DNA from: Pyrobaculum oguniense TE7
GTDB taxonomy: Archaea > Thermoproteota > Thermoprotei > Thermoproteales > Thermoproteaceae
Assembly: GCA_000247545.1 (NCBI GenBank)
Contig: CP003316.1
Coordinates: 1,273,233-1,337,232, forward strand
Length of the DNA: 64,000 nt
Reading direction: 5' to 3'
The notes under the pieces are model-generated. The model was not told the origin of the DNA. It ran no database searches and was given only the letters and a program-made list of their open reading frames with translations. Every line of letters begins with the position of its first letter. Within the stretch, counting starts at the first letter, position 1. Positions 1-64,000 of the stretch are shown piece by piece. The position numbers were made by a program, and so were the translations under genes.

Positions 1-273
1 CGACTTCTCCCTCACCTGGTCTAAAACGGAAGTTAAGTCACGGGAGAAGCTCTGTAGCGCCTTGGCCTCCCTATCGCTGAGTTTAAAGACCTCAAGCGCC
101 TTGCCGGTTACGTGAGATATGTATGTCTTATACCCCTCCACCACCCGGTCTAGGCTTCCCGATAGGACTCCTCTGCGCCCTATCTCGGCCAGCACCTCTT
201 CTATTGTCGGGGGCTTCTGGGGCGCCAGGGCTTTCTCAAGCCTCTGCCTCAGCTCGTCAGCGGCGGAACCCAT
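1..273 (-). CDS. Hypothetical protein, C-terminal part beyond window
   Basis: The reading frame is open from an ATG to the left edge of the window, giving 91 codons with no stop. The visible part starts MGSAADELRQRLEKAL and is charged and helical, with no signal peptide, membrane segment or recognisable motif. The remainder lies beyond the window, so length and family cannot be judged. An A/T-rich box just upstream (about 20-60 bases before the ATG) fits an own promoter. I do not recognise the protein. The opposite strand carries only a short proline- and serine-rich frame that looks like its shadow. Confidence 0.6.
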   Translation of the reverse strand, partial: MGSAADELRQRLEKALAPQKPPTIEEVLAEIGRRGVLSGSLDRVVEGYKTYISHVTGKALEVFKLSDREAKALQSFSRDLTSVLDQVREKS

Positions 274-352
274 GACTCCCCCTGCGCCCCTCCTAATATG
301 CGTAGTAGGAAAGTCTTGAAATGGCGGGTTTGGTGAAAATTTTAATGAGGAC

Positions 353-952
353 TTACTTTAATTGCTTCCTCCGCCGCCTTAGCGCCAGAGCTACAACGCC
401 GGCGACTGCGGCCAGGGCGACGGCGGCTAGGGCCGCGGCAGTGGAGTAAGTTACGCGGGTGCCCCCGACGTCGAAGCCGGCCGTGCCGGGTATTGCCAGC
501 TCCACGGTCTTGACCTCTCCGGGGCCGAGCTCCACCTCCGCCGCCGCCTCTTTGCCCAGGGCGCGGGCCCTTATGGTGTACCTCCCAGCGAGTGGCTCCA
601 TCTCCCTCGGCGGCTTGGAGGAGGAGTTGCCGCCAACCGCCACGTACTCTATGTACCTGTCCAGCGGCTTCTTGTCGTCGTCAAGGACTACGATATTTAG
701 CACAGCAGTCGGCACCTGCACCACGGCCTCGGCGACTTTTCCGGGCTCCGCGGCGAGCTCCACGGCGAACTCCCTACCGAACGCGGACGCCCTCGCTACG
801 TAGCGCCCGGCCAACACTTCGACTGGCTCTACTCCGCCCCTCCCCGAGGCCACGCCGACGATTTCCACGGGCCAGTCCCTCTGCCTACCGAAGCCGTCAA
901 CAGCGCGCACCGTCAAAAGGGCGGTCGGGACTACGACGACGACGTTTAGCAC
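353..952 (-). CDS. C-terminally membrane-anchored surface protein fragment with two tandem beta repeats
   Basis: A 199-residue GTG-started frame. Residues about 8-82 and 83-157 form two related repeats. Each begins VPTA(L/V)L and shares an LAGRY-x2-RA-x-A-x-G-(R/K)-E core, like the beta-sandwich repeats of archaeal surface proteins. A stalk (IPGTAGFDVGG) is followed by one membrane helix and a basic tail RRRRKQLK, so the protein would sit outside the cell anchored at its C-terminus. There is no N-terminal signal peptide. The same frame continues 12 codons upstream of the GTG with a proline-rich linker before a TGA. This suggests the 5' part of a longer gene has been lost. The function is unknown. 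Confidence 0.55.
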   Translation of the reverse strand: MLNVVVVVPTALLTVRAVDGFGRQRDWPVEIVGVASGRGGVEPVEVLAGRYVARASAFGREFAVELAAEPGKVAEAVVQVPTAVLNIVVLDDDKKPLDRYIEYVAVGGNSSSKPPREMEPLAGRYTIRARALGKEAAAEVELGPGEVKTVELAIPGTAGFDVGGTRVTYSTAAALAAVALAAVAGVVALALRRRRKQLK

Positions 953-1055
953 ATCTGAGGGTGCAGGCGAGTTCGGTGCCTGGGGCCTTCACTTTATACC
1001 TTTGCTGAATATTCCGTGTAATAAGCTTTAATTAATATATACTCAAACTAGATTT

Positions 1056-1715
1056 GTGGATAGGCGCATGTTGAGGAGCCGTGTGTTAGGGATGGCCTTG
1101 GTGGGTGTTGCAACCGTGGTGCTGGCCGCTGTGGTTGCCGCGTTGTTTTTAATGGGCGGCGTCGGGATCGCGGCGGGGAAGCCTCCTATTCCTAAACCTA
1201 AGGACGTGTTTACTGCGGTGTACGAGGCGAGGGTTTTATGCCCCGGCGGCGAAAAGGTGATGAACTTGACGCTGGTGTACCGCGGGGGGAAGCTGGGCGA
1301 GATCTACCTGGGAGGGCTCAGGATCCCGCCGGCGGCGTTTAGACATCCGCACGAGTTGAGCTATATCGGCGAGCTTCTCCTAGATTTGGACATGGTGTAT
1401 AGGGTGGGTAATAGGACTGTGGGGGGTTTTGGAGGACTTGTGAGAAAGGAACAACGGGGCGTCGTCTCCTTGGCGGATTCGCCTTATAAGGCGACTTCGG
1501 TGGTGTCGGTGTTGACCAGCTTCAACTACACGTATTTAGAGGTTGAGGGCCACGGTGTTGCGAAGAACGTGGCCATTGACGGCATGTTTCTCGACTTCGA
1601 CCAGGCATCCGGCGTGCCGTACGCCTTTCAGCTATTCATCATACACAACATCGCTAGACAAATATGCGGTACCTCATCTATGTATATATATGCATATTTG
1701 AAAGAAGTTAAATAA
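1056..1715 (+). CDS. Secreted or membrane-anchored hypothetical protein
   Basis: A protein of 219 residues. An A/T box (ttaatatata) lies about 22 bases before the GTG start, as in leaderless genes; an ATG four codons later is an alternative start. Residues about 8-35 form a strongly hydrophobic segment after a basic start, so this is a signal peptide or membrane anchor. The rest is extracellular-like, with sequons such as NLT, NRT and NYT and two cysteines. No family is recognised. It diverges from the surface-protein fragment on the other strand. A T-rich tract right after the stop could terminate transcription. Confidence 0.7.
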   Translation: MDRRMLRSRVLGMALVGVATVVLAAVVAALFLMGGVGIAAGKPPIPKPKDVFTAVYEARVLCPGGEKVMNLTLVYRGGKLGEIYLGGLRIPPAAFRHPHELSYIGELLLDLDMVYRVGNRTVGGFGGLVRKEQRGVVSLADSPYKATSVVSVLTSFNYTYLEVEGHGVAKNVAIDGMFLDFDQASGVPYAFQLFIIHNIARQICGTSSMYIYAYLKEVK

Positions 1716-2010
1716 TTTTTAATTTTTTCATTTTAAAAATAAAGTTTTTAAATAAATTATTGGCTACGCGGCTAAGTGCCGCATTGTGGATTCGCGAAGC
1801 TTCTAGATAAGTATCGCCCCACTTGTTGATGCTCTATTTTCCCGTTTGCGCGGGTCTCTTTGCCGGATTAATGCCCCGCGTATCGCCACAGCGGTTTTTA
1901 TCCGCAACATCGGTTGCGGGGACTCTACCGCCTTGTTGCGTTTGACGTTAGCGCTGTCACAACGACTCTGTATACAACTACTCTACGTAATGCTTCCGGC
2001 TCATTTCGTC
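1716..2010. other. Intergenic stretch with T-rich tract and one hairpin
   Basis: The first 45 bases are almost pure A/T and probably terminate the upstream gene. The remainder has no convincing reading frame on either strand. The only ordered element I see is a perfect short inverted repeat, listed separately. Confidence 0.5.
1902..1919. repeat. Perfect 7-bp inverted repeat (hairpin)
   Basis: CCGCAAC-atcg-GTTGCGG forms a 7-bp stem with a 4-base loop in otherwise unassigned DNA between a secreted-protein gene and a coiled-coil gene. It could be part of a terminator or a structured RNA. No T-tract follows directly, and I see no C/D-box motifs around it. Confidence 0.4.
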
Positions 2011-2565
2011 TTACTTCCTCAACGCGGCTATCACTGCGGCGTGTATGTCGAGGAGGGTTTTGTGTAGGTCCAGCATTATTTTCTGGAGATCTAGGAGGGT
2101 TTTCTGCATCTCGCCTAGTATCTGAAAAACGGCGTCAATCCTCTTATTAGCCTCGTCTATCCTCTTGCCTAGTTGCTCAGCCAAAGCGTCTATCCTTCTG
2201 TTAGTCTCATCTATTCTCCTATTCAGCTCCTCTGCCAGTTTGTCGATTCTGTTGTTTGTTTCGTCTATGCGTTTGTTGAGCTCGGCGGTGGTTTTGTCTA
2301 TTTTGTTGCTTAGCGTGGTGGAGACTTCGTCTATTCTGGCGTTTACCTCGTCGATTCTGGAGTTGACATCGTCTATCCGCTTGTACAACTCGTCTACTCG
2401 TCTATTCACCTCGTCTATTCTCCTCAACTGCTCTCTAAAGAGGGCCATCTGCATAACCAACATGTCCTCAGCCCTTAGCCTTTCCCCCTTAGAAATCTTC
2501 TCCACAACATAGTCAAGAGATTTCCCCAAGACCTTGTCAAGAGCCTGAGCCGACACAGACTCCAC
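2011..2565 (-). CDS. Coiled-coil repeat protein
   Basis: A protein of 184 residues. Residues about 48-155 are a nearly unbroken heptad/hendecad pattern built on RIDE-x-N-x-RID units, which predicts a long parallel coiled coil. It is flanked by a helical N-terminal part and a leucine-rich tail. There is no membrane segment. Pyrobaculum genomes contain multi-copy coiled-coil families of this kind (PaREP-type), which is my best placement. The partner is unknown. The opposite strand shows an artificial serine/leucine-rich frame caused by the repeat. An A/T box about 25 bases before the GTG supports the chosen start. Confidence 0.7.
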   Translation of the reverse strand: MESVSAQALDKVLGKSLDYVVEKISKGERLRAEDMLVMQMALFREQLRRIDEVNRRVDELYKRIDDVNSRIDEVNARIDEVSTTLSNKIDKTTAELNKRIDETNNRIDKLAEELNRRIDETNRRIDALAEQLGKRIDEANKRIDAVFQILGEMQKTLLDLQKIMLDLHKTLLDIHAAVIAALRK

Positions 2566-3115
2566 GTATTAGAAAAAACCTCTAAGTATATGAAGGTCGT
2601 GCTCGGCGATCGACTTGCCGTGGCCCAAGCATCGCGATTTCTCTCTAGCTTCCAAAAAACGTCTCGCCTTACCAGGCCTCAGTGGAACTCAGCGCTCTGC
2701 ATATGGCTAACCCGAGGCGAGAAAATGAAGCTCTCATGAGATATCCTAAATGCGACGACGAGGCGCCGGGGTAATGATGGTGCTTGATGGTCTTCTTTGA
2801 ATTAATCGTGGGTCTTCGACTGGCAGGGACGTATTATTCTTTTGAAGATTGGCGGCTCGCTTTCTTCACGGCGTATTTTTCTGTGCAACTTTCGTCATCG
2901 CGGCAGATGCGCGCAGAGTAGCTCCCCAGCCCAGGGAGGGCAACACCGCCAGGCCTAGACCGGCCACATGCCTAGGTTTCCATCACAGGGGCGGCCGCCC
3001 CGCGGGTTTTACACGTCGTGTAACAACGTAGCCTCTGGTTAGGGCATTGAGATAGGCGCAGTTACTGAAACCGCCGCTTGGTACTGCGCGTAATTTGGGC
3101 GTGGTCTCTACTGGG
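2566..3115. other. Long intergenic stretch without clear genes
   Basis: No convincing gene is seen. On the plus strand, an ATG at about 2591 opens a 49-codon frame (MKVVLGDRLAVAQASRF...). It is too short and unlike anything I know to call. A 15-base imperfect-centre palindrome (ttacacg-t-cgtgtaa) lies at 3009-3023. The next identifiable element is the ATPase fragment that follows. Confidence 0.4.
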
Positions 3116-3260
3116 CTACTTCCAAAGCGCCTTTCTTACGGCTTCTCTGCGAAGCGGCGTCTGCCGATGCCGAGCTCGGGGTCTCTCCCGGGAGGAGGCT
3201 CCCAGAAGCGGGGTCCTCTGGGTATCGCGTCAACTATTATGTTCGAGCCCCACTCTCCGG
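3116..3260 (-). pseudogene. Remnant of the C-terminus of an AAA-type ATPase
   Basis: On the minus strand, IIVDAIP...FWEPPPGRDPELGIGR matches the tail of the intact AAA ATPase encoded around 17.4-18.4 kb (LIVDTLP...GEPPPERDPELGIGR). After a frame change, LRREAVRKALWK-stop matches that protein's terminal HREAVRRALGG-stop. Start, P-loop and most of the body are missing. It is therefore a fragment with at least one frameshift, left by duplication or decay. The homology is seen directly between two places in this window; the history is inferred. Confidence 0.7.
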
Positions 3261-3640
3261 CGTAGCCGCCGGGGCCCGCTCCGCTACTCCACCGCTGACC
3301 AGTCCCGTGGTGCCGGCAGTCGTTTACTCTGGCAATGGACACGGCATCTCATCCCACACTTCATCCCCTGCTTGGTGGTGTGTGCCCTTGGCGGCACCTT
3401 TTAGAAGTCGCCACTTGTCTTTCCAGCCCACTCCATGAGAACGACTAACCCAAGCCGTAGCCACCACAAGCAACTAGTCTTAAGCCCGTCCGGCGACTAC
3501 CCCACGAAGCCGCGGTTGGAGTTCCCAGCAGTTGCGAAGACCCCGGCCAGAGCCTCCGAAATCTTAGCAACGGCTTACACTTCCTCAGTGGTGCAGGAGT
3601 CTCTACCCGCGGCAAGTGTTGGGGTTGGTGGGGCCTACCT
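3261..3640. other. Intergenic stretch, no supported gene
   Basis: Several frames stay open here, but none has convincing composition, start context or family resemblance. Upstream parts of the decayed ATPase may be hidden here, but I cannot align them by eye. Confidence 0.35.
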
Positions 3641-4126
3641 CTATCCCCGCGACGTCGTCTCTAGATGTCTCACAGCCGTCTCCACCACCTTCTTTACGTA
3701 TTTAACCTCGTCTTTTACCTGCTCCGGTGTCAGCCTCGCCTCGTGGAATCCCTCGACGTGGAGAAACCAGGCGCTTTTCCACCACAGCTTGAAATCTTCT
3801 CCTTCTCTCTTCGCTATTTTGTCCACGGCTGCGAACAAAAGCGCGGCGGTCCACCTGCCCTGCTCCTCGGCTTTTTGCGCCTCTTCAAGGCCTAGGGCCA
3901 CCGCCAAGGCCTTCACCGCCTCCTCAGCCGCCTTGTAAAGCTTCTCACTGGCCTGCACCGGGTCCCCCTCCGCTAGGGCCACCCCCTCCGCCAAAAACCT
4001 CTTAGCAAGCTCAAGGTGGGCAGAAGCACGGCGGGGAGGGTCAACTCCGAGAGCCTTGGATAGGAGATCTACCAGGTCAATACCTCTTTTTCTAACCTCG
4101 GCGAGTAGGAACTCTGGAATTTCCAC
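3641..4126 (-). CDS. PaREP1-family protein
   Basis: A protein of 161 residues. After an N-terminal segment, the core has the PaREP1 pattern: AKRFLAEG, then VQASEKLYKAAEEAVKALA, then GRWTAALLFAA, then LHVEGFHEARLTPEQV, all helical. PaREP1/PaREP8 (Pfam PF05942) is a multi-copy archaeal family of unknown function first named in P. aerophilum. From memory it has been grouped with HEPN-like helical bundles, but I see no RX4-6H motif here. A box TATTTAAG lies about 25 bases before the GTG start, so the mRNA is probably leaderless. It lies next to another family member and an ATPase fragment. Confidence 0.85.
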   Translation of the reverse strand: MEIPEFLLAEVRKRGIDLVDLLSKALGVDPPRRASAHLELAKRFLAEGVALAEGDPVQASEKLYKAAEEAVKALAVALGLEEAQKAEEQGRWTAALLFAAVDKIAKREGEDFKLWWKSAWFLHVEGFHEARLTPEQVKDEVKYVKKVVETAVRHLETTSRG

Positions 4127-4287
4127 GGGATATCGGGGAGGCCGGCTTAAATACTTGTGGCCGCCGTCCCTAGGTCCGGCACTTCAGGTTCGTGGGATCT
4201 GGTGGTTTGGGGTGTTTAGGTCCTTGTGAGGTTTGTAGACCTGGGCCGACGGTATTGAGCCGCGCGTGGGGGCGCCGCAACCCCTTG

Positions 4288-4773
4288 CTACTGTAGTAGC
4301 TTTTTAACCTCCTCCAGCCCCCTTAACAGCCTCTCAATGTCCTCTCTGGCGGCGGCGTCGTCGGGGTACCGGCTGAAGATGCCCTCTTTATCTGGGCCGT
4401 TGTACTGGTATTCGTGGAGGTTAAGGGCTATGTCGGTGTACATCAACACGGAGTCGCCGTATTTCCTCGCCAGTATTTGGGCAACTCTCCTGACCCGTGT
4501 TGATGGCATGAAGGCCACCACCCAGTCGGCCTCGCTCAGCCTCTTGCCGCCGCGTAGCTTCCTCACGCCAACAAACGCCGTCCTTAATACCTCCTTTTCC
4601 TTCAGCGCGAGGGCGGCTAAGAGGGCTTTCCACGCCTGCCACGCCTTCCCCGCGGCGTTTCTCACAAGGCCCTCCTCGAGAAACCTCTTGGCGAGCTCCG
4701 CCTCGTATGAGACCTCTAGCAACCTGGCTTTCAAGTACCCCACCTCGTCTCTCCACGGCTTTGAAAGCTCCAT
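4288..4773 (-). CDS. PaREP1/PaREP8-family protein
   Basis: A protein of 161 residues, helical and soluble. Characteristic parts are AELAKRFLEEGLVRNAAGKA, WQAWKALLAALA and ALNLHEYQYNGPD followed by SRYPDD. The same parts occur in the protein at about 19 kb (ALNIHDYQYHGPD, SRYRTRE), so the two are paralogues within the window. The function is unknown. A TATA-like stretch (ctaaaatac) about 25 bases upstream gives it its own promoter. That promoter lies inside the end of a 44-codon frame on the same strand, listed separately. Confidence 0.85.
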   Translation of the reverse strand: MELSKPWRDEVGYLKARLLEVSYEAELAKRFLEEGLVRNAAGKAWQAWKALLAALALKEKEVLRTAFVGVRKLRGGKRLSEADWVVAFMPSTRVRRVAQILARKYGDSVLMYTDIALNLHEYQYNGPDKEGIFSRYPDDAAAREDIERLLRGLEEVKKLLQ

Positions 4774-4783
4774 GAAAGTGTAC

Positions 4784-4918
4784 CTATATTGAGTATTTTA
4801 GCCTTTTAGCGGGTAGAGTCTTGGCTACGAGGCGTTTCGCGCCGTCGGGGACGTATCTCTGCGTGGCCGAGACTTCGAAGAAATCGGCGGGGCCAAGATG
4901 TAGACGAGATTTCGCCAT
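4784..4918 (-). CDS. Candidate 44-residue protein upstream of a PaREP gene
   Basis: An ATG-started frame begins MAKSRLHLGPADFFEVSATQ and ends AKRLKYSI. It closes 10 bases before the PaREP1/8 start on the same strand. Its composition is balanced and protein-like, unlike nearby shadow frames. It may be a small real gene in one unit with the PaREP gene. It may also be the surviving C-terminus of a lost gene, because only weak A/T sequence lies about 40 bases upstream of its ATG. No family is recognised. Confidence 0.4.
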   Translation of the reverse strand: MAKSRLHLGPADFFEVSATQRYVPDGAKRLVAKTLPAKRLKYSI

Positions 4919-5214
4919 TGCTGGTGGAGGAGTTGATCCGCTATAGGGCGTTAGTTAATTTAAAGGAGACCTAAGAGCTCCATGCTGGTGGCGGCCCCGT
5001 GCTGAGGAGTGCTCGGGCGCCGTAGCCATATTACCTGCCGTAGCCGAGAAGAGGTGGATGTTGTGCCTCGGAGGGCAGTGTTGACTAAGCTGTTGTTGTG
5101 AGAAACGGGGCGAAAAGCTGTTGAGGGGCTATGCCTTAGCCAAGAGGCCACATGTCGCCATTGGAGGGAGCCTTCAGACGCTGGGAGGGGGGCGTTGAGG
5201 CTGAGGCGCCTTTT
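4919..5214. other. Intergenic stretch, nothing identified
   Basis: Apart from an A/T stretch near 4950-4965 that could be a promoter for the small frame, I see no gene, RNA or repeat. A 63-codon minus-strand frame here has unlike-protein composition and is rejected. Confidence 0.4.
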
Positions 5215-5748
5215 CTAGGTTCTGTAGAGCTTTGCGTTTTTGGGGAGCCTCGGCACGAGGGCCATTGCCACGGCGGCTAGGTTCAGCTGGTACCGCGTAA
5301 CCCTCCTGCCTGTCAGCACGCCGATGATACCCTCTCTGTAGCCCACGGAGGGCTTTTTAAAATACCTCTCGGCGAGTTCGCCTAACTCCACGCCTTTAAG
5401 CACGTCGGGTAGGAAGGCGGTTGGGATCTGGAAGGCTGGGCCGAAGCCGAGGGTCACAGCGCCGCTTCTGTCAGCCACGGCGGCCACTGTGATGTCTAGA
5501 TGCGCGCCCCCTGCCTGCACGGCGCCGGCTTCCACCCCCACTCCGTGCTCGGCGCCGGGGACTGCCTCCAGGGCGGCCTTTGCCCTCGCCACGGCGCCTT
5601 TCACCACCTCCTCAAGGCCCACCGGCTGGGGAGGCGTGCCGGCCGGCCTCCCCACGGGCACCACCTCTGCGGGGAATCCGAAAAGCCTATAGGCGTCTTT
5701 TACAGCCCTTATCTTGTTTGGGTTTTTCGTGCCTACCGCAACGATCAC
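5215..5748 (-). CDS. Inosine/xanthosine triphosphatase (YjjX/DUF84 family)
   Basis: A 177-residue protein of the non-canonical purine NTPase family that hydrolyses ITP and XTP to monophosphates, keeping deaminated purines out of nucleic acids. Family signatures are the N-terminal VAVGTKNPNKIRAVKDA, the GVGVEAG motif, GFGPAFQIP and the C-terminal VTRYQLNLAAVAMAL. Length is normal for the family. The GTG start follows the stop of the methyltransferase gene by 10 bases, so the two are probably one transcript. It acts in the cytoplasm. Confidence 0.9.
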   Translation of the reverse strand: MIVAVGTKNPNKIRAVKDAYRLFGFPAEVVPVGRPAGTPPQPVGLEEVVKGAVARAKAALEAVPGAEHGVGVEAGAVQAGGAHLDITVAAVADRSGAVTLGFGPAFQIPTAFLPDVLKGVELGELAERYFKKPSVGYREGIIGVLTGRRVTRYQLNLAAVAMALVPRLPKNAKLYRT

Positions 5749-5758
5749 GTGGGGTCGT

Positions 5759-6373
5759 CTATGCCCGTTTAAATTCTATACAGGCGAAGCCTGCCCTCTC
5801 GGCCTCGTCTATGGACGCCTCCGTGGGCTCCTCCTCCCCGGCGCCGGGCGGAGGGGCGAAAAGCGTCGCCACGAGCCTCACGGGTTTAAGCCCCTTAGCC
5901 ATCCCCACAACTTCCCTCACCGTGTAAAACCGCGCTCTTGAGTAAAACGGATGCCCTCCTCTGCCGAGCTCGGAGTACAACCTGCCCCACGGCGACTCTC
6001 TAGGCACGATGCACGCCACTACTCTCCCAGCGGCGCGGGCCGCTTCACGTAGAAGCGCCTCGGGATCCTGTACGAAGCATATCGTAACCACTATAAGGGC
6101 ACAGGGATATGCGCCGTCCTTTAAGGGGAGCATCTCCCCCACGCCCTCCACGAGGTCGAGCTCTCTTGGGGCTAGCCTAAGCATCTCTCTTACTGGGTCC
6201 ACCCCGGCGGCTATGCCCAGGGGGGCGGCGAATCTGCCAGTGGCAACCCCTATCTCAACACCGCCTCGACAGTTGAACGTGGAGGCTGCCATAAGCTCAG
6301 ATCTGTAGAGCTGGGGATGCCTCTCGTACCAGGCGTCGTAGTCCCTAGCCCTTTCCCTAAACACTTCTAACAT
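5759..6373 (-). CDS. Class I SAM-dependent methyltransferase
   Basis: A protein of 204 residues. Motif I is VEIGVATGRFAAPLG (about residues 39-53), then GVDPV binds the ribose, GVGEMLPLKDGAYPCALI is motif II/III, and a VREVVGMAKGLKP segment follows. This is the Methyltransf_11 pattern. The substrate is unknown; related archaeal genes act on small molecules, lipids or tRNA. Its start overlaps the upstream gene by 17 bases, and the NTPase gene follows 10 bases after its stop. The three genes thus look like an operon. C-terminal residues include an acidic GEEEPTEASIDEAER stretch. Confidence 0.8.
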   Translation of the reverse strand: MLEVFRERARDYDAWYERHPQLYRSELMAASTFNCRGGVEIGVATGRFAAPLGIAAGVDPVREMLRLAPRELDLVEGVGEMLPLKDGAYPCALIVVTICFVQDPEALLREAARAAGRVVACIVPRESPWGRLYSELGRGGHPFYSRARFYTVREVVGMAKGLKPVRLVATLFAPPPGAGEEEPTEASIDEAERAGFACIEFKRA

Positions 6374-6722
6374 GGGGGCAACTGCCTCTTTTTCCTATCT
6401 TTACCGTGTATATGTGTTTATCTGACACCAACGCCACCCGGCCGGCGGAGCCGGCGGGTTGAACCACCACCGCGCCGCCGGAGCCCTTTTTGATATACAC
6501 GCCGTCCTCTCTCCGCTGGATCTCCCCATACAGGGCCAGGTATGTCGGCTGTATGTGGTAGCCCTCCACGTCGATGTACCTGAGTAGTAAATCATCTGGA
6601 GCGTCGACAATACATATGACTACTCTATCCCCCTCTCTGTAGGCGTAGATAGGCCGCTCCCTAGATGCCGGTATTAGATTCACGAGGTGTGACAACAGGT
6701 ACAGCCAGGTAGTCCAGTCCAC
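6357..6722 (-). CDS. Hypothetical protein, first gene of methyltransferase operon
   Basis: A protein of 121 residues beginning from a GTG (MDWTTWLYLLSHLVNL). It has an amphipathic N-terminus and then beta-rich sequence such as RVVICIVDAPDDLLLRYIDV and VALVSDKHIYTVKIGK, ending in a Cys-containing tail. No family is recognised and there is no clear membrane segment. It overlaps the methyltransferase start by 17 bases, which implies translational coupling. Its function may therefore relate to that enzyme, but this is inference from position only. Confidence 0.65.
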   Translation of the reverse strand: MDWTTWLYLLSHLVNLIPASRERPIYAYREGDRVVICIVDAPDDLLLRYIDVEGYHIQPTYLALYGEIQRREDGVYIKKGSGGAVVVQPAGSAGRVALVSDKHIYTVKIGKRGSCPHVRSV

Positions 6723-6822
6723 ATATGGATCTATGCGTAGATTAAAGTTTAAACCCCCGCCTCGGCTATGTGGTTGAGGCTGGGATGTACCAGCTCGGTT
6801 GTGGACGCTGTTGTGTGCAGGG

Positions 6823-7110
6823 CTATTTTGACCAGTAGGACTTCTCGCTTAGCGCCTTTTTTAGCTCTTCAGCGGCGGCTGAACAGCCGTTTTTTCTAAG
6901 CCAGTCGCTTATCGCCTTGGTTATTAAGTCTGCGTTGTGTCTGCCCAACGCCTTTTCTAGAACTTCATAAGCCCGCCACGGCTCCTCCAGTAGGTAGTAG
7001 TCAAACGGCCTGCCGAAGACGGAGACAACCCTATAGTGTACAAGAGCCCTAAGCGAGACGGGGGCCTCTGCGAAGAATTTAAGCAAGAGATCCTTAGTAA
7101 TACACGTCAT
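6823..7110 (-). CDS. Small partner protein of a KaiC-like ATPase
   Basis: A 95-residue helical protein. The segment YEVLEKALGRHNADLITKAI followed by SDWLRKNG recurs in the product of a second, decayed KaiC cassette (YRVLVDAMGRHNADLI, YDWLLRGG). The pairing with a KaiC-like gene is therefore maintained in two places. Its ATG overlaps the ATPase stop in ATGA, so translation is coupled. The function is unknown; a regulator or adaptor of the ATPase is a reasonable guess. The start sequence lies in a 14-bp direct repeat shared with the ATPase start. Confidence 0.75.
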   Translation of the reverse strand: MTCITKDLLLKFFAEAPVSLRALVHYRVVSVFGRPFDYYLLEEPWRAYEVLEKALGRHNADLITKAISDWLRKNGCSAAAEELKKALSEKSYWSK

Positions 7111-7114
7111 ATCC
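7101..7114. repeat. 14-bp direct repeat, copy 1
   Basis: TACACGTCATATCC occurs here and again at 8306-8319 in the same orientation. The two copies bracket the KaiC-like coding region from its probable start codon to its stop. On the coding strand each copy contains ATGACGTGTA, the start of one of the two genes. Confidence 0.8.
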
Positions 7115-8315
7115 TCTCGTAGACAACTCTCTTTTTCTCCATGTCGATTCTGAACTTGAATCTTACCGGCGCCGCGTTGTCAGGAGTGTAGGCAACCAGT
7201 TGCCCGTGCCTAAATAAGAAGACGTAGTCTACCGCTGAGCCCAGCCGAGTTGCGACTCTGCGCCAGGTATCGTGCGAGTTAAAGATAAGGACTGTGGTCG
7301 TATCACTTTTTAACATAGATTGGTAGACCATGGCGGCCTCTGCCAATAGCTCAACCTCGGCAACCGCGGCGACTTGCTCGTATTGGTCTGCAAAATGCAC
7401 ATCGTATCCGCCGCTCTCCACAATCTTCGCGCTTTTATACCACCACGTCAAGACTTTGTGCTCTACGACGGAGTGGTAGTACCAGTCTAGGTTTGGTCTC
7501 TGCAACTTGACTCCTAGGTTCTCGGCAAATTTCACAAAGGTAGGAAAAACCTTGTGGTGGTGGTAAAGGACTCTGCGCCCCTGTCTCGCCAAGGCCGCCG
7601 CAGTTAGCACCATGAGCTTGCTGGCGAGGCCGTCGTGTGGGCCAACCACAGCGACGAGGCTCCCACTCCAAACCCCTCCGCCTAGGGCCTCGTCTATCTC
7701 CGGCGCCCCAGTTGTAAGTTTTTCTGACGGCGGCTGTCTTGCCTCTGCTGTGTACGGCAATACCACGGGCCCCTCGTCGGCTATCACAAAAGGCACCTCC
7801 ACCAACGGGGTAGCCCTTCCGCGGGTTTTCAGAATCTTAAGACGGCGCAGAGACATTCCGCCGGGCACAATTACATGTTCGAGCTCTAGGATAACGTCCG
7901 CAACGTATTCGCTAGGCGTCACATCAACCCCCTCTTTAATTAAAACCACAGGCATATCCCTAGAAATGCCGTGGTAGAAGACCGCGTGGACAAGTTCTCT
8001 CTCACCTGCCGCTGTCAAGGCGCTGACCCCGTCGACGACGACGGCGTCGGGCTTTACTTCCAGCACTTTTTCAACTATGAAATTAACAGCCTCGTCTGGC
8101 GACGTGCTGACAATGCCGAAAATGTGGGCAGGCGGCCTCACCCCCGCTGACGTAAGGTATTTCCTAAGCCTATCCTCAGTCTCGTAGAAAGTGAACCACG
8201 CCACGTTGTTGTACTGCGACACGGCCTTAGCCACCAGTAGTGTCTTGCCCGCGCCGGGGTAGCCCTTCACCAGTATTACCCCCTCTCTAAATAGCTCCCC
8301 AATACTACACGTCAT
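7107..8315 (-). CDS. KaiC-like RecA-fold ATPase with two domains
   Basis: The ATG chosen here has a TATA-like box about 28 bases upstream and gives 402 residues; an ATG nine codons earlier is possible. Domain 1 has Walker A GYPGAGKT (residues 18-25) and Walker B AVVVDGVSAL (about 91-100), followed by KTRGRATPLVEVPFVIADEG. This is the KaiC domain pattern. Domain 2 starts at TTGAPEIDEALGGG, but its P-loop has become GPHDGLAS and lacks GKT, so it probably does not hydrolyse ATP. Such archaeal KaiC-like proteins are thought to act in signalling; the target here is unknown. The small partner gene is coupled to its stop. Confidence 0.85.
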   Translation of the reverse strand: MTCSIGELFREGVILVKGYPGAGKTLLVAKAVSQYNNVAWFTFYETEDRLRKYLTSAGVRPPAHIFGIVSTSPDEAVNFIVEKVLEVKPDAVVVDGVSALTAAGERELVHAVFYHGISRDMPVVLIKEGVDVTPSEYVADVILELEHVIVPGGMSLRRLKILKTRGRATPLVEVPFVIADEGPVVLPYTAEARQPPSEKLTTGAPEIDEALGGGVWSGSLVAVVGPHDGLASKLMVLTAAALARQGRRVLYHHHKVFPTFVKFAENLGVKLQRPNLDWYYHSVVEHKVLTWWYKSAKIVESGGYDVHFADQYEQVAAVAEVELLAEAAMVYQSMLKSDTTTVLIFNSHDTWRRVATRLGSAVDYVFLFRHGQLVAYTPDNAAPVRFKFRIDMEKKRVVYERI

Positions 8316-8319
8316 ATCC
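8306..8319. repeat. 14-bp direct repeat, copy 2
   Basis: This is the second copy of TACACGTCATATCC, spanning the proposed ATG of the KaiC-like gene. Spacing from copy 1 is 1205 bases. Recombination between the copies would remove the ATPase gene exactly and leave the partner gene behind this promoter. Confidence 0.8.
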
Positions 8320-8369
8320 ACTAAGAAAAACAGTAGACCCATTATTTACCTTACGGTAGCCTCCGGCTA

Positions 8370-9386
8370 CTATCTCAGCTCTGCGATCGCTAGTTTTAGA
8401 GCCTCTGCGGCTGTCCCCACTTGGGAGATGTCTATGTGCTCGTCCTCTGTGTGGGCTAGCCGGGGGTCGCCTGGGCCGAAAGCCGCTATGCTCTTCGACA
8501 GCGCTATGAGCAGGTTGAAGTCCGCGGTTCCCCACTTCCTGCTCAGCTTCGGCTCCACGCCGAGTTTGAGGAGCGCCCTCGTAAGAGCCCTCGCGGCTGG
8601 GTTAGTCGGCGGCGCCTCCGCGGGGTCTGTACACGAGAGGAGGCGGGCCGTGGGGGGCAACTTCCTCTTCAAGTCGTCGCAGTTGGCCCCCGGGGGTATC
8701 CTGACGTCCAGCACCATGGCGCATCTCGTCGGCACCTTGTTAGGCGCCTCGCCGCACTGCACAATGGTCGGCGTCACAGTATAGGCGTCGTACCTCTCGG
8801 TGTGGCCCAACGCCTTCTTAACCTCTTGATACAAGGCGAAGAGCTCCTCCACCACGTTGCCGTATATGGGCGAGCTGGCGTGGCCCCCACGGGACGCGAC
8901 TTCCAGCACGACCTTGCCCCCGCCCCGGTAGGCGTAGGCGATGTGGAGGTTTGTCGGCTCGCCGACATATATATGTGTAGGCCTAGGCGGCCCTCCACGG
9001 AGCAACGCCTCTGTCCCCGCGCTGTCGTCCTCCTCCGCAGTTACGAGAGCCAGCACCAAGGTGCCGCGGGGCTCGGCCTCGAGAAAGGCCTTGACATACG
9101 CCGCGAGGGGGCCCTTGTCGTCCACAGCCCCGCGCCCCCACAGCATCAACCCCTCCCTCTTCACTGGCAACGGTCCGGGCACGGTGTCCATGTGGGCGTG
9201 TAGCCAAACCACCGGCGAGCCGCCTCCCCTCACTGCTAGGACGTTGCCAGCCTCGTCTATCCAGACGTCGCTTACATACTCTCTAAGATAGGCATAGAGG
9301 TACCTCGCCAGCTCCCCCTCGCCGTGGGAGGGGCTATATATCCTAAGCAAATCTTCGAGAAGCTTGCCCACATCCACCTGCGCCAT
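8370..9386 (-). CDS. lysK: M20-family hydrolase, probable [LysW]-lysine/ornithine hydrolase LysK
   Basis: A protein of 338 residues. The M20 metal-site motifs are present: HAHMD (residues 63-67), AVDDKG (about 88-92), TAEEDD (about 117-121), GEPTN and the late His in AHTEDEHI. In Thermoproteales and Sulfolobales, proteins of this length with IYSPSHGEGELARYL and RKWGTADFNLL are LysK. LysK releases lysine (and ornithine) from the carrier protein LysW in the alpha-aminoadipate route. No other lys gene is nearby, so DapE/ArgE-like peptidases cannot be fully excluded. It is cytoplasmic. The start has an A/T-rich box upstream. Confidence 0.8.
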   Translation of the reverse strand: MAQVDVGKLLEDLLRIYSPSHGEGELARYLYAYLREYVSDVWIDEAGNVLAVRGGGSPVVWLHAHMDTVPGPLPVKREGLMLWGRGAVDDKGPLAAYVKAFLEAEPRGTLVLALVTAEEDDSAGTEALLRGGPPRPTHIYVGEPTNLHIAYAYRGGGKVVLEVASRGGHASSPIYGNVVEELFALYQEVKKALGHTERYDAYTVTPTIVQCGEAPNKVPTRCAMVLDVRIPPGANCDDLKRKLPPTARLLSCTDPAEAPPTNPAARALTRALLKLGVEPKLSRKWGTADFNLLIALSKSIAAFGPGDPRLAHTEDEHIDISQVGTAAEALKLAIAELR

Positions 9387-9463
9387 TGACAGGCGCCACT
9401 GGCATCTTAATTAATATTTACTGCTAAACCACAAAAAATATATAGATGCATAAGCCTTCTTAC

Positions 9464-9727
9464 ATGCTTTTGAGGAATGTGCTGAAGCTGGCTAGGGCCT
9501 ACGGCGCCTTTACAGCTGGGCAGGCGGCCTACGTCTTGGAGATACCCCTACAAAAAGCAGTTGAGACCCTGGAGCGCATGGTGTCCAACGGATTGCTTAG
9601 TGCAGTTGACATTGCCGGCGTAAGGTTTTATTACAGAGACCCGGTTGAGGCCGCCGAGGCGATACTAGGCTCTGTCGACCTCTCCGCCTTGCCGTACGAG
9701 GAGAGGACGAAGCTGAGTAGGCTATGA
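9464..9727 (+). CDS. Winged-helix DNA-binding protein
   Basis: A TATA box (aaaatatatag) centred about 25 bases upstream points to this ATG rather than the one six codons earlier, giving 87 residues. The sequence LLRNVLKLARAYGAFTAGQAAYVLEIPLQKAVETLERMV is cut by a turn and followed by NGLLSAVDIAGVRFYYR. This is a winged helix-turn-helix with wing. Its stop overlaps the next start by four bases (ATGA), so it is co-translated with a cupin protein. It may regulate the local genes, but the operator is not visible. Confidence 0.75.
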   Translation: MLLRNVLKLARAYGAFTAGQAAYVLEIPLQKAVETLERMVSNGLLSAVDIAGVRFYYRDPVEAAEAILGSVDLSALPYEERTKLSRL

Positions 9728-10053
9728 GCTGGCAGTGGGAGAAGCTAAGCGACTGCCTAGAGCGGCGCTACGTATCTGGGGAGAGGGTCACGGTGGCCCA
9801 GTTCAGAATTAGGGAGGGGTGCGTAGTGCCACGGCACAGCCACCCCCAGGAGCAGATCTCCGTGGTGTTGCAAGGCCTTCTCGAGTTTGAGGTAGGGGGG
9901 CGGAGGTTCACCGCCACCGCCGGCGATGTGGTAGTTATACCCCCCGGCGTCGAGCACGAGGCAAAGGCCCTGACCGACGTCGTTGTGGTAGACGCCTTTA
10001 GTCCCCCTCGGTCAGACTGGGCCTCTGGACAAGACAGCTACTTGAGACGCTAG
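9724..10053 (+). CDS. Small single-domain cupin
   Basis: A 109-residue protein with both cupin motifs. Motif 1 is PRHSHPQEQISVVLQGLLEF, with two His and one Glu or Gln for metal. Motif 2 is GDVVVIPPGVEHEA, with a further His. It is a cytoplasmic beta-barrel, often metal-binding, acting as a small-molecule sensor, isomerase or dioxygenase-like protein; the ligand is unknown. It is coupled to the preceding winged-helix gene, which suggests a sensor/regulator pair. Its end overlaps the convergent protease gene by four bases. Confidence 0.85.
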   Translation: MSWQWEKLSDCLERRYVSGERVTVAQFRIREGCVVPRHSHPQEQISVVLQGLLEFEVGGRRFTATAGDVVVIPPGVEHEAKALTDVVVVDAFSPPRSDWASGQDSYLRR

Positions 10054-10925
10054 AGCTCTACTCTCCTGCCCCGGCGCCAGACCTCAAACGACGGCCTCCT
10101 CCTGTTTATCACGGCCTCCGCCACGTGGAGCCTTAGCTCGAAGACGTTGTGCACCTCCCTCCCGTCCACCCTAATTATCACGTCTCCTCTCTCAATGCCG
10201 ATCTCCTCGGCGGGCGACCCCGGCATAACGTCAACTACTAAAAGGCCCTTCTCTACGGGAATGCCGTAGAGAGACGCCGCAGCTTTGTTCAATGTTGCCA
10301 CGTAGATGCCCAGCGCTGGCCGCACATACTTGCCGTACTTTCTGTACATTTCATATGCAATCCTAACGATGTCTATCGGGACTGCGAAACCTAAGTTCTG
10401 GGCGCCGGCTATTATGGCGGAGTTTACCCCCACAGCCTCGCCTTCCATATTCACGAGGGGGCCGCCGGAGTTGCCAGGGTTAATAGCGGCGTCTGTCTGT
10501 ATGAGGTACTCAAAAACCCTGTCCCCCGCCCTGAGCGTGCGGCCCACGGCGCTTACTATGCCGAAGGTGGCGGTGGGCTTATCCAGCAAGGCTAGGGGGT
10601 AGCCTATGGCCACTACGCCTTGCCCTACCTTGAGCCTCAGGGCGCTACCCATGCGGAGCGGCGGGGCGCGGAGTTCTGAATATATCAACGCCACGTCCTC
10701 AGCGGGGTCAGCCACGACGACGCGCCCCTCTGCCTTTTCTCCCTCGGGAGTTACCAGCGCCACCTCCTCTGCCGAGGCCACCACGTGGTATGCCGTGGCG
10801 AAGAACTTTGTGTCTATTGCAAAGGCGGTGCCGAAGCCGAAGTCGCCTGGGAAGGCCTCGTAGGGTCTTGTAACCACCGCGACCACTGACTCAGCTACTT
10901 TCTCCACTAGCCCGCTTATGTCCAC
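10050..10925 (-). CDS. HtrA/DegP-type serine protease with PDZ domain
   Basis: A 291-residue protein with a trypsin-like domain and the full triad: His47 (ATAYHVVAS), Asp77 (DPAEDVALI) and Ser153 (INPGNSGGP). A PDZ domain from about residue 205 contains GLLVVDVMPGSPAEEIGI and GDVIIRVDGREV. There is no signal peptide or membrane helix, so it probably works inside the cell, unlike bacterial DegP. It would act in protein quality control. The GTG start has a TATA-like stretch (tttttaatatt) about 25 bases upstream. The SppA-like gene diverges from the same intergenic region. Confidence 0.9.
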   Translation of the reverse strand: MDISGLVEKVAESVVAVVTRPYEAFPGDFGFGTAFAIDTKFFATAYHVVASAEEVALVTPEGEKAEGRVVVADPAEDVALIYSELRAPPLRMGSALRLKVGQGVVAIGYPLALLDKPTATFGIVSAVGRTLRAGDRVFEYLIQTDAAINPGNSGGPLVNMEGEAVGVNSAIIAGAQNLGFAVPIDIVRIAYEMYRKYGKYVRPALGIYVATLNKAAASLYGIPVEKGLLVVDVMPGSPAEEIGIERGDVIIRVDGREVHNVFELRLHVAEAVINRRRPSFEVWRRGRRVEL

Positions 10926-10978
10926 AAATGAGAATGGCTACAATATTAAAAATTATATAGGGGGGCAGTGTGTGGAAC

Positions 10979-12625
10979 ATGGTCGATAGGTGGGTTGTGG
11001 CTGGCCTGGCTCTAGCCTTGGCCGTCAGCGCCGCCGCGCTTTTTGTTGCATATACACACTGCCCGAGGGGGCTCCCCGCGGCCCCTCCAAAGCCTAAGAT
11101 AGTCCTAGTGCCTATCGACTTCGTTCTGGACTCGTCCCCAGTTGACGGGGTTATACGCGACCTTGTTAGCCTTGCTCAGCGCAAGGACGTGGCTGGGGTG
11201 GTGCTGGTGATAAACTCGCCTGGCGGGACGGTGTCGGCAACTGAGGCGCTCTATTCGGCGCTGGCCGGGCTGAACAAGACAAAATACGCCGTGGTGAGCG
11301 GGCTGGCCGCCTCCGGCGCCTACTACGTCGCTGTGGCCGCCGAAAAGATATACGCAACGCCGTCGAGCTGGGTGGGGAGCATCGGCGTGGTTGCAGTTAT
11401 GTGGCCCGACGAGTATTTCTACGACATCCCCGACTACGTCTACACCACAGGTCCGCTGAAGTACTACGGCAAGGAGCTCACCGACTACTATAACGACATA
11501 GAGAGAGTGAGGATGAACTTCGTGCAGGCCGTGCTAAGGGGCAGGGCTGGGAGGATAAAGGTAGATCCCCAGGTTTTTGAGACAGCGGCTGTCTTCACGG
11601 CCGAGGATGCGCTACGGCTGGGCCTAGTAGACGCGGTGGGCGGCGTCTTCGACGCAGTGAGGGATATGGCCCAGAGGCTTGGGCTTAAGGAATACGAGGT
11701 GAAGTTCCTCCGCGAGCTCGGCAACGCCACGGCTTCTCCAGGCGCCGCGTTTAGGGTTGACCTGGAGAGGCTGATGAACTCCACACCGGTCCCCATCTTC
11801 TACATCCTCCCCACGGCGGTGCAGTGGCGGGTGACCACAAACGGGGCCTCCAACGCCACGACTCCTGCCCCTGCCAGGCCCGAGAAGCCCTACGTCCTGC
11901 TCGACCTAGCCCACAACAACATGGTGCCGAGGAGCTTTATAGAGGTCCTCAGGGCAGAGCTGGCGCAGAGGGGGTACGTCTTAGTAACCGCCTCTAGCGA
12001 GTACCAGCTCACCACGCTCCTCTCAAACGCCACCGCCCTCGTGGTGGTGAACCCCACAGCTCCTTTCAGCAGAGACGCCGTTAGGGCCGTGCTGAACGCC
12101 ACGGCTAGGGGAGTCAGAGTCGCCTACTTCTACGACCTCAGGGCAAGCGCCATAATCACGGTCAGCGGCGTCTCCTACGTGGCGCCCTACTCCCTCTACG
12201 CCGTTTTTGACCCCTTGCCAATGTACTACAACATGTCGGGGCTGAGGGCCGTCTACAACTTCACGGCAGGCGCGCTCAACTACACCCAGAACTGGCAGTA
12301 CGTCGAGGCTAAGCCCAAGGGCAATTGGACATTGCTGAGAGGCGTGGAGAGGCTCCTCCTCTTCAGCCCGTCGGCAGTGTCGACAAACGCGCCGCATAAG
12401 CTGGAGGTAAGGGGCTACGTTTTCGGCTACGGCTGGGGGAACTACACAGTGGCGGCGCAGGCCGGCAACTTCACCTTTATAGGCGCCGTGCGCTCCTTCA
12501 CACCATACTTCATAACGTTGGCAGACAACTGGCGCTTCTTTAAGAACGTCGTGGATTGGCTCGTCGAGCCAAGACCTATTGAGAGGAAACAGGGCCCCAT
12601 CTCAGCCGTGATATATACGAGTTGA
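10979..12625 (+). CDS. sppA: SppA-type (S49) membrane-anchored serine protease with extra C-terminal domain
   Basis: A box attatatagg about 25 bases upstream favours this ATG, giving 548 residues. Residues about 5-25 form a signal anchor. The ClpP/S49 fold follows with INSPGGTVSATEA, the nucleophile Ser112 in GLAASGAYY, WVGSIGV, and a Lys candidate at 161-165 (GPLKYYGKE). After residue about 270 comes a second domain starting KPYVLLDLAHNN with many Asn-X-Ser/Thr sequons. It resembles a Rossmann or GATase-like extracytoplasmic domain, and I do not recognise a named family for it. S49 enzymes degrade remnant signal peptides or membrane proteins. Its 3' end overlaps the convergent broken DHH gene by 50 bases. 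Confidence 0.85.
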   Translation: MVDRWVVAGLALALAVSAAALFVAYTHCPRGLPAAPPKPKIVLVPIDFVLDSSPVDGVIRDLVSLAQRKDVAGVVLVINSPGGTVSATEALYSALAGLNKTKYAVVSGLAASGAYYVAVAAEKIYATPSSWVGSIGVVAVMWPDEYFYDIPDYVYTTGPLKYYGKELTDYYNDIERVRMNFVQAVLRGRAGRIKVDPQVFETAAVFTAEDALRLGLVDAVGGVFDAVRDMAQRLGLKEYEVKFLRELGNATASPGAAFRVDLERLMNSTPVPIFYILPTAVQWRVTTNGASNATTPAPARPEKPYVLLDLAHNNMVPRSFIEVLRAELAQRGYVLVTASSEYQLTTLLSNATALVVVNPTAPFSRDAVRAVLNATARGVRVAYFYDLRASAIITVSGVSYVAPYSLYAVFDPLPMYYNMSGLRAVYNFTAGALNYTQNWQYVEAKPKGNWTLLRGVERLLLFSPSAVSTNAPHKLEVRGYVFGYGWGNYTVAAQAGNFTFIGAVRSFTPYFITLADNWRFFKNVVDWLVEPRPIERKQGPISAVIYTS

Positions 12626-13537
12626 GTTCCTCTACGAAGACGTCAAAGAGGCGCTTCGGGATGCGCGCCCCCGCGGCGTTTTTGTGGCCGCCGCCAGATA
12701 CGGAGTGGCGCCGGGCAAAATCCCTTAGGAACTGGTTTAGGTCTACTTGGCTGGAGCGGAGGCTCATCACGTATAGGTCCCCCCTCTCCTCCGCCGCCAC
12801 CCCCACGGGCGATTCTGTGAGGCCCCTTGCTAGGTTGGCCGCGAGGCCGAGGGGGCCTGGGGGGTTCACCACGTAGGCCACGCCGCCTTTTTAGAGACGT
12901 GCCGCTCGACCCAGCCCACTAGGGCCTCGTTTATCCTCGCCTGCTCTTCCGCCAGCTTCATGAGCCTCTCCATGGAGGGGGGTCTTGTTCTCGGCTAGGT
13001 GATCCACCACCGCCCGCTTAAAGTCGTGGTCTTTGCGCGCCCGCTCCAATCCCTGCATGAGGACCCCAGCCTCGAAGTACACAATACGCTTGTTCCACTT
13101 CTCCAGCGCCGACTTGACCCACACGGTATAGTCCATATAATCACTAATGGCGCCGTACAGCGCAACCCGGCTGTAAGAAGGGGGCAACGACTCCTTCAGC
13201 CTCCTGTACGTGAGCTCCGAGGCGAAGGGGCCTCTTCGTGGACCACCTCGGCCCCGGCCAAATCTACCGGCAAGGGGTGGTGGTCGAGGTACACGACCCT
13301 GCCGCCGTAGGCTCGGAACAGCCTCTGGACCTCCTGGGCCGCCTTCTCGTCTATCGCCACGTCTACTATGTAGACGTCTCCCCTTGCGTATTGCTGGAAG
13401 TCCTTTGGCAGATCCACCGGATGTGTGAATATCACCTGAATTTCGCCGTATTGCCCTCTCAGCGCCGCCTTCACCAATGCCGCCGAGCAGACCCCGTCTG
13501 CGTCGCCGTGTGCCAGTATCGTCAACCGCCTGTCCAT
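12576..13537 (-). pseudogene. DHH/DHHA1 phosphoesterase (RecJ/NrnA-like), interrupted by three frameshifts
   Basis: Three consecutive pieces on one strand rebuild a 320-residue protein. Piece 1 has HGDADGVCSAAL, VDVAIDE and YLDHHPLP, the DHH metal motifs. Piece 2 has VALYGAISDYMDYT. Piece 3 has VSGGGHKNAAGARIP, the DHHA1 substrate motif. The frame shifts near 13221-13228 (ASELTYRR reads on in the new frame), in the G6 run at 12977-12982, and near 12886-12893. The joined length needs one extra base in total. The protein would be a 3'-5' exonuclease or oligonucleotide/cyclic-dinucleotide phosphodiesterase. Sequence on both sides of each lesion is well preserved, so the damage is recent or a sequencing artefact. 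Confidence 0.8.
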
Positions 13538-13566
13538 GGCTTATATATATCGGTGGAGTTTATAAC

Positions 13567-14055
13567 GTGCGAGCCTTGTACATTTATTCCAGGGACTGGC
13601 GTGACGAGCGTGTCTACAGCCTCTACAGGGCCTTCACGGTGCTTCTCCAGAAGCAGAGGGCCTACGCGCTTGAGAGAATTCTGGAAAAGCGACCCTCCAG
13701 GGCGCTGGTCTTCACCTATCCATGTGGCTGGCACGGCGACGTCCTCTTCCTCGCCCCTTACGTAGTCGCCGTGGGGCCTTTTGACAGAGGCGCGTTGGTG
13801 GATTTCGTCATGTCTCTCCCCGACAGGGTAGCCCTGACGTTGTTGGAAGGCGGCTGGACAGTGGAGGAGGTGTTCAAGGAGTTCGGCCCCTTCGACGTTG
13901 GGGTGGCATGCATGGGGGCGCCCGTGGCGGGGGTTAGGAGGTACGTCCACAAAATGATTGTGGTAAAAATCGGCGGGCCCCTCGGCGAGCTGATCTCAGC
14001 CCTCTACGCCCCAGAGGAGGAGGACGCAGACGAGGTGATCACGCCGCCTTTATGA
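13567..14055 (+). CDS. Hypothetical protein, first gene of a small-GTPase operon
   Basis: A box ttatatatat lies about 22 bases upstream of this GTG, so I start the protein here, with 162 residues. It begins VRALYIYSRDWRDERVYSLY. Notable parts are ALVFTYPCGWHGDVLFLAPY, GVACMGAPVAGVRRYVHKM and an acidic end EEEDADE. It looks like a soluble alpha/beta protein and no family is recognised. Its stop overlaps the GTPase start as ATGA. The fixed overlap with a GTPase suggests a regulator or effector, by position only. The promoter region is shared with the divergent DHH gene. Confidence 0.75.
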   Translation: MRALYIYSRDWRDERVYSLYRAFTVLLQKQRAYALERILEKRPSRALVFTYPCGWHGDVLFLAPYVVAVGPFDRGALVDFVMSLPDRVALTLLEGGWTVEEVFKEFGPFDVGVACMGAPVAGVRRYVHKMIVVKIGGPLGELISALYAPEEEDADEVITPPL

Positions 14056-14522
14056 AAAAATATGTGGTGCTCATCGGCGTCGGGGGCGTGGGGAAGACTA
14101 CCCTGGTCTACAGACTCGCCGGGGTTCCCATTGCGCCCTCGCCTACGAAACGCCCCGGCATATATCGCATACGGGCGGAGGCGGGCGACTACTACATCCT
14201 CGACCCGCCGGGGCAGTACATAGACGAGGTCGTGGAGTCGCTACTGAGGATCGCGCACATGTACTTCGACCGCGCGTTGCTCATGTACGACTTGACGAGG
14301 TACGACACCCTACAAGCGCTTTACCAAATCGCCGAGGAGATGTGCGTAAGAGGCCGGTGCATAGCCGCTAGGGAGGTCTGGACAGTGGGCAACAAGAGGG
14401 ACGTAGCCGCCAGCATAGGAGTCGAGCACGAGCCAGACCTCACCCTACTCCACGCCGGCAGATACGTTAAAATATCCGCCCTCGTAGATCCCTTAGAGAA
14501 GCTGGCGGAGCTGTTGCCATGA
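14052..14522 (+). CDS. Ras/Arf-like small GTPase
   Basis: A 156-residue protein with all guanine-nucleotide motifs in order: G1 GVGGVGKTT (residues 9-17), a Thr-containing switch-I region (PSPTKRPGIYRI), G3 DPPGQ (51-55, with the Gln typical of Arf/Ras switch II), G4 GNKRD (113-117) and a G5-like ISAL (about 146). It is a free-standing domain without a membrane anchor. Archaeal small GTPases of this kind are relatives of MglA/Rag-type switches; the role is unknown. It overlaps both neighbours by four bases, so all three proteins are probably made together. Confidence 0.88.
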   Translation: MKKYVVLIGVGGVGKTTLVYRLAGVPIAPSPTKRPGIYRIRAEAGDYYILDPPGQYIDEVVESLLRIAHMYFDRALLMYDLTRYDTLQALYQIAEEMCVRGRCIAAREVWTVGNKRDVAASIGVEHEPDLTLLHAGRYVKISALVDPLEKLAELLP

Positions 14523-15166
14523 TCTGCCAAATGCTAACAAGGGGCGCGATGTGCTCGGAGGCGTATAGAAGGGGAGAGCCCCCCCTCTTCTTTAAGAAGC
14601 TTGGCATCCCGCTGGGGCTCCCCGTGGGGAGGTGTACGGAGGCTGAGCAAGCAGCGGCCTGGGTGGTGGACCGCTTGCTCATCCCATATTTCGAGGGCAG
14701 AGAGGTGAGGGTCAGCGACGATGTGCTGGCGGCGCTTGAGACCCTTTCTCTAGGCCTCATCCCGCTCGAGGCCGAGCTCAGCGCCTACATACCTGAAGAC
14801 CCCGTCGCCGTATATGCAAGTCCCTGTGTCTTTGGCTTAGGGCTTAGAAAGAATATAGTCGTCACCGGCCCGCCCTCCGTGGTTAGGAGGCTAGAGGCCT
14901 TTCTCAAGCCTAGGGGGGAATTCGTCATATTTGACGAGGGGGGAGATGAGGCCGTGGTGAAGTACGGCGTAGAGGCTGCGGTTGGCTGCCTGGCCAAGCC
15001 GCCTCTACCTGTAAAGAGCTACGTAATTATGTGCCTCGAGCACCAATGGATCGGCGACTTACTGGCCAGGGCTCTGGGCCTGGAGCCGGCCAGAGAGGGC
15101 GCCCAAATACAGCTCCGCAACGCCGGGCTCCTCATCAGTCACCCCAAGAAAAAATATAGCCGTTAG
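14519..15166 (+). CDS. Hypothetical protein, third gene of small-GTPase operon
   Basis: A 215-residue cytoplasmic protein beginning MICQMLTRGAMCSEAYRRG. It contains VAVYASPCVFGLGLRKNIVV, GPPSVVRRLEAFLKP and CLEHQWIGDLLARALGLEP, and has five to six cysteines. Its composition is that of a folded alpha/beta protein. I do not recognise the family. Its start overlaps the GTPase stop (ATGA), so it is a candidate effector, GAP or exchange factor of that GTPase. That role is inferred from coupling alone. A/T-rich DNA follows the stop. Confidence 0.75.
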   Translation: MICQMLTRGAMCSEAYRRGEPPLFFKKLGIPLGLPVGRCTEAEQAAAWVVDRLLIPYFEGREVRVSDDVLAALETLSLGLIPLEAELSAYIPEDPVAVYASPCVFGLGLRKNIVVTGPPSVVRRLEAFLKPRGEFVIFDEGGDEAVVKYGVEAAVGCLAKPPLPVKSYVIMCLEHQWIGDLLARALGLEPAREGAQIQLRNAGLLISHPKKKYSR

Positions 15167-15358
15167 GGCCAAGAAGCCCTGGAGGTCTGCGAGGCCAGAT
15201 CCTACGTCACATATCTCTATAGTCTTTCTCAAAAACGCTAGTAGGCGAAATCGAAATGTTTACTGGCTAAAATTCTTGTAAAAAACAAATTTTAGACGTA
15301 TTGTATGCAATAGTGTTTATACCAAAAAGCTTAAAAGACTTTTTTTATATTGATTTAA
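15167..15358. promoter_or_regulatory. A/T-rich intergenic region with probable promoter
   Basis: No gene is seen. The right half (about 15240-15358) is unusually A/T-rich and includes a T7 stretch and tatattgattt directly before the decayed KaiC cassette, so it probably held that cassette's promoter. Confidence 0.4.
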
Positions 15359-15644
15359 GTGACCGCCATTAGTGACGCCTTCTTGAAATTCTGGGAATCT
15401 CTACCAATATCTGCTAAAAGCTCTTATCCGCTACCGCGTGTTGCGTACAACCGGCAAGACAGTAGAGGAGATCATAGAACATAACCCGCGTAGCGTGTAC
15501 AGAGTTCTTGTAGACGCCATGGGAAGGCACAACGCCGATTTAATTATAAACATGTTCTATGACTGGTTGCTGAGAGGTGGCCGCCGTGTAGATCTTAAAG
15601 AGGTTAATGAATTCTTGGGAAGGGCTATGGCGGAGGCCTTATGA
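15359..15644 (+). pseudogene. Decayed copy of the KaiC partner gene (one frameshift)
   Basis: A GTG-started frame reads VTAISDAFLKFWESLPISAK. It resembles the start of the partner protein at 6.8-7.1 kb (MTCITKDLLLKFFAEAPVSL). It then runs out of frame. In the next frame KALIRYRVLRTTGKT continues the alignment (RALVHYRVVSVFGRP) and leads into VYRVLVDAMGRHNADLI. Removing one A from the AAAA run at about 15416-15419 joins the two parts without gap. An intact but shorter protein could still start at GTG 15438. The 3' end overlaps the KaiC remnant as in the intact cassette. Confidence 0.75.
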
Positions 15645-16371
15645 AGTTGCGAGGGGTCACCTTAGTATACGGGCCACCCGGCGCGGGGAAGACCACTTTT
15701 GCGGCTCACTACGTCTACCACAACTATGACAAGGTGTTTTGGGTCTCTGCTTTCGAGGACGAGGCCACATTTAGAGGCAACATGTCGGCGTTGGGCTACA
15801 ATTTCGGAGAGAGGCTTGTATACTGGGAGGCGCCTCTTGCGGATCCCGAGCCTTTCTTCGATACCTTAGTAAACTCTGTCATAAAAGAAAGGCCAGGCGT
15901 CCTTGTCATAGACTCTATCACAGAATTTCTAGGTAGCGGTAATATTGATATTATCCACAACGTGGTGTATAGGGTAATTAAGCAGAGCGGTATCGACGTG
16001 TTTCTCACCGCTGAGAAGGGGGTGACCGAGAAAGTCGCCTACGTAGCGGATAACGTTATTGAGCTTGTCTACGACGTAAGGCCCTACGGCACGTATAGAG
16101 AGATGGTGGTGAGGAAGATAAGAGGGGGGCTGGGTACTCCGTGCCGTATATAATTGCTGAGAAACTTGGCTTTGTACTCTTCAAGACTGAGCCATCTGAG
16201 GCGAAGCCGACTGAGCCTATTGGAAGCGCCGCTTCTAAAAAAGCGCTGCGGGCCGTGTTTCGTCTACCAGTAGAACCAAGCAAAGCATTCAAAACACCTG
16301 CTTGGCCTCGGGGGCGGATTCCCTCCCCTGCCTGGGGGGACATATCCGCCCCCCCACCGTTGTATATATAA
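15641..16371 (+). pseudogene. Truncated, frameshifted KaiC-like ATPase
   Basis: The first 170 codons are a good KaiC domain: Walker A YGPPGAGKTTF, VFWVSAFEDEATF, Walker B VLVIDSITEF and VVRKIRG. At the G6 run 16124-16129 the frame is lost. One base further, YSVPYIIAEKLGFVLF continues the alignment to VEVPFVIADEGPVVLP of the intact KaiC at 7.1-8.3 kb. The second KaiC domain is missing. The frame beyond about 16250 has no resemblance and ends at 16371. As it stands, a 170-residue single-domain protein could be made, so activity is not excluded. The start overlaps the decayed partner gene. Confidence 0.75.
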
Positions 16372-16390
16372 GGCTGTGTTTATAAGTTTT

Positions 16391-16843
16391 ATGATTGTGT
16401 TTGTTGACGAAAGCGGGGCTAAGTCTCCTTGTAACTGCGTCGCGTTGGGGGCCGTGGCGTTTGAGGCGAAGTACGGCGTCACTTACATGGAGCTCGGGCG
16501 GCACGTATTGGAACGAATCCGCCGCCTGGCGAGGGTTGGTGGGGAGCTGAAGTGGGGAGACGTAAGGCGCAGGGCCGATGTGCGGTTGGTGATGCGCCTC
16601 ATCTCGGAGGTCGCCGAGGTAAGGTACAAGGTGTTCCACTTCGCTTCCTATGCCGATGTCGAGAAGGCGTTGGAAGAGCTGGCGGAGGGTGCCTTGCTAA
16701 TAGTGGTGGACAACCAGCTCCTCGCAAGAAAGCCACACATAGGCGCCAGGATCATTGAGAGGGACTCCCGCAAGGTGCCGGGTCTCCAACTAGCCGACAT
16801 AATAGCCGGCCACGCAAGACAAAAACACTGCATAAGACTCTGA
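16391..16843 (+). CDS. DUF3800 family protein
   Basis: A TATA box (gtatatataagg) about 27 bases upstream selects this ATG, giving 150 residues. The N-terminal MIVFVDESG, the internal ELKWGDVRR and the C-terminal LQLADIIAGHARQ are the conserved parts of DUF3800, a family with an RNase H-like fold and conserved acidic residues (Asp6-Glu7, Asp near the end). It is often found beside mobile or defence genes, and biochemical function is not established. Here it stands alone between two decayed genes. Confidence 0.8.
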   Translation: MIVFVDESGAKSPCNCVALGAVAFEAKYGVTYMELGRHVLERIRRLARVGGELKWGDVRRRADVRLVMRLISEVAEVRYKVFHFASYADVEKALEELAEGALLIVVDNQLLARKPHIGARIIERDSRKVPGLQLADIIAGHARQKHCIRL

Positions 16844-16935
16844 TATGTAAATTTTGCTATTTAATATAAAATTAATACGCTAAGACCATAAAATTTATAT
16901 GAAAACTATAATGGAAAAAGTAGTTAGGTTTGTTT

Positions 16936-17270
16936 TTAGCTTGCAGTTACTGTTACAGCGAATTCGGTGCCCTTAGACGTCTCTAGCTTAATAACTATAG
17001 TTTGTAGCCAGCACTAATACTGCAAGAAGCGCCGGCCGCATTCGTGAAGGCCATAGAGGCAGTTGCCAGTTGGCCCACGTTTATTGTAGCCTACGTTGCG
17101 TTATTAACTGAGCTACTTATACATGTTGGGTTGGATTGTGCCGGGTCTGAACACGTAGGCTGTCACTATTGTGACTTTGTCTCCGCCGGGGTTTCTGACG
17201 TAGAGAGAGGCTGTGGGGCTTGCACCGCTGGATAGGTTGGCTACTTTTATAGTGCTCTGTGTGGTCAAAT
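16936..17270 (-). pseudogene. Remnant of a secreted pilin-like protein
   Basis: On the minus strand, TTQSTIKVANLSSGASPTAS runs into LYVRNPGGDKVTIVTAYVFR and then a stop. Further on, in another frame, TIVIKLETSKGTEFAVTVTAS ends at a TAA. This is the pattern of archaeal pilin/flagellin-like C-terminal domains: polar beta strands, VRNPGG and a final EFAVTVTAS strand. The linking 150 bases contain several stops in all frames, and no class III signal peptide can be found upstream. The assignment to pilin-like proteins is by pattern and is moderately certain; the decay is clear. Confidence 0.5.
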
Positions 17271-17437
17271 GTTTTAACGCGTCGAAATGCCGAAGCAGAG
17301 GGCGAGAGCGGCCAAGAGATTAACGCGGGTTCTGAGAGAACGGCTAGTGAGGGGCTCGCCGTGAACGGGTTTGTGACGAAGGGTAGCCGTTCCGCGCCTT
17401 GTTGTGCAAGTTTTTAAACCAGGTAAGGGGGAAATGT
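17271..17437. promoter_or_regulatory. Intergenic region with probable ATPase promoter
   Basis: No gene is seen. The box gtttttaaacc at about 17410-17420 lies about 22 bases before the GTG I chose for the AAA ATPase and is its likely TATA element. Confidence 0.45.
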
Positions 17438-18445
17438 GTGGAGAGGATAAAGCTACGCCTGGCGCCTAGGCTGGAGGTCCAGTTCGCCGACCGCGAGCTT
17501 GCGCTGAAGAGGATGGAGGAGTGGGCCCGGGAGGGCGTGGTCGACGTCCAGCTCGTCTACGGCCCGGAGGGCTGCGGCAAGACGGCTTGGCTGAGGCAGT
17601 CCGTGGCTCTTCTTAAAGAGCTTGGTTTCGACGTCATCTACCTCAACCCCCTCGAGCGGGAGATCGCCGCTGAGGTGGGCGTCGGTGACGTCAAGAGGCG
17701 CATAGCCGAGATTTTGAGAGAGGCCACCGACGAGGCTTGGGCGAGGGTTGCCTGGGCTACTGTAGACCTCGCCAAGGAGCTGATAAGGACAGGCAGGAGG
17801 AAGATAGCTGTCCTTGCCGACGACGTATTCCAGGCAATAGGTCTCCACAAAGCCGCAGCCTACGTCAAGGGGTTGCTGGGGCTGATAGAATACCCGCCGA
17901 GAAGCGTAGACGTCGTAGTGGCTGTAGTCGCCACGAGCGAAGGCCTAACCAGGAGGGAAATCGGGAGGCATAGATGGGCGAGCCACCGGCCAATCTGGAA
18001 CATGCCGAGGGATGGTTTCATACAGCTATACGGCCAGATACCAGGAGAGAAGCCCCTCTTCGAAGAGGTGTGGCGCGCCACAGGCGGCAACCCAAAACTC
18101 CTGGGCGAGCTCTACAAGGCCGGATGGAGCGCCGAAAAGGCGCTTAGGGAAATCGCCGACGAGAGGAGAATAACGGCGTTTGTCAAGACGCTAAGGGACG
18201 AGGAGAGGGAGTTGTTGAGGAGGGCGGTGGACGATCCCGACGTCCTCTACACGAGGGAGGGCATACCCCTAATGGAGAGGCTGGCCGACCTCAACTTAAT
18301 CGTAGACACACTGCCTGAACGTGATCCCTGGTTCTGGGCCGGAGAACCCCCACCAGAGAGGGACCCCGAACTCGGAATCGGCAGACACATCGCCTGGCAG
18401 ACCCCCCTCCATAGAGAAGCCGTGAGGAGGGCGCTTGGAGGGTAG
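17438..18445 (+). CDS. Archaeal AAA/STAND-like ATPase
   Basis: A 335-residue protein. Walker A is YGPEGCGKTAWL (residues 41-52). Walker B KIAVLADDVFQ lies near 125-135, and a sensor-like VVAVVATSEG follows. Then come the helical lid (EEVWRATGGNPKLLGELYKAGWS) and a C-terminal part ending PPPERDPELGIGRHIAWQ...HREAVRRALGG. This is the archaeal ATPase family (PF01637-like), which is variable and often linked to mobile DNA; the role is unknown. The start is set by the upstream TATA-like box; a TTG 13 codons earlier is less likely. A fragment of a close relative remains at 3.1-3.3 kb. Confidence 0.8.
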   Translation: MERIKLRLAPRLEVQFADRELALKRMEEWAREGVVDVQLVYGPEGCGKTAWLRQSVALLKELGFDVIYLNPLEREIAAEVGVGDVKRRIAEILREATDEAWARVAWATVDLAKELIRTGRRKIAVLADDVFQAIGLHKAAAYVKGLLGLIEYPPRSVDVVVAVVATSEGLTRREIGRHRWASHRPIWNMPRDGFIQLYGQIPGEKPLFEEVWRATGGNPKLLGELYKAGWSAEKALREIADERRITAFVKTLRDEERELLRRAVDDPDVLYTREGIPLMERLADLNLIVDTLPERDPWFWAGEPPPERDPELGIGRHIAWQTPLHREAVRRALGG

Positions 18446-18929
18446 CGCAGCTGAGGCCATGCCGAAATTACGCGCCGCGCTAAGAGGCGCCTCCCACGTT
18501 TGCGATTATTTAAAGGACTTCCTCAAAGTTTTGGCTATTAGACTGCAAGCGCCGCATGACCCATAACGCGGAGTGGCCACGCCGGGGATGGAAACCCGTC
18601 TGGGTCTGCCTGCTGTTGTCGGCGAGAACGACCTTGTCCGCGCCGCGTTGAAGAAGAGAGGCTGGAAGCCGGCGGGCATCGCCCTGAGACCGATCGCCAA
18701 GCCTCTTTTACCCCTCTACACTTGTCGCTACGCCCTAGCGGTTTTTACAACCGCCTTGACAATAGACGCCGCTACAACCAACATGTGTCAGCCTCGGCCT
18801 CTATAGTTGAGAATGACGTGGTAAGCTTTCGAGAAACATGTTGCTAAGGGCACGCTAATCTAGAAAGAGGGCTCAACGCACGCCGAAGGCGTATCGCTTA
18901 GTTTTTAAATATCTATTTAGCCCTACGTG
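18446..18929. other. Intergenic stretch with a doubtful small frame
   Basis: A GTG at 18573 opens a 77-codon plus-strand frame beginning MATPGMETRLGLPAVVGEND. Its first 45 residues look protein-like (RAALKKRGWKPAGIALRP), but the rest does not, and no TATA box stands at the right place. It may be a fragment of a lost gene. The box gtttttaaatatc at 18901-18913 is the probable promoter of the following PaREP gene. Confidence 0.35.
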
Positions 18930-18994
18930 ATGGCGTTAAAAGGCGTAGAGGTCATCGAGACCCCCTCCCTAAGTCTTCTTCAGAGGATTACGTA

Positions 18995-19501
18995 GTGGCG
19001 AGGCTTCTAGAGGCGGTGGTAGAGGCGCGCCTCGCTTTGCACTTCGTCAAGGAGGGGTTAGTGAGGGACGCGGCTGGCAAGGCGTTTCAGTCGTGGAGGG
19101 CCGTGTTGGCGGCGCTTTTGAGGCTGGAGCTTGAAAGGCTGAAGGCAATCGCCAAAAGCGAGGAGGAGGGGAGGTGGCTGGAGGAGAGAGCTGTGCCGAG
19201 GGTTCCCACCAGCCGGATGGTATCTCTGTCCCTAATGCTGGAGCAGGTTGGGTATAGGGGGGTGTTGGCCGATACGAACACCGCCTTGAACATCCACGAC
19301 TACCAGTACCACGGCCCCGACCCCGACATGGCGCTGAGCCGGTATAGGACGAGGGAGGAGGCGGCGCTTAACATCCTCTTCTTGATAGGAGAAGTGGCTA
19401 GGCTGGTGGAGGGGCTTAAAGCTAGGGTTAAGCCAAGCGCGGAGCTCGAGACGGCGCTGGAGAATTTGAAGCGCGAGTTGCGCAACCAAGCTCCGTTGTG
19501 A
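18995..19501 (+). CDS. PaREP1/PaREP8-family protein with possible 5' frameshift
   Basis: A protein of 168 residues from the GTG, paralogous to the protein at 4.3-4.8 kb (shared GLVR(D/N)AAGKA, ALNIHDYQYHGPD, SRY). The TATA box lies about 90 bases before this GTG but about 23 bases before an ATG at 18930. That ATG opens a 21-codon frame (MALKGVEVIETPSLSLLQRI) that ends in TAGTG, overlapping this start. In the PaREP frame, PKSSSEDYVVARLLEAV can be read upstream of the GTG. One extra C in the run near 18965 would join the ATG to the body. So the gene is either frameshifted near its 5' end or translated by coupling from a short leader. The function is unknown. Confidence 0.75.
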   Translation: MARLLEAVVEARLALHFVKEGLVRDAAGKAFQSWRAVLAALLRLELERLKAIAKSEEEGRWLEERAVPRVPTSRMVSLSLMLEQVGYRGVLADTNTALNIHDYQYHGPDPDMALSRYRTREEAALNILFLIGEVARLVEGLKARVKPSAELETALENLKRELRNQAPL

Positions 19502-19565
19502 GCGACTTCTAAGACAGCAACGCTTGAGCCTTTGGGATTTAAGAGGTAGCTCTTCTGATGAACTG

Positions 19566-20621
19566 CTAAGCGAGTGGGGGATGGGGCGCGATGAATAGGA
19601 CGTATGCCCCCATCGCGGCGAATATGGCAACTCCTATTGGGAGGGCCAGCTTTATCCACTCCTTGAATCCTATTTTTAATACGCTTGCGAATACTATGTT
19701 GGGGACGTTGCCGGGGACGGTGAAGCCTCCCGAAATGACCAGCGAGATGAGGAAGGCTCTTAGAACCTCGGCGGCCATTTCTGGGCTGACGAGGGCGGCT
19801 ACAAGCGTCGCGTTGTCAGCCACTGCAGAGAGCGCGCCGAATATGTATAGGAGTTCTTTGCCGAGCGCCGCGGCGGCTTTGGCTAAAGGCTTAAAGAACT
19901 CGCCGAGTATGGTCAAGGCGAAGATGAAGACGAAGATCTTGACGGCTCTTAGGACAACCTCTTTCAGCTCCGGCTCGTAGGGGATTATCTCAGTCTCCGC
20001 CGGTTTGTAGCGCTTGAGTTGCAGATAGGCGTAGGCTGCGAAGAAGATCACCAGAAGGGCCACGGCGTCCATCAACACGTCTACTAGGTAGAAGAAGTGC
20101 GCCTTGAGCTTCGCCACTGCGATCGTCGAGAGGGGCTCGCCGATGGGGAGGAGGGCGGCGCCCGCGCCGATGGCGAACGCCGCATATACAGCGGCTTTTG
20201 CCTTGTAGGCGTGGGGCGCCCTGGCGAAGGCAAGGAGCTCTGCCATAATGGCGGAGGCCACTATCGCCGATATTACGCTGGACGAGAACCCCATCACGGC
20301 TATCAACACGGCGACGGTTATGGGCTGGGCGAGCTTGTCGGCCCACCCGGCTAGTCGGTGGCGGAGGAAGTAGAAGGCGAGTCCTGCGAAGAGAACCACC
20401 TGGGTTATGCCTACGGGGATGTACCCTATGCCCGGCTGGTAGACGGCAACTGGGTGGAGCAGGGCCTCTTCTAGGAGGTGCCAGCTCCAGAGGTTGCTGA
20501 TTGTTGCCCCCGCCACGCCCAAGGCTAGGAAGTAGATCTCGATGTTGTGCTCTATCCGCTTTGAGAGCACTGGCCCGGCGACTAGCGCGACGAGAAATAT
20601 TATCTGCAAAAGGAGGTCCAT
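19566..20621 (-). CDS. DUF1646 membrane protein, putative Na+/H+ antiporter-like transporter
   Basis: A 351-residue polytopic protein with about 10-11 membrane helices. Family features are GFSSSVISAIVASAIMAELL, GAALLPIGEPLSTI, LSAVADNATLVAALVSPEM and SGGFTVPGNVPNIVFASVL. The two half-repeats, each with a polar break inside a helix, are typical of the ArsB/NhaD ion-transporter superfamily, to which DUF1646 belongs. Transport of Na+/H+ or an anion is inferred from the superfamily, not proven. Promoter sequence is shared with the divergent gene at 20.66 kb. Confidence 0.85.
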   Translation of the reverse strand: MDLLLQIIFLVALVAGPVLSKRIEHNIEIYFLALGVAGATISNLWSWHLLEEALLHPVAVYQPGIGYIPVGITQVVLFAGLAFYFLRHRLAGWADKLAQPITVAVLIAVMGFSSSVISAIVASAIMAELLAFARAPHAYKAKAAVYAAFAIGAGAALLPIGEPLSTIAVAKLKAHFFYLVDVLMDAVALLVIFFAAYAYLQLKRYKPAETEIIPYEPELKEVVLRAVKIFVFIFALTILGEFFKPLAKAAAALGKELLYIFGALSAVADNATLVAALVSPEMAAEVLRAFLISLVISGGFTVPGNVPNIVFASVLKIGFKEWIKLALPIGVAIFAAMGAYVLFIAPHPPLA

Positions 20622-20635
20622 GGCGCTGGAATGAA

Positions 20636-20648
20636 CTTTATATTAAAG
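20636..20648. promoter_or_regulatory. Shared A/T promoter box between divergent genes
   Basis: ctttatattaaag is nearly symmetrical. It lies about 22 bases before the plus-strand GTG at 20664 and about 20 bases before the minus-strand ATG at 20621. It can serve as TATA element in both directions. Confidence 0.55.
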
Positions 20649-20663
20649 TGTTCTTTGTGTAAG

Positions 20664-21500
20664 GTGTGCTTGGTATACGGCAGGGAGGGGTATCACGCAC
20701 TATTCTTAAAGCCTCTGGCGAGGTTGCTGGGGTGTGTGTACGCGGAACTGGACTACATGTCGCTCTACCGGGCATATAGGAGGGGCAATCCGGGGCTCTA
20801 CTATATTGAAGACGTGTGGTTCCGCGGGGGGGTTGCCCCAGATCCCCGTAGGCCAGTGCCAAGGGCCTTGGAGCCCCTCCGCGGGAAGATGTACCCGGTG
20901 CTCGGCAACGTGCAGGTGTTCTACACAGACGGGAGGTGGGGAACAGCGTCGGAGGCGCCGTGTGGGAGGGTAGGCCTGTTGGCCAAGGCGGGGGAGCCCC
21001 TCGTCACAGACCTCTTTCTCCCCCTGTATTTGGAGACGCGCGACGTCGCAAAAGCGCTGGCGTTGGCGAAGGAGTTCTACAAGTGCGGCCTTCCGAGTAC
21101 GCCTTCTGAGCTTGTCCAAGGTATAAGATCAGGCCGCTACGCCGCGGCTTATCTGTGGCTCGGGTGGGCGCCGGATTTGAGGCTTAGGCCAAACCCAGCT
21201 CTGGGGAGGGCCGTGGCCGGGTTTTGGGGGCTCACAGCCATAGGCGTCGAGGTACAGCTTCCAGATTTCTACGCGTACCCCCCGCCGTATTTAGACGCCC
21301 AGTGGTGGCCCTATGAGCACAACAAGCGGCTTGTGGAGTCGGCGGTCGCCGTGAGGGGGCCCGGCTGGATGGACTACGTCGAGATGGCATACCCCGTCGT
21401 CGAGGCTTTCCTCAACGGCGCGGTGGGGGTGGATAAGGCGGCGCGGGCACTGGGAGGGGGGCTCCGTGGGGCGCTTCATGAGGGGGAGGGCCTATTTTAG
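20664..21500 (+). CDS. Hypothetical protein coupled to a TrpE-like enzyme
   Basis: I start at the GTG about 22 bases after the TATA box, not at an ATG lying before it, giving 278 residues. The sequence begins VCLVYGREGYHALFLKPLA. It has regions such as LGNVQVFYTDGRWGTASEAP, GLPSTPSELVQGIRSGRYAA and FWGLTAIGVEVQLPDFYAYP. It is rich in Tyr and Trp, soluble, and not from a family I know. Its 3' end overlaps the TrpE-like gene by about 20-35 bases, so the two are probably one functional unit. It is not a glutamine amidotransferase: no GCG/C-x-G-x-Q nucleophile motif is present. Confidence 0.65.
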   Translation: MCLVYGREGYHALFLKPLARLLGCVYAELDYMSLYRAYRRGNPGLYYIEDVWFRGGVAPDPRRPVPRALEPLRGKMYPVLGNVQVFYTDGRWGTASEAPCGRVGLLAKAGEPLVTDLFLPLYLETRDVAKALALAKEFYKCGLPSTPSELVQGIRSGRYAAAYLWLGWAPDLRLRPNPALGRAVAGFWGLTAIGVEVQLPDFYAYPPPYLDAQWWPYEHNKRLVESAVAVRGPGWMDYVEMAYPVVEAFLNGAVGVDKAARALGGGLRGALHEGEGLF

Positions 21501-22530
21501 AAGCCCCCGCGTTGAGCTGTACATAGAGGGGGACGTCGTTACGTCCCTCGCCGAGGTGGAGAGGCGGGGCCCGTACGCGGTGGGGCTACTGCCCTTCCAC
21601 GCCGTGTCGCCGTTCGACTCAGCCGAGGCGAGGCGCAGGGAGCCTTGGCCCGAGGCCCTCTTCGTGGTGGGCCCGCCCTCTGCCCCGAGCTTGAGGGGAG
21701 GGGGGATCTCGCTGAGGCTGGAGGAGGAGGTGCCGTGCGGGGAGTACGAGGAGGCTGTGGAGGAGGCCAAGAGGGCGCTGGCTCGGGGGGAGCTGTTCCA
21801 GCTGGTGCTCTCTCGCTTCAAGAAATTTAAAGGGTGGGCAACCCCCGACGCGGTTTTGAAGAGGCTTGCCGCCGTCATGGACGGGAAGTACTACTTCTTC
21901 TTGGAGGCTGGCGATTTGTGGGTTGCCGGCATCTCGCCCGAGACCTTGGTCTCAGTCGAGGAGGGACGGGCGTGGAGTTCTCCTATAGGTGGCACTAGGC
22001 CCAGGGGGGTCACTTCCGAGGAGGACTTGGCGCTGGAGGCAGAGCTGGTAAACAGCGTGAAGGACAGGGCTGAGCACATAATGCTAGTGGACAGCGTCAG
22101 AAATGACCTGGGCCGGGTGTGCGCGTGGGGCACTGTTTCGGCCAGCCGCGTGGCTGTCGTCGAGAAGTTCAGCTACGTCCAGCACCTAGTCTCGTATGTG
22201 GGGTGCCGGCTGGCGGGGGGCGTAACGCCGCTGAGAGCCGCCGCCGCGTTGAACCCAACAACGACGGTGACAGGCGTGCCGAAGCCAAGGGCAATAGAAT
22301 ACATAAACGCCCTTGAGAGGGAGCCGCGCGGCCCATTCGCCGGATCTTTCGGGGCTGTCTGGCCAGGAAGCGGCGACTTCGCAGTGGTCATCCGGTCGCT
22401 GTACGGCGAGGGGGACACAGTCTATCTCTGGGGCGGCGCCGGGATTGTGATGGACTCCGATCCAAAAGGGGAGTGCCGTGAGACGGAGGTTAAGATGGGG
22501 CCAATCGCCCGGGCGCTCACAAGCCCATAG
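21478..22530 (+). CDS. Chorismate-binding enzyme, TrpE/anthranilate synthase component I-like
   Basis: About 350 residues from the ATG (a GTG four codons earlier is possible). The catalytic half is canonical: SPIGGTRPRG, KDRAEHIMLVDSVRNDLGRV, FSYVQHLVSYV, TTTVTGVPKPRAIEYI, GPFAGSFGAV and GGAGIVMDSDPKGE with the Mg-binding Glu. The N-terminal part is short, and the Trp-feedback LLES motif of biosynthetic TrpE is not seen. The protein could be anthranilate synthase, aminodeoxychorismate synthase or a related chorismate enzyme. No trpG or other trp gene is adjacent; an unknown gene overlaps instead. The product class is sure, the exact reaction is not. Confidence 0.8.
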   Translation: MRGRAYFRSPRVELYIEGDVVTSLAEVERRGPYAVGLLPFHAVSPFDSAEARRREPWPEALFVVGPPSAPSLRGGGISLRLEEEVPCGEYEEAVEEAKRALARGELFQLVLSRFKKFKGWATPDAVLKRLAAVMDGKYYFFLEAGDLWVAGISPETLVSVEEGRAWSSPIGGTRPRGVTSEEDLALEAELVNSVKDRAEHIMLVDSVRNDLGRVCAWGTVSASRVAVVEKFSYVQHLVSYVGCRLAGGVTPLRAAAALNPTTTVTGVPKPRAIEYINALEREPRGPFAGSFGAVWPGSGDFAVVIRSLYGEGDTVYLWGGAGIVMDSDPKGECRETEVKMGPIARALTSP

Positions 22531-22606
22531 AGGGGCAAGTCCCCACTTTCGCAAACTTAGCAACTTAAAAGTAGCTTTTTGGAAAAAGAGCTGAATTAGA
22601 AGGGGG

Positions 22607-22666
22607 TTATTGCTTTTTCTCCCCCTCCTTTTTCTTTTCCTCAACCTTCTTTGGAGGCGCACACAT
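22607..22666 (-). CDS. Candidate 19-residue lysine-rich peptide
   Basis: ATG-started frame MCAPPKKVEEKKKEGEKKQ-stop. A good TATA box (tttataaat at 22687-22695) lies exactly about 25 bases upstream, the spacing of leaderless Pyrobaculum genes. A pyrimidine-rich tract on the coding strand follows the stop and could end the transcript. The promoter argues that a short RNA is made. The peptide resembles the basic/acidic N-terminal tails of archaeal ribosomal proteins. It may be a real micropeptide, a truncated gene or simply a non-coding RNA. Confidence 0.4.
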   Translation of the reverse strand: MCAPPKKVEEKKKEGEKKQ

Positions 22667-22773
22667 AGGCTATGTTTAATTCTTACTTTATAAATGTTCT
22701 TGTATATGGGGGCTGCTATCGCCGTCGTTGGTTTTTAGACATAACGTTAAATCGTGGTAGGAGGAAAAAGGCC

Positions 22774-23337
22774 GTGCAGATTTTTAGGCCCTACGTCGAC
22801 CACAAGAGGTCCGCGGCGTTTCTCGACGATCTTAGGCTGGGGAAGCAGAGGGTAGAGGCGAGGCAGGTCATCATGGCGATACTGCGCAAGGCCGGAGTCG
22901 TCCAAGACGGGAAGCGGGGCTGGCTCAGCCACCCAATTGTGCTCACATACTACAACAGCGGCAGGCCGTACCTCGCCGACTTGGTGGTCTACTTCTATGC
23001 GGTTGTGGAGGAGTGGAAGAGGCGAGGCCGCAGAAACAACATTGACTTAGCCGACCTTATCCCCCTCATCAAAAGGGTAGAGGGGGCCCCCGGCACGCCC
23101 ATAACCCACGTGCACGAGGTGGAGTACAGGCGGGTGCTCCTCCTGAAAGATCCCTGCCACTACTACCGAAAGCTCAGCGAAGAGGAGGTTAGAGAGATAG
23201 TGGAGACGGAGCCCGTCCCCATCAACGGCGTAAATACGTGGATCTTCCAAGTGATGTATAAGTACAAGGAGTTTGTCTCAAAGCTTAGGAGGGGGGTGGT
23301 GGAGTGCACGCCCGTCTTCCCCCGCCGCGTTGCTTAG
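22774..23337 (+). CDS. Pyrimidine-dimer DNA glycosylase/endonuclease V-like protein
   Basis: A 187-residue protein from a GTG preceded at 9 bases by the Shine-Dalgarno sequence ggtaggagg, unusual among the leaderless neighbours and decisive for this start. VQIFRPYVDHKRSAAFLDDLRLGKQRVEARQV, read across its first 32 residues, followed by GWLSHPIVLTYY and YFYAVVEEWKRRG, is the pattern of PF03013-type proteins. These relate to T4 DenV, which cuts UV-induced pyrimidine dimers. The activity in archaea is inferred from the family. It stands alone downstream of the TrpE-like gene. Confidence 0.75.
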   Translation: MQIFRPYVDHKRSAAFLDDLRLGKQRVEARQVIMAILRKAGVVQDGKRGWLSHPIVLTYYNSGRPYLADLVVYFYAVVEEWKRRGRRNNIDLADLIPLIKRVEGAPGTPITHVHEVEYRRVLLLKDPCHYYRKLSEEEVREIVETEPVPINGVNTWIFQVMYKYKEFVSKLRRGVVECTPVFPRRVA

Positions 23338-23393
23338 GACACGGCGGCGGGCTCTGAGGCAGGGGTTAATATAAATACGTCCTTAGTATATAC

Positions 23394-23798
23394 GTGCTAG
23401 ACCTCTTGCTGTGGGTGGTTCTCTTTACGTTTTTACTGTGGGTCGTGCTTAGCCTACTAGCCGGGCGCTTGGCGAACCCTATTGGGGTTTTCCTCGGCGT
23501 GCTTCTAGCCCCTGTAGCCTTTATCATCGGAGTTGTGCTGGCGGGGCTTCTGCTGGTATTTGTGGCTGTGCTTATTCCCATCGTGGCGTTGGTTGCGGCG
23601 CCGCTTGCGCTGTTAGTTGGGTTTCTCTTTGCGCTTTACGTCCTCTCAGCGCTTACAGGCGTGGGGATGTTAAAGGCCCTCGCCGCGCTAATCCTCGCCG
23701 CTCTTATACTCATCCTGCTCAGTGAGCTACTCTGGCGCCTCCCCCTCCCCCCGAGTCTGCCAGCCCCCCTACCGCCAGGTTTATTCTTAAGCAGTTGA
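23394..23798 (+). CDS. Small multi-spanning membrane protein
   Basis: A 134-residue, extremely hydrophobic protein with three or four membrane helices separated by glycine/proline turns. It starts LDLLLWVVLFTFLLWVVLSL and ends in a proline-rich tail LPLPPSLPAPLPPG. The GTG start has ttaatataaatacg about 22 bases upstream. There is no family I recognise and no conserved charged residues inside the membrane, so a transporter role is not supported. Confidence 0.65.
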   Translation: MLDLLLWVVLFTFLLWVVLSLLAGRLANPIGVFLGVLLAPVAFIIGVVLAGLLLVFVAVLIPIVALVAAPLALLVGFLFALYVLSALTGVGMLKALAALILAALILILLSELLWRLPLPPSLPAPLPPGLFLSS

Positions 23799-23830
23799 CA
23801 CGGCCCCGCCACACCGCGAACAACTTTATA

Positions 23831-23851
23831 GGTATGTAGTTACTACATACC
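23831..23851. promoter_or_regulatory. Perfect 9+3+9 palindrome at the promoter of a decayed ATPase gene
   Basis: GGTATGTAG-tta-CTACATACC begins one base after a TATA-like box (actttata, 23823-23830) and ends just before the TTG start of the ATPase remnant. This is where an archaeal repressor would block polymerase. It therefore looks like an operator, for self-regulation or for a wHTH protein. No second copy was noticed in the window. Confidence 0.6.
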
Positions 23852-23855
23852 TATA

Positions 23856-24907
23856 TTGTTTAGGGACAGACCAGCGGGGACTCTCGACGTGTTGTTTGAC
23901 CGAGAGGCCGAGGTAGAGAGCTTACTAGACGCCGTTGGTAAAGCTACCTTGACTTTCGTCATCTGGATGGGGGAGGGTTGGAAAAACGTCGGTAGTTAAG
24001 TCAGCTACACACGGAAGGCTCCGGGTTTATATCGACGCAAGGGTTTTCGAAGATAGGCCCTACATCTCGTGCCAAGACTTTCTGGAGGCTCTAGTGGCGG
24101 AGATGAGGCGGCTTCTGCCCTTCCACATGAGGCTCGCCGAGCTTTTGTCCAGGGTGAGAGGCATTGCAGCTGCAGGAGTTAGCGTGGAGTTCAACACCGG
24201 CAGGTTGGCCCCCAACTTCGCCGACTTGATGGAGGTTTTCGACCAGTGGCTAGGTGAGCGGGGCGAGAAGCTGATATTTTGACGAAGCCCGGAGCTGGCC
24301 AAGCTGGGAGCGAGGATGTTGCTACCCGCCTTCGGATACGCCTACGACTACTTGAGGAACATCCCCTTCGTCTTCACCGGCTCTAAGGCTGGGCTACTTC
24401 TGAAATTCCTCAAGCTGGAAGACCCCGAGAGCCCCCTTTTTGGGCGGTACGCAGAGAGGCTCGAAAATAGGCCCTTCCCCCGGGAGCTGGCGCTGAGGTT
24501 CCTTAGAGGGGGTTCAGCCAGGCCGGGGTAAGGGTTGACGAAGGCCTCATACAGAAGGCAGTCGACGAGCTGGATGGCGTCATCGGATGGCTGGCCTACT
24601 TCGGCCTCAGGGCGTTGAGGAGGCCCTCGAACATGCCACAAGGCTAGCCGCCTCTGAGTCCTGCCTCTTCGTCCGCTACACGGGCTCAAAGCGGTATATA
24701 GAGGCGGCGAAGATATGCATACACGGCGCGAGGTGGTCGGACGTAAAGCGCTACCTCCAGGCGGCAGAGGGGAGGAGAATCACAGACGGCGAAGTCACCA
24801 AGATTCTTCGAAACTTGGTCAACTACGGCTTTCTTGAAAAAAGAGGCGATCTCTACGTCGTGCCGGACCCCGCCTTGCGGAAGGCGCTGGAGGCGCTTAG
24901 GTGTTAG
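23856..24907 (+). pseudogene. Archaeal AAA ATPase (PF01637-like), multiply frameshifted
   Basis: From a TTG: LFRDRPAGTLDVLFDREAEV, then WMGEG runs out of frame exactly in the P-loop. Two bases appear lost from ggt-tgc-gga, and GKTSVVKSA follows in the next frame. It continues LRVYIDARVFEDRPYISCQD. The Walker B region is damaged (LIF-stop-RSPELAKL; FDEAR is visible in a neighbouring frame). Then come YAYDYLRNIPFVFTGSKAGL, another shift near 24530 (AVDELDGVIGWLAYFG), and one more near 24600 before VKRYLQAAEGRRITDGE and a C-terminal winged helix GFLEKRGDLYVVPDPALR. At least three frameshifts and one stop make it a clear pseudogene. Its 3' end overlaps the stomatin gene by four bases. Confidence 0.85.
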
Positions 24908-25776
24908 CGCTTTTCTCCCTCTTTTAGAAAAGCCTGTAAGAAGCTGAGGAGCTCCATGGGCACCACTATCTTCGTCGAAGGCGATGCTGCGATGTTCTTC
25001 AGCGCTTCGAGGTACTGGAGCAACAGGGCGTTGTGACCCAGCTTAGACGCCGCCTCGTTCACCAGCTCCAGCGCCTTGGCCTGCCCCTCCGCCCTCAGAA
25101 TTGCTGCCTGCCTCTCGCCCTCAGCCTGCAAGATGGCGGCTTGCTTCTGGCCTTCGGCCTTCAAAATCGCCGCCTGCTTCTCGCCGTCTGCTTGGGTAAT
25201 CATCGCCCTCCTCTCCCTCTCGGCGGCAATTTGCTTAACCATGGCAGACTGCACAGTTGACGGCGGGATTATCTCCCTAATCTCCACGGCGGTGACCTTC
25301 ACCCCCCACCTAGCAGTGACCTCGTCCAGCTTAGCCCTAAGCACCGAGTTTATGTACTCCCTCTTCGCAAGGACCTCGTCCAGCTCTATGTCGCCCACCA
25401 CCGCCCTAAGCGTCGTCGTCGCTATGCCCACCGCGGCTTGCCTAAAGTCTTGGACCTGGGTGATGACCTTCTCCGGGTCCACCACCTTGAGGTATATCAA
25501 CAAGTCGATGTCGACGGGGGCGTTGTCCTTCGTGATGCACGTCTGCTTAGTCACGTCTATTACCTGCTCTCTCAGGTCTACCACATATGCTTGGTCTATG
25601 ACCGGGATTAGGAAAACTAGGCCTGGGCCCCTGATCCCTACAAGGCGGCCCAGGCGGAACACCACGAGACGCCTGAACTCGGGCACCACCCTAATCGAGC
25701 TCGCGAGTATTGCCAACACGATTACCGCTATTATAATTCCCAGGATGGCGGCGACTATCTCCGCCTGGAGAAGCAT
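24904..25776 (-). CDS. Stomatin/prohibitin (SPFH, band 7) protein
   Basis: A 290-residue protein. An N-terminal membrane segment (about residues 5-27) is followed by VVPEFRRLVVFRLGRLVGIRGPGLVFLIP, read over about 30 residues, the classic band-7 start. Then come DVTKQTCITKDNAPVDID and ARWGVKVTAVEIREIIPP, and a coiled coil made of four near-identical KAEGQKQAAIL-type repeats (about 195-235). Archaeal stomatins pair with NfeD. The NfeD-like membrane protease cleaves the stomatin C-terminus, as shown in Pyrococcus. Its gene follows the NfeD gene by three bases, so they form one operon. Confidence 0.93.
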   Translation of the reverse strand: MLLQAEIVAAILGIIIAVIVLAILASSIRVVPEFRRLVVFRLGRLVGIRGPGLVFLIPVIDQAYVVDLREQVIDVTKQTCITKDNAPVDIDLLIYLKVVDPEKVITQVQDFRQAAVGIATTTLRAVVGDIELDEVLAKREYINSVLRAKLDEVTARWGVKVTAVEIREIIPPSTVQSAMVKQIAAERERRAMITQADGEKQAAILKAEGQKQAAILQAEGERQAAILRAEGQAKALELVNEAASKLGHNALLLQYLEALKNIAASPSTKIVVPMELLSFLQAFLKEGEKR

Positions 25777-25779
25777 AAC

Positions 25780-26964
25780 CTATGCAGACTTGGCCTTTTT
25801 AACCATTAAGGTGAGACCCTCAATGCCCTCCACCACCACCCTCTCCCCTGGCTTTATCTCCTCGTCTGAGACAGCTGTCCACTCCTCCTCCGCCACGTAC
25901 ACAACCCCCGGCTGACCCGGCCTTATCCCAGTCTTGGCGACCCCCAAGGCCCCCACCAGCTGTGCCTTGTAGTCAAGCGGCTTTCTCCGCATCGCCTGCC
26001 TCACCTTATAGCCCAGGTAGGCCACGGCCAAGGCGCCCAGCGCGGCCAAGGAGGACAGGGCATAGGAGGCGCCTTGGAGCTGGTAGTAGGGCTGGCTGAC
26101 GCTTGCGAAGTATAGGGAGAGGCCGAAGAGGGCTAGACCAGTGGCGGCGAAGGCGCCGTGGCCGGCGAAGATCTCCGCGGCGATGAGCGTAGCCCCGCCG
26201 ATGGCCAGCGCCGCCCAGAGCCACTCAGAGCCCAGCTGGCCCAAGAGGTAGAGGGCGAGCACTAGTAAAAGCCCCCCGACTACGCCGACGCCTTGGAAGC
26301 CGCCGGCTAGGAGCTCGTAGCCAATGAACACGACGCCCAGCAGGAGCATGAGCGATATCACCGCGGGATCAGACAAGGCGTTTAGGAAGCTGGAGAGGGG
26401 GTCCCTCCGGTACTCGGCGACAAAAACTCAGCCACTCGACGGCGGCGGCTCGGCGATTCCCAGCTTAACGGCCTCCGCCCCGGTGAGCACCTTGTTCTCC
26501 CTAACAAAAGACTCGGCTATGTCCACCCTGGAGTCGTTCCACTTGGCAGACGCCAGCGCCCTCATCCGGGCCGCGGCGTAGTTCACCACCTTGGGATCAG
26601 GCGGCCTAGGCTCGGCGGCGCCTATCTCGGCGGTGGGCGCCATGTAGATCCTCCTAGCCGCCATGGCCACGAAGGCCCCTGCCGAAGCGGCCTTGCCCCC
26701 CTCCGGCACGTAGGCATATACCGGAACCCCCACGTTTAAGAACAGCTCCACAATTTGATCCATTGGGGCAAGGAAACCCCCGTAGGTATTGATAACCACC
26801 ACGAGAGGCAACCCGCGGCTTTGGGCATCCGCCAGCGCCGCTCGGGCTAGGGTAACGGCGGTTCCGTCAATGGTGCCATCGAGGTACAAGGCCACGGCGT
26901 TGGATGCGGCCAGCGCCAAGGCGGAGGCGAGCAGTGCAAGTACAACAGCACTCCATCCAGCCAC
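25780..26964 (-). pseudogene. nfeD: NfeD membrane serine protease gene with one in-frame TGA
   Basis: Two open parts lie in the same frame, 17 codons apart, separated by a single TGA at 26428-26430. The first (178 codons) has a signal peptide and the ClpP-like protease domain: INTYGGFLAPMDQIVE, the Ser nucleophile in KAASAGAFVAMAA, and GAAEPRP. The second (198 codons) has SDPAVISLMLLLGVVFIGYE, three or four further helices and the soluble OB domain (VGALGVAKTGIRPGQPG...GERVVVEGIEGLTLMV). The linker after the TGA, VFVAEYRRDPLSSFLNAL, fits an uninterrupted 394-residue NfeD. The protein may be split, truncated or read through; a sequencing error is also possible. It is the first gene of the stomatin operon. 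Confidence 0.8.
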
Positions 26965-27006
26965 GTCTATTCTTAAAGCCTTTAAAAATTATTTTCCCCA
27001 GCACCT

Positions 27007-27732
27007 GTGGTTAAGGATGTCAAAATGGCCATACGTGAGAGGATATGGCGCCTCATGGAGGAGCGCGGAGTGGCGGCTTTCCCCCGACCCGTGTACGGTC
27101 GAATACCTAACTTCAGGGGGGCCGAGAAAGCATGCGAGAATTTGGCAAGACTGGACGTCTTCGCCAAAGCCGCCGTGGTTAAGGTAAACCCCGACGCGCC
27201 GCAGAGGCCCTGCCGCGAGGCCGCCCTCGCCGCCGGGAAGAAGCTAATTATGCCGACTCCGAGAATCAGGGAGGGCTTCCTCTTCCTAGACCCAGCCCTT
27301 ATCCCCAAAAGCGCCTACCGCGAGGCGTCTACAATCGGAGGCGCCTTCAAGTGGGGGAGACCAGTAAAGCCCTGGGATCTCCCCCGCGTAGACCTGGTGA
27401 TAATCGGCTCGGTGGCGGTCAATCCCACCACCGGCCGGCGGCTCGGCAAATCCCACGGCTACGCCGAAATAGAGTGGGGCATCTTAACAGCCTTAGGCAA
27501 GGCAGGCGAGGACACGCCCATCGCAACCACGATCCACGACGTGCAACTGGTAGAAGACAACATACCGCGCGAGCCCTTCGACCTCCCCGTCGACGTCATT
27601 ACAACGCCGACGCGCGTAATACGTGTCAATAGGGTTGACAAGAAGCCAGCCGGCATCTTCTGGGAGTACGTAACAGATGAAATGCTTAGGGAAATCCCCT
27701 TGCTCGCAGAGTTGAAAAAGCTAGGTAAGTAG
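27007..27732 (+). CDS. 5-formyltetrahydrofolate cyclo-ligase-family protein
   Basis: A 241-residue protein from a GTG, with ATG 27025 as an alternative. MAIRERIWRLMEERGVAAFP, PVYGRIPNFRGAEKA, VKVNPDAPQRPCREAALAAG, GKKLIMPTPRIREGF and GFSHGY-like GKSHGYAEIEWGIL, followed by HDVQLVEDNIPREPFD, are the MTHFS/MTHFSD family pattern. Bacterial members convert 5-formyl-THF to methenyl-THF with ATP. In archaea that lack folate the substrate may be a modified pterin, so the reaction is uncertain. The 3' end overlaps the convergent ThiD-ThiN gene by 12 bases. Confidence 0.8.
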   Translation: MVKDVKMAIRERIWRLMEERGVAAFPRPVYGRIPNFRGAEKACENLARLDVFAKAAVVKVNPDAPQRPCREAALAAGKKLIMPTPRIREGFLFLDPALIPKSAYREASTIGGAFKWGRPVKPWDLPRVDLVIIGSVAVNPTTGRRLGKSHGYAEIEWGILTALGKAGEDTPIATTIHDVQLVEDNIPREPFDLPVDVITTPTRVIRVNRVDKKPAGIFWEYVTDEMLREIPLLAELKKLGK

Positions 27733-29070
27733 GCGCAGGGCCTTCTCGACCACCTCAACGGGACTTCTGCCGAGGATCGTGATCTGGGGCTCCTTCCCCC
27801 AGTCGCCGAGGTCTGCTATGATGTCTGGCGGCGCTCCGCCCGTTTGGGATAGGGCCTCCCCTACCACCCAGGCCATGGAGCCGCCCTCGACTTGCTTAAC
27901 CTCCTCCGGCTCCTTGCGGCGATCCACCACAGCCACTCTGTAGCCCAGGGATTTGGCCTTCTCTACCAAGTCGGGGGAATATCTTATATTCATGGCCGCC
28001 CTCGCCTCAGCGCCTTTTTTCACGAAGGCCAATATCTTCCTAGCCGTGTGGCTACTCGCGCCGAAGGTGGGCGGACCCGAGGGCCTCGCCTCGCCCATGT
28101 AGTTCACGATCCGCCCCGGGACGGCGGCGACGTCGCCCGGCCCCTCGGCGTAGCGGGGGTCGATCACATACCCTATATTAGACTGGACTTCGGGTATCGC
28201 CTTGGCGAAGACCGCGGCGTTTCTCCGTATTAAGTCCAGCGCTGCGTTGAGCTCTTGCACGGCCCTCCACCTCTCCGCCGGGATCTCCACCCACGCCGTG
28301 GGGTTCACAGGCCAGTGCCCCTTGCCCCTGGACACGCCGTATTTAATCGCCGTGTAGATAAACCTCTTCGCCGTCTTGATGGCCTCCAGGGGGTCGAGGC
28401 CCTTGGCCAGCGCCGCGGCTATGGCTGCCGAGTAGGCGCAACCTGTCCCGTGGGTGGCGCGGGACTCCAGGCGGGGCGTGGAGAACTTGTGGAAGGACCC
28501 CTTGTAGTACACGACGTCGACAGCCTCGGCGCCTTCAAGGTGGCCCCCCTTAACCACCACGACTTCTGTCCCGTACTCCTTGTGTATGTACTCGGCTGCC
28601 CTCTCCGCGTCCTTCTCTGAGGCGATTTTCATGCCTGTGAGCCTCTCCGCCTCCGGCCTGTTGGGGGTAACTACCTTGGCCACTGGGAGGAGCCTCCGCC
28701 TAAGCACGTCCACGGCGTCGTCTGAGATTAGGGGCGCGCCGGACTTTGCCACCATTACGGGGTCAACGACGAGGGGGAACCCCAGCTTAGACACGGTGGA
28801 GGCCACCTCTTCTATTATCTCCCTTGTGCCCAGCATGCCGGTTTTCCCCGCGTCTATCCCCATGTCGTCCCAAACCGCCATTATCTGAGACCTCACGAGG
28901 GACGGCGCAAGGCACTGGGCCTCCCTGACCTCGTAGGTGTTCTGAGCCGTAACACAGGTAAGAGCCGTTGTCCCGTGGACGCCCATGGCGGCGAAGGTCT
29001 TTATATCGGCGTGTATCCCGGCGCCGCCGCCGGAGTCAAGTCCAGCTATCGTTATGGCCACCCGCCACAT
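27721..29070 (-). CDS. thiD: ThiD-ThiN fusion: HMP(-phosphate) kinase and thiamin-phosphate synthase
   Basis: A 449-residue two-domain protein. Residues about 1-255 are Thi[55 protein letters not shown] and the anion-hole [16 protein letters not shown]. From about 265 is Thi[47 protein letters not shown], and [16 protein letters not shown]. Together they phosphorylate hydroxymethylpyrimidine and join it with the thiazole phosphate. This fusion is the archaeal arrangement replacing ThiE. It is cytoplasmic and transcribed alone. Confidence 0.93.
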
Positions 29071-29104
29071 AAATACATAATTTTCCTTCCATTAATAACT
29101 ATTC

Positions 29105-29764
29105 TCAAGCAGGCCCCCACACGGCTAGCCTGGTCTCCGCCAGCTTCACGACATGTGCGGGCTTCGCAGTGGCAGGGCGGGACTGGGCGTAAAGATCAAG
29201 AGGGGCGTCTAAGGGGATCCCCAGCCTTATTGCATGTATGCGCACTGATAGGCGGAAAAGCCTCTCCACCTCTCTCTTGAAAACGTCTGAGTGACCAGGG
29301 GCAGATACGACCAGCACTCTGTAGGTTTTGGCTTGTCTCACGACCTCTACGAGCATACCGCTACCGCGCCGCGGGTGCGGAGGCGTCAAGAAGGTGGCCT
29401 CGGCGAGGGCTGTGCAGTAGATACAACGAGAGGCGTACCTCGCAACTGCCGCAAAGAAGGCCGACTCCAGCTCTCTCCACAGCCCCTTTTTTACAAAACC
29501 ATCGAATAGGTCAAGGCCGTCTTCAATCCTCAGCACACTTTCCTCCACGACCACCTTCCTAGGCGGTCCCGACGCCACGTACACCACGCTTCCAGCCGCC
29601 TGGCCTGTTGCCGCACGCACCCCTCTCCCCTTCTCCACTACTAGATATCTGCCTCTACACCTTTCACCAACCAAAAGGGGGACGTCTCCCACTAGCCTAA
29701 GGCACCCGTCGCGTAGGGGCAACGAGTTGTAGGACTTAGTTAAAACATACACGACTGGCGCCAC
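29105..29764 (-). CDS. Hypothetical protein
   Basis: A box gtataaat lies before this GTG at the usual distance, so I start here (219 residues) rather than nine codons earlier. The sequence begins VAPVVYVLTKSYNSLPLRDG. It contains two beta-rich segments, a helical middle (FVKKGLWRELESAFFAAVARY), a pair of cysteines in SRCIYCTALAEATF, and HPRRGSGMLVEVVRQAKTYR. It is a soluble protein of unknown family. It faces the ThiD-ThiN gene head to tail, 34 bases before its start, and may share its transcript. Confidence 0.65.
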   Translation of the reverse strand: MAPVVYVLTKSYNSLPLRDGCLRLVGDVPLLVGERCRGRYLVVEKGRGVRAATGQAAGSVVYVASGPPRKVVVEESVLRIEDGLDLFDGFVKKGLWRELESAFFAAVARYASRCIYCTALAEATFLTPPHPRRGSGMLVEVVRQAKTYRVLVVSAPGHSDVFKREVERLFRLSVRIHAIRLGIPLDAPLDLYAQSRPATAKPAHVVKLAETRLAVWGPA

Positions 29765-29851
29765 GGCGCTGGATTTATACGCGGTAGCCAAAATATTTCA
29801 ATATATGTGACAATAAACGCCGAATATAAAAGGCGTTGTGGAATATAACAC

Positions 29852-30022
29852 ATGTCTAAACAGAAGCTAAGGTTCTACGACATCAAGGCGAAGAAGTCCT
29901 TTGAAACGGATCAATACGAAGTGGTGGCAAAAGAGACTGCGCGTGGGCCGATGATGTTCGCAGTGGCCAAGTCGCCTTATACGGGTATAAAGGTCTATAG
30001 ACTGGTAGGAAAGAAGAAATAA
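29852..30022 (+). CDS. cc1: Crenarchaeal chromatin protein CC1
   Basis: A 56-residue basic protein, MSKQKLRFYDIKAKKSFETD to YRLVGKKK, with the core RGPMMFAVAKSPYTGIKVYR. This is the CC1 family described from Thermoproteus tenax and Pyrobaculum, a small monomeric protein that binds single- and double-stranded DNA. It is found in Thermoproteales, which lack the Sul7d chromatin proteins of Sulfolobales. The box gaatataaaagg lies about 25 bases before the ATG, giving a leaderless mRNA, and a T6 tract follows the stop. The wHTH gene starts 19 bases downstream, so read-through is possible. Confidence 0.9.
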   Translation: MSKQKLRFYDIKAKKSFETDQYEVVAKETARGPMMFAVAKSPYTGIKVYRLVGKKK

Positions 30023-30041
30023 ACCCTCCTTTTTTCACTCC

Positions 30042-30314
30042 GTGATTGACAAGGTTTTAGGCTCTCAAACCAAGGTCAAGATAATCCTCACCTTGTGGAG
30101 GCACGGCGAGATGAATATGGCGGCCCTCGTGGAGAAGGTAGGCGCGGCTCACCAAACAGTTATCCAGCAACTAGAACAGCTTATAGACTACGGCGTGGTG
30201 GAGGCTAGGCAGGTGGGGAGGATGAGGTTGTTTAGAATCGCCCGTGACCCCGCCTTTCAACAACTGGCAGAGGCCTTAGCCAGGGCAGACGAGTGGCTAG
30301 CCACGCGCGTCTAG
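30042..30314 (+). CDS. ArsR-like winged-helix regulator
   Basis: A 90-residue protein: LGSQTKVKIILTLWRHGEMN, MAALVEKVGAAHQTVIQQLEQL (recognition helix about residues 31-50), then the wing YGVVEARQVGRMRLFRIARD and a C-terminal dimer helix. This is an ArsR/MarR-type winged helix-turn-helix without metal-binding cysteines. It starts from a GTG just after the CC1 gene and a T tract. Its target is not visible. The last 18 bases overlap the convergent small gene. Confidence 0.8.
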   Translation: MIDKVLGSQTKVKIILTLWRHGEMNMAALVEKVGAAHQTVIQQLEQLIDYGVVEARQVGRMRLFRIARDPAFQQLAEALARADEWLATRV

Positions 30315-30560
30315 GCGGTTGCCGCACTTCTCAGCAACGCTGAGGATAAGCTCCAAGAGGGCGCCCTCGTTGTCGGGGAGGCCCTCGTAGGTGCGTCCAC
30401 AGATCTCCAAGACTACGGAGCCGCATCTGTCCACAGATACGTCTACCGATACCCCCAGCTCCTCCAGCGTCGGCCTTATGTACTTAATCCACTCAGTCAG
30501 CGTATATACGTAGTACTCCGGTGCGCAAATACGTAGCGTTAGGCGGCTATTCAAGAGCAC
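30297..30560 (-). CDS. Small hypothetical protein
   Basis: An 87-residue protein starting from a GTG that overlaps the end of the SDR gene by 14 bases ([20 protein letters not shown]). The pattern [40 protein letters not shown] has alternating strands and a helix, as in small alpha/beta folds. No family is recognised. Its start within the upstream gene suggests translational coupling on one mRNA with the interrupted SDR gene. Confidence 0.6.
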
Positions 30561-31445
30561 TTCTGAGCGCCTCCTTTACCCTAGCGCCTATTCTCTCCCA
30601 ATTAGCCAGCGCATCCTTCAGCAAAGCCCCTAACTCTGCGTCTCCTGTAAGCACAGTAGCCGCTTCTGAAATCACGACATCGTCGAGGTATATCATCTTC
30701 ACGGTTATCCCCCCGTCTATGGTTATATTAACCCCAGTTATCCACGAGGCGTGATCGGAGGCTAGGAAGGCCACCAAGTTGGCGACGTCCATGGGGTCAC
30801 CCACCCTCCCAGCTGGGTGTTGCAGGTGGTCCAGCCGGGTCAGCGCAGGGCTCCGAGGGGGGACTGCCAGGCGCTTGTGTCGACTCACCCCGGCGACACA
30901 GCCACCACCCTAATCCTATACTTCGCCAGCGTGACGGCAAGCGCGTGGGTCATGGCGATTAGGCCGCCCTTGGAGGCGGAGTAAGGGACAGTGTTCGGCT
31001 CCGACTGGAAAGCCCTCGTGGAGGCGATGTTGATGATGACGCCACCGTTGTTCTTAGCCATTATCCTCGCCGCGTACTTAGAACAGAGGTAAGGCCCAGT
31101 TAGGTTCGTGTCGATAACCTTGTACCAATCCTCCAGTGTCTCTTCGAAAAAGTCCTTGAAGTTGGCCACACCTGCGTTGTTGATCAGCGCGTCTAAGCGA
31201 CCAAATTTCTCCTCCACTTTCCGAAACAAAGACGCCACCTCCCCCTCCTTCGACACGTCCGCTTTGATGAACAGCGCGTTGACTCCATTTGAGCGGAGCC
31301 AGCGCTCGCGGTAAGCCCCAGCCTCTTCATCCGCGTCTGCTATAACCACAGGGGCGCCCTCAGCCCCCAGCTTGTAGGCGATGGCAGCGCCGATGCCCCT
31401 AGCCCCACCCGTGACCACCGCGACTTTGCCCGACAGCAAACCCAC
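30547..31445 (-). pseudogene. Short-chain dehydrogenase/reductase, interrupted by TGA and frameshift
   Basis: The first 186 codons are a good SDR: VTGGARGIGAAIAYKLG (NAD(P) site), KADVSKEGE, NNAGVAN, NIASTRAF, and the catalytic VPYSASKGG (YxxxK). The frame then stops at a TGA (30885-30887) after VVAVSPG, where many SDRs have Trp. VDTSAWQS follows in frame. In the C6 run (30857-30862, plus-strand G6) the frame is lost. [40 protein letters not shown] and [10 protein letters not shown] then complete the enzyme in another frame. The missing part holds the substrate loop, so the visible 186-residue product should be inactive. The substrate is unknown. Confidence 0.82.
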
Positions 31446-31464
31446 GGGACTACCCCAGCCGGCT

Positions 31465-32079
31465 TTAAAAAGTTACGCGCCTACCCCTCATCTGGGGCTG
31501 TCCAAAATCAAAACGCTCCTCCCGCCACGGGTCGGCGTTGAGGGAGTAGCCGGACATCTCCCAGTATCCCGGCACTGGGTCGTCCACGACCTCAAGCGCG
31601 CCGAAGTACTTCACGCTCTTCCACGCGTATCGAGTGGGCACCACCAGCCTGGCGGGGGCGCCGTGCTTCTTGGGCAGGGGCTCCCCGTTCATGGCCCACG
31701 CGATGATTGTGCTCTCCTCCCGCAAAGCCTCTATTGGCAGAGAGGCGCTGTAGCCGTCTATGCCCCAGGCCAGGGCGTATGGCCCGTAGGGCCTCGCCTC
31801 TTCGAGGAGGGCCTTGACCTGCACCCCCCTCCACACTACCTTCTCCACAGACCACCCCGTGACGCAGTGGAACGGCGCCACGAGGTCTATGCACGGGTAC
31901 TTCGAGGCCAGCTCCTTAAGCGGTATCTCTAGCGGCTTCTCGACCCTCCCCACAACCCTTATGATGTGCTGGTCGAAGCCCACGTCGGGCGGCTCAAATA
32001 CGTCGTATACGACGAAGCGGTGAGCCTTCACCTGGTTGGGAGGCCAGGGCCGTTCCACCTTAATCTCTTGACACTGCAT
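31465..32079 (-). CDS. Molybdopterin-dependent oxidoreductase (sulfite-oxidase fold)
   Basis: A 204-residue protein of the Oxidored_molyb family (PF00174). It has HRFVVYDVFEPPDVGFDQHI, then the Mo ligand Cys in APFHCVTGWSVEKVVWRGV (Cys about residue 71), GIDGYSASLPIEAL, and MNGEPLPKKHGAPARLVVP with YAWKSVKYFGALEV. The protein is short and has no Tat signal or dimerisation domain. It therefore probably works in the cytoplasm on an unknown substrate. A TATA-like stretch taaaataaaa lies before the ATG. Confidence 0.88.
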   Translation of the reverse strand: MQCQEIKVERPWPPNQVKAHRFVVYDVFEPPDVGFDQHIIRVVGRVEKPLEIPLKELASKYPCIDLVAPFHCVTGWSVEKVVWRGVQVKALLEEARPYGPYALAWGIDGYSASLPIEALREESTIIAWAMNGEPLPKKHGAPARLVVPTRYAWKSVKYFGALEVVDDPVPGYWEMSGYSLNADPWREERFDFGQPQMRGRRVTF

Positions 32080-32101
32080 GTAACTTGTCCGACTTTACCT
32101 T

Positions 32102-33490
32102 TTATTTTACGAGCCGTGCGAGGAGCTTAAGCGCCTCCCTCGCTGGTGGCGACCCCAGGGTAAACGCGGTGCCAGAGACTGCTGCGATTATCAGCAGGTT
32201 GGGGATGAAGGTCAGCACCGTCTCCAGCACGGACCTTGTAGAGTAGCTCAACAGCGGCATGGGGAGTAGGTACACCGCCGCGAGCGCGGCAAAGGCGGGC
32301 AGGTACAGCCTTGCCACAAGCTGGGCGTAGCCTCTGCCGAGGAGGCGTAGTCTATACGCAATGGGGAAGGCCGCGGTGATTGCCGACGCGGCGACCATGC
32401 CCGGTGCGCCGTAGGCCGACGCCATGACGTACATCAGCCCAACTGAGACGGGGGAGAACGCCAGGTCGAAGATGAGGGCCTTAGCCGGCTTGTCCCTCAA
32501 GGTGAATATGGCCCTCTCCTCGACCCCCTTCAACGTGGTGTCTACGTGGAGAAAAACCCCCGAGGCGAGGAGGGCGATCCCGTTTAACCTCACGGCGTCG
32601 ATTAGTTCGTTGCTTCCCAGCTCAGATGGTCTGAGAAGGGCTACGTACCAAGCGGGCTCCTTCGCCATAACCGCCGCCGCGAGGAGATAGAGGTACATCA
32701 ACACCGCGCCGTCTATTAACGCCCGCCGTGGTTTATCCCTCTCCACAAGCAGTGAGCCGTACATAAGCGGCACGATGGTAAGCGCGGGGTACACGGACTT
32801 CCCCAGCTGGAATAAAACGTAGCTATAAGACAGAAGCCTGTCGCCTCCCGCCAGCAAGACGGCGTACGTCACGAGGCCGCCCGTCAGCGTCGTCAGCAGG
32901 GCCAAGGTCTGGTAGGGGGCCCCCCTAATCAGAGTCTTCATGGTAGCCACGGTGCCGCGGAAGTTCGGCCTCGCCACCTTGGCCAACGCGGTGGGGATAT
33001 ATACAGCCGCGGTGACAAACAACGCGAGGTATGCGGTTGGGTTGAGCCTAACCGCCGCGGCGCCGGCTATTTTGGCTAACTGGCCCACAAACCCCGCTAG
33101 CATAGCGGCACGTTGCTTGAATACGGACAGATAGGCCCCGGCTGGCCACGCTTGAAGTAACAGAATAAGGCCTCCGAGCGCCACCAGCACAGGGTCTAGG
33201 CGTCCGTAAAGGAGGAGGTATGCCGAAAATATAGCTAACGCCGCAACCGCCATCAAGATGCCAACTGCGGCGAGGTTGCCAAACTTTTCCGGCTCTTTGG
33301 CCAGAATTCTGGAATACCACGACGTGGCGTAGCCCAAAAAGGCCAGCCCCACGGCGAGGGCCGCGTTGAACACAGCAAGCGTGGCTAAGTCCTCAGCGGG
33401 TAGGCGGCGCGTGACAGAGAGAGTGAAGATTATAGAGGCGACTAGGTTAAAAGCCCCAGCCGCCACCGCCAGCGCCCTTGTCCCAGCCAC
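32102..33490 (-). CDS. Polysaccharide/oligosaccharide flippase-like membrane protein
   Basis: A 462-residue protein from the GTG that stands at leaderless distance from the shared promoter box; the frame is open 12 codons further upstream. It has 12 or more membrane helices with short loops, in the pattern of the MOP/Wzx exporter superfamily: an N-terminal FNLVASIIFTLSVTRRLPAE with LATLAVFNAALAVG, conserved small residues, and a middle GVEERAIFTLRDKPAKAL loop. Such proteins flip lipid-linked sugars, in archaea possibly for N-glycosylation. The substrate is inferred from the fold only. Confidence 0.8.
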   Translation of the reverse strand: MAGTRALAVAAGAFNLVASIIFTLSVTRRLPAEDLATLAVFNAALAVGLAFLGYATSWYSRILAKEPEKFGNLAAVGILMAVAALAIFSAYLLLYGRLDPVLVALGGLILLLQAWPAGAYLSVFKQRAAMLAGFVGQLAKIAGAAAVRLNPTAYLALFVTAAVYIPTALAKVARPNFRGTVATMKTLIRGAPYQTLALLTTLTGGLVTYAVLLAGGDRLLSYSYVLFQLGKSVYPALTIVPLMYGSLLVERDKPRRALIDGAVLMYLYLLAAAVMAKEPAWYVALLRPSELGSNELIDAVRLNGIALLASGVFLHVDTTLKGVEERAIFTLRDKPAKALIFDLAFSPVSVGLMYVMASAYGAPGMVAASAITAAFPIAYRLRLLGRGYAQLVARLYLPAFAALAAVYLLPMPLLSYSTRSVLETVLTFIPNLLIIAAVSGTAFTLGSPPAREALKLLARLVK

Positions 33491-33506
33491 CGCGGGTGGT
33501 GAAAAC

Positions 33507-33524
33507 CTATAATTTAAACAATAC
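33507..33524. promoter_or_regulatory. Bidirectional promoter box
   Basis: ctataatttaaacaatac lies between two divergent genes. It is about 20 bases from the minus-strand GTG (33490) and about 20 bases from the plus-strand GTG (33535). Its nearly symmetrical A/T core can position TBP for either direction. Confidence 0.55.
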
Positions 33525-33534
33525 AAAAAAGTCC

Positions 33535-33885
33535 GTGTGGCGCGTCTTAGCTGGAATAGTCATCGCTCTCGCAGTGTTGTTAATTGTCGTCTCTGTCATC
33601 TCTTCTTTTTCCAGCGCGGCGATTACCTACGCCGACTCCTTCAACAAGACCATAGTCCTTCAGGTTGATGCAAGCCGCATCTTCTACGCAGACAAGCTAA
33701 CAGCTCTGCTACGGCCTATTGGGGGAGACGGAGAAAGCTACAAAGCGGAGTGCCGCAGGGCGTTGCTAAGAGGAGGCTTCCGCTACGCGGTCTTCCTCTG
33801 CAACGCTACGCAGGCGCCACCTGGCATTTACATAATTCAAATAGAAGGCCTTATCCCCATAGAGGGCGTAGTAGTAGTTCGGTAG
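33535..33885 (+). CDS. Membrane-anchored hypothetical protein
   Basis: A 116-residue protein from the GTG that follows the shared promoter box; the frame is open further upstream but those codons lie across the promoter. Residues about 1-28 (WRVLAGIVIALAVLLIVVSV) form a signal anchor. The rest is extracellular-like, with two cysteines that could form a disulfide (AECRRALLRGG and VFLCNATQ) and strands IVLQVDASRIFY and IYIIQIEGLIPIEGVVVV. No family is recognised. It diverges from the flippase gene and might act with it in the envelope. Confidence 0.65.
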   Translation: MWRVLAGIVIALAVLLIVVSVISSFSSAAITYADSFNKTIVLQVDASRIFYADKLTALLRPIGGDGESYKAECRRALLRGGFRYAVFLCNATQAPPGIYIIQIEGLIPIEGVVVVR

Positions 33886-33887
33886 CG

Positions 33888-34400
33888 CTATATCAGCCCC
33901 CTTAGCCGCGCTGTCAGCAACGCAATTATAGTCTTGCTGTCTTTCACCTCGCCCCTTTTGATCATCTCCAGCGCCTCTTCCGGCGCCACCTCGACCACGG
34001 ACATGTCAACCTCGCCGAGGTCGCGGCCCGAGACCCCGACGTATTCGAGCTTGTCGGTGAAGTATATGCGGATGAGCTCGTTGCTCACCCCAGGCGTCGG
34101 ATAGAACTCTAGGAGAGGCACTAGGCGCAACGGCTTATACCCGGTTTCTTCTATCATCTCCCTAACTGCGGCTGACTCGGGGTCTTCACCCCCTTCCAAC
34201 GTCCCCGCTGGTATCTCCAGCGTCCACTCCCCAATGGCAGATCTGAATTGCCTTACCATAACTATCCTTCCCCCGCGCAGCGCCAAAACGGCTACCGCCC
34301 CGGGGTGAATAAGGTATTCCCCCCACACAGTCCTTCCACCTACTACGCGGGCCTTTCTCACAAGCGTGAACTTCTTTGCCTTGTAGATCACCTCCTCCAC
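33888..34400 (-). CDS. Nudix hydrolase, probable ADP-ribose pyrophosphatase
   Basis: A 170-residue protein. The Nudix box starts at GTLEGGEDPESAAVREMIEE and ends TGYKP (GX5EX7REUXEEXGU complete). A proline in LLEFYPTPGVSNELIRIYF about 16 residues after the box is typical of ADP-ribose pyrophosphatases. Flanking strands AVAVLALRGGRIVMVRQFRS fit as well. The enzyme would split ADP-ribose to AMP and ribose 5-phosphate. Length and context are normal. A TATA-like box stands about 22 bases before the GTG. It converges with the anchored protein, two bases apart. Confidence 0.9.
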   Translation of the reverse strand: MEEVIYKAKKFTLVRKARVVGGRTVWGEYLIHPGAVAVLALRGGRIVMVRQFRSAIGEWTLEIPAGTLEGGEDPESAAVREMIEETGYKPLRLVPLLEFYPTPGVSNELIRIYFTDKLEYVGVSGRDLGEVDMSVVEVAPEEALEMIKRGEVKDSKTIIALLTARLRGLI

Positions 34401-34521
34401 GGCTGTTGATAGGCACTATTTAAAAAGTCAGCGACCAGAAACCGTCCTCACGCAGTCGGCGCCCTGGGTATCGTCACGTTGATGGGGACGCACGGGTTTA
34501 TAACGCTTCTCTTGTAGGCTA

Positions 34522-37269
34522 CTAGTCCCAGAACGCCCTGGTGGTGGCGAATTGGCGCTCTGCGTCCATAATTGCAATCCACAAGTCGGCGCCTTCCACG
34601 AGCTTGTTCAGAATCTTGACGGCAGTCTTGGGCCCCACACCGTGGGCGAGTTGTACCAACACGCCGAGCTTCCCGTGCTCCAGCACAAGTGAGGCGCTGA
34701 GCTGGAGGTTCTCCAGAATCTTGGCCTCCTCCTTGCTCATCCTCTGTCTTATCTTGTATTTGCTGAGTACTTGCCGCGCCTTCTCCACGTCGACGCCCTT
34801 CACGACTGCTAGGGCCCTCACGCCGCACTTCTGACACGAGACGTCTTCTGGGAGGGCGGCCGCTCTCGCTACGTAGACCCAGCCGCAGTTCAGGCAGAGG
34901 AGCGTGGCGTATTTGTTCAATATCCGCCTCCTCACCAGATCGGCGAGGGACTCCCTGGAAAGCCCCTTGAAGGAGAAGTCTAGGCGGAGGGCTTCCTCCA
35001 GTATCGGCTTCTCTAGTGCGGTGGGCTTCACCAGCCTCTTCACAACCAGTGGGACCTCGCCGGCGGCGATTTTTTCTAGGAGGGATAGTAGGGACTTTGC
35101 GTCGAGCCTCTCAACAAATATCTCGTTTAGTGTCTCCACGCCGGGGAGGTCGTCTGCGTACACCTCCGGTAGCCTCGACGGCACGTCCTCCGCGTCTTTT
35201 GACACAAGCCCCGTCCTCCGCGCCACTTGGAGGAAGCGGTATCGAAACAGCTTAGAGCTCCGAACCGCGTTTTTAAGCGTCGTGTAGACAAACCACTGCG
35301 GCTTCCTCAACACCTCCTCCAATGCGTTTAGAGGGGCGAAGTCTCTAAAAATGAGCAGTACACGGTAGGCGTCTGACCTGTACCCCACGGGACCCACGTA
35401 TCCTGATAGGGCGTGGGAGAGGTAGGCCCCCAGCGCCTCGTTCCCCTTGTGGCCAAGACAGCTGTGGACCACTGCGTATCTATTCTCCACAATGTGGACA
35501 TGTAGCCTATTCGTCGTTGGTACTAGCTCCGGCGTGAGGCCCTCCACGTCCACCGGCAGGCCCTCCTCTCCCCTCAACGCCCTTAGCAGAACCTCGGCCC
35601 GCCTCTTGCAAACCTCCTGGGCTATTTCATACGGCACAGGTATCTGCTCGCCGAGCCACGCCGGGAGGGCGCCAGATACGTCGTAGTCCGGGTAGAGGTA
35701 AACCACGTCGCCCTCCCGCCTGGCGAAGGTCCACACCCTCCCCGACAACACTATCTTCGTCCCCGGCTCGATGGAGTAGACAAACTCCCGATCTAGCTCC
35801 CCCACCGCCCTCCCGGTGGAGTCGTCCACAGCCCTGTAGCTCTTCTCGTCTGGGATAGTCGACACGTTCTCAAAATAGTACCTTATACTGCCCTTCCTCG
35901 GCCTCAGCCCCTTAAGCAGACCGTGCCTCTCGGCGAAGTCCAAGACGAGCCGTAGGTCCTCCTCTGTTAGGTTCCTGTAGGGGTGGGCCCTCCTAACAAT
36001 GCGCATTACGTAGTCAACCTCTACCTCCCTCCCGTCCAGCCTAGCCTCCAGGGCGATGCCCAGCACTTGGTGGAGCAACACGTCGAGGGCATTTTCGTGG
36101 TACTCCACCTCCCTTTCCAAAAGCCCCTTCGCCGCCCTCTCTGCAATTACCTCCGACTCTAGGTAGTCCTCCAGGTCGGCCGCCACGACGATGCCGCGGG
36201 AGGCGAGGCCGAGCCTGTGCCCAGCCCTCCCCACGCGTTGCACCAGCTTCGAGACCTGCCTCGGGGAGCCGTACTGCACCACGAGGTCGACGTCGCCAAT
36301 GTCTATGCCCAGCTCTAGGCTGGACGTGGCCACAACCGCCTTGAGCTCGCCCCTCTTAAGCCTCTCCTCTACGGAGATCCTGTGCTCCCTAGAAAGGGAG
36401 GAGTGGTGCACCTCCACCACGTCGCCCAGTATCTGCTTAAGCCTTGAGGCCAAGAACTCGGCGCCGTCTCTGGTGTTGGTGAAGACGAGGACGGGCCCCC
36501 TAGGCGACTTCACGTACTCGGCCACTCTCTTTATCCTCGCCACAGCCTCCGGGGTGGCGTCGAACTTCTCAGCATCTACGTAGTCCTCGTCGGAGGGGAG
36601 CGGCCACACCACGTCTATCTCATACCTCTTCTCTGCCGAGACGTCGACGACCTTGACGGGCCTCCCGCCTCCTAGAAAGCCCGCCACAAGCTCCGGCGCG
36701 CCTACAGTGGCCGAGAGGCCAACCCGCTGGAACTCCCCCGCAAGCTCCACCAGCCTCTCGAGGCCGACCGCCAGCTGCACCCCCCTCTTGCTGTTGACTA
36801 GCTCGTGCACCTCGTCCACCACCACGAAGCGGATCCCCCTCAACGCCTGGCGCATGCGTTTGTGGAGGAGGAGAATCTGCAGAGTCTCCGGCGTCGTTAT
36901 GAGTATGTCCGGCGGCTTCGCCGCCTGGAGCCTCCTCTCAGCCTCCGGCGTATCGCTGTGGCGCACCGCGACGGTGAGGCCGATCTTGTCCGCAATGGCG
37001 AGAAGCCTTCTGAGGAGGTCCCTGTTTAAAGACCGGAGGGGGGTGATGTAAAGAGCGCTTACGCCCCTTCTCTCTTCCGCCTCCAGAAGCCTCGACATCA
37101 CGGGGAAAAGCGCCGCCTCCGTCTTCCCGGAACCAGTAGGCGCGATTAGAAGCACGTGGGAGCCGGACAGAATCTCCGGGATCGCGGCAGACTGCGCCGG
37201 CGTGGGCTCCGAGTAGCCGAGCTCCTCAACGGCCTCCATCAGCTTGGGGTGCAGAAGGCGGAAAACCAC
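34522..37269 (-). CDS. Lhr-type superfamily 2 DNA/RNA helicase
   Basis: A 915-residue protein. Helicase motifs in order: Q-like PTPAQSAAIPEI, motif I APTGSGKTEAAL, Ia TPLRSLNRDLL, Ib TTPETLQ, II VVDEVHEL (DEVH), III GLSATVG, IV VLVFTNTRDGAEF, V ATSSLELGIDIGDVDLV and VI QRVGRAGHR. After them comes the winged-helix and Lhr-core region. A zinc-finger-like CLNCGWVYV...CQKC (about residues 790-820) and a C-terminal helical tail follow. It belongs with the archaeal Lhr-like helicases involved in repair or replication-fork maintenance. It is transcribed alone from a GTG with a good A/T box. Confidence 0.92.
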   Translation of the reverse strand: MVFRLLHPKLMEAVEELGYSEPTPAQSAAIPEILSGSHVLLIAPTGSGKTEAALFPVMSRLLEAEERRGVSALYITPLRSLNRDLLRRLLAIADKIGLTVAVRHSDTPEAERRLQAAKPPDILITTPETLQILLLHKRMRQALRGIRFVVVDEVHELVNSKRGVQLAVGLERLVELAGEFQRVGLSATVGAPELVAGFLGGGRPVKVVDVSAEKRYEIDVVWPLPSDEDYVDAEKFDATPEAVARIKRVAEYVKSPRGPVLVFTNTRDGAEFLASRLKQILGDVVEVHHSSLSREHRISVEERLKRGELKAVVATSSLELGIDIGDVDLVVQYGSPRQVSKLVQRVGRAGHRLGLASRGIVVAADLEDYLESEVIAERAAKGLLEREVEYHENALDVLLHQVLGIALEARLDGREVEVDYVMRIVRRAHPYRNLTEEDLRLVLDFAERHGLLKGLRPRKGSIRYYFENVSTIPDEKSYRAVDDSTGRAVGELDREFVYSIEPGTKIVLSGRVWTFARREGDVVYLYPDYDVSGALPAWLGEQIPVPYEIAQEVCKRRAEVLLRALRGEEGLPVDVEGLTPELVPTTNRLHVHIVENRYAVVHSCLGHKGNEALGAYLSHALSGYVGPVGYRSDAYRVLLIFRDFAPLNALEEVLRKPQWFVYTTLKNAVRSSKLFRYRFLQVARRTGLVSKDAEDVPSRLPEVYADDLPGVETLNEIFVERLDAKSLLSLLEKIAAGEVPLVVKRLVKPTALEKPILEEALRLDFSFKGLSRESLADLVRRRILNKYATLLCLNCGWVYVARAAALPEDVSCQKCGVRALAVVKGVDVEKARQVLSKYKIRQRMSKEEAKILENLQLSASLVLEHGKLGVLVQLAHGVGPKTAVKILNKLVEGADLWIAIMDAERQFATTRAFWD

Positions 37270-37453
37270 AAGCCGTCAGATCTGGGTATTTTAATTAATA
37301 CAACCGGCGGAACGGAGTCCGGCAATTCTTGACCCGGTCTTGGCTATGACGCTACACCCACGGCGAGAGACCTGGCAATAGGACAATGCCGAGGCGCCAT
37401 CCTACTAAAAAGACTGTAGGTATGGAGCTAGAGTGCTACCCACACGTGGCGCA
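37270..37453. other. Short intergenic region
   Basis: An A/T box (attttaattaatac) near 37290-37305 promotes the helicase gene. The remaining bases between helicase and fumarase hold no recognisable gene or RNA. Confidence 0.4.
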
Positions 37454-38059
37454 TTAATGTTGCCACTGAATCTCGGCGAGTATGTCCCGTATTTTCTTCC
37501 TGGCCTCCTCTTTCTGCTCGTCGTAGAAGTTCCTGCCGGTTGGATCGATCATCACGGTGAGGGGGCCAAAGTCCTCCACCTCTAAGACCCACATGGCCTC
37601 CGCCATGCCTAGGTCGAGCCAGTGTACCTCAACAACTCTTTTTATTGCCTTCGCGGCTAGGACGCCGGCGCCGCCGGTGAATATGGCGTAGGCGGCGTTG
37701 TGCCTCTTCATGGCCTCGGCTGTCCTCTTGCCCATGCCTCCCTTGCCCACCACCAGCTTTACGCCGAGCTTCTCGATGACCTCTGCCTGGAAGGCCTCCA
37801 TCCTCGCCGAGGTTGTGGGGCCCATGCTTAAGATTTCCCAGCCGCCGTCTTTCCTCCTCGCCACGGGGCCGGCGTGGTATATGACGCCGCCTCTTAGATC
37901 CACCGGTAGCCTCTCGCCACGCTCCACGTACTCCAACATCCTCTTGTGGGCGGAGTCCCTAGCGCTTACAATTATCCCGCTTATGTAGAGAGTGTCCCCC
38001 ACCCTCAGCTTAGCTACATCCTCCTCAGAAAGAGGAGTCCTAAGTTTGTAAGTAGGCAT
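37454..38059 (-). CDS. Class I fumarate hydratase, beta subunit
   Basis: A 201-residue protein matching the C-terminal domain of iron-sulfur fumarases: LRVGDTLYISGIIVSARDSA, HKRMLEYVERGERLPVDLRG, YHAGPV, MGPTTSARMEAF, VVGKGGMGKRTAEAMKRHNA, and HWLDLGMAEAMWVLEVEDFG. It forms a heterodimer with the alpha subunit encoded on the other strand 71 bases away. Together they hydrate fumarate to malate in the TCA or reductive carbon-fixation cycle. The two genes diverge, an unusual split compared with the usual alpha-beta operon. It has a leaderless promoter of its own. Confidence 0.93.
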   Translation of the reverse strand: MPTYKLRTPLSEEDVAKLRVGDTLYISGIIVSARDSAHKRMLEYVERGERLPVDLRGGVIYHAGPVARRKDGGWEILSMGPTTSARMEAFQAEVIEKLGVKLVVGKGGMGKRTAEAMKRHNAAYAIFTGGAGVLAAKAIKRVVEVHWLDLGMAEAMWVLEVEDFGPLTVMIDPTGRNFYDEQKEEARKKIRDILAEIQWQH

Positions 38060-38130
38060 AGGACTTAATACATCCGATAATTTAAGTATTGCTTTAGTAA
38101 AAGTATTTTTATGGAAGCTACTATTGATCT

Positions 38131-39000
38131 ATGCTTGAGGAGGTCATCCTAAAGGCCGCAAAAGAAGCTATTGTAAGGGCGAGCATCGGCCCGGCGTTCG
38201 ACGTGGTGTCCGCGCTGAGGACCGCCCACGGCGTTGAGGAGAAAGACGCGGCGAGGGTGCAACTAGGGGCCATTCTGAAAAACATCGAGATGTCCACCAC
38301 TGAGAAAATCGCCGTGTGTCAAGACACAGGGTTCCCCAACTTTTTCATAAAACTGGGCGACCGCTTTCCTGTGAGGAGCGGGATATATGATATACTGACC
38401 AGGGCAGTGCGCGAAGTTACCAGAGAACTACCGCTGAGGCCCAACACGACACATCCATTCGACGAGAGGAAAAACCCCGGGGACAACACGGGCATGTATG
38501 CGCCTTGGTTTGACGTGGAGCTCTTCGACGGCGACTACCTCGAGTTCTGGTACGTGCCCAAGGGCGGCGGCACGGAGCTACCCAGCAAGGCGTTTACCCT
38601 ACCCCCGGGCGTAGCCCTCAAGGAGCTCCCCCGTCTCGTGCTGGAGGCTGTGGTGGACGCCGGCCCAATGCCCTGCCCCCCGGTCATCGTGGGGGTTGGG
38701 GTAGGTCCCTCAGTGGACATAGCGGCGAAGCTCGCCAAGAAGGCGGCCACCCTCCGACCTGTCGGCTCTAGGCACCCGGAGCCGGAAATCGCCAAGATGG
38801 AGGAGGAGCTCCTAAAGGCCATAAATAAACTCGGCCTAGGCCCCCACGGCGTGGGGGGAAGGGTGACTGCCCTCGATGTCCACATCGAGTATGCATACCG
38901 CCATCCAGCCACCTTCTCCATTGGCATAGTCTTCTCCTGCTGGGCCACGAGGAGGGCCGGCGCCAGGGTCTACCCAGACGGGAGGTACGAGCTACTGTGA
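38131..39000 (+). CDS. Class I fumarate hydratase, alpha subunit
   Basis: A 289-residue protein carrying the 4Fe-4S cluster residues: Cys in AVCQDTGFPNFFIKLGD, Cys in GPMPCPPVIVGVGVGPS, and Cys in IVFSCWATRRAGARV. GDNTGMYAPWFDVELFDGD, FWYVPKGGGTELPSKAF and GVGGRVTALDVHIEYAYRHP complete the family pattern. It works with the beta subunit encoded divergently. The ATG has a box agtatttttatgg about 25 bases upstream. The flavin reductase-like gene overlaps its stop by four bases (TGTGA context), so the two are co-translated. Confidence 0.93.
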   Translation: MLEEVILKAAKEAIVRASIGPAFDVVSALRTAHGVEEKDAARVQLGAILKNIEMSTTEKIAVCQDTGFPNFFIKLGDRFPVRSGIYDILTRAVREVTRELPLRPNTTHPFDERKNPGDNTGMYAPWFDVELFDGDYLEFWYVPKGGGTELPSKAFTLPPGVALKELPRLVLEAVVDAGPMPCPPVIVGVGVGPSVDIAAKLAKKAATLRPVGSRHPEPEIAKMEEELLKAINKLGLGPHGVGGRVTALDVHIEYAYRHPATFSIGIVFSCWATRRAGARVYPDGRYELL

Positions 39001-39431
39001 CCACGTGCGAGCGTAGCCCCCTGCCCACTCCTGTTTTAGTCGTCGTCGTGGCGGATCACGGCGCCGTGGTCGGCTGGCCTGTGGTTATACCGGGGGACCG
39101 CCCCCTTGTGGGCATCCCCCTACATAAAAACCGGAAGACACTTGAGCTTATCCGGAGGGCGAAGGCCTTCTCCATAAACCTCGTCGCCGACGCGGCGAGG
39201 GCGTATGAGGTATTCGGCAGGCCGGGGGAGAAGAAGCTGGAGAGGTGGGGCGACGTCGCGGAGTGCAAGGCCCTCCCATGCCGCGCGTTGGGAAACGCCA
39301 CGCGGGTTGTCGAGTGCCTATACGACCGGGAGGTGGAGGTGGGGGATCACGTGGTCGTGTTCTGCAAGGCAGTGGTTAGCTACGGCTGCGGGCCCTACGC
39401 CGTGTGGGATCCTTGCAACGCCAACAGGTAA
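38997..39431 (+). CDS. Flavin reductase-like FMN-binding protein (short)
   Basis: A 144-residue GTG-started protein. VVVVADHGAVVGWPVVIPGD, PLVGIPLHKNRKTLELIRRA and KAFSINLVADAARAYEVFG follow the split-barrel flavin reductase pattern (PF01613). In that family FMN sits between the barrel and a loop. It is shorter than usual (about 160-190), and the usual SxC/G-x-Sxx-P motif is weak. Coupling with the fumarase alpha gene may be accidental. It has several cysteines near the end (VVECLYD, VFCKAVV, GCGPYAVW). Confidence 0.6.
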   Translation: MTTCERSPLPTPVLVVVVADHGAVVGWPVVIPGDRPLVGIPLHKNRKTLELIRRAKAFSINLVADAARAYEVFGRPGEKKLERWGDVAECKALPCRALGNATRVVECLYDREVEVGDHVVVFCKAVVSYGCGPYAVWDPCNANR

Positions 39432-39581
39432 CAACCTTACAGGTTGCTAGGCAAGCGATGTAATGAGACGTGACATTCACCGATAGGAGTGCCGAGACCT
39501 TCATAGATAGCCATTTCGCATGTATAGAGTGTCCTTGCGCTGGTAGTCGTATTGATAGGTGCCGTCGTGAAGCACAAGATA
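39432..39581. other. Intergenic region between convergent genes
   Basis: Nothing is identified. A short inverted repeat caacc-ttaca-ggttg occurs at about 39430-39444, right after the flavin protein, and may be a terminator stem. Confidence 0.35.
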
Positions 39582-39863
39582 TTACCCGCCGGCCGCCGGG
39601 GGTATAAATACCACTTCGTCTCCGTCTTTAAGCTCTGTGTCAAGCCCCTTCAGCCAATCCACAGATCTGCCATTAACTAGGATGTTGTACATGGGCTTCA
39701 GCTTTCCCCCCTCGTCTAGTATCTCGGCCCTTAGCTTGGGGAACTTCTCGTTTAGAAGGTCGACGAGCCTCCCCACTGTGATTCCGTCGGGTACCTCCAC
39801 CTCAGTCTTCAACACGCCAGTGAGGTCGTATAGGGTCGCTAGGAACTTAACCCTCACTCTCAC
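39582..39863 (-). CDS. MoaD/ThiS-type ubiquitin-like sulfur carrier
   Basis: A 93-residue beta-grasp protein ending in the diagnostic Gly-Gly (VVFIPPAAGG). It has VRVKFLATLYDLTGVLKTEV at the start, TVGRLVDLLNEKFPKLRAEI in the middle, and YNILVNGRSVDWLKGLDTEL before the tail. Such proteins, once adenylated and thiolated by an E1-like enzyme, give sulfur to molybdopterin or tRNA; in archaea some are also attached to proteins (SAMPs). Pyrobaculum uses molybdo- and tungstoenzymes, so molybdopterin synthesis is the likeliest role. It stands alone here. Confidence 0.88.
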   Translation of the reverse strand: MRVRVKFLATLYDLTGVLKTEVEVPDGITVGRLVDLLNEKFPKLRAEILDEGGKLKPMYNILVNGRSVDWLKGLDTELKDGDEVVFIPPAAGG

Positions 39864-39889
39864 GTGTATACCCAGTTGCTGATTTAAGT

Positions 39890-40270
39890 TTATCTCTCGT
39901 AGAGAAAGCAGGGGGCTCCGTAGCCGCTTTCACATACGCGCACCCAAGACGCGCCTAGGAGGTCGGCGATGTGCTTCGCCAAGCACTCCCCGCTAAGGCC
40001 GGCCGCATTGCAGGGCACTACGTAGACCTCTTCCTCGGGCAAGTCGACTTGCTCAGCGCTTGAGGCTAGGTACTTCCCGTCCATTTTGCTCAACAGCTCG
40101 CGGAGGCGCTCCCCGGCCTCGCCGGCATCGACAACCACGTCGTGGAAGCCATCCCTACATATAGACGCCGTGATTATGTAGTCGTGTCCATGAACTCTTC
40201 CCCAAGCAGTGGAAAAAGAAGGTTTGTGCGCCACCGAGATGGAGCCCCTGAGCTCAACGCATGTTCGCAT
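39890..40270 (-). CDS. 6-pyruvoyl-tetrahydropterin synthase/QueD-like protein
   Basis: A 126-residue protein with the PTPS pattern: SISVAHKPS with the first zinc His, GRVHGHDYIITASI with the other two, VVVDAGEAGERLRELLSKMD, LDHxxL-like DGKYLASSAEQVD and PCNAAGLSGECLAKHIADLL. In archaea members act in preQ0/archaeosine synthesis or pterin metabolism. The usual LDH catalytic triad part is not well kept, so the substrate is uncertain. The gene shares a promoter box with the divergent iron-sulfur protein gene. Confidence 0.75.
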   Translation of the reverse strand: MRTCVELRGSISVAHKPSFSTAWGRVHGHDYIITASICRDGFHDVVVDAGEAGERLRELLSKMDGKYLASSAEQVDLPEEEVYVVPCNAAGLSGECLAKHIADLLGASWVRVCESGYGAPCFLYER

Positions 40271-40284
40271 GGCGGTGCAAACAT

Positions 40285-40302
40285 TTAAGCTTAAAAATAA
40301 GC
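40285..40302. promoter_or_regulatory. Shared promoter box of PTPS-like and HhH iron-sulfur genes
   Basis: ttaagcttaaaaataagc lies between the minus-strand ATG at 40270 and the plus-strand GTG at 40309. It contains T/A-rich cores readable on both strands and supports the GTG as the true plus-strand start. Confidence 0.5.
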
Positions 40303-40308
40303 AACGCA

Positions 40309-41202
40309 GTGGTTACTATAGACGTAGACGCGGCCGAGGCGGCCGCTGGTGTGTTAAAAACGCTGGGCGTCAAGAGGGACACCTACCAAGACCAGCGGTT
40401 CTACCCCCCGCCCGGCGACCCAGTGGAGGGCCAAGCCGCCTACTTCGTCTCAATGGTGGCGGTCGACCACAGGACAAGCCTCTTCGAGCCTTTTGAGGGC
40501 TACATCGAGGGCGAGTTCTTCCATGGCGCCGACGCCCTATACAGGCTGGGCAGGCTTGCGTACGACCGCGGCTTCTTCAAGGCGGAGAGGCTCGCCGCGT
40601 TGACGCCGAGCGAGGCGGAGCAGCTGTTCTCCATTGGCGGTAGGCGGGTGTGGGACTTCAACGTGAGGGTGCTCCTGCTTAGAGACGTAGGCAAGAAGGC
40701 GTCTGCCCGCGGCGGCTTTGAGTCCATTATTTCAGCGGATAGTATTAAGAAGCTCCGCGAGGCGCTCTCTGCGATGAGGGCCTATGAGGACCCCGTGGGG
40801 AAGAAGGCGATGCTTTTGGCCAAGTTCCTCGAGGGGAGGGGCCTCGCCAGCTTTAAAGACTCGGCCGAGGCCGACGTCCCCGTGGACAACCACCTGAGCA
40901 GAGTGGCTTATCGCCTGGGCATAGTAGACGTCAACTATGACTTTCTAGAAAGCGGCGTGGAGGTGGGCAGAGAGGACGACGTAAGGCTGAGGGAGGTGGT
41001 GAAGACGGCTTGGCGCATAGTGGCGAAATTCGCCGACCTCCACCCCTTTGCCCTAGACGACTTCCTCTGGAACTTCGGCCGGAGCATCTGCAGGCGGGAG
41101 AGGCCCCAGTGCGCCTCCTGCCCCTTCAGAGAGGTGTGCAAAGCCCATAAACTAGGCAGGTACCCCCCCGAGCACCTACACCTCCTCACCTGGTACTACT
41201 AG
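40309..41202 (+). CDS. HhH-GPD-like protein with iron-sulfur cluster loop
   Basis: I begin at the GTG after the shared promoter box; upstream codons overlap the divergent gene. That gives 297 residues. The C-terminal HPFALDDFLWNFGRSICRRE, RPQCASCPFREVCKA has the four-cysteine C-x6-C-x2-C-x5-C loop of endonuclease III/MutY-type DNA glycosylases. The region before it is helical (KKLREALSAMRAYEDPVGKK, ADVPVDNHLSRVAYRLGIVD). The N-terminal third differs from EndoIII, and the catalytic Lys of the HhH hairpin is not evident. It may be a DNA glycosylase-like repair enzyme. A queuosine-salvage-like N-glycosidase is an alternative worth testing, given the PTPS neighbour. Confidence 0.65.
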   Translation: MVTIDVDAAEAAAGVLKTLGVKRDTYQDQRFYPPPGDPVEGQAAYFVSMVAVDHRTSLFEPFEGYIEGEFFHGADALYRLGRLAYDRGFFKAERLAALTPSEAEQLFSIGGRRVWDFNVRVLLLRDVGKKASARGGFESIISADSIKKLREALSAMRAYEDPVGKKAMLLAKFLEGRGLASFKDSAEADVPVDNHLSRVAYRLGIVDVNYDFLESGVEVGREDDVRLREVVKTAWRIVAKFADLHPFALDDFLWNFGRSICRRERPQCASCPFREVCKAHKLGRYPPEHLHLLTWYY

Positions 41203-41518
41203 GCGGCGGGCACACCCACCCCCGCTCTTGCCTCTGGCAATGCGGCGGTAATTAATTGACTAGTTTACCCCCGTCGGCTCCGGGCAGGTTCCCCCGATTG
41301 ACGGATGTGCTAAGTGAAGGATGTCTTGAGGCGGCGCATGGGGCTAGGCTGGGCCCCAAAGTGCTGGCTGGGGCTCCCCGTCTACGCGCAGGCTGTAGAT
41401 GGGGCTTGCCGCCGCCATGTGCAACGTCGGGAGTGTATGACGGGGATTAGCGGCGAAGACGGGCTAGCGTTTACTGACTCTGCGGCCAATTAATATTAAC
41501 CCCCTCTCCCCCCTCTAC
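41203..41518. other. Intergenic region, 316 bases
   Basis: No gene or RNA is recognised. attaatattaacc at 41489-41501 is the likely TATA element of the following DUF711 gene. Confidence 0.45.
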
Positions 41519-42481
41519 GTGAAGATCAGGTCGCTTACGCTCCACGTTATGTGGAACGACGACTTTTCCCTGGTTGACAGATTCCTCGACGCGGCCAGGT
41601 CGGCGTCCCCCCTCACTGTGCGGGTTTCCGTGTCTCCGCCCCCGCCGGGGGAGGCGGAGCGGGTTGTAAACGCCTTGAGGAACCGCGGAGTCAAGTACGT
41701 CTCCGCCCTCCATCTCTTCTACGGCGCCGAGGAGGTGCACCGCTACGTGTCCCAGTACGGCGTCTTCGCCTCGTTTTCAGACGTGGAAGAATATGTAAAA
41801 TTCTTGAAGATTATATACTCCAAGGGGGAGGTCCACCTCTCCCGGTACGTCTCGCTTCTGCTAGGTGGCGCCGTCTACGACTCGCCCTACTTCCCTGCCT
41901 CCATAACCACGCGCAGGGGAGTCTCGATATCTCTCCTCTACCCCAACGACCTCACGTCTATAGACGACGTGAAGACCGTCTTGAAGAGGGGGGAGACCAT
42001 AGGCGAGGCAGTGGCCCGGGCAGTGGGCGTGGAGTTCTTGGGAGTCGACGGCTCTCTATCGCCGTGGGGGGAGGAAAGCGTGGCCAAGGCCGTGGAGCGC
42101 CTATTCGGCATCAGGCTTGGAGAGCCGGGCTCGCACAACGCCATCTGGAAGCTGAACAAGGCAATAGAGGGAGCTCCGATAAGGAAGACCGGCTTCAACG
42201 AGGTCATGCTCCCACTGGCCGAGGACGAAGAGCTGAAGACACTTGTTAGGGCCGGCTTCCTCGACATTTCCAAGTTTGTCAGCTACACCTCGGTGTGTAT
42301 CCCCGGCCTAGACATGGCGCCGATAAGGGTGGGTGACTGGACGGCCCTGAAGAGACTGTTGTACGACCTCGCCGCCGTGGCCGAGGCCAAGAGGAGGCCA
42401 ATCGGGGTGCGCATCTTCCCCGTCGACCAGGAGGAGTACGACGTCGAGGGCTTCGGCCCCACCCCCGCGCTGAGGCTATAG
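41519..42481 (+). CDS. DUF711 family protein
   Basis: A 320-residue GTG-started protein, leaderless. Parts typical of DUF711 (UPF0210, a glycyl-radical-like barrel fold of unknown function) are MKIRSLTLHVMWNDDFS, YDSPYFPASITTRRGVSI, FLGVDGSLSPWGEESVAKAV, KTGFNEVMLPLAEDEELK and the cysteine in YTSVCIPGLDMAPI. It is somewhat shorter than bacterial members (about 450). The function is not established in any organism I know of. There is no operon partner. Confidence 0.85.
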   Translation: MKIRSLTLHVMWNDDFSLVDRFLDAARSASPLTVRVSVSPPPPGEAERVVNALRNRGVKYVSALHLFYGAEEVHRYVSQYGVFASFSDVEEYVKFLKIIYSKGEVHLSRYVSLLLGGAVYDSPYFPASITTRRGVSISLLYPNDLTSIDDVKTVLKRGETIGEAVARAVGVEFLGVDGSLSPWGEESVAKAVERLFGIRLGEPGSHNAIWKLNKAIEGAPIRKTGFNEVMLPLAEDEELKTLVRAGFLDISKFVSYTSVCIPGLDMAPIRVGDWTALKRLLYDLAAVAEAKRRPIGVRIFPVDQEEYDVEGFGPTPALRL

Positions 42482-42530
42482 CCGTCCCGCCGGAGACGCC
42501 CCAGCGAGATCGGCCGTGGCTACCAAGCGG

Positions 42531-42953
42531 CTAATCCACAAGGCCCACCGCCCTTCTGGGGTACCAGCCGCTCTTTGTCCTAACTAGGCCTCTCTCCCTT
42601 ATGTACTTCTCCACTTTCTCCTTAACGACATTGAAGGCTTGGGGATCTCCGCAGAGGACTTTCCCGTCGGCCACGGCGTCGAGTATAATCATCGAGCGCT
42701 CCAGCACTTCGCCTAGTCTGTCAAGGGGGAGCCACGCCACCTGCCCCACGTCTACGACCTCGAGCTTATACTCGCCGCTCGGCGTAATGGCTAGTAGATC
42801 CCAGTCGCTCAGCGGCGTGTGGTCGCCCCTTGCCCGGGAGCCAAATAACACAACGGCCAGGGCCCTTCCACACAGCTCGTTTAAAAGCTCCCGAAACCTC
42901 GCCTCCCGCAACACAGTTACCTTCCTAAGCGCCCTCAGCCACTTCTCGTACAT
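42531..42953 (-). CDS. MNT-type nucleotidyltransferase (HEPN/MNT pair)
   Basis: A 140-residue protein with the minimal nucleotidyltransferase motif VVLFGSRARGDHTPLSDWDL (G-S-x10-D-x-D). A third acidic residue sits on the strand KLEVVDVG. It is paired with the HEPN-domain gene just upstream, which it overlaps by 29 bases. In several archaeal and bacterial pairs the MNT protein modifies the HEPN RNase and so acts as antitoxin; that role is inherited from the family. No fusion or truncation is seen. Confidence 0.88.
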   Translation of the reverse strand: MYEKWLRALRKVTVLREARFRELLNELCGRALAVVLFGSRARGDHTPLSDWDLLAITPSGEYKLEVVDVGQVAWLPLDRLGEVLERSMIILDAVADGKVLCGDPQAFNVVKEKVEKYIRERGLVRTKSGWYPRRAVGLVD

Positions 42954-43317
42954 ACCCCCACACCACCTCCATACATTTAACGGCCTCCTCCGCCTCCCAC
43001 TTCCTGTAATCGTTTATCCTAGCGTCAGGGTAGCGGGCTTGGACGTAGTGTTGTTCAAGCGCCTCGGCGCATCTAACCACGTCGGGAGGCGCCTCCCTGC
43101 CAGCTAGTTCCGCCAAGTACTGCAACAACTCGGCCACCGAGTGTGTAAGGGGGCGAGATCCGCCCAGCTTTATGAGCACGCCTTTTAGCAACAGCTCAAC
43201 AGCTTGCTGCGCAAAAAAGGCGGCGGAGTCGAATCTACCGATTGCCAAATCCTCCTTAGCGTAGTCTCTAAACTTCCTCGCCTTATCGAGCCAGCGCTCA
43301 GCCACCTTAACTAACAT
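42925..43317 (-). CDS. HEPN-domain protein (HEPN/MNT pair)
   Basis: A 130-residue helical protein: AERWLDKARKFRDYAKEDLA, GRFDSAAFFAQQAVELLLKG, LTHSVAELLQYLAELAGREA, RCAEALEQHYVQARYPDARI. This is the PF05168 HEPN type. The catalytic RX4-6H of toxic HEPN RNases is not clearly present. The conserved QHY-x-ARYPD part is the family's usual C-terminal motif, so ribonuclease activity is doubtful. It is co-translated with the MNT gene. The pair stands alone between DUF711 and the ASCH gene. Confidence 0.88.
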   Translation of the reverse strand: MLVKVAERWLDKARKFRDYAKEDLAIGRFDSAAFFAQQAVELLLKGVLIKLGGSRPLTHSVAELLQYLAELAGREAPPDVVRCAEALEQHYVQARYPDARINDYRKWEAEEAVKCMEVVWGYVREVAEGA

Positions 43318-43488
43318 CGCCTAGGCAATAAATCCGTTTCGGAACGCCCAGCCCCTCTTACCTCACCAACAGCTTAATCGGCCGAACCCCGCGCAATCAA
43401 GAGGCTACCTTTGACAGAGGAAGTGGGCGGGAGGGCCCGGGCAACGGTGGCTTAGACGAAATTTTTTAAGCTGATCACAGGAAGGTGC

Positions 43489-44052
43489 GTGATCCGCCAC
43501 TTGATGCTGTCGCATACATACGTGAAGGCGCTTCTTGAAGGCCGCAAACGTTCTACAATAAGGCCCGGGGTGCTTAAGGTAGCAGATAGGGTATATATAC
43601 ACAGTAAAGGGAGAATAGTGGCGGTGGCTGAGGTGGAATCAGTGATGTACAAACGCGTCTTGGAGCTCACAGACGAAGACGCGCGCCTCGACGGTTTTAA
43701 CCACAGAGAAGAGCTGGTGGCGTATCTTAAAAGGAGGTACCCCGGACTGCGCGATACAGCGATAATAACGATAATTAAGTTCAGGAAAGTCGTGGAGGCA
43801 GACATGCCGGAAGACGCGGTCTACGGCGGTCTCTCCCCTGTCGAGCTGGCGACCCTCGCCTTGAGCAGGCTGAAGCTCAGCCCCCGCGAGCGGAGGATAT
43901 TACAAGCCGTCGTGGAGACGGGTAGCCTCAGAAAGGCGGCGCTGAAGCTGTTCGGCACCATCGATAAGAGGGGAGCCATCAGGAGGGTTTTGAGAAAAGC
44001 CGCGAAGATGTTGGCAGATGGAGGCTTGGAAGGCCAAACAGAGGGCAATTAA
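43489..44052 (+). CDS. ASCH-domain protein with C-terminal HTH
   Basis: A 187-residue protein. Residues about 1-105 are an ASCH/PUA-like RNA-binding beta barrel: HLMLSHTYVKALLEGRKRST, IRPGVLKVADRVYIHSKGRI, AVAEVESVMYKRVLEL. A helix-turn-helix-like tail (SPRERRILQAVVETGSLRKA, KLFGTIDKRGAIRRVLRKAA) follows. The TATA-like aattttttaagc about 23 bases upstream supports the GTG. The radical SAM gene starts 35 bases before its stop, so the two proteins are coupled. An RNA- or DNA-directed role is likely, with the target unknown. Confidence 0.75.
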   Translation: MIRHLMLSHTYVKALLEGRKRSTIRPGVLKVADRVYIHSKGRIVAVAEVESVMYKRVLELTDEDARLDGFNHREELVAYLKRRYPGLRDTAIITIIKFRKVVEADMPEDAVYGGLSPVELATLALSRLKLSPRERRILQAVVETGSLRKAALKLFGTIDKRGAIRRVLRKAAKMLADGGLEGQTEGN

Positions 44053-45079
44053 AGCCCTCGAGGAGAGGCTGAGAGAAGAAGAGAGGGCAGAGGCTAGGCG
44101 CGATCACCACGCTAGGAGGCCGCCGAGGCCCTGCGGAATCACTGTGCACACCGGGGTGGGTTGCCCCCTTGCCTGCGCCTACTGCTACATCTACGACATG
44201 GGATTCCCAGGCGCCGCCACGCCCTATAAGCTCTCCCCACTGCAGCTGGCATACGCAATCGCCGTGAACCCCCACGTAGCTGTGGGGGAGCGGGGGACCC
44301 TCGTCGCCGTGGGATCCGTCACGGAGCCCTTCCTCCCAGAAACTAGGGAGAAGGCACTGCAATACATGCAAGCCGTGGCCGCTTTTCTCGGAAACCCCAT
44401 TCAGGTATCTTCAAAGATGCCGCCCCCGCCCCAGCTGGCTGAGGTGCAGAGGGGTCTCGACGTGTTGATAAGCGTTACCGACCTCTCGGGGAGGCTTGAG
44501 CCGAGGGCGCCGCCCCCCGCCGAGAGGATGAGGGCCGGCGCCGAGCTCTTGAAGAGGGGCGTCAGCGTCACGCTTTTCGTCAGGCCCATAATTCCCGGCG
44601 TCACGGACAAGGAGGTTGCGAGACTCCTCCTATTCGCCAGGGAGCTGGGCTACCGCCGGGTGGTCTTCGGCACGCTCCGCGTCACTGCTAACATCGCCAA
44701 GAGGCTGAGGGCTTTCGGCGTAGACGTAGCGCCATACACAAGTGAGCTGTCTGAGAGGCAGGTGCCTATTAAGTACCCGAAGGGGCGTTTTGTGGCCGCG
44801 GCGCGGGAGCTTGGCTTCGAGGTCCTGCCGGCTTCCTGCGCCGCTAACGTAGTGGCACACGGCCAAGCATGTGCGTTGTGCGGTTGGGGGCCTTGCGGCG
44901 ACGTGAAGAAGCTGAGGACCGACCCAGACGACGTGAAGGAGTACCTAGAGTACAGTGGCTACAAGTCAGAGGTGGAGATTAGGGGGTTGCGAGTAAGGAT
45001 ACACGGACGTATATCGAGGCTCGACAAGATATTCATCGAACAGGCCACGAGGATGCCGGTTGAGGCTGGCGAGTATTAG
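44018..45079 (+). CDS. Radical SAM protein
   Basis: A 353-residue protein with the radical SAM cluster motif CPLACAYCY (C-x3-C-x2-C, about residues 50-57) preceded by RPCGITVHTGVG. Next come VAVGSVTEPFLPE, PIQVSSKMPPPPQLAEV and LFVRPIIPGVTDKEVARLLL, the SPL-like (spore photoproduct lyase-like) barrel arrangement. A second cysteine group, PASCAANV and HGQACALCGWGPC near residues 270-290, could bind another cluster. The enzyme would cleave SAM to a radical and modify a nucleic acid or protein. The substrate is unknown. It overlaps the ASCH gene, which suggests an RNA substrate. Confidence 0.85.
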   Translation: MEAWKAKQRAIKALEERLREEERAEARRDHHARRPPRPCGITVHTGVGCPLACAYCYIYDMGFPGAATPYKLSPLQLAYAIAVNPHVAVGERGTLVAVGSVTEPFLPETREKALQYMQAVAAFLGNPIQVSSKMPPPPQLAEVQRGLDVLISVTDLSGRLEPRAPPPAERMRAGAELLKRGVSVTLFVRPIIPGVTDKEVARLLLFARELGYRRVVFGTLRVTANIAKRLRAFGVDVAPYTSELSERQVPIKYPKGRFVAAARELGFEVLPASCAANVVAHGQACALCGWGPCGDVKKLRTDPDDVKEYLEYSGYKSEVEIRGLRVRIHGRISRLDKIFIEQATRMPVEAGEY

Positions 45080-46242
45080 AAGCGGCCAGAGAGGCGCTTC
45101 TGCATGTTCGTAGGCCACATCAAGTGGGTGAGGGACTCCGGCGTCTTGGAGAGGAGGGCCGTCAGCACGGCCTCTACTAGGTCGGGGCTTACTCGGACGT
45201 ACTGATCCACCGCGTCTAGTATCTGGGGGTATCCAGTCACGGTGGATGTGGTGGAGGCCAGGAACGATATTATGTTATCCACGCCTAGGTCCCCGGCGTC
45301 TAGCACCTCCACCCGCACCGCGGTTCTGTGGCCGGGGGGCAAGTAGTAGGCCACGACGACGTCACCAAGAAGGCGCAAGTGCGGGTAGGCTGTGGAGGAC
45401 AGCACCTCCTGGAAGTTTTTGCCGAACTCCGCTATCCTGCGGCACAGCCTCTCGCCCCTCTGGCTGAGCTTCGCGCTCTCCCCCCGTGAACAGCGCAGTA
45501 TCGCCTCCTTCTCCGGCCCTCCTTCGCACTCAGCGTAGTGGATGGGCGCCCACCTGGGCAGTACGTCCCTGAGCTTCCCCAAGACGAAGTACTCCCCCGG
45601 CCCCAGCATGGCCGTGGCCGCCACCTTGTCGTTTACCGGGAGGCACCTCCCCGCCAGCACGGAGAGGTATCTAGACCTCACCCTCTTCGCCACCGCGGCG
45701 ATGCTGACCCTCGCCGCCGCTGCCCCCCTCAGCAACCGATCCATGGCCTTGTTTACCTCCTCGTACTTCCCGCCCCTCACCGCGAGGTTGAAGGGGAGGG
45801 GGTGCAGTGAGAGCTCCCCGTCAATCAGGAGGAGATCCATCTTCTTCTCCCCCCTCGCCTTCGCCTCCAGAAGCCTCGCCGCGAGGCGCCTCTCCAGAAG
45901 TGCCGCAAAGCGGGAGACGTCCGCCTCCTTGCTGTCGCTGAAGTACAGAGCACCTGTCAAAAACCTGTCCTGCACCCCGCCGGCCACGCCCACGTAGCCG
46001 TAGGCGACTACCGTGAAGACGCCCCCCACCAGCTCCAGAGGCGGCGAGCCGTAGGACGAGTCCACTGCATACACGTCAAGGGCCGGCGCCTTGCCCACCT
46101 CCCTAACCTCAACAGCCTCTCTAAGAGACCTCAGCTCCTCCAAGAGCCTCTGGAGACGGGCAATCCTCTCGGCGTGTCGATCCACCTCGTGCCGCAGGGC
46201 GATTACGAGGTCAGGCTCTAGCCAGTACTCCAGCGTCTCCAT
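45076..46242 (-). CDS. nurA: NurA 5'-3' nuclease
   Basis: A 388-residue protein with NurA motifs: VYAVDSSYGSPPLELVGGVF (first Asp of the active site), LLLIDGELSLHPLPFNLA (second), and LHLLGDVVVAYYLPPGHRTA with DAVDQYVRVSP near the end. NurA and the HerA hexamer resect DNA ends for recombination together with Mre11-Rad50. Its ATG overlaps the HerA stop in TAATG. mre11/rad50 are not in the window, though they often sit nearby. It converges with the radical SAM gene, overlapping by four bases. Confidence 0.9.
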   Translation of the reverse strand: METLEYWLEPDLVIALRHEVDRHAERIARLQRLLEELRSLREAVEVREVGKAPALDVYAVDSSYGSPPLELVGGVFTVVAYGYVGVAGGVQDRFLTGALYFSDSKEADVSRFAALLERRLAARLLEAKARGEKKMDLLLIDGELSLHPLPFNLAVRGGKYEEVNKAMDRLLRGAAAARVSIAAVAKRVRSRYLSVLAGRCLPVNDKVAATAMLGPGEYFVLGKLRDVLPRWAPIHYAECEGGPEKEAILRCSRGESAKLSQRGERLCRRIAEFGKNFQEVLSSTAYPHLRLLGDVVVAYYLPPGHRTAVRVEVLDAGDLGVDNIISFLASTTSTVTGYPQILDAVDQYVRVSPDLVEAVLTALLSKTPESLTHLMWPTNMQKRLSGRF

Positions 46243-47600
46243 TACGCCACCTCCCTAGTTCTTATGAGGACGGGCTTCCTCAACGGGTTCATGAGCCCCG
46301 CCACGAAGAACTCCCTCGGCTGAAGCTGGGCTAAGACGCTTTCGTTAATATCGGCTAGGTCTAGGTAAGAGGAGATCTCCCTTAGGTCGGTAGGCGCCGT
46401 TAGCCTGGAGAAGAACACGGTGCCGAGGTTGGCCCTGATGGACGGGTCGATGTCGCCGACAATCCTCTGGCTGGCCAAGACCATTGAGAGGCCCCACTTC
46501 CTCCCCTCCCTCACTGTTGTCTCTATGGCGTCTTTTGAGATGGTCCAGGTCTGCGGCGCGTAGTTCTGGGCCTCGTCCACGACAAAGATCATGTTCGCCG
46601 GGGCCTTGTCCCTCTTCACCTTTGACCACGCCGCCTCTATCACCGAGGCCACAATGGCTTGCTTCACCGAGAGATCTGTGTCGTAGCTCAAGTCGACTAC
46701 GAAAGGAGAAGCCTCCGCCGAGAGGATATCCTCGGCTGTCTTCACCCTGTTATTCAGCTCCTCGAAGAACTCGGCGCTGGCCAACTGCTTCAAGAACAAC
46801 TCCGCCTTCTCGATTGTGGAGTCCCGGGCGTTTAGCCTCTTCATCACCCTCCTCAAATGGGCAATAAACCCCTCCCTAGACCACCTCCCCTCGTAGGTCA
46901 TCGTGGCGATTTCCAGATATTCGCCGTAGGTCTGCCACTGGAGCTGGGCCACCTTGGCAATCACCGAGGCGAGGACATTGGGCGGTATTCTAATCTCCGT
47001 GCTCTTGACAACAGCGCCATAGTACGGGGCGTAGTCCACCCCCGTGTGGTCAAAGATGATGACTTTCCGGCCCCTAGCGGCAAGCTCGTTGATAAGCGCC
47101 CTTACCAGCCTCGACTTCCCCATGCCGGTGGCGCCGAAGACCCCCACGTGGTGCGTCACGTAGGCGGGGTCTAGGGGGAGCCTCCACCCCGAGTACTTGT
47201 GCTCCCCCACGTAGATGAAGCTCCCGGCAAAGGCCCCCTCCAGAAGGGAGGGGTCCAGAAGGTAGACCTTGGACCCCGGCGTCACGACGTTGGACACCTC
47301 GGCAAGCCTCCCGTCGCGGAGCGCCACGTAGGGCTTGACGATGGCCGAGGTGTAGGGCAGGAGAATGCCGTAGTCCACCATCTCGGGCCGGTCCACGTAG
47401 GGCGTCCTCACCCTGTCCCTGATCACCGGCTCCAGCTTCGTCACGCGGCGGAGGAAGCCCACCACTACCTCCCCGGGGTTCTCCCTGTCCACTATCCCTA
47501 CCAGCTGCTCCTCCACTGCGTAGCGCTCCGCCGAGCGGTAGAGTTGCACGGGGATGGAGCCGATGGTGGACCCGCTGACGACGATTCCAAGCTCCTTCAC
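46242..47600 (-). CDS. herA: HerA bipolar DNA translocase/helicase
   Basis: A 452-residue protein with an N-terminal HAS-barrel (SGSTIGSIPVQLYRSAERYA) and an FtsK/HerA RecA-like core. Walker A is VGVFGATGMGKSRLVRALI (about residues 172-190), Walker B is MIFVVDEAQNYAPQTW, VLASQRI is the sensor, and an arginine finger follows in REGRKWGLSM. It forms hexamers that feed DNA to NurA. The GTG start has an A/T stretch upstream, but the gene also lies 35 bases after the riboflavin kinase gene, so both an own promoter and an operon are possible. Confidence 0.92.
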   Translation of the reverse strand: MKELGIVVSGSTIGSIPVQLYRSAERYAVEEQLVGIVDRENPGEVVVGFLRRVTKLEPVIRDRVRTPYVDRPEMVDYGILLPYTSAIVKPYVALRDGRLAEVSNVVTPGSKVYLLDPSLLEGAFAGSFIYVGEHKYSGWRLPLDPAYVTHHVGVFGATGMGKSRLVRALINELAARGRKVIIFDHTGVDYAPYYGAVVKSTEIRIPPNVLASVIAKVAQLQWQTYGEYLEIATMTYEGRWSREGFIAHLRRVMKRLNARDSTIEKAELFLKQLASAEFFEELNNRVKTAEDILSAEASPFVVDLSYDTDLSVKQAIVASVIEAAWSKVKRDKAPANMIFVVDEAQNYAPQTWTISKDAIETTVREGRKWGLSMVLASQRIVGDIDPSIRANLGTVFFSRLTAPTDLREISSYLDLADINESVLAQLQPREFFVAGLMNPLRKPVLIRTREVA

Positions 47601-47635
47601 GTAGGGGGAGATGGCCGGATTAATAAGCTTGGTAG

Positions 47636-48268
47636 CTACAACAGCACCTCCACCTCGACGACGTCGCCGTCTCTCAGACCCAGGGCGTCGCGGAGCTTCA
47701 CTGGGGCGATCACCTCAATCACGTCGGTGGGGTGGTGGGTCCTCTCAGGCATCACCACGGCACCCTCCACCCCGTTCACCCTAGCCCTAAAGGCCTTAAC
47801 CGCGCCGTAGGTCCTGAGGCCGTTGGAAAAGCCCGGAATCACAACTCCCGGAAGTCCGTCTAAGTAGCGGCGGTACGGCATGTACTGCGGGTCAAGCTTG
47901 ATATTCAGCGTACCGGGAAACGGCGTGAAGCCCAACCTCTCCTCAATGGCTCTTTTGTAGCCCTCCAGGGATATGTAGAAGGCCCCCTCCCCCAGCCCGC
48001 TCACCACCCTCCCGACTAGCCGGATGGAGGCGATGTTGAAGTAGCGGAGCAGATCCCTCAGTATCCCGCTGAGGAAGTCCCTCCCCTTAGGCGTAAGCTT
48101 AACCACAGACCCCTCAGCTACGTAGCCCTCGGCCCGGAGCTGTTTTAAAAGCTTGTAGAGCCCCTGCCGCGTCATGCATAGCCTCTTCGCCGCCTCCGAC
48201 ACCGGAAGCCCCTCCGCCGAGGACAGGGCAATGAGGTCGGCGGCTAGACGCCTCTCCCGGCACTCCAT
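47636..48268 (-). CDS. ribK: CTP-dependent riboflavin kinase with N-terminal winged helix
   Basis: A 210-residue protein. Residues about 1-75 are a winged helix (GLPVSEAAKRLCMTRQGLYK, GRDFLSGILRDLLRYF). The archaeal RibK barrel follows: GRVVSGLGEGAFYISLEGYK, LGFTPFPGTLNIKLDP, GVVIPGF and VVMPERTHHPTDVIEVIAPV with LGLRDGDVVEVEVLL. Archaeal RibK makes FMN using CTP instead of ATP. The fused helix-turn-helix suggests it also represses flavin genes, as in other archaeal RibR-type proteins; that is inference. It overlaps the aldolase gene by 25 bases. Confidence 0.93.
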   Translation of the reverse strand: MECRERRLAADLIALSSAEGLPVSEAAKRLCMTRQGLYKLLKQLRAEGYVAEGSVVKLTPKGRDFLSGILRDLLRYFNIASIRLVGRVVSGLGEGAFYISLEGYKRAIEERLGFTPFPGTLNIKLDPQYMPYRRYLDGLPGVVIPGFSNGLRTYGAVKAFRARVNGVEGAVVMPERTHHPTDVIEVIAPVKLRDALGLRDGDVVEVEVLL

Positions 48269-48822
48269 AGCCCCAGTATCATATTGTAGAAGGCGGCCTT
48301 GGCCAGATCCGCCACCACCTCGACGCGGTTCACCGCCTCTGCTAGGTCGCGGCCCACCGCCACGACGCCGTGGCGCTTGAGGATAGCCACGTTGCTCTTC
48401 CTCAGCGCCGACGCCACTGCCTCCGCCAGCTCAGCCGTGCCCGGCGTTATGTAGGGCACGACCGCGATCTCCGAGCCTAGGTATGCCTCGGCCTCGGAGA
48501 GTAGGGATGCGTCTATCCGCTCCGCGAGCAAGACGGGCAACACGTCGTGGGTGTGCACCACTGCCCCGACGTCGGGCCTCGCCTTGTACACAGCCACGTG
48601 CATCCTCCACTCGCTGGTGGGCCTCCTTACGCCGCGCACCACCCTCCCCTCCATGTCGATCCAAACCAAGTCGGACGGCTCTAGGAAGGGCTTAGGGAAG
48701 AAGGTCGGTGTCACCACCACAAGCCCGTCCGCCAACGCGGAGAGGTTGCCGGAGAGCAGGGTGAGGTGGCCCCTCTCGTAGAGGAGGCGGGAGTACCTAA
48801 CAACCTCGTCGGCCACAGACAC
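48244..48822 (-). CDS. Class II aldolase/adducin family protein
   Basis: A 192-residue protein: TLLSGNLSALADGLVVVTP, EWRMHVAVYKARPDVGAVVH, the zinc pair in VVHTHDVLP, then YITPGTAELAEAVASALRKS and the third His in LKRHGVVAVGRDLAEA. These are the L-fuculose-1-phosphate aldolase features. In archaea such enzymes cleave sugar phosphates to DHAP or glycolaldehyde phosphate, and one is used in deoxysugar or flavin/F420-side metabolism. The exact substrate is not known here. It is translationally coupled with ribK. Confidence 0.85.
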   Translation of the reverse strand: MSVADEVVRYSRLLYERGHLTLLSGNLSALADGLVVVTPTFFPKPFLEPSDLVWIDMEGRVVRGVRRPTSEWRMHVAVYKARPDVGAVVHTHDVLPVLLAERIDASLLSEAEAYLGSEIAVVPYITPGTAELAEAVASALRKSNVAILKRHGVVAVGRDLAEAVNRVEVVADLAKAAFYNMILGLWSAGRGV

Positions 48823-48851
48823 AGCACACAGTATTTCTACATATTTGTGCG

Positions 48852-49403
48852 TTACTCCTCATCGGCATGGCTCCTCATATAGCGCTCCACGTAGTAGTAC
48901 GCAACCCTCAGCAGAACTACGTCGTGGATATAACGCACCCAGCTGAGCCGGGCGTATTCTGGAGGTATGCCGAGGTGCATGAGGAAAGACTGCGGTACCA
49001 GTAACCCCACCGTGTAGGGAACTGCGGCCAACGGCGTCGTGAACACCAAGGCAACTACAAATGGCTTGTAAAAAATCCTAGCCGGCCTCACGACGAGAAG
49101 CGGCAAAACGAAGATGTAGAACATAAGGTATAGAAGCCATAAAAGCAGGAACCACCAGCTAAGGGGGCCAAGCACCAGGGAGAGGTAAGGCGCGGCGAAG
49201 TGCGCCAGCGCAAGCCAGCGGGGATAGCCCAATAGCGGGCTTACAATCCACGCCACGGCGAAGCCGTAAGCCGACAGCGGCGTCGCGGCGAGGAGCTGAG
49301 GCGCGTAGAAAAAATACCTAGCCGTACAAAGCGAGAAGACCCCTAAAAAAGGGACTATTTCAGGGATAAACAAGCGGTACAACGACGCCGCCGGTGGAGC
49401 CAT
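48852..49403 (-). CDS. Multi-spanning membrane protein downstream of a surface-protein gene
   Basis: From the ATG inside the end of the upstream gene (44-base overlap) the protein has 183 residues. The frame is open further up, but those codons lie within the large gene. It has five or six membrane helices such as YGFAVAWIVSPLLGYPRWLA and WWFLLLWLLYLMFYIFVLPL, and a cytoplasmic tail SHADEE. No family is recognised. Coupling with the secreted protein suggests a role in its export, anchoring or processing, inferred from position only. Confidence 0.65.
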   Translation of the reverse strand: MAPPAASLYRLFIPEIVPFLGVFSLCTARYFFYAPQLLAATPLSAYGFAVAWIVSPLLGYPRWLALAHFAAPYLSLVLGPLSWWFLLLWLLYLMFYIFVLPLLVVRPARIFYKPFVVALVFTTPLAAVPYTVGLLVPQSFLMHLGIPPEYARLSWVRYIHDVVLLRVAYYYVERYMRSHADEE

Positions 49404-51612
49404 ATGCGAAATACTCCCTTTTCTCATTAAAATAATTCTGCCAATAATTCGGAGAAACCACAGGCGCCCTAAACTTGGCGTATATGAGGAAGTATGCATT
49501 ATCTTCATTGCTTCTGTAGTAGTATACTCTCACATAGCTAGGGATAGTGAAAGAGGTCAAGCAGCCTGTGGTGCCAGGAGCCAACAACTTCACGAAAGCA
49601 CTTCTAACAGCCCCGTTTATGTCCACGCCGGCGGAGTAGTAGGGGCCGCTATACGTAGCACCGCCAACTGTGATTGAACACCCGCTGTACGACGGCCCTT
49701 GAACCCCGGCCAGTATTATCGACAAACCAGTGAGAGTTAGCCCAACGAGTGGGTTTGTGTATAGCGTGGACCATCCCAATAGCTGTGCAAGCTCGTTGTA
49801 AGCCTGGATTCCTGTTATAAAAGCCTGGGTGGCGGCTGTGAGGAAATTAATCGACGTCCAATAGTCAGTAGAGCTCTTGGTATTTGGATAAAGCCACGCG
49901 GTCACAGTGGTAGCCCAGCATATCGATAGCATATAGCTAGAGCCTGGCAGATCATAGGTTACATGGGTGTATACAATGCGGTACTCCCAACTGCCAGTTA
50001 TTGCAGTTATTCCGTTTTGAATCTGCGACGTGAGCTCTGCCTTAGCTAAAATGTGGGGGTTAGTCTCGTTTCTATTCGTCTTTGGGTCGTATACGCCGCC
50101 GGCGGTAGTCCTCCATATGTTCGTTAACACCTCATCACCTGTCACGTTGTATGTAGTTAAGCCGTTCCTTATCATGAACTTAGCATAATACCATGTAGTA
50201 GAGTTATGCGTCCATATCTCTGACCATTTATAACCGTGCAACTTAAGTGTTGACATTTTCACGTATGGGTAGTAGTTGCTCCCGCTGGGTGGGGTTAGAG
50301 GCGGGTCGAATTCCAGTGTTATGGGGACCAGGCTTGAGTTAAACTGGAACAGCCTCAGCGCGCCGGTTGCGTAGAACGACGCCGCGTTGGATCTGAAGAC
50401 TTGGCAAAGCCCACCGTTTTGGCTTAAGGTCATGGATATAGTCCCCGCAAGCGCCCCACCTACGTAGACCCTCACGTACTGGTACGTCTTCCCGGCGCAG
50501 TTGTACACCTCCAAGTCGCCTATGCTCAACGTGGCTGAGTCGGACGCGGCGCCTTGGGGTATCTTGCCTATGAAGAATATGCGCCTTGTCTGATACATGT
50601 ACGTGGAGCAGAAGTTGTCCTCAACGAGAGCGCTCACGAAGCTAAACACCATGTGGCCCCATGTGGGATCCGCGGGGCTGGGCCTCTCGTACTCCACTGT
50701 CACCGTAGGCTCGAAGGTCACGGGGAGGTCCCACGGCCCTGTGATGACGTCTACGGATATCCACAAGTATTTGGGGCGCAGTGATGAGGGGATTTGGAAG
50801 GTGTAGACGTAGCCGTAGTTGGTGGATACAATGGCGTTTGCTGTAAGCGATTGGACGTAGGCCGGTAGCTGTGTCGTCGGGAAGTCGCTGTAGTAGATAT
50901 TTAAGCGCACCGAGCTGGCTGAGGCGCCGCGGAGTGCCACGCTCACCGCGGCGACTCCTCTGCCGACGTAGGCATATGTCTGGGTCGTGTAGCTGTAGGT
51001 CTTAGTCTGAATGTTGAAGTCCGTCGCGTAGGTAAACCTCACTGAGAAGCTCCCCCTCGTGGACACCGGCGGCGAGTGAATCCTAAATATGTACCTTGTA
51101 ACAGACGAGGCGTCGGCTACGGCCGACGCCTCCGGCGGGATGCGCCACCTGCCCTTGGCGATCGTAACCGTTTTATCGTTCACCCTGTAGACCCCTGGCC
51201 CTACCTCTCGCCCTCTTAGAACCACTTCGGCGCGCACCGGCGGGAGGCTATCCCTTTCTGGGCTGTCCGTGTACACTATTTCATAAGTCTTGCCGTCTAA
51301 TTCCAAGACCGCCTTTCTGCCTCTTGCCGCATCCGCCTTGCCGGCGCCCCTCGGCACCGCTAGGTACGGCCCTGAAAAAATGGGCACCGTCAAGTTAATC
51401 GGCCTCTTGGGATCGTACGTGCCCTCTGCCCAGACGGCGTCTTTAAGCTCGAGGATGTAGACCTTGGGAAGCGGCGCAGGCGTGCCGTTTACGACGGCGT
51501 AGGCGTATTCTGGGATTTTATCTACCGCGACCAGCACCACGTCGTCTAGCGAAGCCCCCAGCGTCAGAGCTGAGAGCACCAGCACCGCAACCGCAAGCCA
51601 AGCTACCGGCAT
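49360..51612 (-). CDS. Large secreted surface protein
   Basis: A 750-residue protein. The signal peptide MPVAWLAVAVLVLSALTLGA is followed by beta-rich sequence. Early parts have YEIVYTDSPERDSLPPVRAE and VNDKTVTIAKGRWRIPPEAS. Middle parts have many Tyr, Thr, Ser and Asn (KTYSYTTQTYAYVGRGVAAV). Two Cys groups occur (EDNFCSTY, EVYNCAGKT, LCQVFRS; later ICWATT, GCSITVGG, GCLTSFTIP), so disulfides are likely. There is no C-terminal membrane helix. It may be an S-layer or adhesin-like protein, but no known family is recognised. Codon use is more A/T-rich in the 3' third than in neighbours. Confidence 0.75.
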   Translation of the reverse strand: MPVAWLAVAVLVLSALTLGASLDDVVLVAVDKIPEYAYAVVNGTPAPLPKVYILELKDAVWAEGTYDPKRPINLTVPIFSGPYLAVPRGAGKADAARGRKAVLELDGKTYEIVYTDSPERDSLPPVRAEVVLRGREVGPGVYRVNDKTVTIAKGRWRIPPEASAVADASSVTRYIFRIHSPPVSTRGSFSVRFTYATDFNIQTKTYSYTTQTYAYVGRGVAAVSVALRGASASSVRLNIYYSDFPTTQLPAYVQSLTANAIVSTNYGYVYTFQIPSSLRPKYLWISVDVITGPWDLPVTFEPTVTVEYERPSPADPTWGHMVFSFVSALVEDNFCSTYMYQTRRIFFIGKIPQGAASDSATLSIGDLEVYNCAGKTYQYVRVYVGGALAGTISMTLSQNGGLCQVFRSNAASFYATGALRLFQFNSSLVPITLEFDPPLTPPSGSNYYPYVKMSTLKLHGYKWSEIWTHNSTTWYYAKFMIRNGLTTYNVTGDEVLTNIWRTTAGGVYDPKTNRNETNPHILAKAELTSQIQNGITAITGSWEYRIVYTHVTYDLPGSSYMLSICWATTVTAWLYPNTKSSTDYWTSINFLTAATQAFITGIQAYNELAQLLGWSTLYTNPLVGLTLTGLSIILAGVQGPSYSGCSITVGGATYSGPYYSAGVDINGAVRSAFVKLLAPGTTGCLTSFTIPSYVRVYYYRSNEDNAYFLIYAKFRAPVVSPNYWQNYFNEKREYFAYGSTGGVVVPLVYP

Positions 51613-51674
51613 GGCGCCATTGAATCAAATACTCTTTTTTTCGCTCGGCAACTGGCAAAGCTAAATTCGACAAT

Positions 51675-53036
51675 TTACGCAGTTGGTAGCGGGCCGAGGC
51701 CTATCTTCTCGCGGAACTCGTTGTACTTCTTCACCACTTCGGCATACCACCTCTCGAGGCCCTCCCGGCTTTCCGGATAGGCCAGGTAGAGGTCGCCGAT
51801 CTCCTTGGCGTATTGGATAGAGGTGCTCAGCTTCTTCAAAAGCGCCGGCCGCCCCAGGAACTGCATCATTACCCTAAACTTATCGAGGAGCGAGAGATTT
51901 GTCCCCTTCGCGGCGAGGTGGTAGATCTCGTCTTCTGTAAGAATTCTCCGCGACAGGCCGAAGTTCAGGTCGTCGTTGTCCAGCGTCTGGAGCATAAGCC
52001 TAAGCACGTCCAGCTGGGCCTGCCTGTACCCCCACTCCCTCATGTACAACACGTTGTACTCCCACAGGGCGGACTCGGAGAAGTCCCCCCGCTCAAAGGC
52101 CTTCGCAATAACCCTAGACGAGAGCTCAGCGGTGAGGAGGGCTTGGCCAATCCCCCCGCCGTGGATGGGGTTCACTGCCGCCGCGGCGTCGCCCAGGGCC
52201 ACAATGCCGTTGCCCACAAGGGATTTCAAGGGGCGCCGCGTCGGGATGAAGCCCCCGCCTATGTGGTACTTCCCCCTAACCTTAAACCTGGGGAGGATCG
52301 CCTTCTCGTAGCTCGTCCTCGGGTTCTGCTTCAAGATGCCCCAGATTCCCAGACCCACGTTCAGCATCGTGGCGCTCCTCGGGAAAATCCACCAGTACCC
52401 GCCCGGCGACACCGTCTGATCTAGGTATATCTTAATGTACTGCGGGTTTTCGACAGGCTCCTCAACGTAGACAATCTCGCGGTACGCGTGCGATACGTCT
52501 TCGGGGTGGAGGGGCTCCGAGATGAGCCACCCCGCGAGCTTTGTCCTCACCACAGCGGCGGAGCCCGTGGCGTCCGCGACTACCTTGGCCAAGAACTCCT
52601 TTGCTGAGCCGGTCTTCCTATCCACTGCCTTAACCCCCACAACAGCGCCGTTTTCCACAATGGGGCCGGTGGCGGTGTAGCCCTCAAAAAGCGACGCCCC
52701 GGCCCTAACCGCCTCCTCGACTAGCCACTTCCCCCAGGCGAAGCGGTCCAGCACGTAGCCCTCGCCCCTGACGACAAGCCGAGTCCTCTCGTCGGGGCTA
52801 AAAAGCTCTACTCCCTCGATCTTGTTCTGGAAGACCTTGGGGTTCGGCGTGAGGTTTTTAGACATCCTCTCCACATGATGGAGGCCGAGCCCGTCGCCGC
52901 AGGTCTTAACCCCAATTTGATCCCCGCTCTTAGACTCCAGGAGGGCCACCCTGAAGCCGGCCTTGGCCAGGAGATAGGCGGCGTAGGCGCCAGCTGTGCC
53001 AGCGCCCGCCACCACTACATCGAAACGCTCAGACAT
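51675..53036 (-). CDS. Geranylgeranyl reductase-family flavoprotein
   Basis: A 453-residue protein. It has FDVVVAGAGTAGAYAAYLLA (FAD-binding Rossmann, residues about 5-24), KTCGDGLGLHHVERM with the conserved CG near the active site, VVADATGSAAVVRTKL, and the FAD motif NGIVALGDAAAAVNPIHGGG followed by IGQAL. These are archaeal GGR features. The enzyme saturates double bonds in the C20 isoprenoid chains of archaeal lipids (or of menaquinone side chains). HMG-CoA reductase, the start of this pathway, is also in the window but not linked. It starts at an ATG with an A/T box. Confidence 0.92.
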   Translation of the reverse strand: MSERFDVVVAGAGTAGAYAAYLLAKAGFRVALLESKSGDQIGVKTCGDGLGLHHVERMSKNLTPNPKVFQNKIEGVELFSPDERTRLVVRGEGYVLDRFAWGKWLVEEAVRAGASLFEGYTATGPIVENGAVVGVKAVDRKTGSAKEFLAKVVADATGSAAVVRTKLAGWLISEPLHPEDVSHAYREIVYVEEPVENPQYIKIYLDQTVSPGGYWWIFPRSATMLNVGLGIWGILKQNPRTSYEKAILPRFKVRGKYHIGGGFIPTRRPLKSLVGNGIVALGDAAAAVNPIHGGGIGQALLTAELSSRVIAKAFERGDFSESALWEYNVLYMREWGYRQAQLDVLRLMLQTLDNDDLNFGLSRRILTEDEIYHLAAKGTNLSLLDKFRVMMQFLGRPALLKKLSTSIQYAKEIGDLYLAYPESREGLERWYAEVVKKYNEFREKIGLGPLPTA

Positions 53037-53067
53037 AAAACCTCCACGGATTTGGTGTATAAAAAGT

Positions 53068-53745
53068 TTAGAGTTTAAGGACGTCGCCGGGCTTCATTAC
53101 GAAAACCTTTGCCCTAGACACAGCCTCTACCCTGGCCTTGAAGTCCTCGGGGTCCTGCCTGATCAGGGGAAACGTGTTGTAGTGCATCGGCACCACCCTC
53201 CTCGGCCTCAGGAGTTGCACCGCTATTGCCGCCTCACGGGGGCCCATGGTGAAGACGCTACCAATGGGCAGGAGTGCCACGTCTATGTCGTAGAGCTCGC
53301 CGATTAGCTCCATATCTCTGAACAAGGCCGTGTCGCCGGCGTGGTACACCGTCCCCTCCGGCGTCGCTACGACGAAGCCTGAGGGCGCCCCCCTATTCGC
53401 CGTGTGGAGAGCCGGCGTCATGTACACCTCCACGCCGTCACCTAGCTTAATTGTCCCCCCGATGTTCATGGGCATAGTCTGCGCCTCGGGGATCCCCTTC
53501 TCCGCCACCTCCAGCGTTAGCTCGAAAGTACCGACGATGGGGGCACCTGTGGCCTTGGCTATGTCGACAGACTCCCCCAAGTGGTCGAAGTGGTCGTGGG
53601 TGATCAAGATATGCGTCGGCTTGGCGTTTATAACCTCCTGCGGCGAAGCAGGGGAGAGCGGGTTTGTAATCCACGGGTCGATGAGTAGCTTGGCGCCACC
53701 CGTCTCCACCATAAAAGCCGCGTGCCCATACCACCTAATCTGCAT
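53068..53745 (-). CDS. UPF0173 metal-dependent hydrolase (metallo-beta-lactamase fold)
   Basis: A 225-residue protein. It has QIRWYGHAAFMVETGGAKLL (first His-region strand), the signature THDHFDHLG (H-x-H-x-D-H), LHTANRGAPSGFVV, VYHAGDTALFRDMELIGEL with the bridging Asp, and VVPMHYNTFP with the last His. All ligands for two metal ions are present. Family UPF0173 is widespread and its natural substrate is not settled. There is a 31-base gap to the geranylgeranyl reductase gene, so a shared transcript from the same strand is plausible in one direction only. Confidence 0.9.
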   Translation of the reverse strand: MQIRWYGHAAFMVETGGAKLLIDPWITNPLSPASPQEVINAKPTHILITHDHFDHLGESVDIAKATGAPIVGTFELTLEVAEKGIPEAQTMPMNIGGTIKLGDGVEVYMTPALHTANRGAPSGFVVATPEGTVYHAGDTALFRDMELIGELYDIDVALLPIGSVFTMGPREAAIAVQLLRPRRVVPMHYNTFPLIRQDPEDFKARVEAVSRAKVFVMKPGDVLKL

Positions 53746-53793
53746 GGCAGAAGATCGACAACTCTATTTAACATTTTATTCCCCGCACCGCGG

Positions 53794-54033
53794 CTAAGAG
53801 CGCTTCTTTAAGTCGAGCCTTATGGCCTTGGCGTGGGGGACGTATATCTTCACCATGTAGCTTCTCTCCAGTTCCTTCACCAGCTCGGCCAAGACACGCC
53901 ACTCGAGGGGCTTGACGAGGAAGATCTTGACGTGGTGCGTGTCCGTCGCGGGGGCGTAGCTGTACTTCACGTATTTCACCGAGCCGGCGCCCAGCTTCTT
54001 CGCCAGCTCCACCACCTTTTCAAACTCCTTCAC
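53794..54033 (-). CDS. Small hypothetical protein downstream of Hjc
   Basis: A 79-residue protein. The box tatttttaaag about 25 bases upstream selects this GTG; the longer open frame above it runs antisense to codon sense through the Hjc gene and is artificial. The sequence VKEFEKVVELAKKLGAGSVK, then YSYAPATDTHHVKIFLVKPL and YMVKIYVPHAKAIRLDLKKR, is a basic alpha/beta protein. No family is recognised. A nucleic-acid binding role would fit its charge but is not shown. Confidence 0.65.
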   Translation of the reverse strand: MKEFEKVVELAKKLGAGSVKYVKYSYAPATDTHHVKIFLVKPLEWRVLAELVKELERSYMVKIYVPHAKAIRLDLKKRS

Positions 54034-54053
54034 ATGGAGAGCAACGCACCTCT

Positions 54054-54455
54054 TTAAAAATACTGATCCATCCTCTCTGAGAACAGCGCCTCCACAAAGG
54101 CCTTCAGCTCGACGCCCTTCTCGTACTCCTCCCTTCCTACCCTGTCCGCAAGGGGGAGGACCTTCCACGGCTCCCTCCCGTACTTGACCAGAAGGTACGC
54201 CTCGCCTCCCGCCCTCTTTGCGAAAAGCGCCAGCTTTTCCGCCTTTTCTGGCTCCAGCCTTATCGGGGCATACTTCGCTCTGTACTTCACTTCGAAGACT
54301 AAAACCCTCCCCCGGCACACCGCCACAATATCCGGCACGTAGCGCCTCCTAACCCCACCCCCCGAGGAGCAACCCCGCAGAACGGCACACCCCCTCTCCC
54401 AGAAGAAGTTAGCGAGCTCCCTCTCCTTCGCCGAGCCCTTGCGCTTCACACTCAT
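54054..54455 (-). CDS. hjc: Holliday junction resolvase Hjc
   Basis: A 133-residue protein: RKGSAKERELANFFWERGCA (Glu of the active site in AKERELA), RRRYVPDIVAVCRGRVLVFE (Asp in PDIV), VKYR (the E-x-K of the nuclease motif), then a C-terminal helical part. This is archaeal Hjc, which cuts four-way junctions as a dimer in recombination. Length and motif spacing are normal. The ATG has an A/T box upstream; the neighbouring unknown gene lies 45 bases before it on the same strand. Confidence 0.92.
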   Translation of the reverse strand: MSVKRKGSAKERELANFFWERGCAVLRGCSSGGGVRRRYVPDIVAVCRGRVLVFEVKYRAKYAPIRLEPEKAEKLALFAKRAGGEAYLLVKYGREPWKVLPLADRVGREEYEKGVELKAFVEALFSERMDQYF

Positions 54456-54500
54456 ATACCCAACAAGGCCTGAGTTTAAAACAGCCGGTTGGAAATATCG

Positions 54501-54992
54501 CTACAGAACCTCCACCTCCCTATACGGCTCGCAGAGTAGTCTCTCAACCAGCCCGCAACCATCACATCCACAAGTCGCACGCCCCTTGATCACTAGCTCC
54601 AGCGTATACGGGTCAAACCCCCTGGCGTCCAACAATAGGCCCAGCACCTCCTTCCCCCTTAGCCCCCTCAGCTCGTCTCTATCCCTCACGTAGTAGAACC
54701 CTGGCCCTGCGTAGGCGCTAGCTGGGCGGATGGGCACGATGTTCTTCCCCCTGATGGGGGCCGGGCCCCACAGGTATATTGTCAAGTCGGGTCTCAGCTC
54801 CCTAGCTAGGGCTACCCACAGCCTCTTCCCAGTTCTGAGGGCTACCCCCGCCACCGCCTTCTTCACTGCCCGGTGCAAGCAGTCAAGGTCCTCCCCCACT
54901 AGAGGGATTATCTTAGCATCCAGCGCATCGCAGAGTGGGACTACTTGCGGGATGTCAACCCCCAAAACCTTCTCGCTGTATATGAGTATCAC
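54501..54992 (-). CDS. Hypothetical Cys-rich-tail protein between TBP and Hjc
   Basis: A 163-residue protein whose GTG overlaps the TBP stop by four bases, so it is translated from the TBP mRNA. It starts VILIYSEKVLGVDIPQVVPL, has VALRTGKRLWVALARELRPD, and ends with RATCGCDGCGLVERLLCEPY. The cysteine group C-x-C-x2-C-x8-C could bind zinc or iron-sulfur. The middle part reads as an alpha/beta fold. I do not recognise the family. The tie to TBP suggests, but does not show, a link to transcription. Confidence 0.7.
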   Translation of the reverse strand: MILIYSEKVLGVDIPQVVPLCDALDAKIIPLVGEDLDCLHRAVKKAVAGVALRTGKRLWVALARELRPDLTIYLWGPAPIRGKNIVPIRPASAYAGPGFYYVRDRDELRGLRGKEVLGLLLDARGFDPYTLELVIKGRATCGCDGCGLVERLLCEPYREVEVL

Positions 54993-55594
54993 AACTCTTC
55001 GAGCTCCTCTTCTGACTCCTCTTCCTCCGCCCCCTCCTCCACGTAGAGCACACCAAGTTCTTTTAGCTGGTTGTAGAGCTTCTGCACCGCCGTGGCCACG
55101 TCCCGCTCGCTCTTGGCCCCGGTACAGACGATCTTCCCAGAGCCGAATATTAGAATCACGACCCTGGGGTTCGTCATACGGTATATCAATCCGGGAAATT
55201 GCTCCGGCTCGTACATAGCGTTCTCTAACATCAGCACTGCCTGCTCTAGGTCGACCTCGGCATGGAGGTTCCCCGAAGCAACGATGTTTTGGACTTGGAC
55301 CTCCGGGTCAAAGGGCACATCCGCCCCGTGGTCCTTGAGCAATTTGACCAGCGCCCGTACCGCGTTTTTGAGATCCTCCTCGTTCTTCGCCCCCGTGGCC
55401 ACCATCTTGCCCGTCCTAAAAATAAGGGCAGAAATCCTGGGCTTCGTGAGGCGGAGGATGAGGCCGGGGAACTGGTCGGGGTTGTATTCGGCCATCGCCA
55501 GCCTCTCGGCCAGCATTTCTAAGTCAAGTTCAACCTGCAAGTTGACCGTGGCTACAATGTTCTCAATACGATACGTCGGCCCTGTGGTAGACAT
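54989..55594 (-). CDS. tbp: TATA-box-binding protein
   Basis: A 201-residue protein. Two direct repeats of about 90 residues carry YRIENIVATVNLQVELDLEM...FPGLILRLTKPRISALIFRT (GKMVATGAK) and VQVQNIVASGNLHAEVDLEQ...FPGLIYRMTNPRVVILIFGS (GKIVCTGAK), the saddle of TBP. The C-terminal tail is very acidic (EEGAEEEESEEELEEL), as in several Thermoproteales. The ATG is chosen at leaderless distance from tttataaac; the open frame further upstream lies across this promoter. The gene for an unknown protein is coupled at the 3' end. Confidence 0.96.
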   Translation of the reverse strand: MSTTGPTYRIENIVATVNLQVELDLEMLAERLAMAEYNPDQFPGLILRLTKPRISALIFRTGKMVATGAKNEEDLKNAVRALVKLLKDHGADVPFDPEVQVQNIVASGNLHAEVDLEQAVLMLENAMYEPEQFPGLIYRMTNPRVVILIFGSGKIVCTGAKSERDVATAVQKLYNQLKELGVLYVEEGAEEEESEEELEEL

Positions 55595-55739
55595 ATGGAT
55601 GTTTATAAACCTATATTTAAATATGCTTGGCTGGAAATAGGGATATATCGATTTCCCATCGCGTTGGCGCTGGGCGAACAAGGCGTTTACTGGTAGGCCT
55701 TTGTACGCGGGTCTTATATTGCGGGGCCTTTCACAGACC

Positions 55740-56225
55740 GTGTTGGTGGCTTTGGAGGAGCGTCTACGGGCGACGCTGTGGCGGCTTGCGCAAGAGTTCG
55801 CATATCTCGCGTTGTTGGGCACGTCGTATATTCCTCCTTGCAGTCTTTTGAGGAGGCGCGTTGCCCGGGTGGTGGAGCCTGAGTTTGTCTCTTTTATGGC
55901 GGCGAGAATCGGGGGGGACGTGCCCGATGTTTATCTAAACTCGGCACTTGGCATGAGGCTCGGGGGTGTGCCCCGGTGCGAGATTCTGCACGACGTCTCG
56001 CCGGAGTTGTACCAGCTGTGCAACGCCATCCGTACTAGGGGATACGTGCCGCTGTATGAGGCAGTGCACGAGGTGGTTGTACCACTAGCTCTGTCGGCTT
56101 CTGTGGCGGGGCTGGAGGAGGGGGACATCCTCTTGGCGAGCTACAGAGCGGCGGCCGGGAAGGGGGATCTCTACGCTGTTTTGAGGTATTTTGATAGGTG
56201 GGTGGCGATAGGCAAGTTTTTCTAG
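55740..56225 (+). CDS. Hypothetical protein upstream of trmI
   Basis: tcttatattgcg about 24 bases upstream points to this GTG; the frame is open 13 codons further. The protein has 161 residues, helical, with LEERLRATLWRLAQEFAYLA, RRRVARVVEPEFVSFMAARI and HDVSPELYQLCNAIRTRGYV. A hydrophobic VVVPLALSASVAGLEEGDI is not long enough for a membrane span. No family is recognised. The trmI gene begins 12 bases after its stop, so they are likely one transcript. Confidence 0.65.
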   Translation: MLVALEERLRATLWRLAQEFAYLALLGTSYIPPCSLLRRRVARVVEPEFVSFMAARIGGDVPDVYLNSALGMRLGGVPRCEILHDVSPELYQLCNAIRTRGYVPLYEAVHEVVVPLALSASVAGLEEGDILLASYRAAAGKGDLYAVLRYFDRWVAIGKFF

Positions 56226-56237
56226 GCCCACAACGGG

Positions 56238-57011
56238 GTGTCTGTGTTTAGGAGGGGGGACTGGGCTCTGTTGGTGGAGGAGGGCGGCGGGTTTAGGACT
56301 GTGGTGAGGGCGGGGGGCGGGAGGGTGCAGACTGCGAGGGGGTACATCGACGCTGACCAGCTTGTAGGCTTGCCGCACGGCGGTGTCGTCGTCTCCTCGA
56401 TTGGGGTGAGGCTGAGGGCCCTGCCGGCTACGATATTCGACGTAATTGAGCATAGGTTTAAGCTGGGGGCCCAGGCCGTCTACCCAAAAGACGCAGTGCA
56501 CATTGTCAGGGCGGCGGGGCTGGGGCCTGGGTCGAGGGTGGCTGAGGCGGGAACCGGCTCTGGCTTCTTGACCGCGGTCTTGGCATGGTTTGTGAGGCCT
56601 TGGGGGGTTGTGTACAGTTTTGACAACCGGGTGAGCCACATGAGGGTGGCGGCGCGCAACCTCAAGACGGCGGGGCTGGGGGACTACGTAGAGCTCCAGC
56701 TACGGGATGTGGTTAGGTCTGGCTTCGGCAGGGTGCGAGTAGATGTCGTGGTGCTTGACATGGGGGACCCTTGGAACGCCCTTGGCCACACGTGGGAGGT
56801 GCTGGGGCCGGGAGGCCGCGTCGTGATCTTCTCCACCACGGCGGAGCACTTGGCGAAGAGCGTGTCGACGCTCAGGTCCGCCGGCTTTGTGGAAATCTCA
56901 GTGGAGGAGGTGGCTGTGAGGTATTGGAAGCCTGTGCCAGGCGAGCTGAGGCCGGAGACCTTCGGCGTGGTACACACCGGTTGGATCATCTCGGCAAGGA
57001 GGGGGTGGTGA
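56238..57011 (+). CDS. trmI: tRNA (adenine-N1)-methyltransferase TrmI
   Basis: A 257-residue protein. The small N-terminal barrel (FRRGDWALLVEEGGGFRTVV) is followed by YPKDAVHIVRAAGLGPGSRV, motif I VAEAGTGSGFLTAVLAWFV, GVVYSFDNRVSHMRVAARNL, VVLDMGDPWNALGHTWEVLG and a C-terminal RYWKPVPGELRPE. The last is close to the TrmI signature for m1A at tRNA positions 57/58. Archaeal TrmI is a tetramer that stabilises the T-loop at high temperature. It starts from a GTG and lies just behind an unknown gene and before proS. Confidence 0.9.
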   Translation: MSVFRRGDWALLVEEGGGFRTVVRAGGGRVQTARGYIDADQLVGLPHGGVVVSSIGVRLRALPATIFDVIEHRFKLGAQAVYPKDAVHIVRAAGLGPGSRVAEAGTGSGFLTAVLAWFVRPWGVVYSFDNRVSHMRVAARNLKTAGLGDYVELQLRDVVRSGFGRVRVDVVVLDMGDPWNALGHTWEVLGPGGRVVIFSTTAEHLAKSVSTLRSAGFVEISVEEVAVRYWKPVPGELRPETFGVVHTGWIISARRGW

Positions 57012-57047
57012 CGGCAATGGGCGGAAATATTTTTCTTCCCCAGTTGT

Positions 57048-58523
57048 GTGGGGGCTATGGAGCTTATCAGAGAGGCGAGACCCCACGGCCGGGAGAAGCT
57101 TAGGGCAAATCTGATAGAGTGGTTCCACTGGCTTCTTAGAGAGGCTGAGCTGTACGACGTGAGGTACCCCGTCAAAGGGGCGTATGTGTGGAGGCCCTAT
57201 GGGATGAGGCTGAGGCGACATGTGGAGGAGCTGATTAGGAGAAGCCACGATGAGACTGGGCACCAGGAGGTGTTGTTCCCCGTGTTTATTCCCTACGAGT
57301 TTTTTGGTAAGGAGTCCCAGCACATTAGGGGGTTTGAGAAGGAGGTGTTTTGGGTGTCTAAGGGCGGCGAGGAGGGAGAGAGACTGGTGCTCCGCCCCAC
57401 GTCAGAGACGGCGATTATGCCGATGGTGAAGCTGTGGGTTCATGACTACAAGGACCTCCCGCTTAGGCTTTACCAAATTGTCAGCGTCTTCCGGGCTGAG
57501 ACTAAGATGACGCACCCCATGATTAGGCTTAGGGAGATTTCCATGTTTAAAGAGGCTCACACCGTGCACGTTGATAGGGAGGATGCAGAGCGGCAGGTTC
57601 GTGAGGCTGTGGAGATTTACAAGAAAATTTTTGACGAGATGTGCCTGGCGTATATGATAAACAAGAGGCCTGACTGGGATAAATTCGCCGGGGCTGAGTA
57701 CACAATAGCCTTCGACACGGTGCTCCCCGATGGGAGGACCCTGCAGATAGGCACGGTGCACTACCTGGGGACGAACTTCACCAGGGTTTTCGAGGTGACG
57801 TACCTCGCCGCGGATGGTACGAGGAGGCTTGCCCACACCACCTCCTACGGGATTTCGGAAAGGAGCATAGCCGCCATGCTCATCACGCACGGCGATGACG
57901 CGGGGACAGTCCTACCGCCGAGGTTGGCGCCTATTCAGGTAGTTATTGTCCCCATATTCTACGGCGAGGAGGAGGCTGCATCTGTGATATCTTACGCCAG
58001 GGAAGTGGAAAAGGCTCTGCGAGAGGCCGGCATGCGCGTACACATCGATGATAGGCCTGATAAGACGCCTGGGTGGAAGTTCTACTTCTGGGAGCTGAAG
58101 GGGGTGCCTCTGCGCGTCGAAGTTGGGAAGAGGGATTTGGAGAAGAGGCAGGTTGTGATTACGAGGAGGGATACCTTGGAGAAGTACGCCGTTGGGCTGG
58201 GGGAGTTGGTGGACGCTGTGAGGGGGCTTATGAGAACCGTGGAGGAGAATCTGCGGAGGAGGGCGTGGGAGGAGTTGAGGAGTCGCATCGTCCGGGCCGA
58301 GACGGTGGAGGCCGCCAAGGCCGCCATCCGTGAGGGGAAGGTGGTAGAGGTGCCGTGGAGTGGGGATAACGACTGCGGTATTAAGTTAAAAGACCTTGTC
58401 GGTGCCGATGCCTTGGGCGTCCCCCTAGACTCGGACGCGTCTGTGGGGGGCTTCGACTTAAGGGACTTGGCTTGCGGCGAAAAGCGGGCTGAGTTCTGGC
58501 TGAGGCTTTCTGAGAGATACTAA
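57048..58523 (+). CDS. proS: Prolyl-tRNA synthetase (archaeal/eukaryal type)
   Basis: A 491-residue class II synthetase. It has [40 protein letters not shown] (near motif 1), the ATP-binding [13 protein letters not shown] and [20 protein letters not shown] (motif 2), [20 protein letters not shown] (motif 3), an anticodon-binding domain ([20 protein letters not shown]) and the zinc-type C-terminal domain ending LRLSERY. This type lacks the bacterial editing insertion. An ATG three codons after the GTG is an alternative start. Its promoter is gaaatattttt. Confidence 0.95.
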
Positions 58524-58567
58524 GCTACGGAGGCAAAAATTTTAAAAACACTTGCTGTGGGGGCGAC

Positions 58568-58864
58568 GTGCCTAAGAAGAGGAAGAACCGAGGGAGGAAG
58601 AAAGGCGATAAGGGCCGTGAGCCTCTTGTGCATTGTGACAACTGTGGGAGGGTTATGCCGAGGTCTAAGGCTGTTAGGATCACGGTACCGTATTCCCCCG
58701 TACCGCCTGACTTGGCTAGAGAGTTGGAGAAGCAGGGTGTGATTATATCCCGCTACCTCGTGACGAAGACCTACTGTATAAACTGCGCCGTTTTCTTCGG
58801 CATAATTAAGGTAAGGGCTAGGGAGGAGCGGAAGAAGAAGATCCCGCTTCAGCAAGTTGTTTGA
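58568..58864 (+). CDS. rps26e: Ribosomal protein eS26
   Basis: A 98-residue basic protein starting from a GTG: VPKKRKNRGRKKGDKGREPL, VHCDNCGRVMPRSKAVRITV, LVTKTYCINCAVFFGIIKVR. The C-x2-C pairs (HCDNCG and YCINCA) form the zinc knuckle of eS26, a small-subunit protein at the mRNA exit region shared by eukaryotes and some crenarchaea. The TATA-like aaaattttaaaaac lies about 25 bases upstream. It overlaps the TrmY-like gene by four bases. Confidence 0.95.
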   Translation: MPKKRKNRGRKKGDKGREPLVHCDNCGRVMPRSKAVRITVPYSPVPPDLARELEKQGVIISRYLVTKTYCINCAVFFGIIKVRAREERKKKIPLQQVV

Positions 58865-59343
58865 GCTTTTTAATTAAGAGCGACGTTGCTTGTCCCTGGT
58901 CGGTAAACGCTGAGGAGCTGGTAAAGAACAGGTTTGACGTCCTTGTAGATTTCCTAATAGAGTCTATAAACGGCGGGGCTAGGGAGGTGTATATAATGCT
59001 GTGCGACGGGACGACGTACCGGATCTCGTCTATCCCCTCTCGGCGTGCCCGGGACGTGGCTAGATGGCTTTTGTCTATTCAGCCTATTAGGACAGATCTC
59101 AAGTCGATAATTGGCAGATACAGGAAGGTTTACTACCTCCACGAGGAGGGGAGAGATGTGGCGGATGTGGAGCTTGACGGCGGGGGGCTCTACGTATTCG
59201 GAGACCACGACGGGTTGAGTAACGAGGACGAGGAGCTTCTGGCGAAACACGCCGTGTGGATCTCTCTGGGTCCTATCCCCTATATGTCTTGGCAAGCCGC
59301 CGCCTATCTGGCTTATCTGCTTCGGCGGGCAAATTTAATATAG
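58861..59343 (+). CDS. trmY: TrmY-like SPOUT RNA methyltransferase
   Basis: A 160-residue protein from a TTG overlapping the eS26 stop (TTGA). The second half YYLHEEGRDVADVELDGGGL, YVFGDHDGLSNEDEELLAKH and ISLGPIPYMSWQAAAYLA follows TrmY (PF04013) closely: a SAM-binding knot with GDH-x-G and a SLGP turn. TrmY methylates N1 of pseudouridine 54 in the tRNA T-loop. The N-terminal half is shorter than in euryarchaeal TrmY (about 200 residues), which makes it a divergent member. It is co-transcribed with eS26, an RNA-related context. Confidence 0.75.
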   Translation: MSFLIKSDVACPWSVNAEELVKNRFDVLVDFLIESINGGAREVYIMLCDGTTYRISSIPSRRARDVARWLLSIQPIRTDLKSIIGRYRKVYYLHEEGRDVADVELDGGGLYVFGDHDGLSNEDEELLAKHAVWISLGPIPYMSWQAAAYLAYLLRRANLI

Positions 59344-59360
59344 TCCCCGCGGGCGGCGCC

Positions 59361-59927
59361 GTGGTTTTGGAGCGTCTAAGGAGTAAGGTCAACATCGACG
59401 CCGTGGGTAGGAAAATCCCCATAAGTCCTAACGTGCTTACTCTTCTCTCCGCCGTCGTGGCGTGGGTCGGGGTACCGCTGGTTCTACTCTACGGCGCGTC
59501 GCCGCTGTGGTTTATCCTCATCTCCGGCGCCTTGGACGCAGTGGACGGCGCAGTGGCCCGCGGCAGGGGACTGGTGTCTAGAGCCGGCGCGTTTCTGGAC
59601 TCTTTCCTCGACAGGTTTTCAGACGCGGCTTACCTCCTCTACTTCTGGGGCCGCGTCGACTCCCTGGCCATGTACATCGCGCTCCTGGGCACCTTCGCCA
59701 TAAGCTACGCCCGTTGCAGGGGTGAGTCGCTGGGCGTGGAGGTGAGGGGGGTGGGGCTGATGGAGCGGGGGGAGCGCGTGGCGTATCTCCTCGTCCTCTC
59801 GCTTGTGCTAGACCTGGCCCCGCCGCTGGTGGCGTCTCTGTTCTACGCATATGTCTTTCTCGTAGGCCTGGCAGCGGCGCACCGGGGGTATGTGGTGTTT
59901 CGGAAGCTAAGCTTAAATAGGAGATAG
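59361..59927 (+). CDS. CDP-alcohol phosphatidyltransferase (archaetidylinositol phosphate synthase-like)
   Basis: A 188-residue membrane protein from a GTG with ttaatatag about 22 bases upstream. The CDP-alcohol motif is complete: DAVDGAVARGRGLVSRAGAF, LDSFLD (D-x2-D-G-x2-A-R-x8-G-x3-D-x3-D). About six membrane helices surround it. Archaeal members of this length transfer inositol phosphate, glycerol phosphate or serine onto CDP-archaeol. Inositol-type is the likeliest in Crenarchaeota, but the head group cannot be read from the sequence. Confidence 0.88.
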   Translation: MVLERLRSKVNIDAVGRKIPISPNVLTLLSAVVAWVGVPLVLLYGASPLWFILISGALDAVDGAVARGRGLVSRAGAFLDSFLDRFSDAAYLLYFWGRVDSLAMYIALLGTFAISYARCRGESLGVEVRGVGLMERGERVAYLLVLSLVLDLAPPLVASLFYAYVFLVGLAAAHRGYVVFRKLSLNRR

Positions 59928-59940
59928 GGCTTTGCTGTTA

Positions 59941-60363
59941 ATGAGCGTGGTCGCCCACATCTCCAAGAGCTCGGTGGTTAGGCGCGAGGTGGTGAACAAA
60001 GACGTGGTGGAGGCGGTGAAGGGGGTCGCTGCGGAGCTTCTAAAGGCGTGGGACCCCACGACCTCTGATTTTATAGTTCTTAGAGACTACTACTCCGTCT
60101 CCTATCCCGCCCCGCTGACGCGGGAGCTGTTGGAGAAGATCCGGCGCTTCTCGCCGAAGCGTGTTGAGAACAGGGTGGAGGTGGCTCTTCCCGTCTACGA
60201 GATAATCCACGGCGCCCAGTGGTCGGGTGAGGGGATCAACGTGGGGGAGGCCGTTGTAGTCTTCCCATATGTTGACGACGCGACTACAGACGAGGTTCTA
60301 AGAGGGGTTGTAGAGAGTCTGGCCGGCGGCGGGGAAGAAGAGGCGGGTGAGGATTTAGAGTAG
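59941..60363 (+). CDS. Hypothetical protein with acidic tail, convergent with polB
   Basis: A 140-residue protein starting at the ATG that stands about 22 bases after the A/T box agcttaaatagg. It has SVVAHISKSSVVRREVVNKD, VVEAVKGVAAELLKAWDPTT, PVYEIIHGAQWSGEGINVGE, and an acidic end GGGEEEAGEDLE. It is a soluble alpha/beta protein and the family is unknown. Its 3' end overlaps the DNA polymerase gene tail to tail by nine bases. Small acidic-tailed partners of family-B polymerase exist in Sulfolobus (PBP1/PBP2), but I see no clear homology. Confidence 0.65.
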   Translation: MSVVAHISKSSVVRREVVNKDVVEAVKGVAAELLKAWDPTTSDFIVLRDYYSVSYPAPLTRELLEKIRRFSPKRVENRVEVALPVYEIIHGAQWSGEGINVGEAVVVFPYVDDATTDEVLRGVVESLAGGGEEEAGEDLE

Positions 60364-62919
60364 TTTGGTGGCGCCCCGTAGCTCTTCTATCGTCACGCCC
60401 ATCGCCTCTAGTATTTGCTCCAGGGAGGTTCCTATGTATTCCAGGTACTTCTTCTCGTCTATCTCGTCGATCCTGGCCAGCTGTATGGGTTTTACCCCTA
60501 CTGGGTCTTTTGTTTTTACTAACACAATGGCGTCGCCCCTCCCTATCTGAATTCCGTATTTCAGCAACTGCTCCGCCGCCTTTACGTGTTGGGGCTTATT
60601 CTTCGTGTACTCATTTAGGTTTTTATTTAAAACTACTTTTATCCCAAGCTTGTCTAGGGTGATTTTCTTTTCCTTAATCTTCATCTCGGCGTCTTTCACC
60701 TTGGCTATTATGGCGTCTCTTACCTTTACAATGTCGTCTAGCGAGCCTATATTCTTTAGGCTTTCTATTATCTCCTCCACCAACTCTTTGACGAGGGGCG
60801 GGGCGTTGCGCTTCTTCGCAACGATGCCCTTCACGATGACGCCGCCGTCTTTGGTGACGCCGAGGTAGTTCTTCTTCCTCCCGCTGAACATCACGAATTT
60901 ATACACTTTGTCGAGCTCTATGTCAATGCCCAGCTCCTCGGTGTAGTCAATGAGCTTCTTCAACTTATCCTCAGAGACGTTCCAGAGGAAGAGGGAGTCG
61001 GTGTCCCCGTACACCGGTATTAAGCCGAGCTCCGTGGCCTTGAGCACAGTGCTGGTCATGACGTATCTGGCCAAGGCTGTTGTCAGCTCAGCCACGGGAG
61101 GGCAGTAGAGGGGGAAGGTCTCGGCGCCGAAGACGCCATAGGAGGCGTTTATGAAGACCTTCATGGCGCTCTGAACCACGTCGTATAGCTGCCTCTCGGC
61201 GGGGGTCGAAGCCTTCTTTGCCAGCTTCTTGTAGACGTGGACTCTGAGATCTCTCAAAACACCGACTAGGGTGCTGGTCATGCCTGGCTTGTCCTTGCAC
61301 ACGGTGTGAGGGAGCTCCGGTATTGGCCTCTCGGCGTCTGGCCTACAGTTAACGGTCTCGTAGGAGAGGTTCCACTTGCTGATTATAGAGGGGTACAGCG
61401 AGGCGAAGTCCAGAACGTAGACGTCGAAGAATATGCCGAGGGGTGGGTCGAGTACGACGGCGCCGGCATATTTCTTCCCCTTGATTATGGCCTTGGTGTG
61501 GGTCTGCCCCTTGACACTTAAGATATCCTCCTTGTTGGGGATGAGCCACCCCCTCCTCCTGTGCTCGTAGTAGAGCATGTTGCGGATCCACGCCGAGACC
61601 TGGGACCTGGTGATGTCCTCTATCGGCATCTTGGCGATTCTTGAGAGGAGCACGATCAGCTTCATAACCATCTCGTTGTTGTATAGGGTGAAGTAGAGGG
61701 TGATCAACGCGTCGCGGTAGTTATACTCGGCTAGCTCCCAGTAGCCCATTCTAGAGACGTTTTTCTGCCTCTCCACCTTTCCAACCCCCAACACGGCGTA
61801 GGCTATCCCGTCTAGCCCCCTCTCCCCCCTGTAAACCCCGCCGAAGGCGTATGCCTCAATTGCCTTTATGGCAAAGAACTTGAACATGTCCACATGAATC
61901 CCCGGCGCCACGCCGACGTAGTCCCTCCTCGCGGCTATGGGTATCTCTTCCTTGGGTACGCCCAGGGCCACCGCCCTGTTGTAGAGGTATGGGAGGTCGA
62001 AGTTGTCGCCGTTGAAGGTGATGACAAGCGGGTACTGGACGATGGTCTTAAACACCTCCATCAAGAGGTCGTACTCGCTGTCGAAGAACAAGATTTCATA
62101 GTCCGGCCTGTACCTCAGCTCGGGCTCCGCCCCGGGACGCTTCAAGACGAGGACTCGCCTCAGCCCGTCGCTCCCCACAAGCGCCACGGAAATCACCTCA
62201 TACTCCGCGGTTTTTGGATCCGGTATCTTGTTTTCCTGCGGCGTATAGACCTCCACGTCTATGGCCACTCTCCTTATGTGGGGGATTGGCGCTTGGAAGA
62301 GGGGGATCCACTCCTCGGCGACTTTGGCGTGCTCGGGCTTAAACACAGCGCCCAGAGAGCTCCTCACCTCGTCCGGTATGGAGATCTCCACGGGGGCTAG
62401 GCCGTTGCCGTTTGACCTATACCACATCCCTGGGATTATCCCCCGGTCGAAGAGGTAGCTGTGGTGGTACTTAATCCTTGACTCCCATGTCTCCTTTAGG
62501 ATGTCCCTGAGGGAGTTCCTCCCGCCGCCTACGGAGAGGGGGTCCTTGGCGTAGACCTTGGTCACCACGACGTTTCTGTCGTGGAGGGCGTCGTACTTCT
62601 CCACCACCTCGAAGTGGCTAAAGCCCTTGTGGCGGAGCACCTCTGGGAACTTCTCTATTATCTCCTCAGGAGTCTTGTTGGTAATTAGGTAGGGCTTATG
62701 CCCCGTATTGTCGTACCAATAGTAGACCACGTCGGAGGCGGGGTCGTATAGCTTGACCAAGGCCTTGCCCTCCGCCCCGTCGTACACCACCGACAGCACA
62801 ATGGAGGGGGGAATGGTGTTTGAGACTACACCCTTTATTTTCCCCTCTTCTATCGCCTCCCCCTCATACTCTGTAACCTCTTCCTCAACCTCCTCAAACT
62901 CCTCTTCAAACTCCACCAC
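60355..62919 (-). CDS. polB: Family B DNA polymerase (crenarchaeal PolB1 type)
   Basis: I start at the GTG about 22 bases after gtttttaac, giving 854 residues; the open frame reaches 36 codons further up across the promoter. Exonuclease motifs: VAIDVEVYT (DxE), VITFNGDNFDLPYLY and EYNYRDALIT. Polymerase motifs: A DFASLYPSII, B KVFINASYGVFG, C VYGDTDSLF, then KKNYLGV and KGIVAKKRNAP. All catalytic carboxylates are present, so it is proofreading-competent. The N-terminus is very acidic (VEFEEEFEEVEEEVTEYEGE), as in PolB1 of Sulfolobus. It is the main replicase candidate. Confidence 0.95.
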   Translation of the reverse strand: MVEFEEEFEEVEEEVTEYEGEAIEEGKIKGVVSNTIPPSIVLSVVYDGAEGKALVKLYDPASDVVYYWYDNTGHKPYLITNKTPEEIIEKFPEVLRHKGFSHFEVVEKYDALHDRNVVVTKVYAKDPLSVGGGRNSLRDILKETWESRIKYHHSYLFDRGIIPGMWYRSNGNGLAPVEISIPDEVRSSLGAVFKPEHAKVAEEWIPLFQAPIPHIRRVAIDVEVYTPQENKIPDPKTAEYEVISVALVGSDGLRRVLVLKRPGAEPELRYRPDYEILFFDSEYDLLMEVFKTIVQYPLVITFNGDNFDLPYLYNRAVALGVPKEEIPIAARRDYVGVAPGIHVDMFKFFAIKAIEAYAFGGVYRGERGLDGIAYAVLGVGKVERQKNVSRMGYWELAEYNYRDALITLYFTLYNNEMVMKLIVLLSRIAKMPIEDITRSQVSAWIRNMLYYEHRRRGWLIPNKEDILSVKGQTHTKAIIKGKKYAGAVVLDPPLGIFFDVYVLDFASLYPSIISKWNLSYETVNCRPDAERPIPELPHTVCKDKPGMTSTLVGVLRDLRVHVYKKLAKKASTPAERQLYDVVQSAMKVFINASYGVFGAETFPLYCPPVAELTTALARYVMTSTVLKATELGLIPVYGDTDSLFLWNVSEDKLKKLIDYTEELGIDIELDKVYKFVMFSGRKKNYLGVTKDGGVIVKGIVAKKRNAPPLVKELVEEIIESLKNIGSLDDIVKVRDAIIAKVKDAEMKIKEKKITLDKLGIKVVLNKNLNEYTKNKPQHVKAAEQLLKYGIQIGRGDAIVLVKTKDPVGVKPIQLARIDEIDEKKYLEYIGTSLEQILEAMGVTIEELRGATKLL

Positions 62920-63005
62920 GCTAATGGTTGTGGTGCGGGAGTTAAAAACTAACTGACGTAATATCCGATCATAAAAGCTTATAAAGAGTTCTATCAGTAA
63001 TTTTC

Positions 63006-63416
63006 GTGGTAATTTACATTTCGCCACACCGAAAAGAAAACAAAACTTCCATGGCGACAGACTTGAAACGAGTTATTGTCAGTGAGATCATCAACGAGGC
63101 CATCCACGGCGTGACTATTCTCGACGAGATGGGCGTACCGCTTATCCACCACCTCCCCAACACCCTCACTGCCAAGACACTTCGACAGGTGACAAACCTC
63201 ATAGAGATCATAAATATTATCAAACAGAACCAAGACGAAGGGCTCGGCGACTTTAACTACGTCGTAGTGAAATATGCAAATTACAAAGTTGGAATTTTCG
63301 AGCTTCCAAACAAAAAAGGTTGGCTAATAGTCTTTGTTAATCCGCTTTGGCACGTTGAAAATCTGTTGCCTAAGATACGCCAGTTTGCCCATAAAATAAG
63401 CCAAAGCCTTACTTAG
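63006..63416 (+). CDS. Roadblock/LC7-like small protein
   Basis: A 136-residue protein from the GTG, 15 codons longer than from the ATG at 63051; a TATA-like cttataaag fits the GTG and a weaker box fits the ATG. The core [80 protein letters not shown] has the strand-helix pattern of Roadblock/LC7 domains, the partners of Ras/MglA/Rag-type GTPases. The assignment is by pattern only. A small GTPase operon of unknown function lies elsewhere in the window. Promoter DNA is shared with polB. Confidence 0.5.
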
Positions 63417-64000
63417 CCCCCCTCCCGAGCTTCCTGTGGGCAGAAGCCAGCTCATTCCTGGCTAGAGCCACCAGAAGGTTCAGCTCCCCCGCCAACACTG
63501 CGGCGGCTATTATCTCTGCGAATTTAAGCGCGTTTGTCCCCGGCGGGTTGCCCGGCCCAGCCACTCCCAACAACTCCAGCGCCTCCCTCTGCGTCGGGAG
63601 GCCGGTGCCGCCGCCCACAGTCCCCACCTCGAGGCTGGGTAGAAATACGGAGATGTAGAGCCCCTCCTCCCTCGGCTCTGTCGTGGTTATGCCCATGCTG
63701 GACTCAACCACTTGTGCCACGTCTTGGCCTGTGGCTATGAAAACAGCAGTAATTATATTGGCGAAGTGGGCGTTGAAGCCGTAGGAGTGGGCCAGCGCCG
63801 ATCCTACCAGGTTCTTCGAGATGTTCACCTCGTGCACCGCCTCCGGCGTCGTGCCGAGCTTTTCTAACTGTTCACGCCTTATCAGCGCCTCGGCCACGAC
63901 GGTCTTCCCCCTCCCTAGGAGGAAGTTCACGGAGTTCGGCTTCTTGTCGACGCACATATTTCCGCTTAGGGCCACGAGGCGGGCCTTGGGAAACTCCTCC
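63409..64000 (-). CDS. hmgA: HMG-CoA reductase, C-terminal part (start beyond window)
   Basis: An open frame of 197 codons runs to the right edge; the 5' part lies beyond. [20 protein letters not shown] and [12 protein letters not shown] (class I HMGR, Lys of the active site), [59 protein letters not shown] and [12 protein letters not shown] with the catalytic His near the end are all present. The enzyme reduces HMG-CoA to mevalonate with NADPH for isoprenoid lipids. The 3' end overlaps the convergent Roadblock-like gene by eight bases. Confidence 0.95.

What the first reader, a model, noticed from the sequence alone, without database searches (positions are those of the whole stretch)
12576..13537. 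DHH-DHHA1 phosphoesterase gene broken in three places but otherwise pristine
All metal and substrate motifs survive in three overlapping frames. The lesions are single-base indels, one in a G6 run. Loss of a RecJ/NrnA-like enzyme would matter for DNA repair or oligonucleotide turnover. Good conservation around the lesions suggests very recent loss, programmed frameshifting or sequence error.
Basis: partly seen in the sequence, partly recalled or inferred. Interest (0 to 1): 0.6.

Follow-up and report, generated by a model that had tools for sequence, protein, structure and literature searches.

The report
Recently broken DHH nuclease pseudogene
In the hot-spring archaeon Pyrobaculum oguniense, a gene for a RecJ-like nucleic-acid-cutting enzyme has been knocked out by three small deletions too recently for the rest of it to decay; this is an ordinary recent gene loss, made slightly more interesting because a related species has broken the same gene independently and another has lost it completely.

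Summary
In detail: a DHH-DHHA1 gene on the minus strand (13537 to 12576) runs through three frame breaks with every recognisable catalytic and DHHA1 motif kept. The window is Pyrobaculum oguniense TE7, identified by exact contig lengths. DNA alignment to seven relatives corrects the lesions: one base lost at a GG dinucleotide (about 13221), a net two-base loss beside the G6/C6 run (12974-12983), and one base lost at an A5 run (about 12890). This is a genuine, very recent pseudogene. Six Pyrobaculum genomes keep a single open frame of 311-325 aa and a seventh has an open partial copy. The read-through copy shows no relaxed selection (omega 0.030 against 0.033). In 128 kb of conserved coding sequence from the same chromosome, frameshifts cluster in five genes and no lone single-base break was seen, so random 454 error is unlikely. 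Programmed frameshifting has no conserved site. The gene is dispensable: P. aerophilum carries a differently broken copy and P. calidifontis lacks it. An NrnA-like DHH gene and the RecJ/Cdc45-like gene beside S15 remain intact. Within Pyrobaculum, loss goes with heme-copper oxidases (Fisher p = 0.015, post hoc, one exception). Low interest.

The parts
12576..13537 (-). DHH-DHHA1 phosphoesterase pseudogene (about 320 codons), start at 13537, stop at 12576
13223..13537 (-). Piece 1, frame 0: DHH motifs I-III (HGDADG, VDVAID, DHHP)
13220..13223 (-). Lesion 1: one base lost at a GG dinucleotide; frame 0 -> 2
12984..13220 (-). Piece 2, frame 2: motif IV (ISDYMD) and linker
12974..12983 (-). Lesion 2: net two-base loss beside a C6 run (G6 on +); frame 2 -> 0
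12893..12973 (-). Piece 3, frame 0: helical linker
12888..12892 (-). Lesion 3: one base lost at an A5 run; frame 0 -> 2
12576..12887 (-). Piece 4, frame 2: DHHA1 domain (SGGGHKNAAG) and C-terminus; its last 50 bases overlap the convergent S49 peptidase gene that ends at 12625
13540..13553 (.). TATA-rich stretch between the divergent starts (13537 on -, 13567 on +); possible promoter, read by eye only

Best explanation
A genuine, recently inactivated chromosomal gene (pseudogene). A standalone DHH-DHHA1 phosphoesterase, probably a nuclease or nanoRNase acting on single-stranded or short oligonucleotides (inferred from family), became dispensable in this lineage and took three small deletions. 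A ribosome now leaves the true frame after about 105 codons and stops soon after, so no motif IV or DHHA1 domain can be made. Shown: the frame breaks, intact orthologues, an independent break in P. aerophilum, absence in P. calidifontis, and an intact paralogue. Inferred: that the protein is not made and that the paralogue or other nucleases cover for it.
For: Three breaks in 962 nt. Intact single-frame orthologues in G003, G004, G005, G006, G007 and G009, and an open partial one in G008. In P. aerophilum a 7-nt deletion plus a 45-nt deletion in DHHA1, at different sites, while the nearer relatives of P. aerophilum are intact, so the breaks are independent. P. calidifontis has no trace and its synteny stops at the S49 peptidase gene. 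Frameshifts elsewhere on the chromosome sit in four other genes, mostly several per gene and often of 2-22 nt; the chance of such clustering under uniform error is about 0.0002-0.002. With no lone single-base break in 128 kb, an upper-bound error rate gives P(3 or more in this gene) of about 2e-6. The genome paper counts 35 pseudogenes (PMC3558965).
Against: The copy shows no decay beyond the lesions: omega is 0.030 against 0.033 in the background, and 12 of 176 normally invariant residues are changed, like intact controls. The assembly is 454-based (PMC3558965), and lesions 2 and 3 touch homopolymer runs. P. arsenaticum, the closest relative, could not be examined. The frameshift scan can miss breaks near gene ends.
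Confidence: 0.85

Rival explanations
1. Sequencing error: 454 homopolymer miscalls broke an intact gene in the database record only.
For: The genome was assembled from 454 reads. Lesions 2 and 3 lie at runs of 5-6 bases. Selection is undiminished.
Against: Lesion 1 is at a dinucleotide and lesion 2 is a net two-base change. There was no lone single-base frameshift in about 128 kb of tested coding sequence. Reported coverage is 59x with quality over Q40 for 99.95% of bases. A sister species independently has a broken copy.
Confidence: 0.12
2. Programmed ribosomal frameshifting joins the four pieces into one protein.
For: All motifs survive in the overlapping frames.
Against: It would need three successive shifts in mixed directions. 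Relatives are in one frame, and the runs at the junctions are not conserved.
Confidence: 0.02
3. The pieces are kept for another purpose, such as a short N-terminal protein or an antisense or regulatory role against the convergent S49 peptidase gene.
For: The first 105 codons are intact, and the 3' end overlaps the peptidase gene by 50 nt.
Against: The 3' overlap is normal gene packing and intact relatives have it too. The N-terminal piece lacks motif IV and DHHA1.
Confidence: 0.03

Closest known systems
Intact Pyrobaculum orthologues (P. ferrireducens-like G003, strain 3827-6 G009, strain WP30 CP012158, P. islandicum, P. neutrophilum)
   Same: 66-74% protein identity, same motifs, same neighbours in G003 and G009
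   Different: They have one open frame of 311-325 aa
P. aerophilum IM2 copy (G001 1652504-1653414)
   Same: Same gene, same neighbours, also frame-broken
   Different: Different lesions: a 7-nt deletion and a 45-nt deletion in DHHA1
Archaeal RecJ / GAN nucleases (PDB 5ghr, 5x4h)
   Same: DHH plus DHHA1 architecture and motifs; among the best-scoring solved relatives
   Different: They are about 470-500 aa; this family is about 320 aa and fails their family cut-offs
NrnA/pApase-type DHH proteins (NF053633; PDB 3w5w, 8iu7)
   Same: Size and domain order
   Different: Sequence match is weak; the second DHH gene of this genome (L002, 296 aa) is closer to this type

Membership tests
DHH-DHHA1 phosphoesterase superfamily | DHH domain above Pfam cut-off | tested here: met
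   PF01368 30.1 bits against 28.1
DHH-DHHA1 phosphoesterase superfamily | DHHA1 domain above Pfam cut-off | tested here: met
   PF02272 43.1 bits against 25.9
Archaeal RecJ / GAN (NF053576, NF053575, TIGR00644) | Family score cut-off | tested here: not met
   52.7 of 360, 25.5 of 850 and 40.8 of 396.9 bits, tested on the intact orthologue L003
NrnA oligoribonuclease/pAp phosphatase (NF053633) | Family score cut-off | tested here: not met
   15.1 of 350 bits, tested on L003
NrnA or RecJ by activity | Substrate and polarity of hydrolysis | not testable with these tools
   Needs biochemistry on an intact orthologue
Thermoproteales RecJ/Cdc45-like replication protein (arCOG05692) | Encoded next to S15, S3 or Pcc1 (PMC3307487) | tested here: not met
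   A different, intact 351-aa gene sits between S15 and a Pcc1-sized ORF; the DHH gene lies 1.15 Mb away
Pseudogene | Frame broken where orthologues are intact | tested here: met
Pseudogene | Relaxed selection | tested here: not met
   omega 0.030 against 0.033; fits a very recent loss, and synonymous sites are near saturation
Pseudogene | No full-length product | not testable with these tools
   Needs proteomics or ribosome profiling
Programmed frameshift gene | Slippery site conserved in orthologues | tested here: not met
   No shared runs at the junctions; relatives are in one frame

The most novel reading that the evidence does not exclude
Loss of this DHH enzyme is convergent and tied to oxygen respiration. 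Within the genus, four of the five genomes with strong heme-copper oxidase genes have it broken or absent (P. oguniense, P. aerophilum, P. calidifontis, MAG G010), while all six without them keep it (Fisher p = 0.015). The enzyme would then serve something anaerobic life needs and aerobic life does not. Exceptions are G003 in the genus and G016 in the family; across the family p = 0.07. The test is post hoc and not corrected for phylogeny. Prediction: P. arsenaticum, an obligate anaerobe (PMC12794621) and the closest relative of P. oguniense (PMC3558965), should have an intact gene.
Probability: 0.1. Interest if true: 0.45.

Novelty: new member of a known kind. Interest (0 to 1): 0.17.

Why it matters
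It is mainly a corrected annotation: a real pseudogene, not an assembly slip and not a frameshifting gene. It shows that this standalone DHH-DHHA1 enzyme is dispensable in Pyrobaculum. The repeated loss offers a small comparative handle on what this uncharacterised DHH family does.

Tried and rejected
The first found no relative; the second returned only strain WP30 and two MAGs, not P. arsenaticum. The structure prediction of the WP30 orthologue from two sequences was poor (mean pLDDT 58.7), so no fold search was run. Three apparent frameshifts in the background scan (G000 1136309, 1270119, 1283285) were judged, from their translations, to be antisense ORFs or over-extended starts in P. aerophilum. 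The terminator-like and promoter-like hits are bacterial consensus matches inside the gene and were ignored. A literature search on mutator or mismatch-repair status in P. aerophilum found nothing held. That this gene is the archaeal Cdc45 was considered and rejected.

Full report
Identity of the window. The window is G000:C1:1273233-1337232, in a genome of two contigs of 2,436,033 and 16,887 bases. These are exactly the chromosome and extrachromosomal element lengths published for Pyrobaculum oguniense TE7, assembled from 59x 454 reads and scaffolded with SOLiD mate pairs, with 35 pseudogenes counted (PMC3558965).

Observation. On the minus strand from 13537 to 12576 a DHH-DHHA1 protein is readable in four pieces, in frames 0, 2, 0, 2. 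No further stop lies in the joined pieces. All recognised motifs are kept, and Pfam scores both domains above cut-off. Alignment of the DNA with intact orthologues places the breaks at about 13221 (one base lost, at a GG dinucleotide), 12974-12983 (net two bases lost, beside the C6 run) and 12888-12892 (one base lost, at an A5 run).

Relatives. Six Pyrobaculum genomes hold an intact single-frame orthologue of 311-325 aa, and one draft holds an open partial copy. Contig lengths or record titles identify strain WP30, strain 3827-6 and P. calidifontis (2,009,313 bases; size known from general knowledge). Also from general knowledge of genome sizes: P. aerophilum IM2 (2,222,430), P. islandicum, P. 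neutrophilum and P. ferrireducens. P. aerophilum has the gene broken in other ways: a 7-nt deletion and a 45-nt in-frame deletion in DHHA1. Its nearer relatives, G003 and G009, are intact (tree), so the two inactivations are independent. P. calidifontis and the MAG G010 have no match. In P. calidifontis the shared gene order stops at the S49 peptidase gene, and the divergent neighbour is gone too. Outside Thermoproteaceae in the order, only weak partial matches are found.

Error or decay. In 128 kb of P. oguniense coding sequence with orthologues at hand, five genes carry genuine frameshifts: this one; an ATPase-like gene in the same window; and three genes outside it. Most have several lesions each, often deletions of 2, 4, 5, 7 or 22 nt. 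Three further candidates were artefacts of ORF choice. Uniform error would scatter single lesions; clustering of this degree has a simulated probability of about 0.0002-0.002. With no lone single-base break seen, the 95% upper bound on the error rate makes three errors in this gene very unlikely (about 2e-6). Limits: BLAST misses breaks near gene ends, and error could cluster locally.

Age. A branch model gives omega of 0.030 on the P. oguniense branch against 0.033 elsewhere. Normally invariant residues have changed in 12 of 176 columns, inside the range of intact controls.

What was lost. The family sits between archaeal RecJ/GAN and NrnA-type proteins by sequence but fails the family cut-offs of each. 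Its activity is unknown; an exonuclease or nanoRNase is the reasonable inference. The genome keeps a second DHH gene of 296 aa, closer to NrnA. It also keeps the 351-aa gene between S15 and a Pcc1-sized ORF, whose position matches the inactivated RecJ/Cdc45-like replication protein described for Thermoproteales (PMC3307487). Identity of the latter rests on position only.

A post hoc lead. The PMC3558965 authors list P. aerophilum, P. calidifontis and P. oguniense as the oxygen-respiring species of the genus. These are the three named species in which the gene is broken or absent. Using strong heme-copper oxidase matches as a proxy, the gene is intact in one of five oxidase genomes and in six of six others within the genus (p = 0.015), and in two of eight against eight of eleven in the family (p = 0.07). 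This was noticed after the fact, is not phylogenetically corrected and has exceptions (G003, G016). P. arsenaticum is the obvious test and could not be reached here.

Verdict. An ordinary recent pseudogene, with repeated loss in the genus as the only mildly interesting aspect.

Noticed in passing
window 23853-24904 (+): A second multi-lesion pseudogene: an ATPase-like protein (P-loop motif GMRRVGKTS in relatives) of 360 aa in P. aerophilum, G003 and G009, with at least three frame changes including 5-nt and 22-nt deletions.
   Followed up: partly
G000:C1:1140561-1141267, 1219534-1221431, 1271374-1271909 (L063, L067, L069): Three further broken genes outside the window, with several indels or a 4-nt deletion; the first two look like a creatininase-type and a transporter-type protein by eye.
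   Followed up: partly
window 13567-14055 (+): Divergent neighbour gene of 162 aa with no Pfam match; present in P. aerophilum, G003 and (elsewhere in the genome) strain WP30, absent together with the DHH gene in P. calidifontis and G010.
   Followed up: partly
window 14052-14522 and 14519-15166 (+): A small Ras-like GTPase followed by a gene with no Pfam match, in an order conserved with P. aerophilum, G003 and G009.
   Followed up: no
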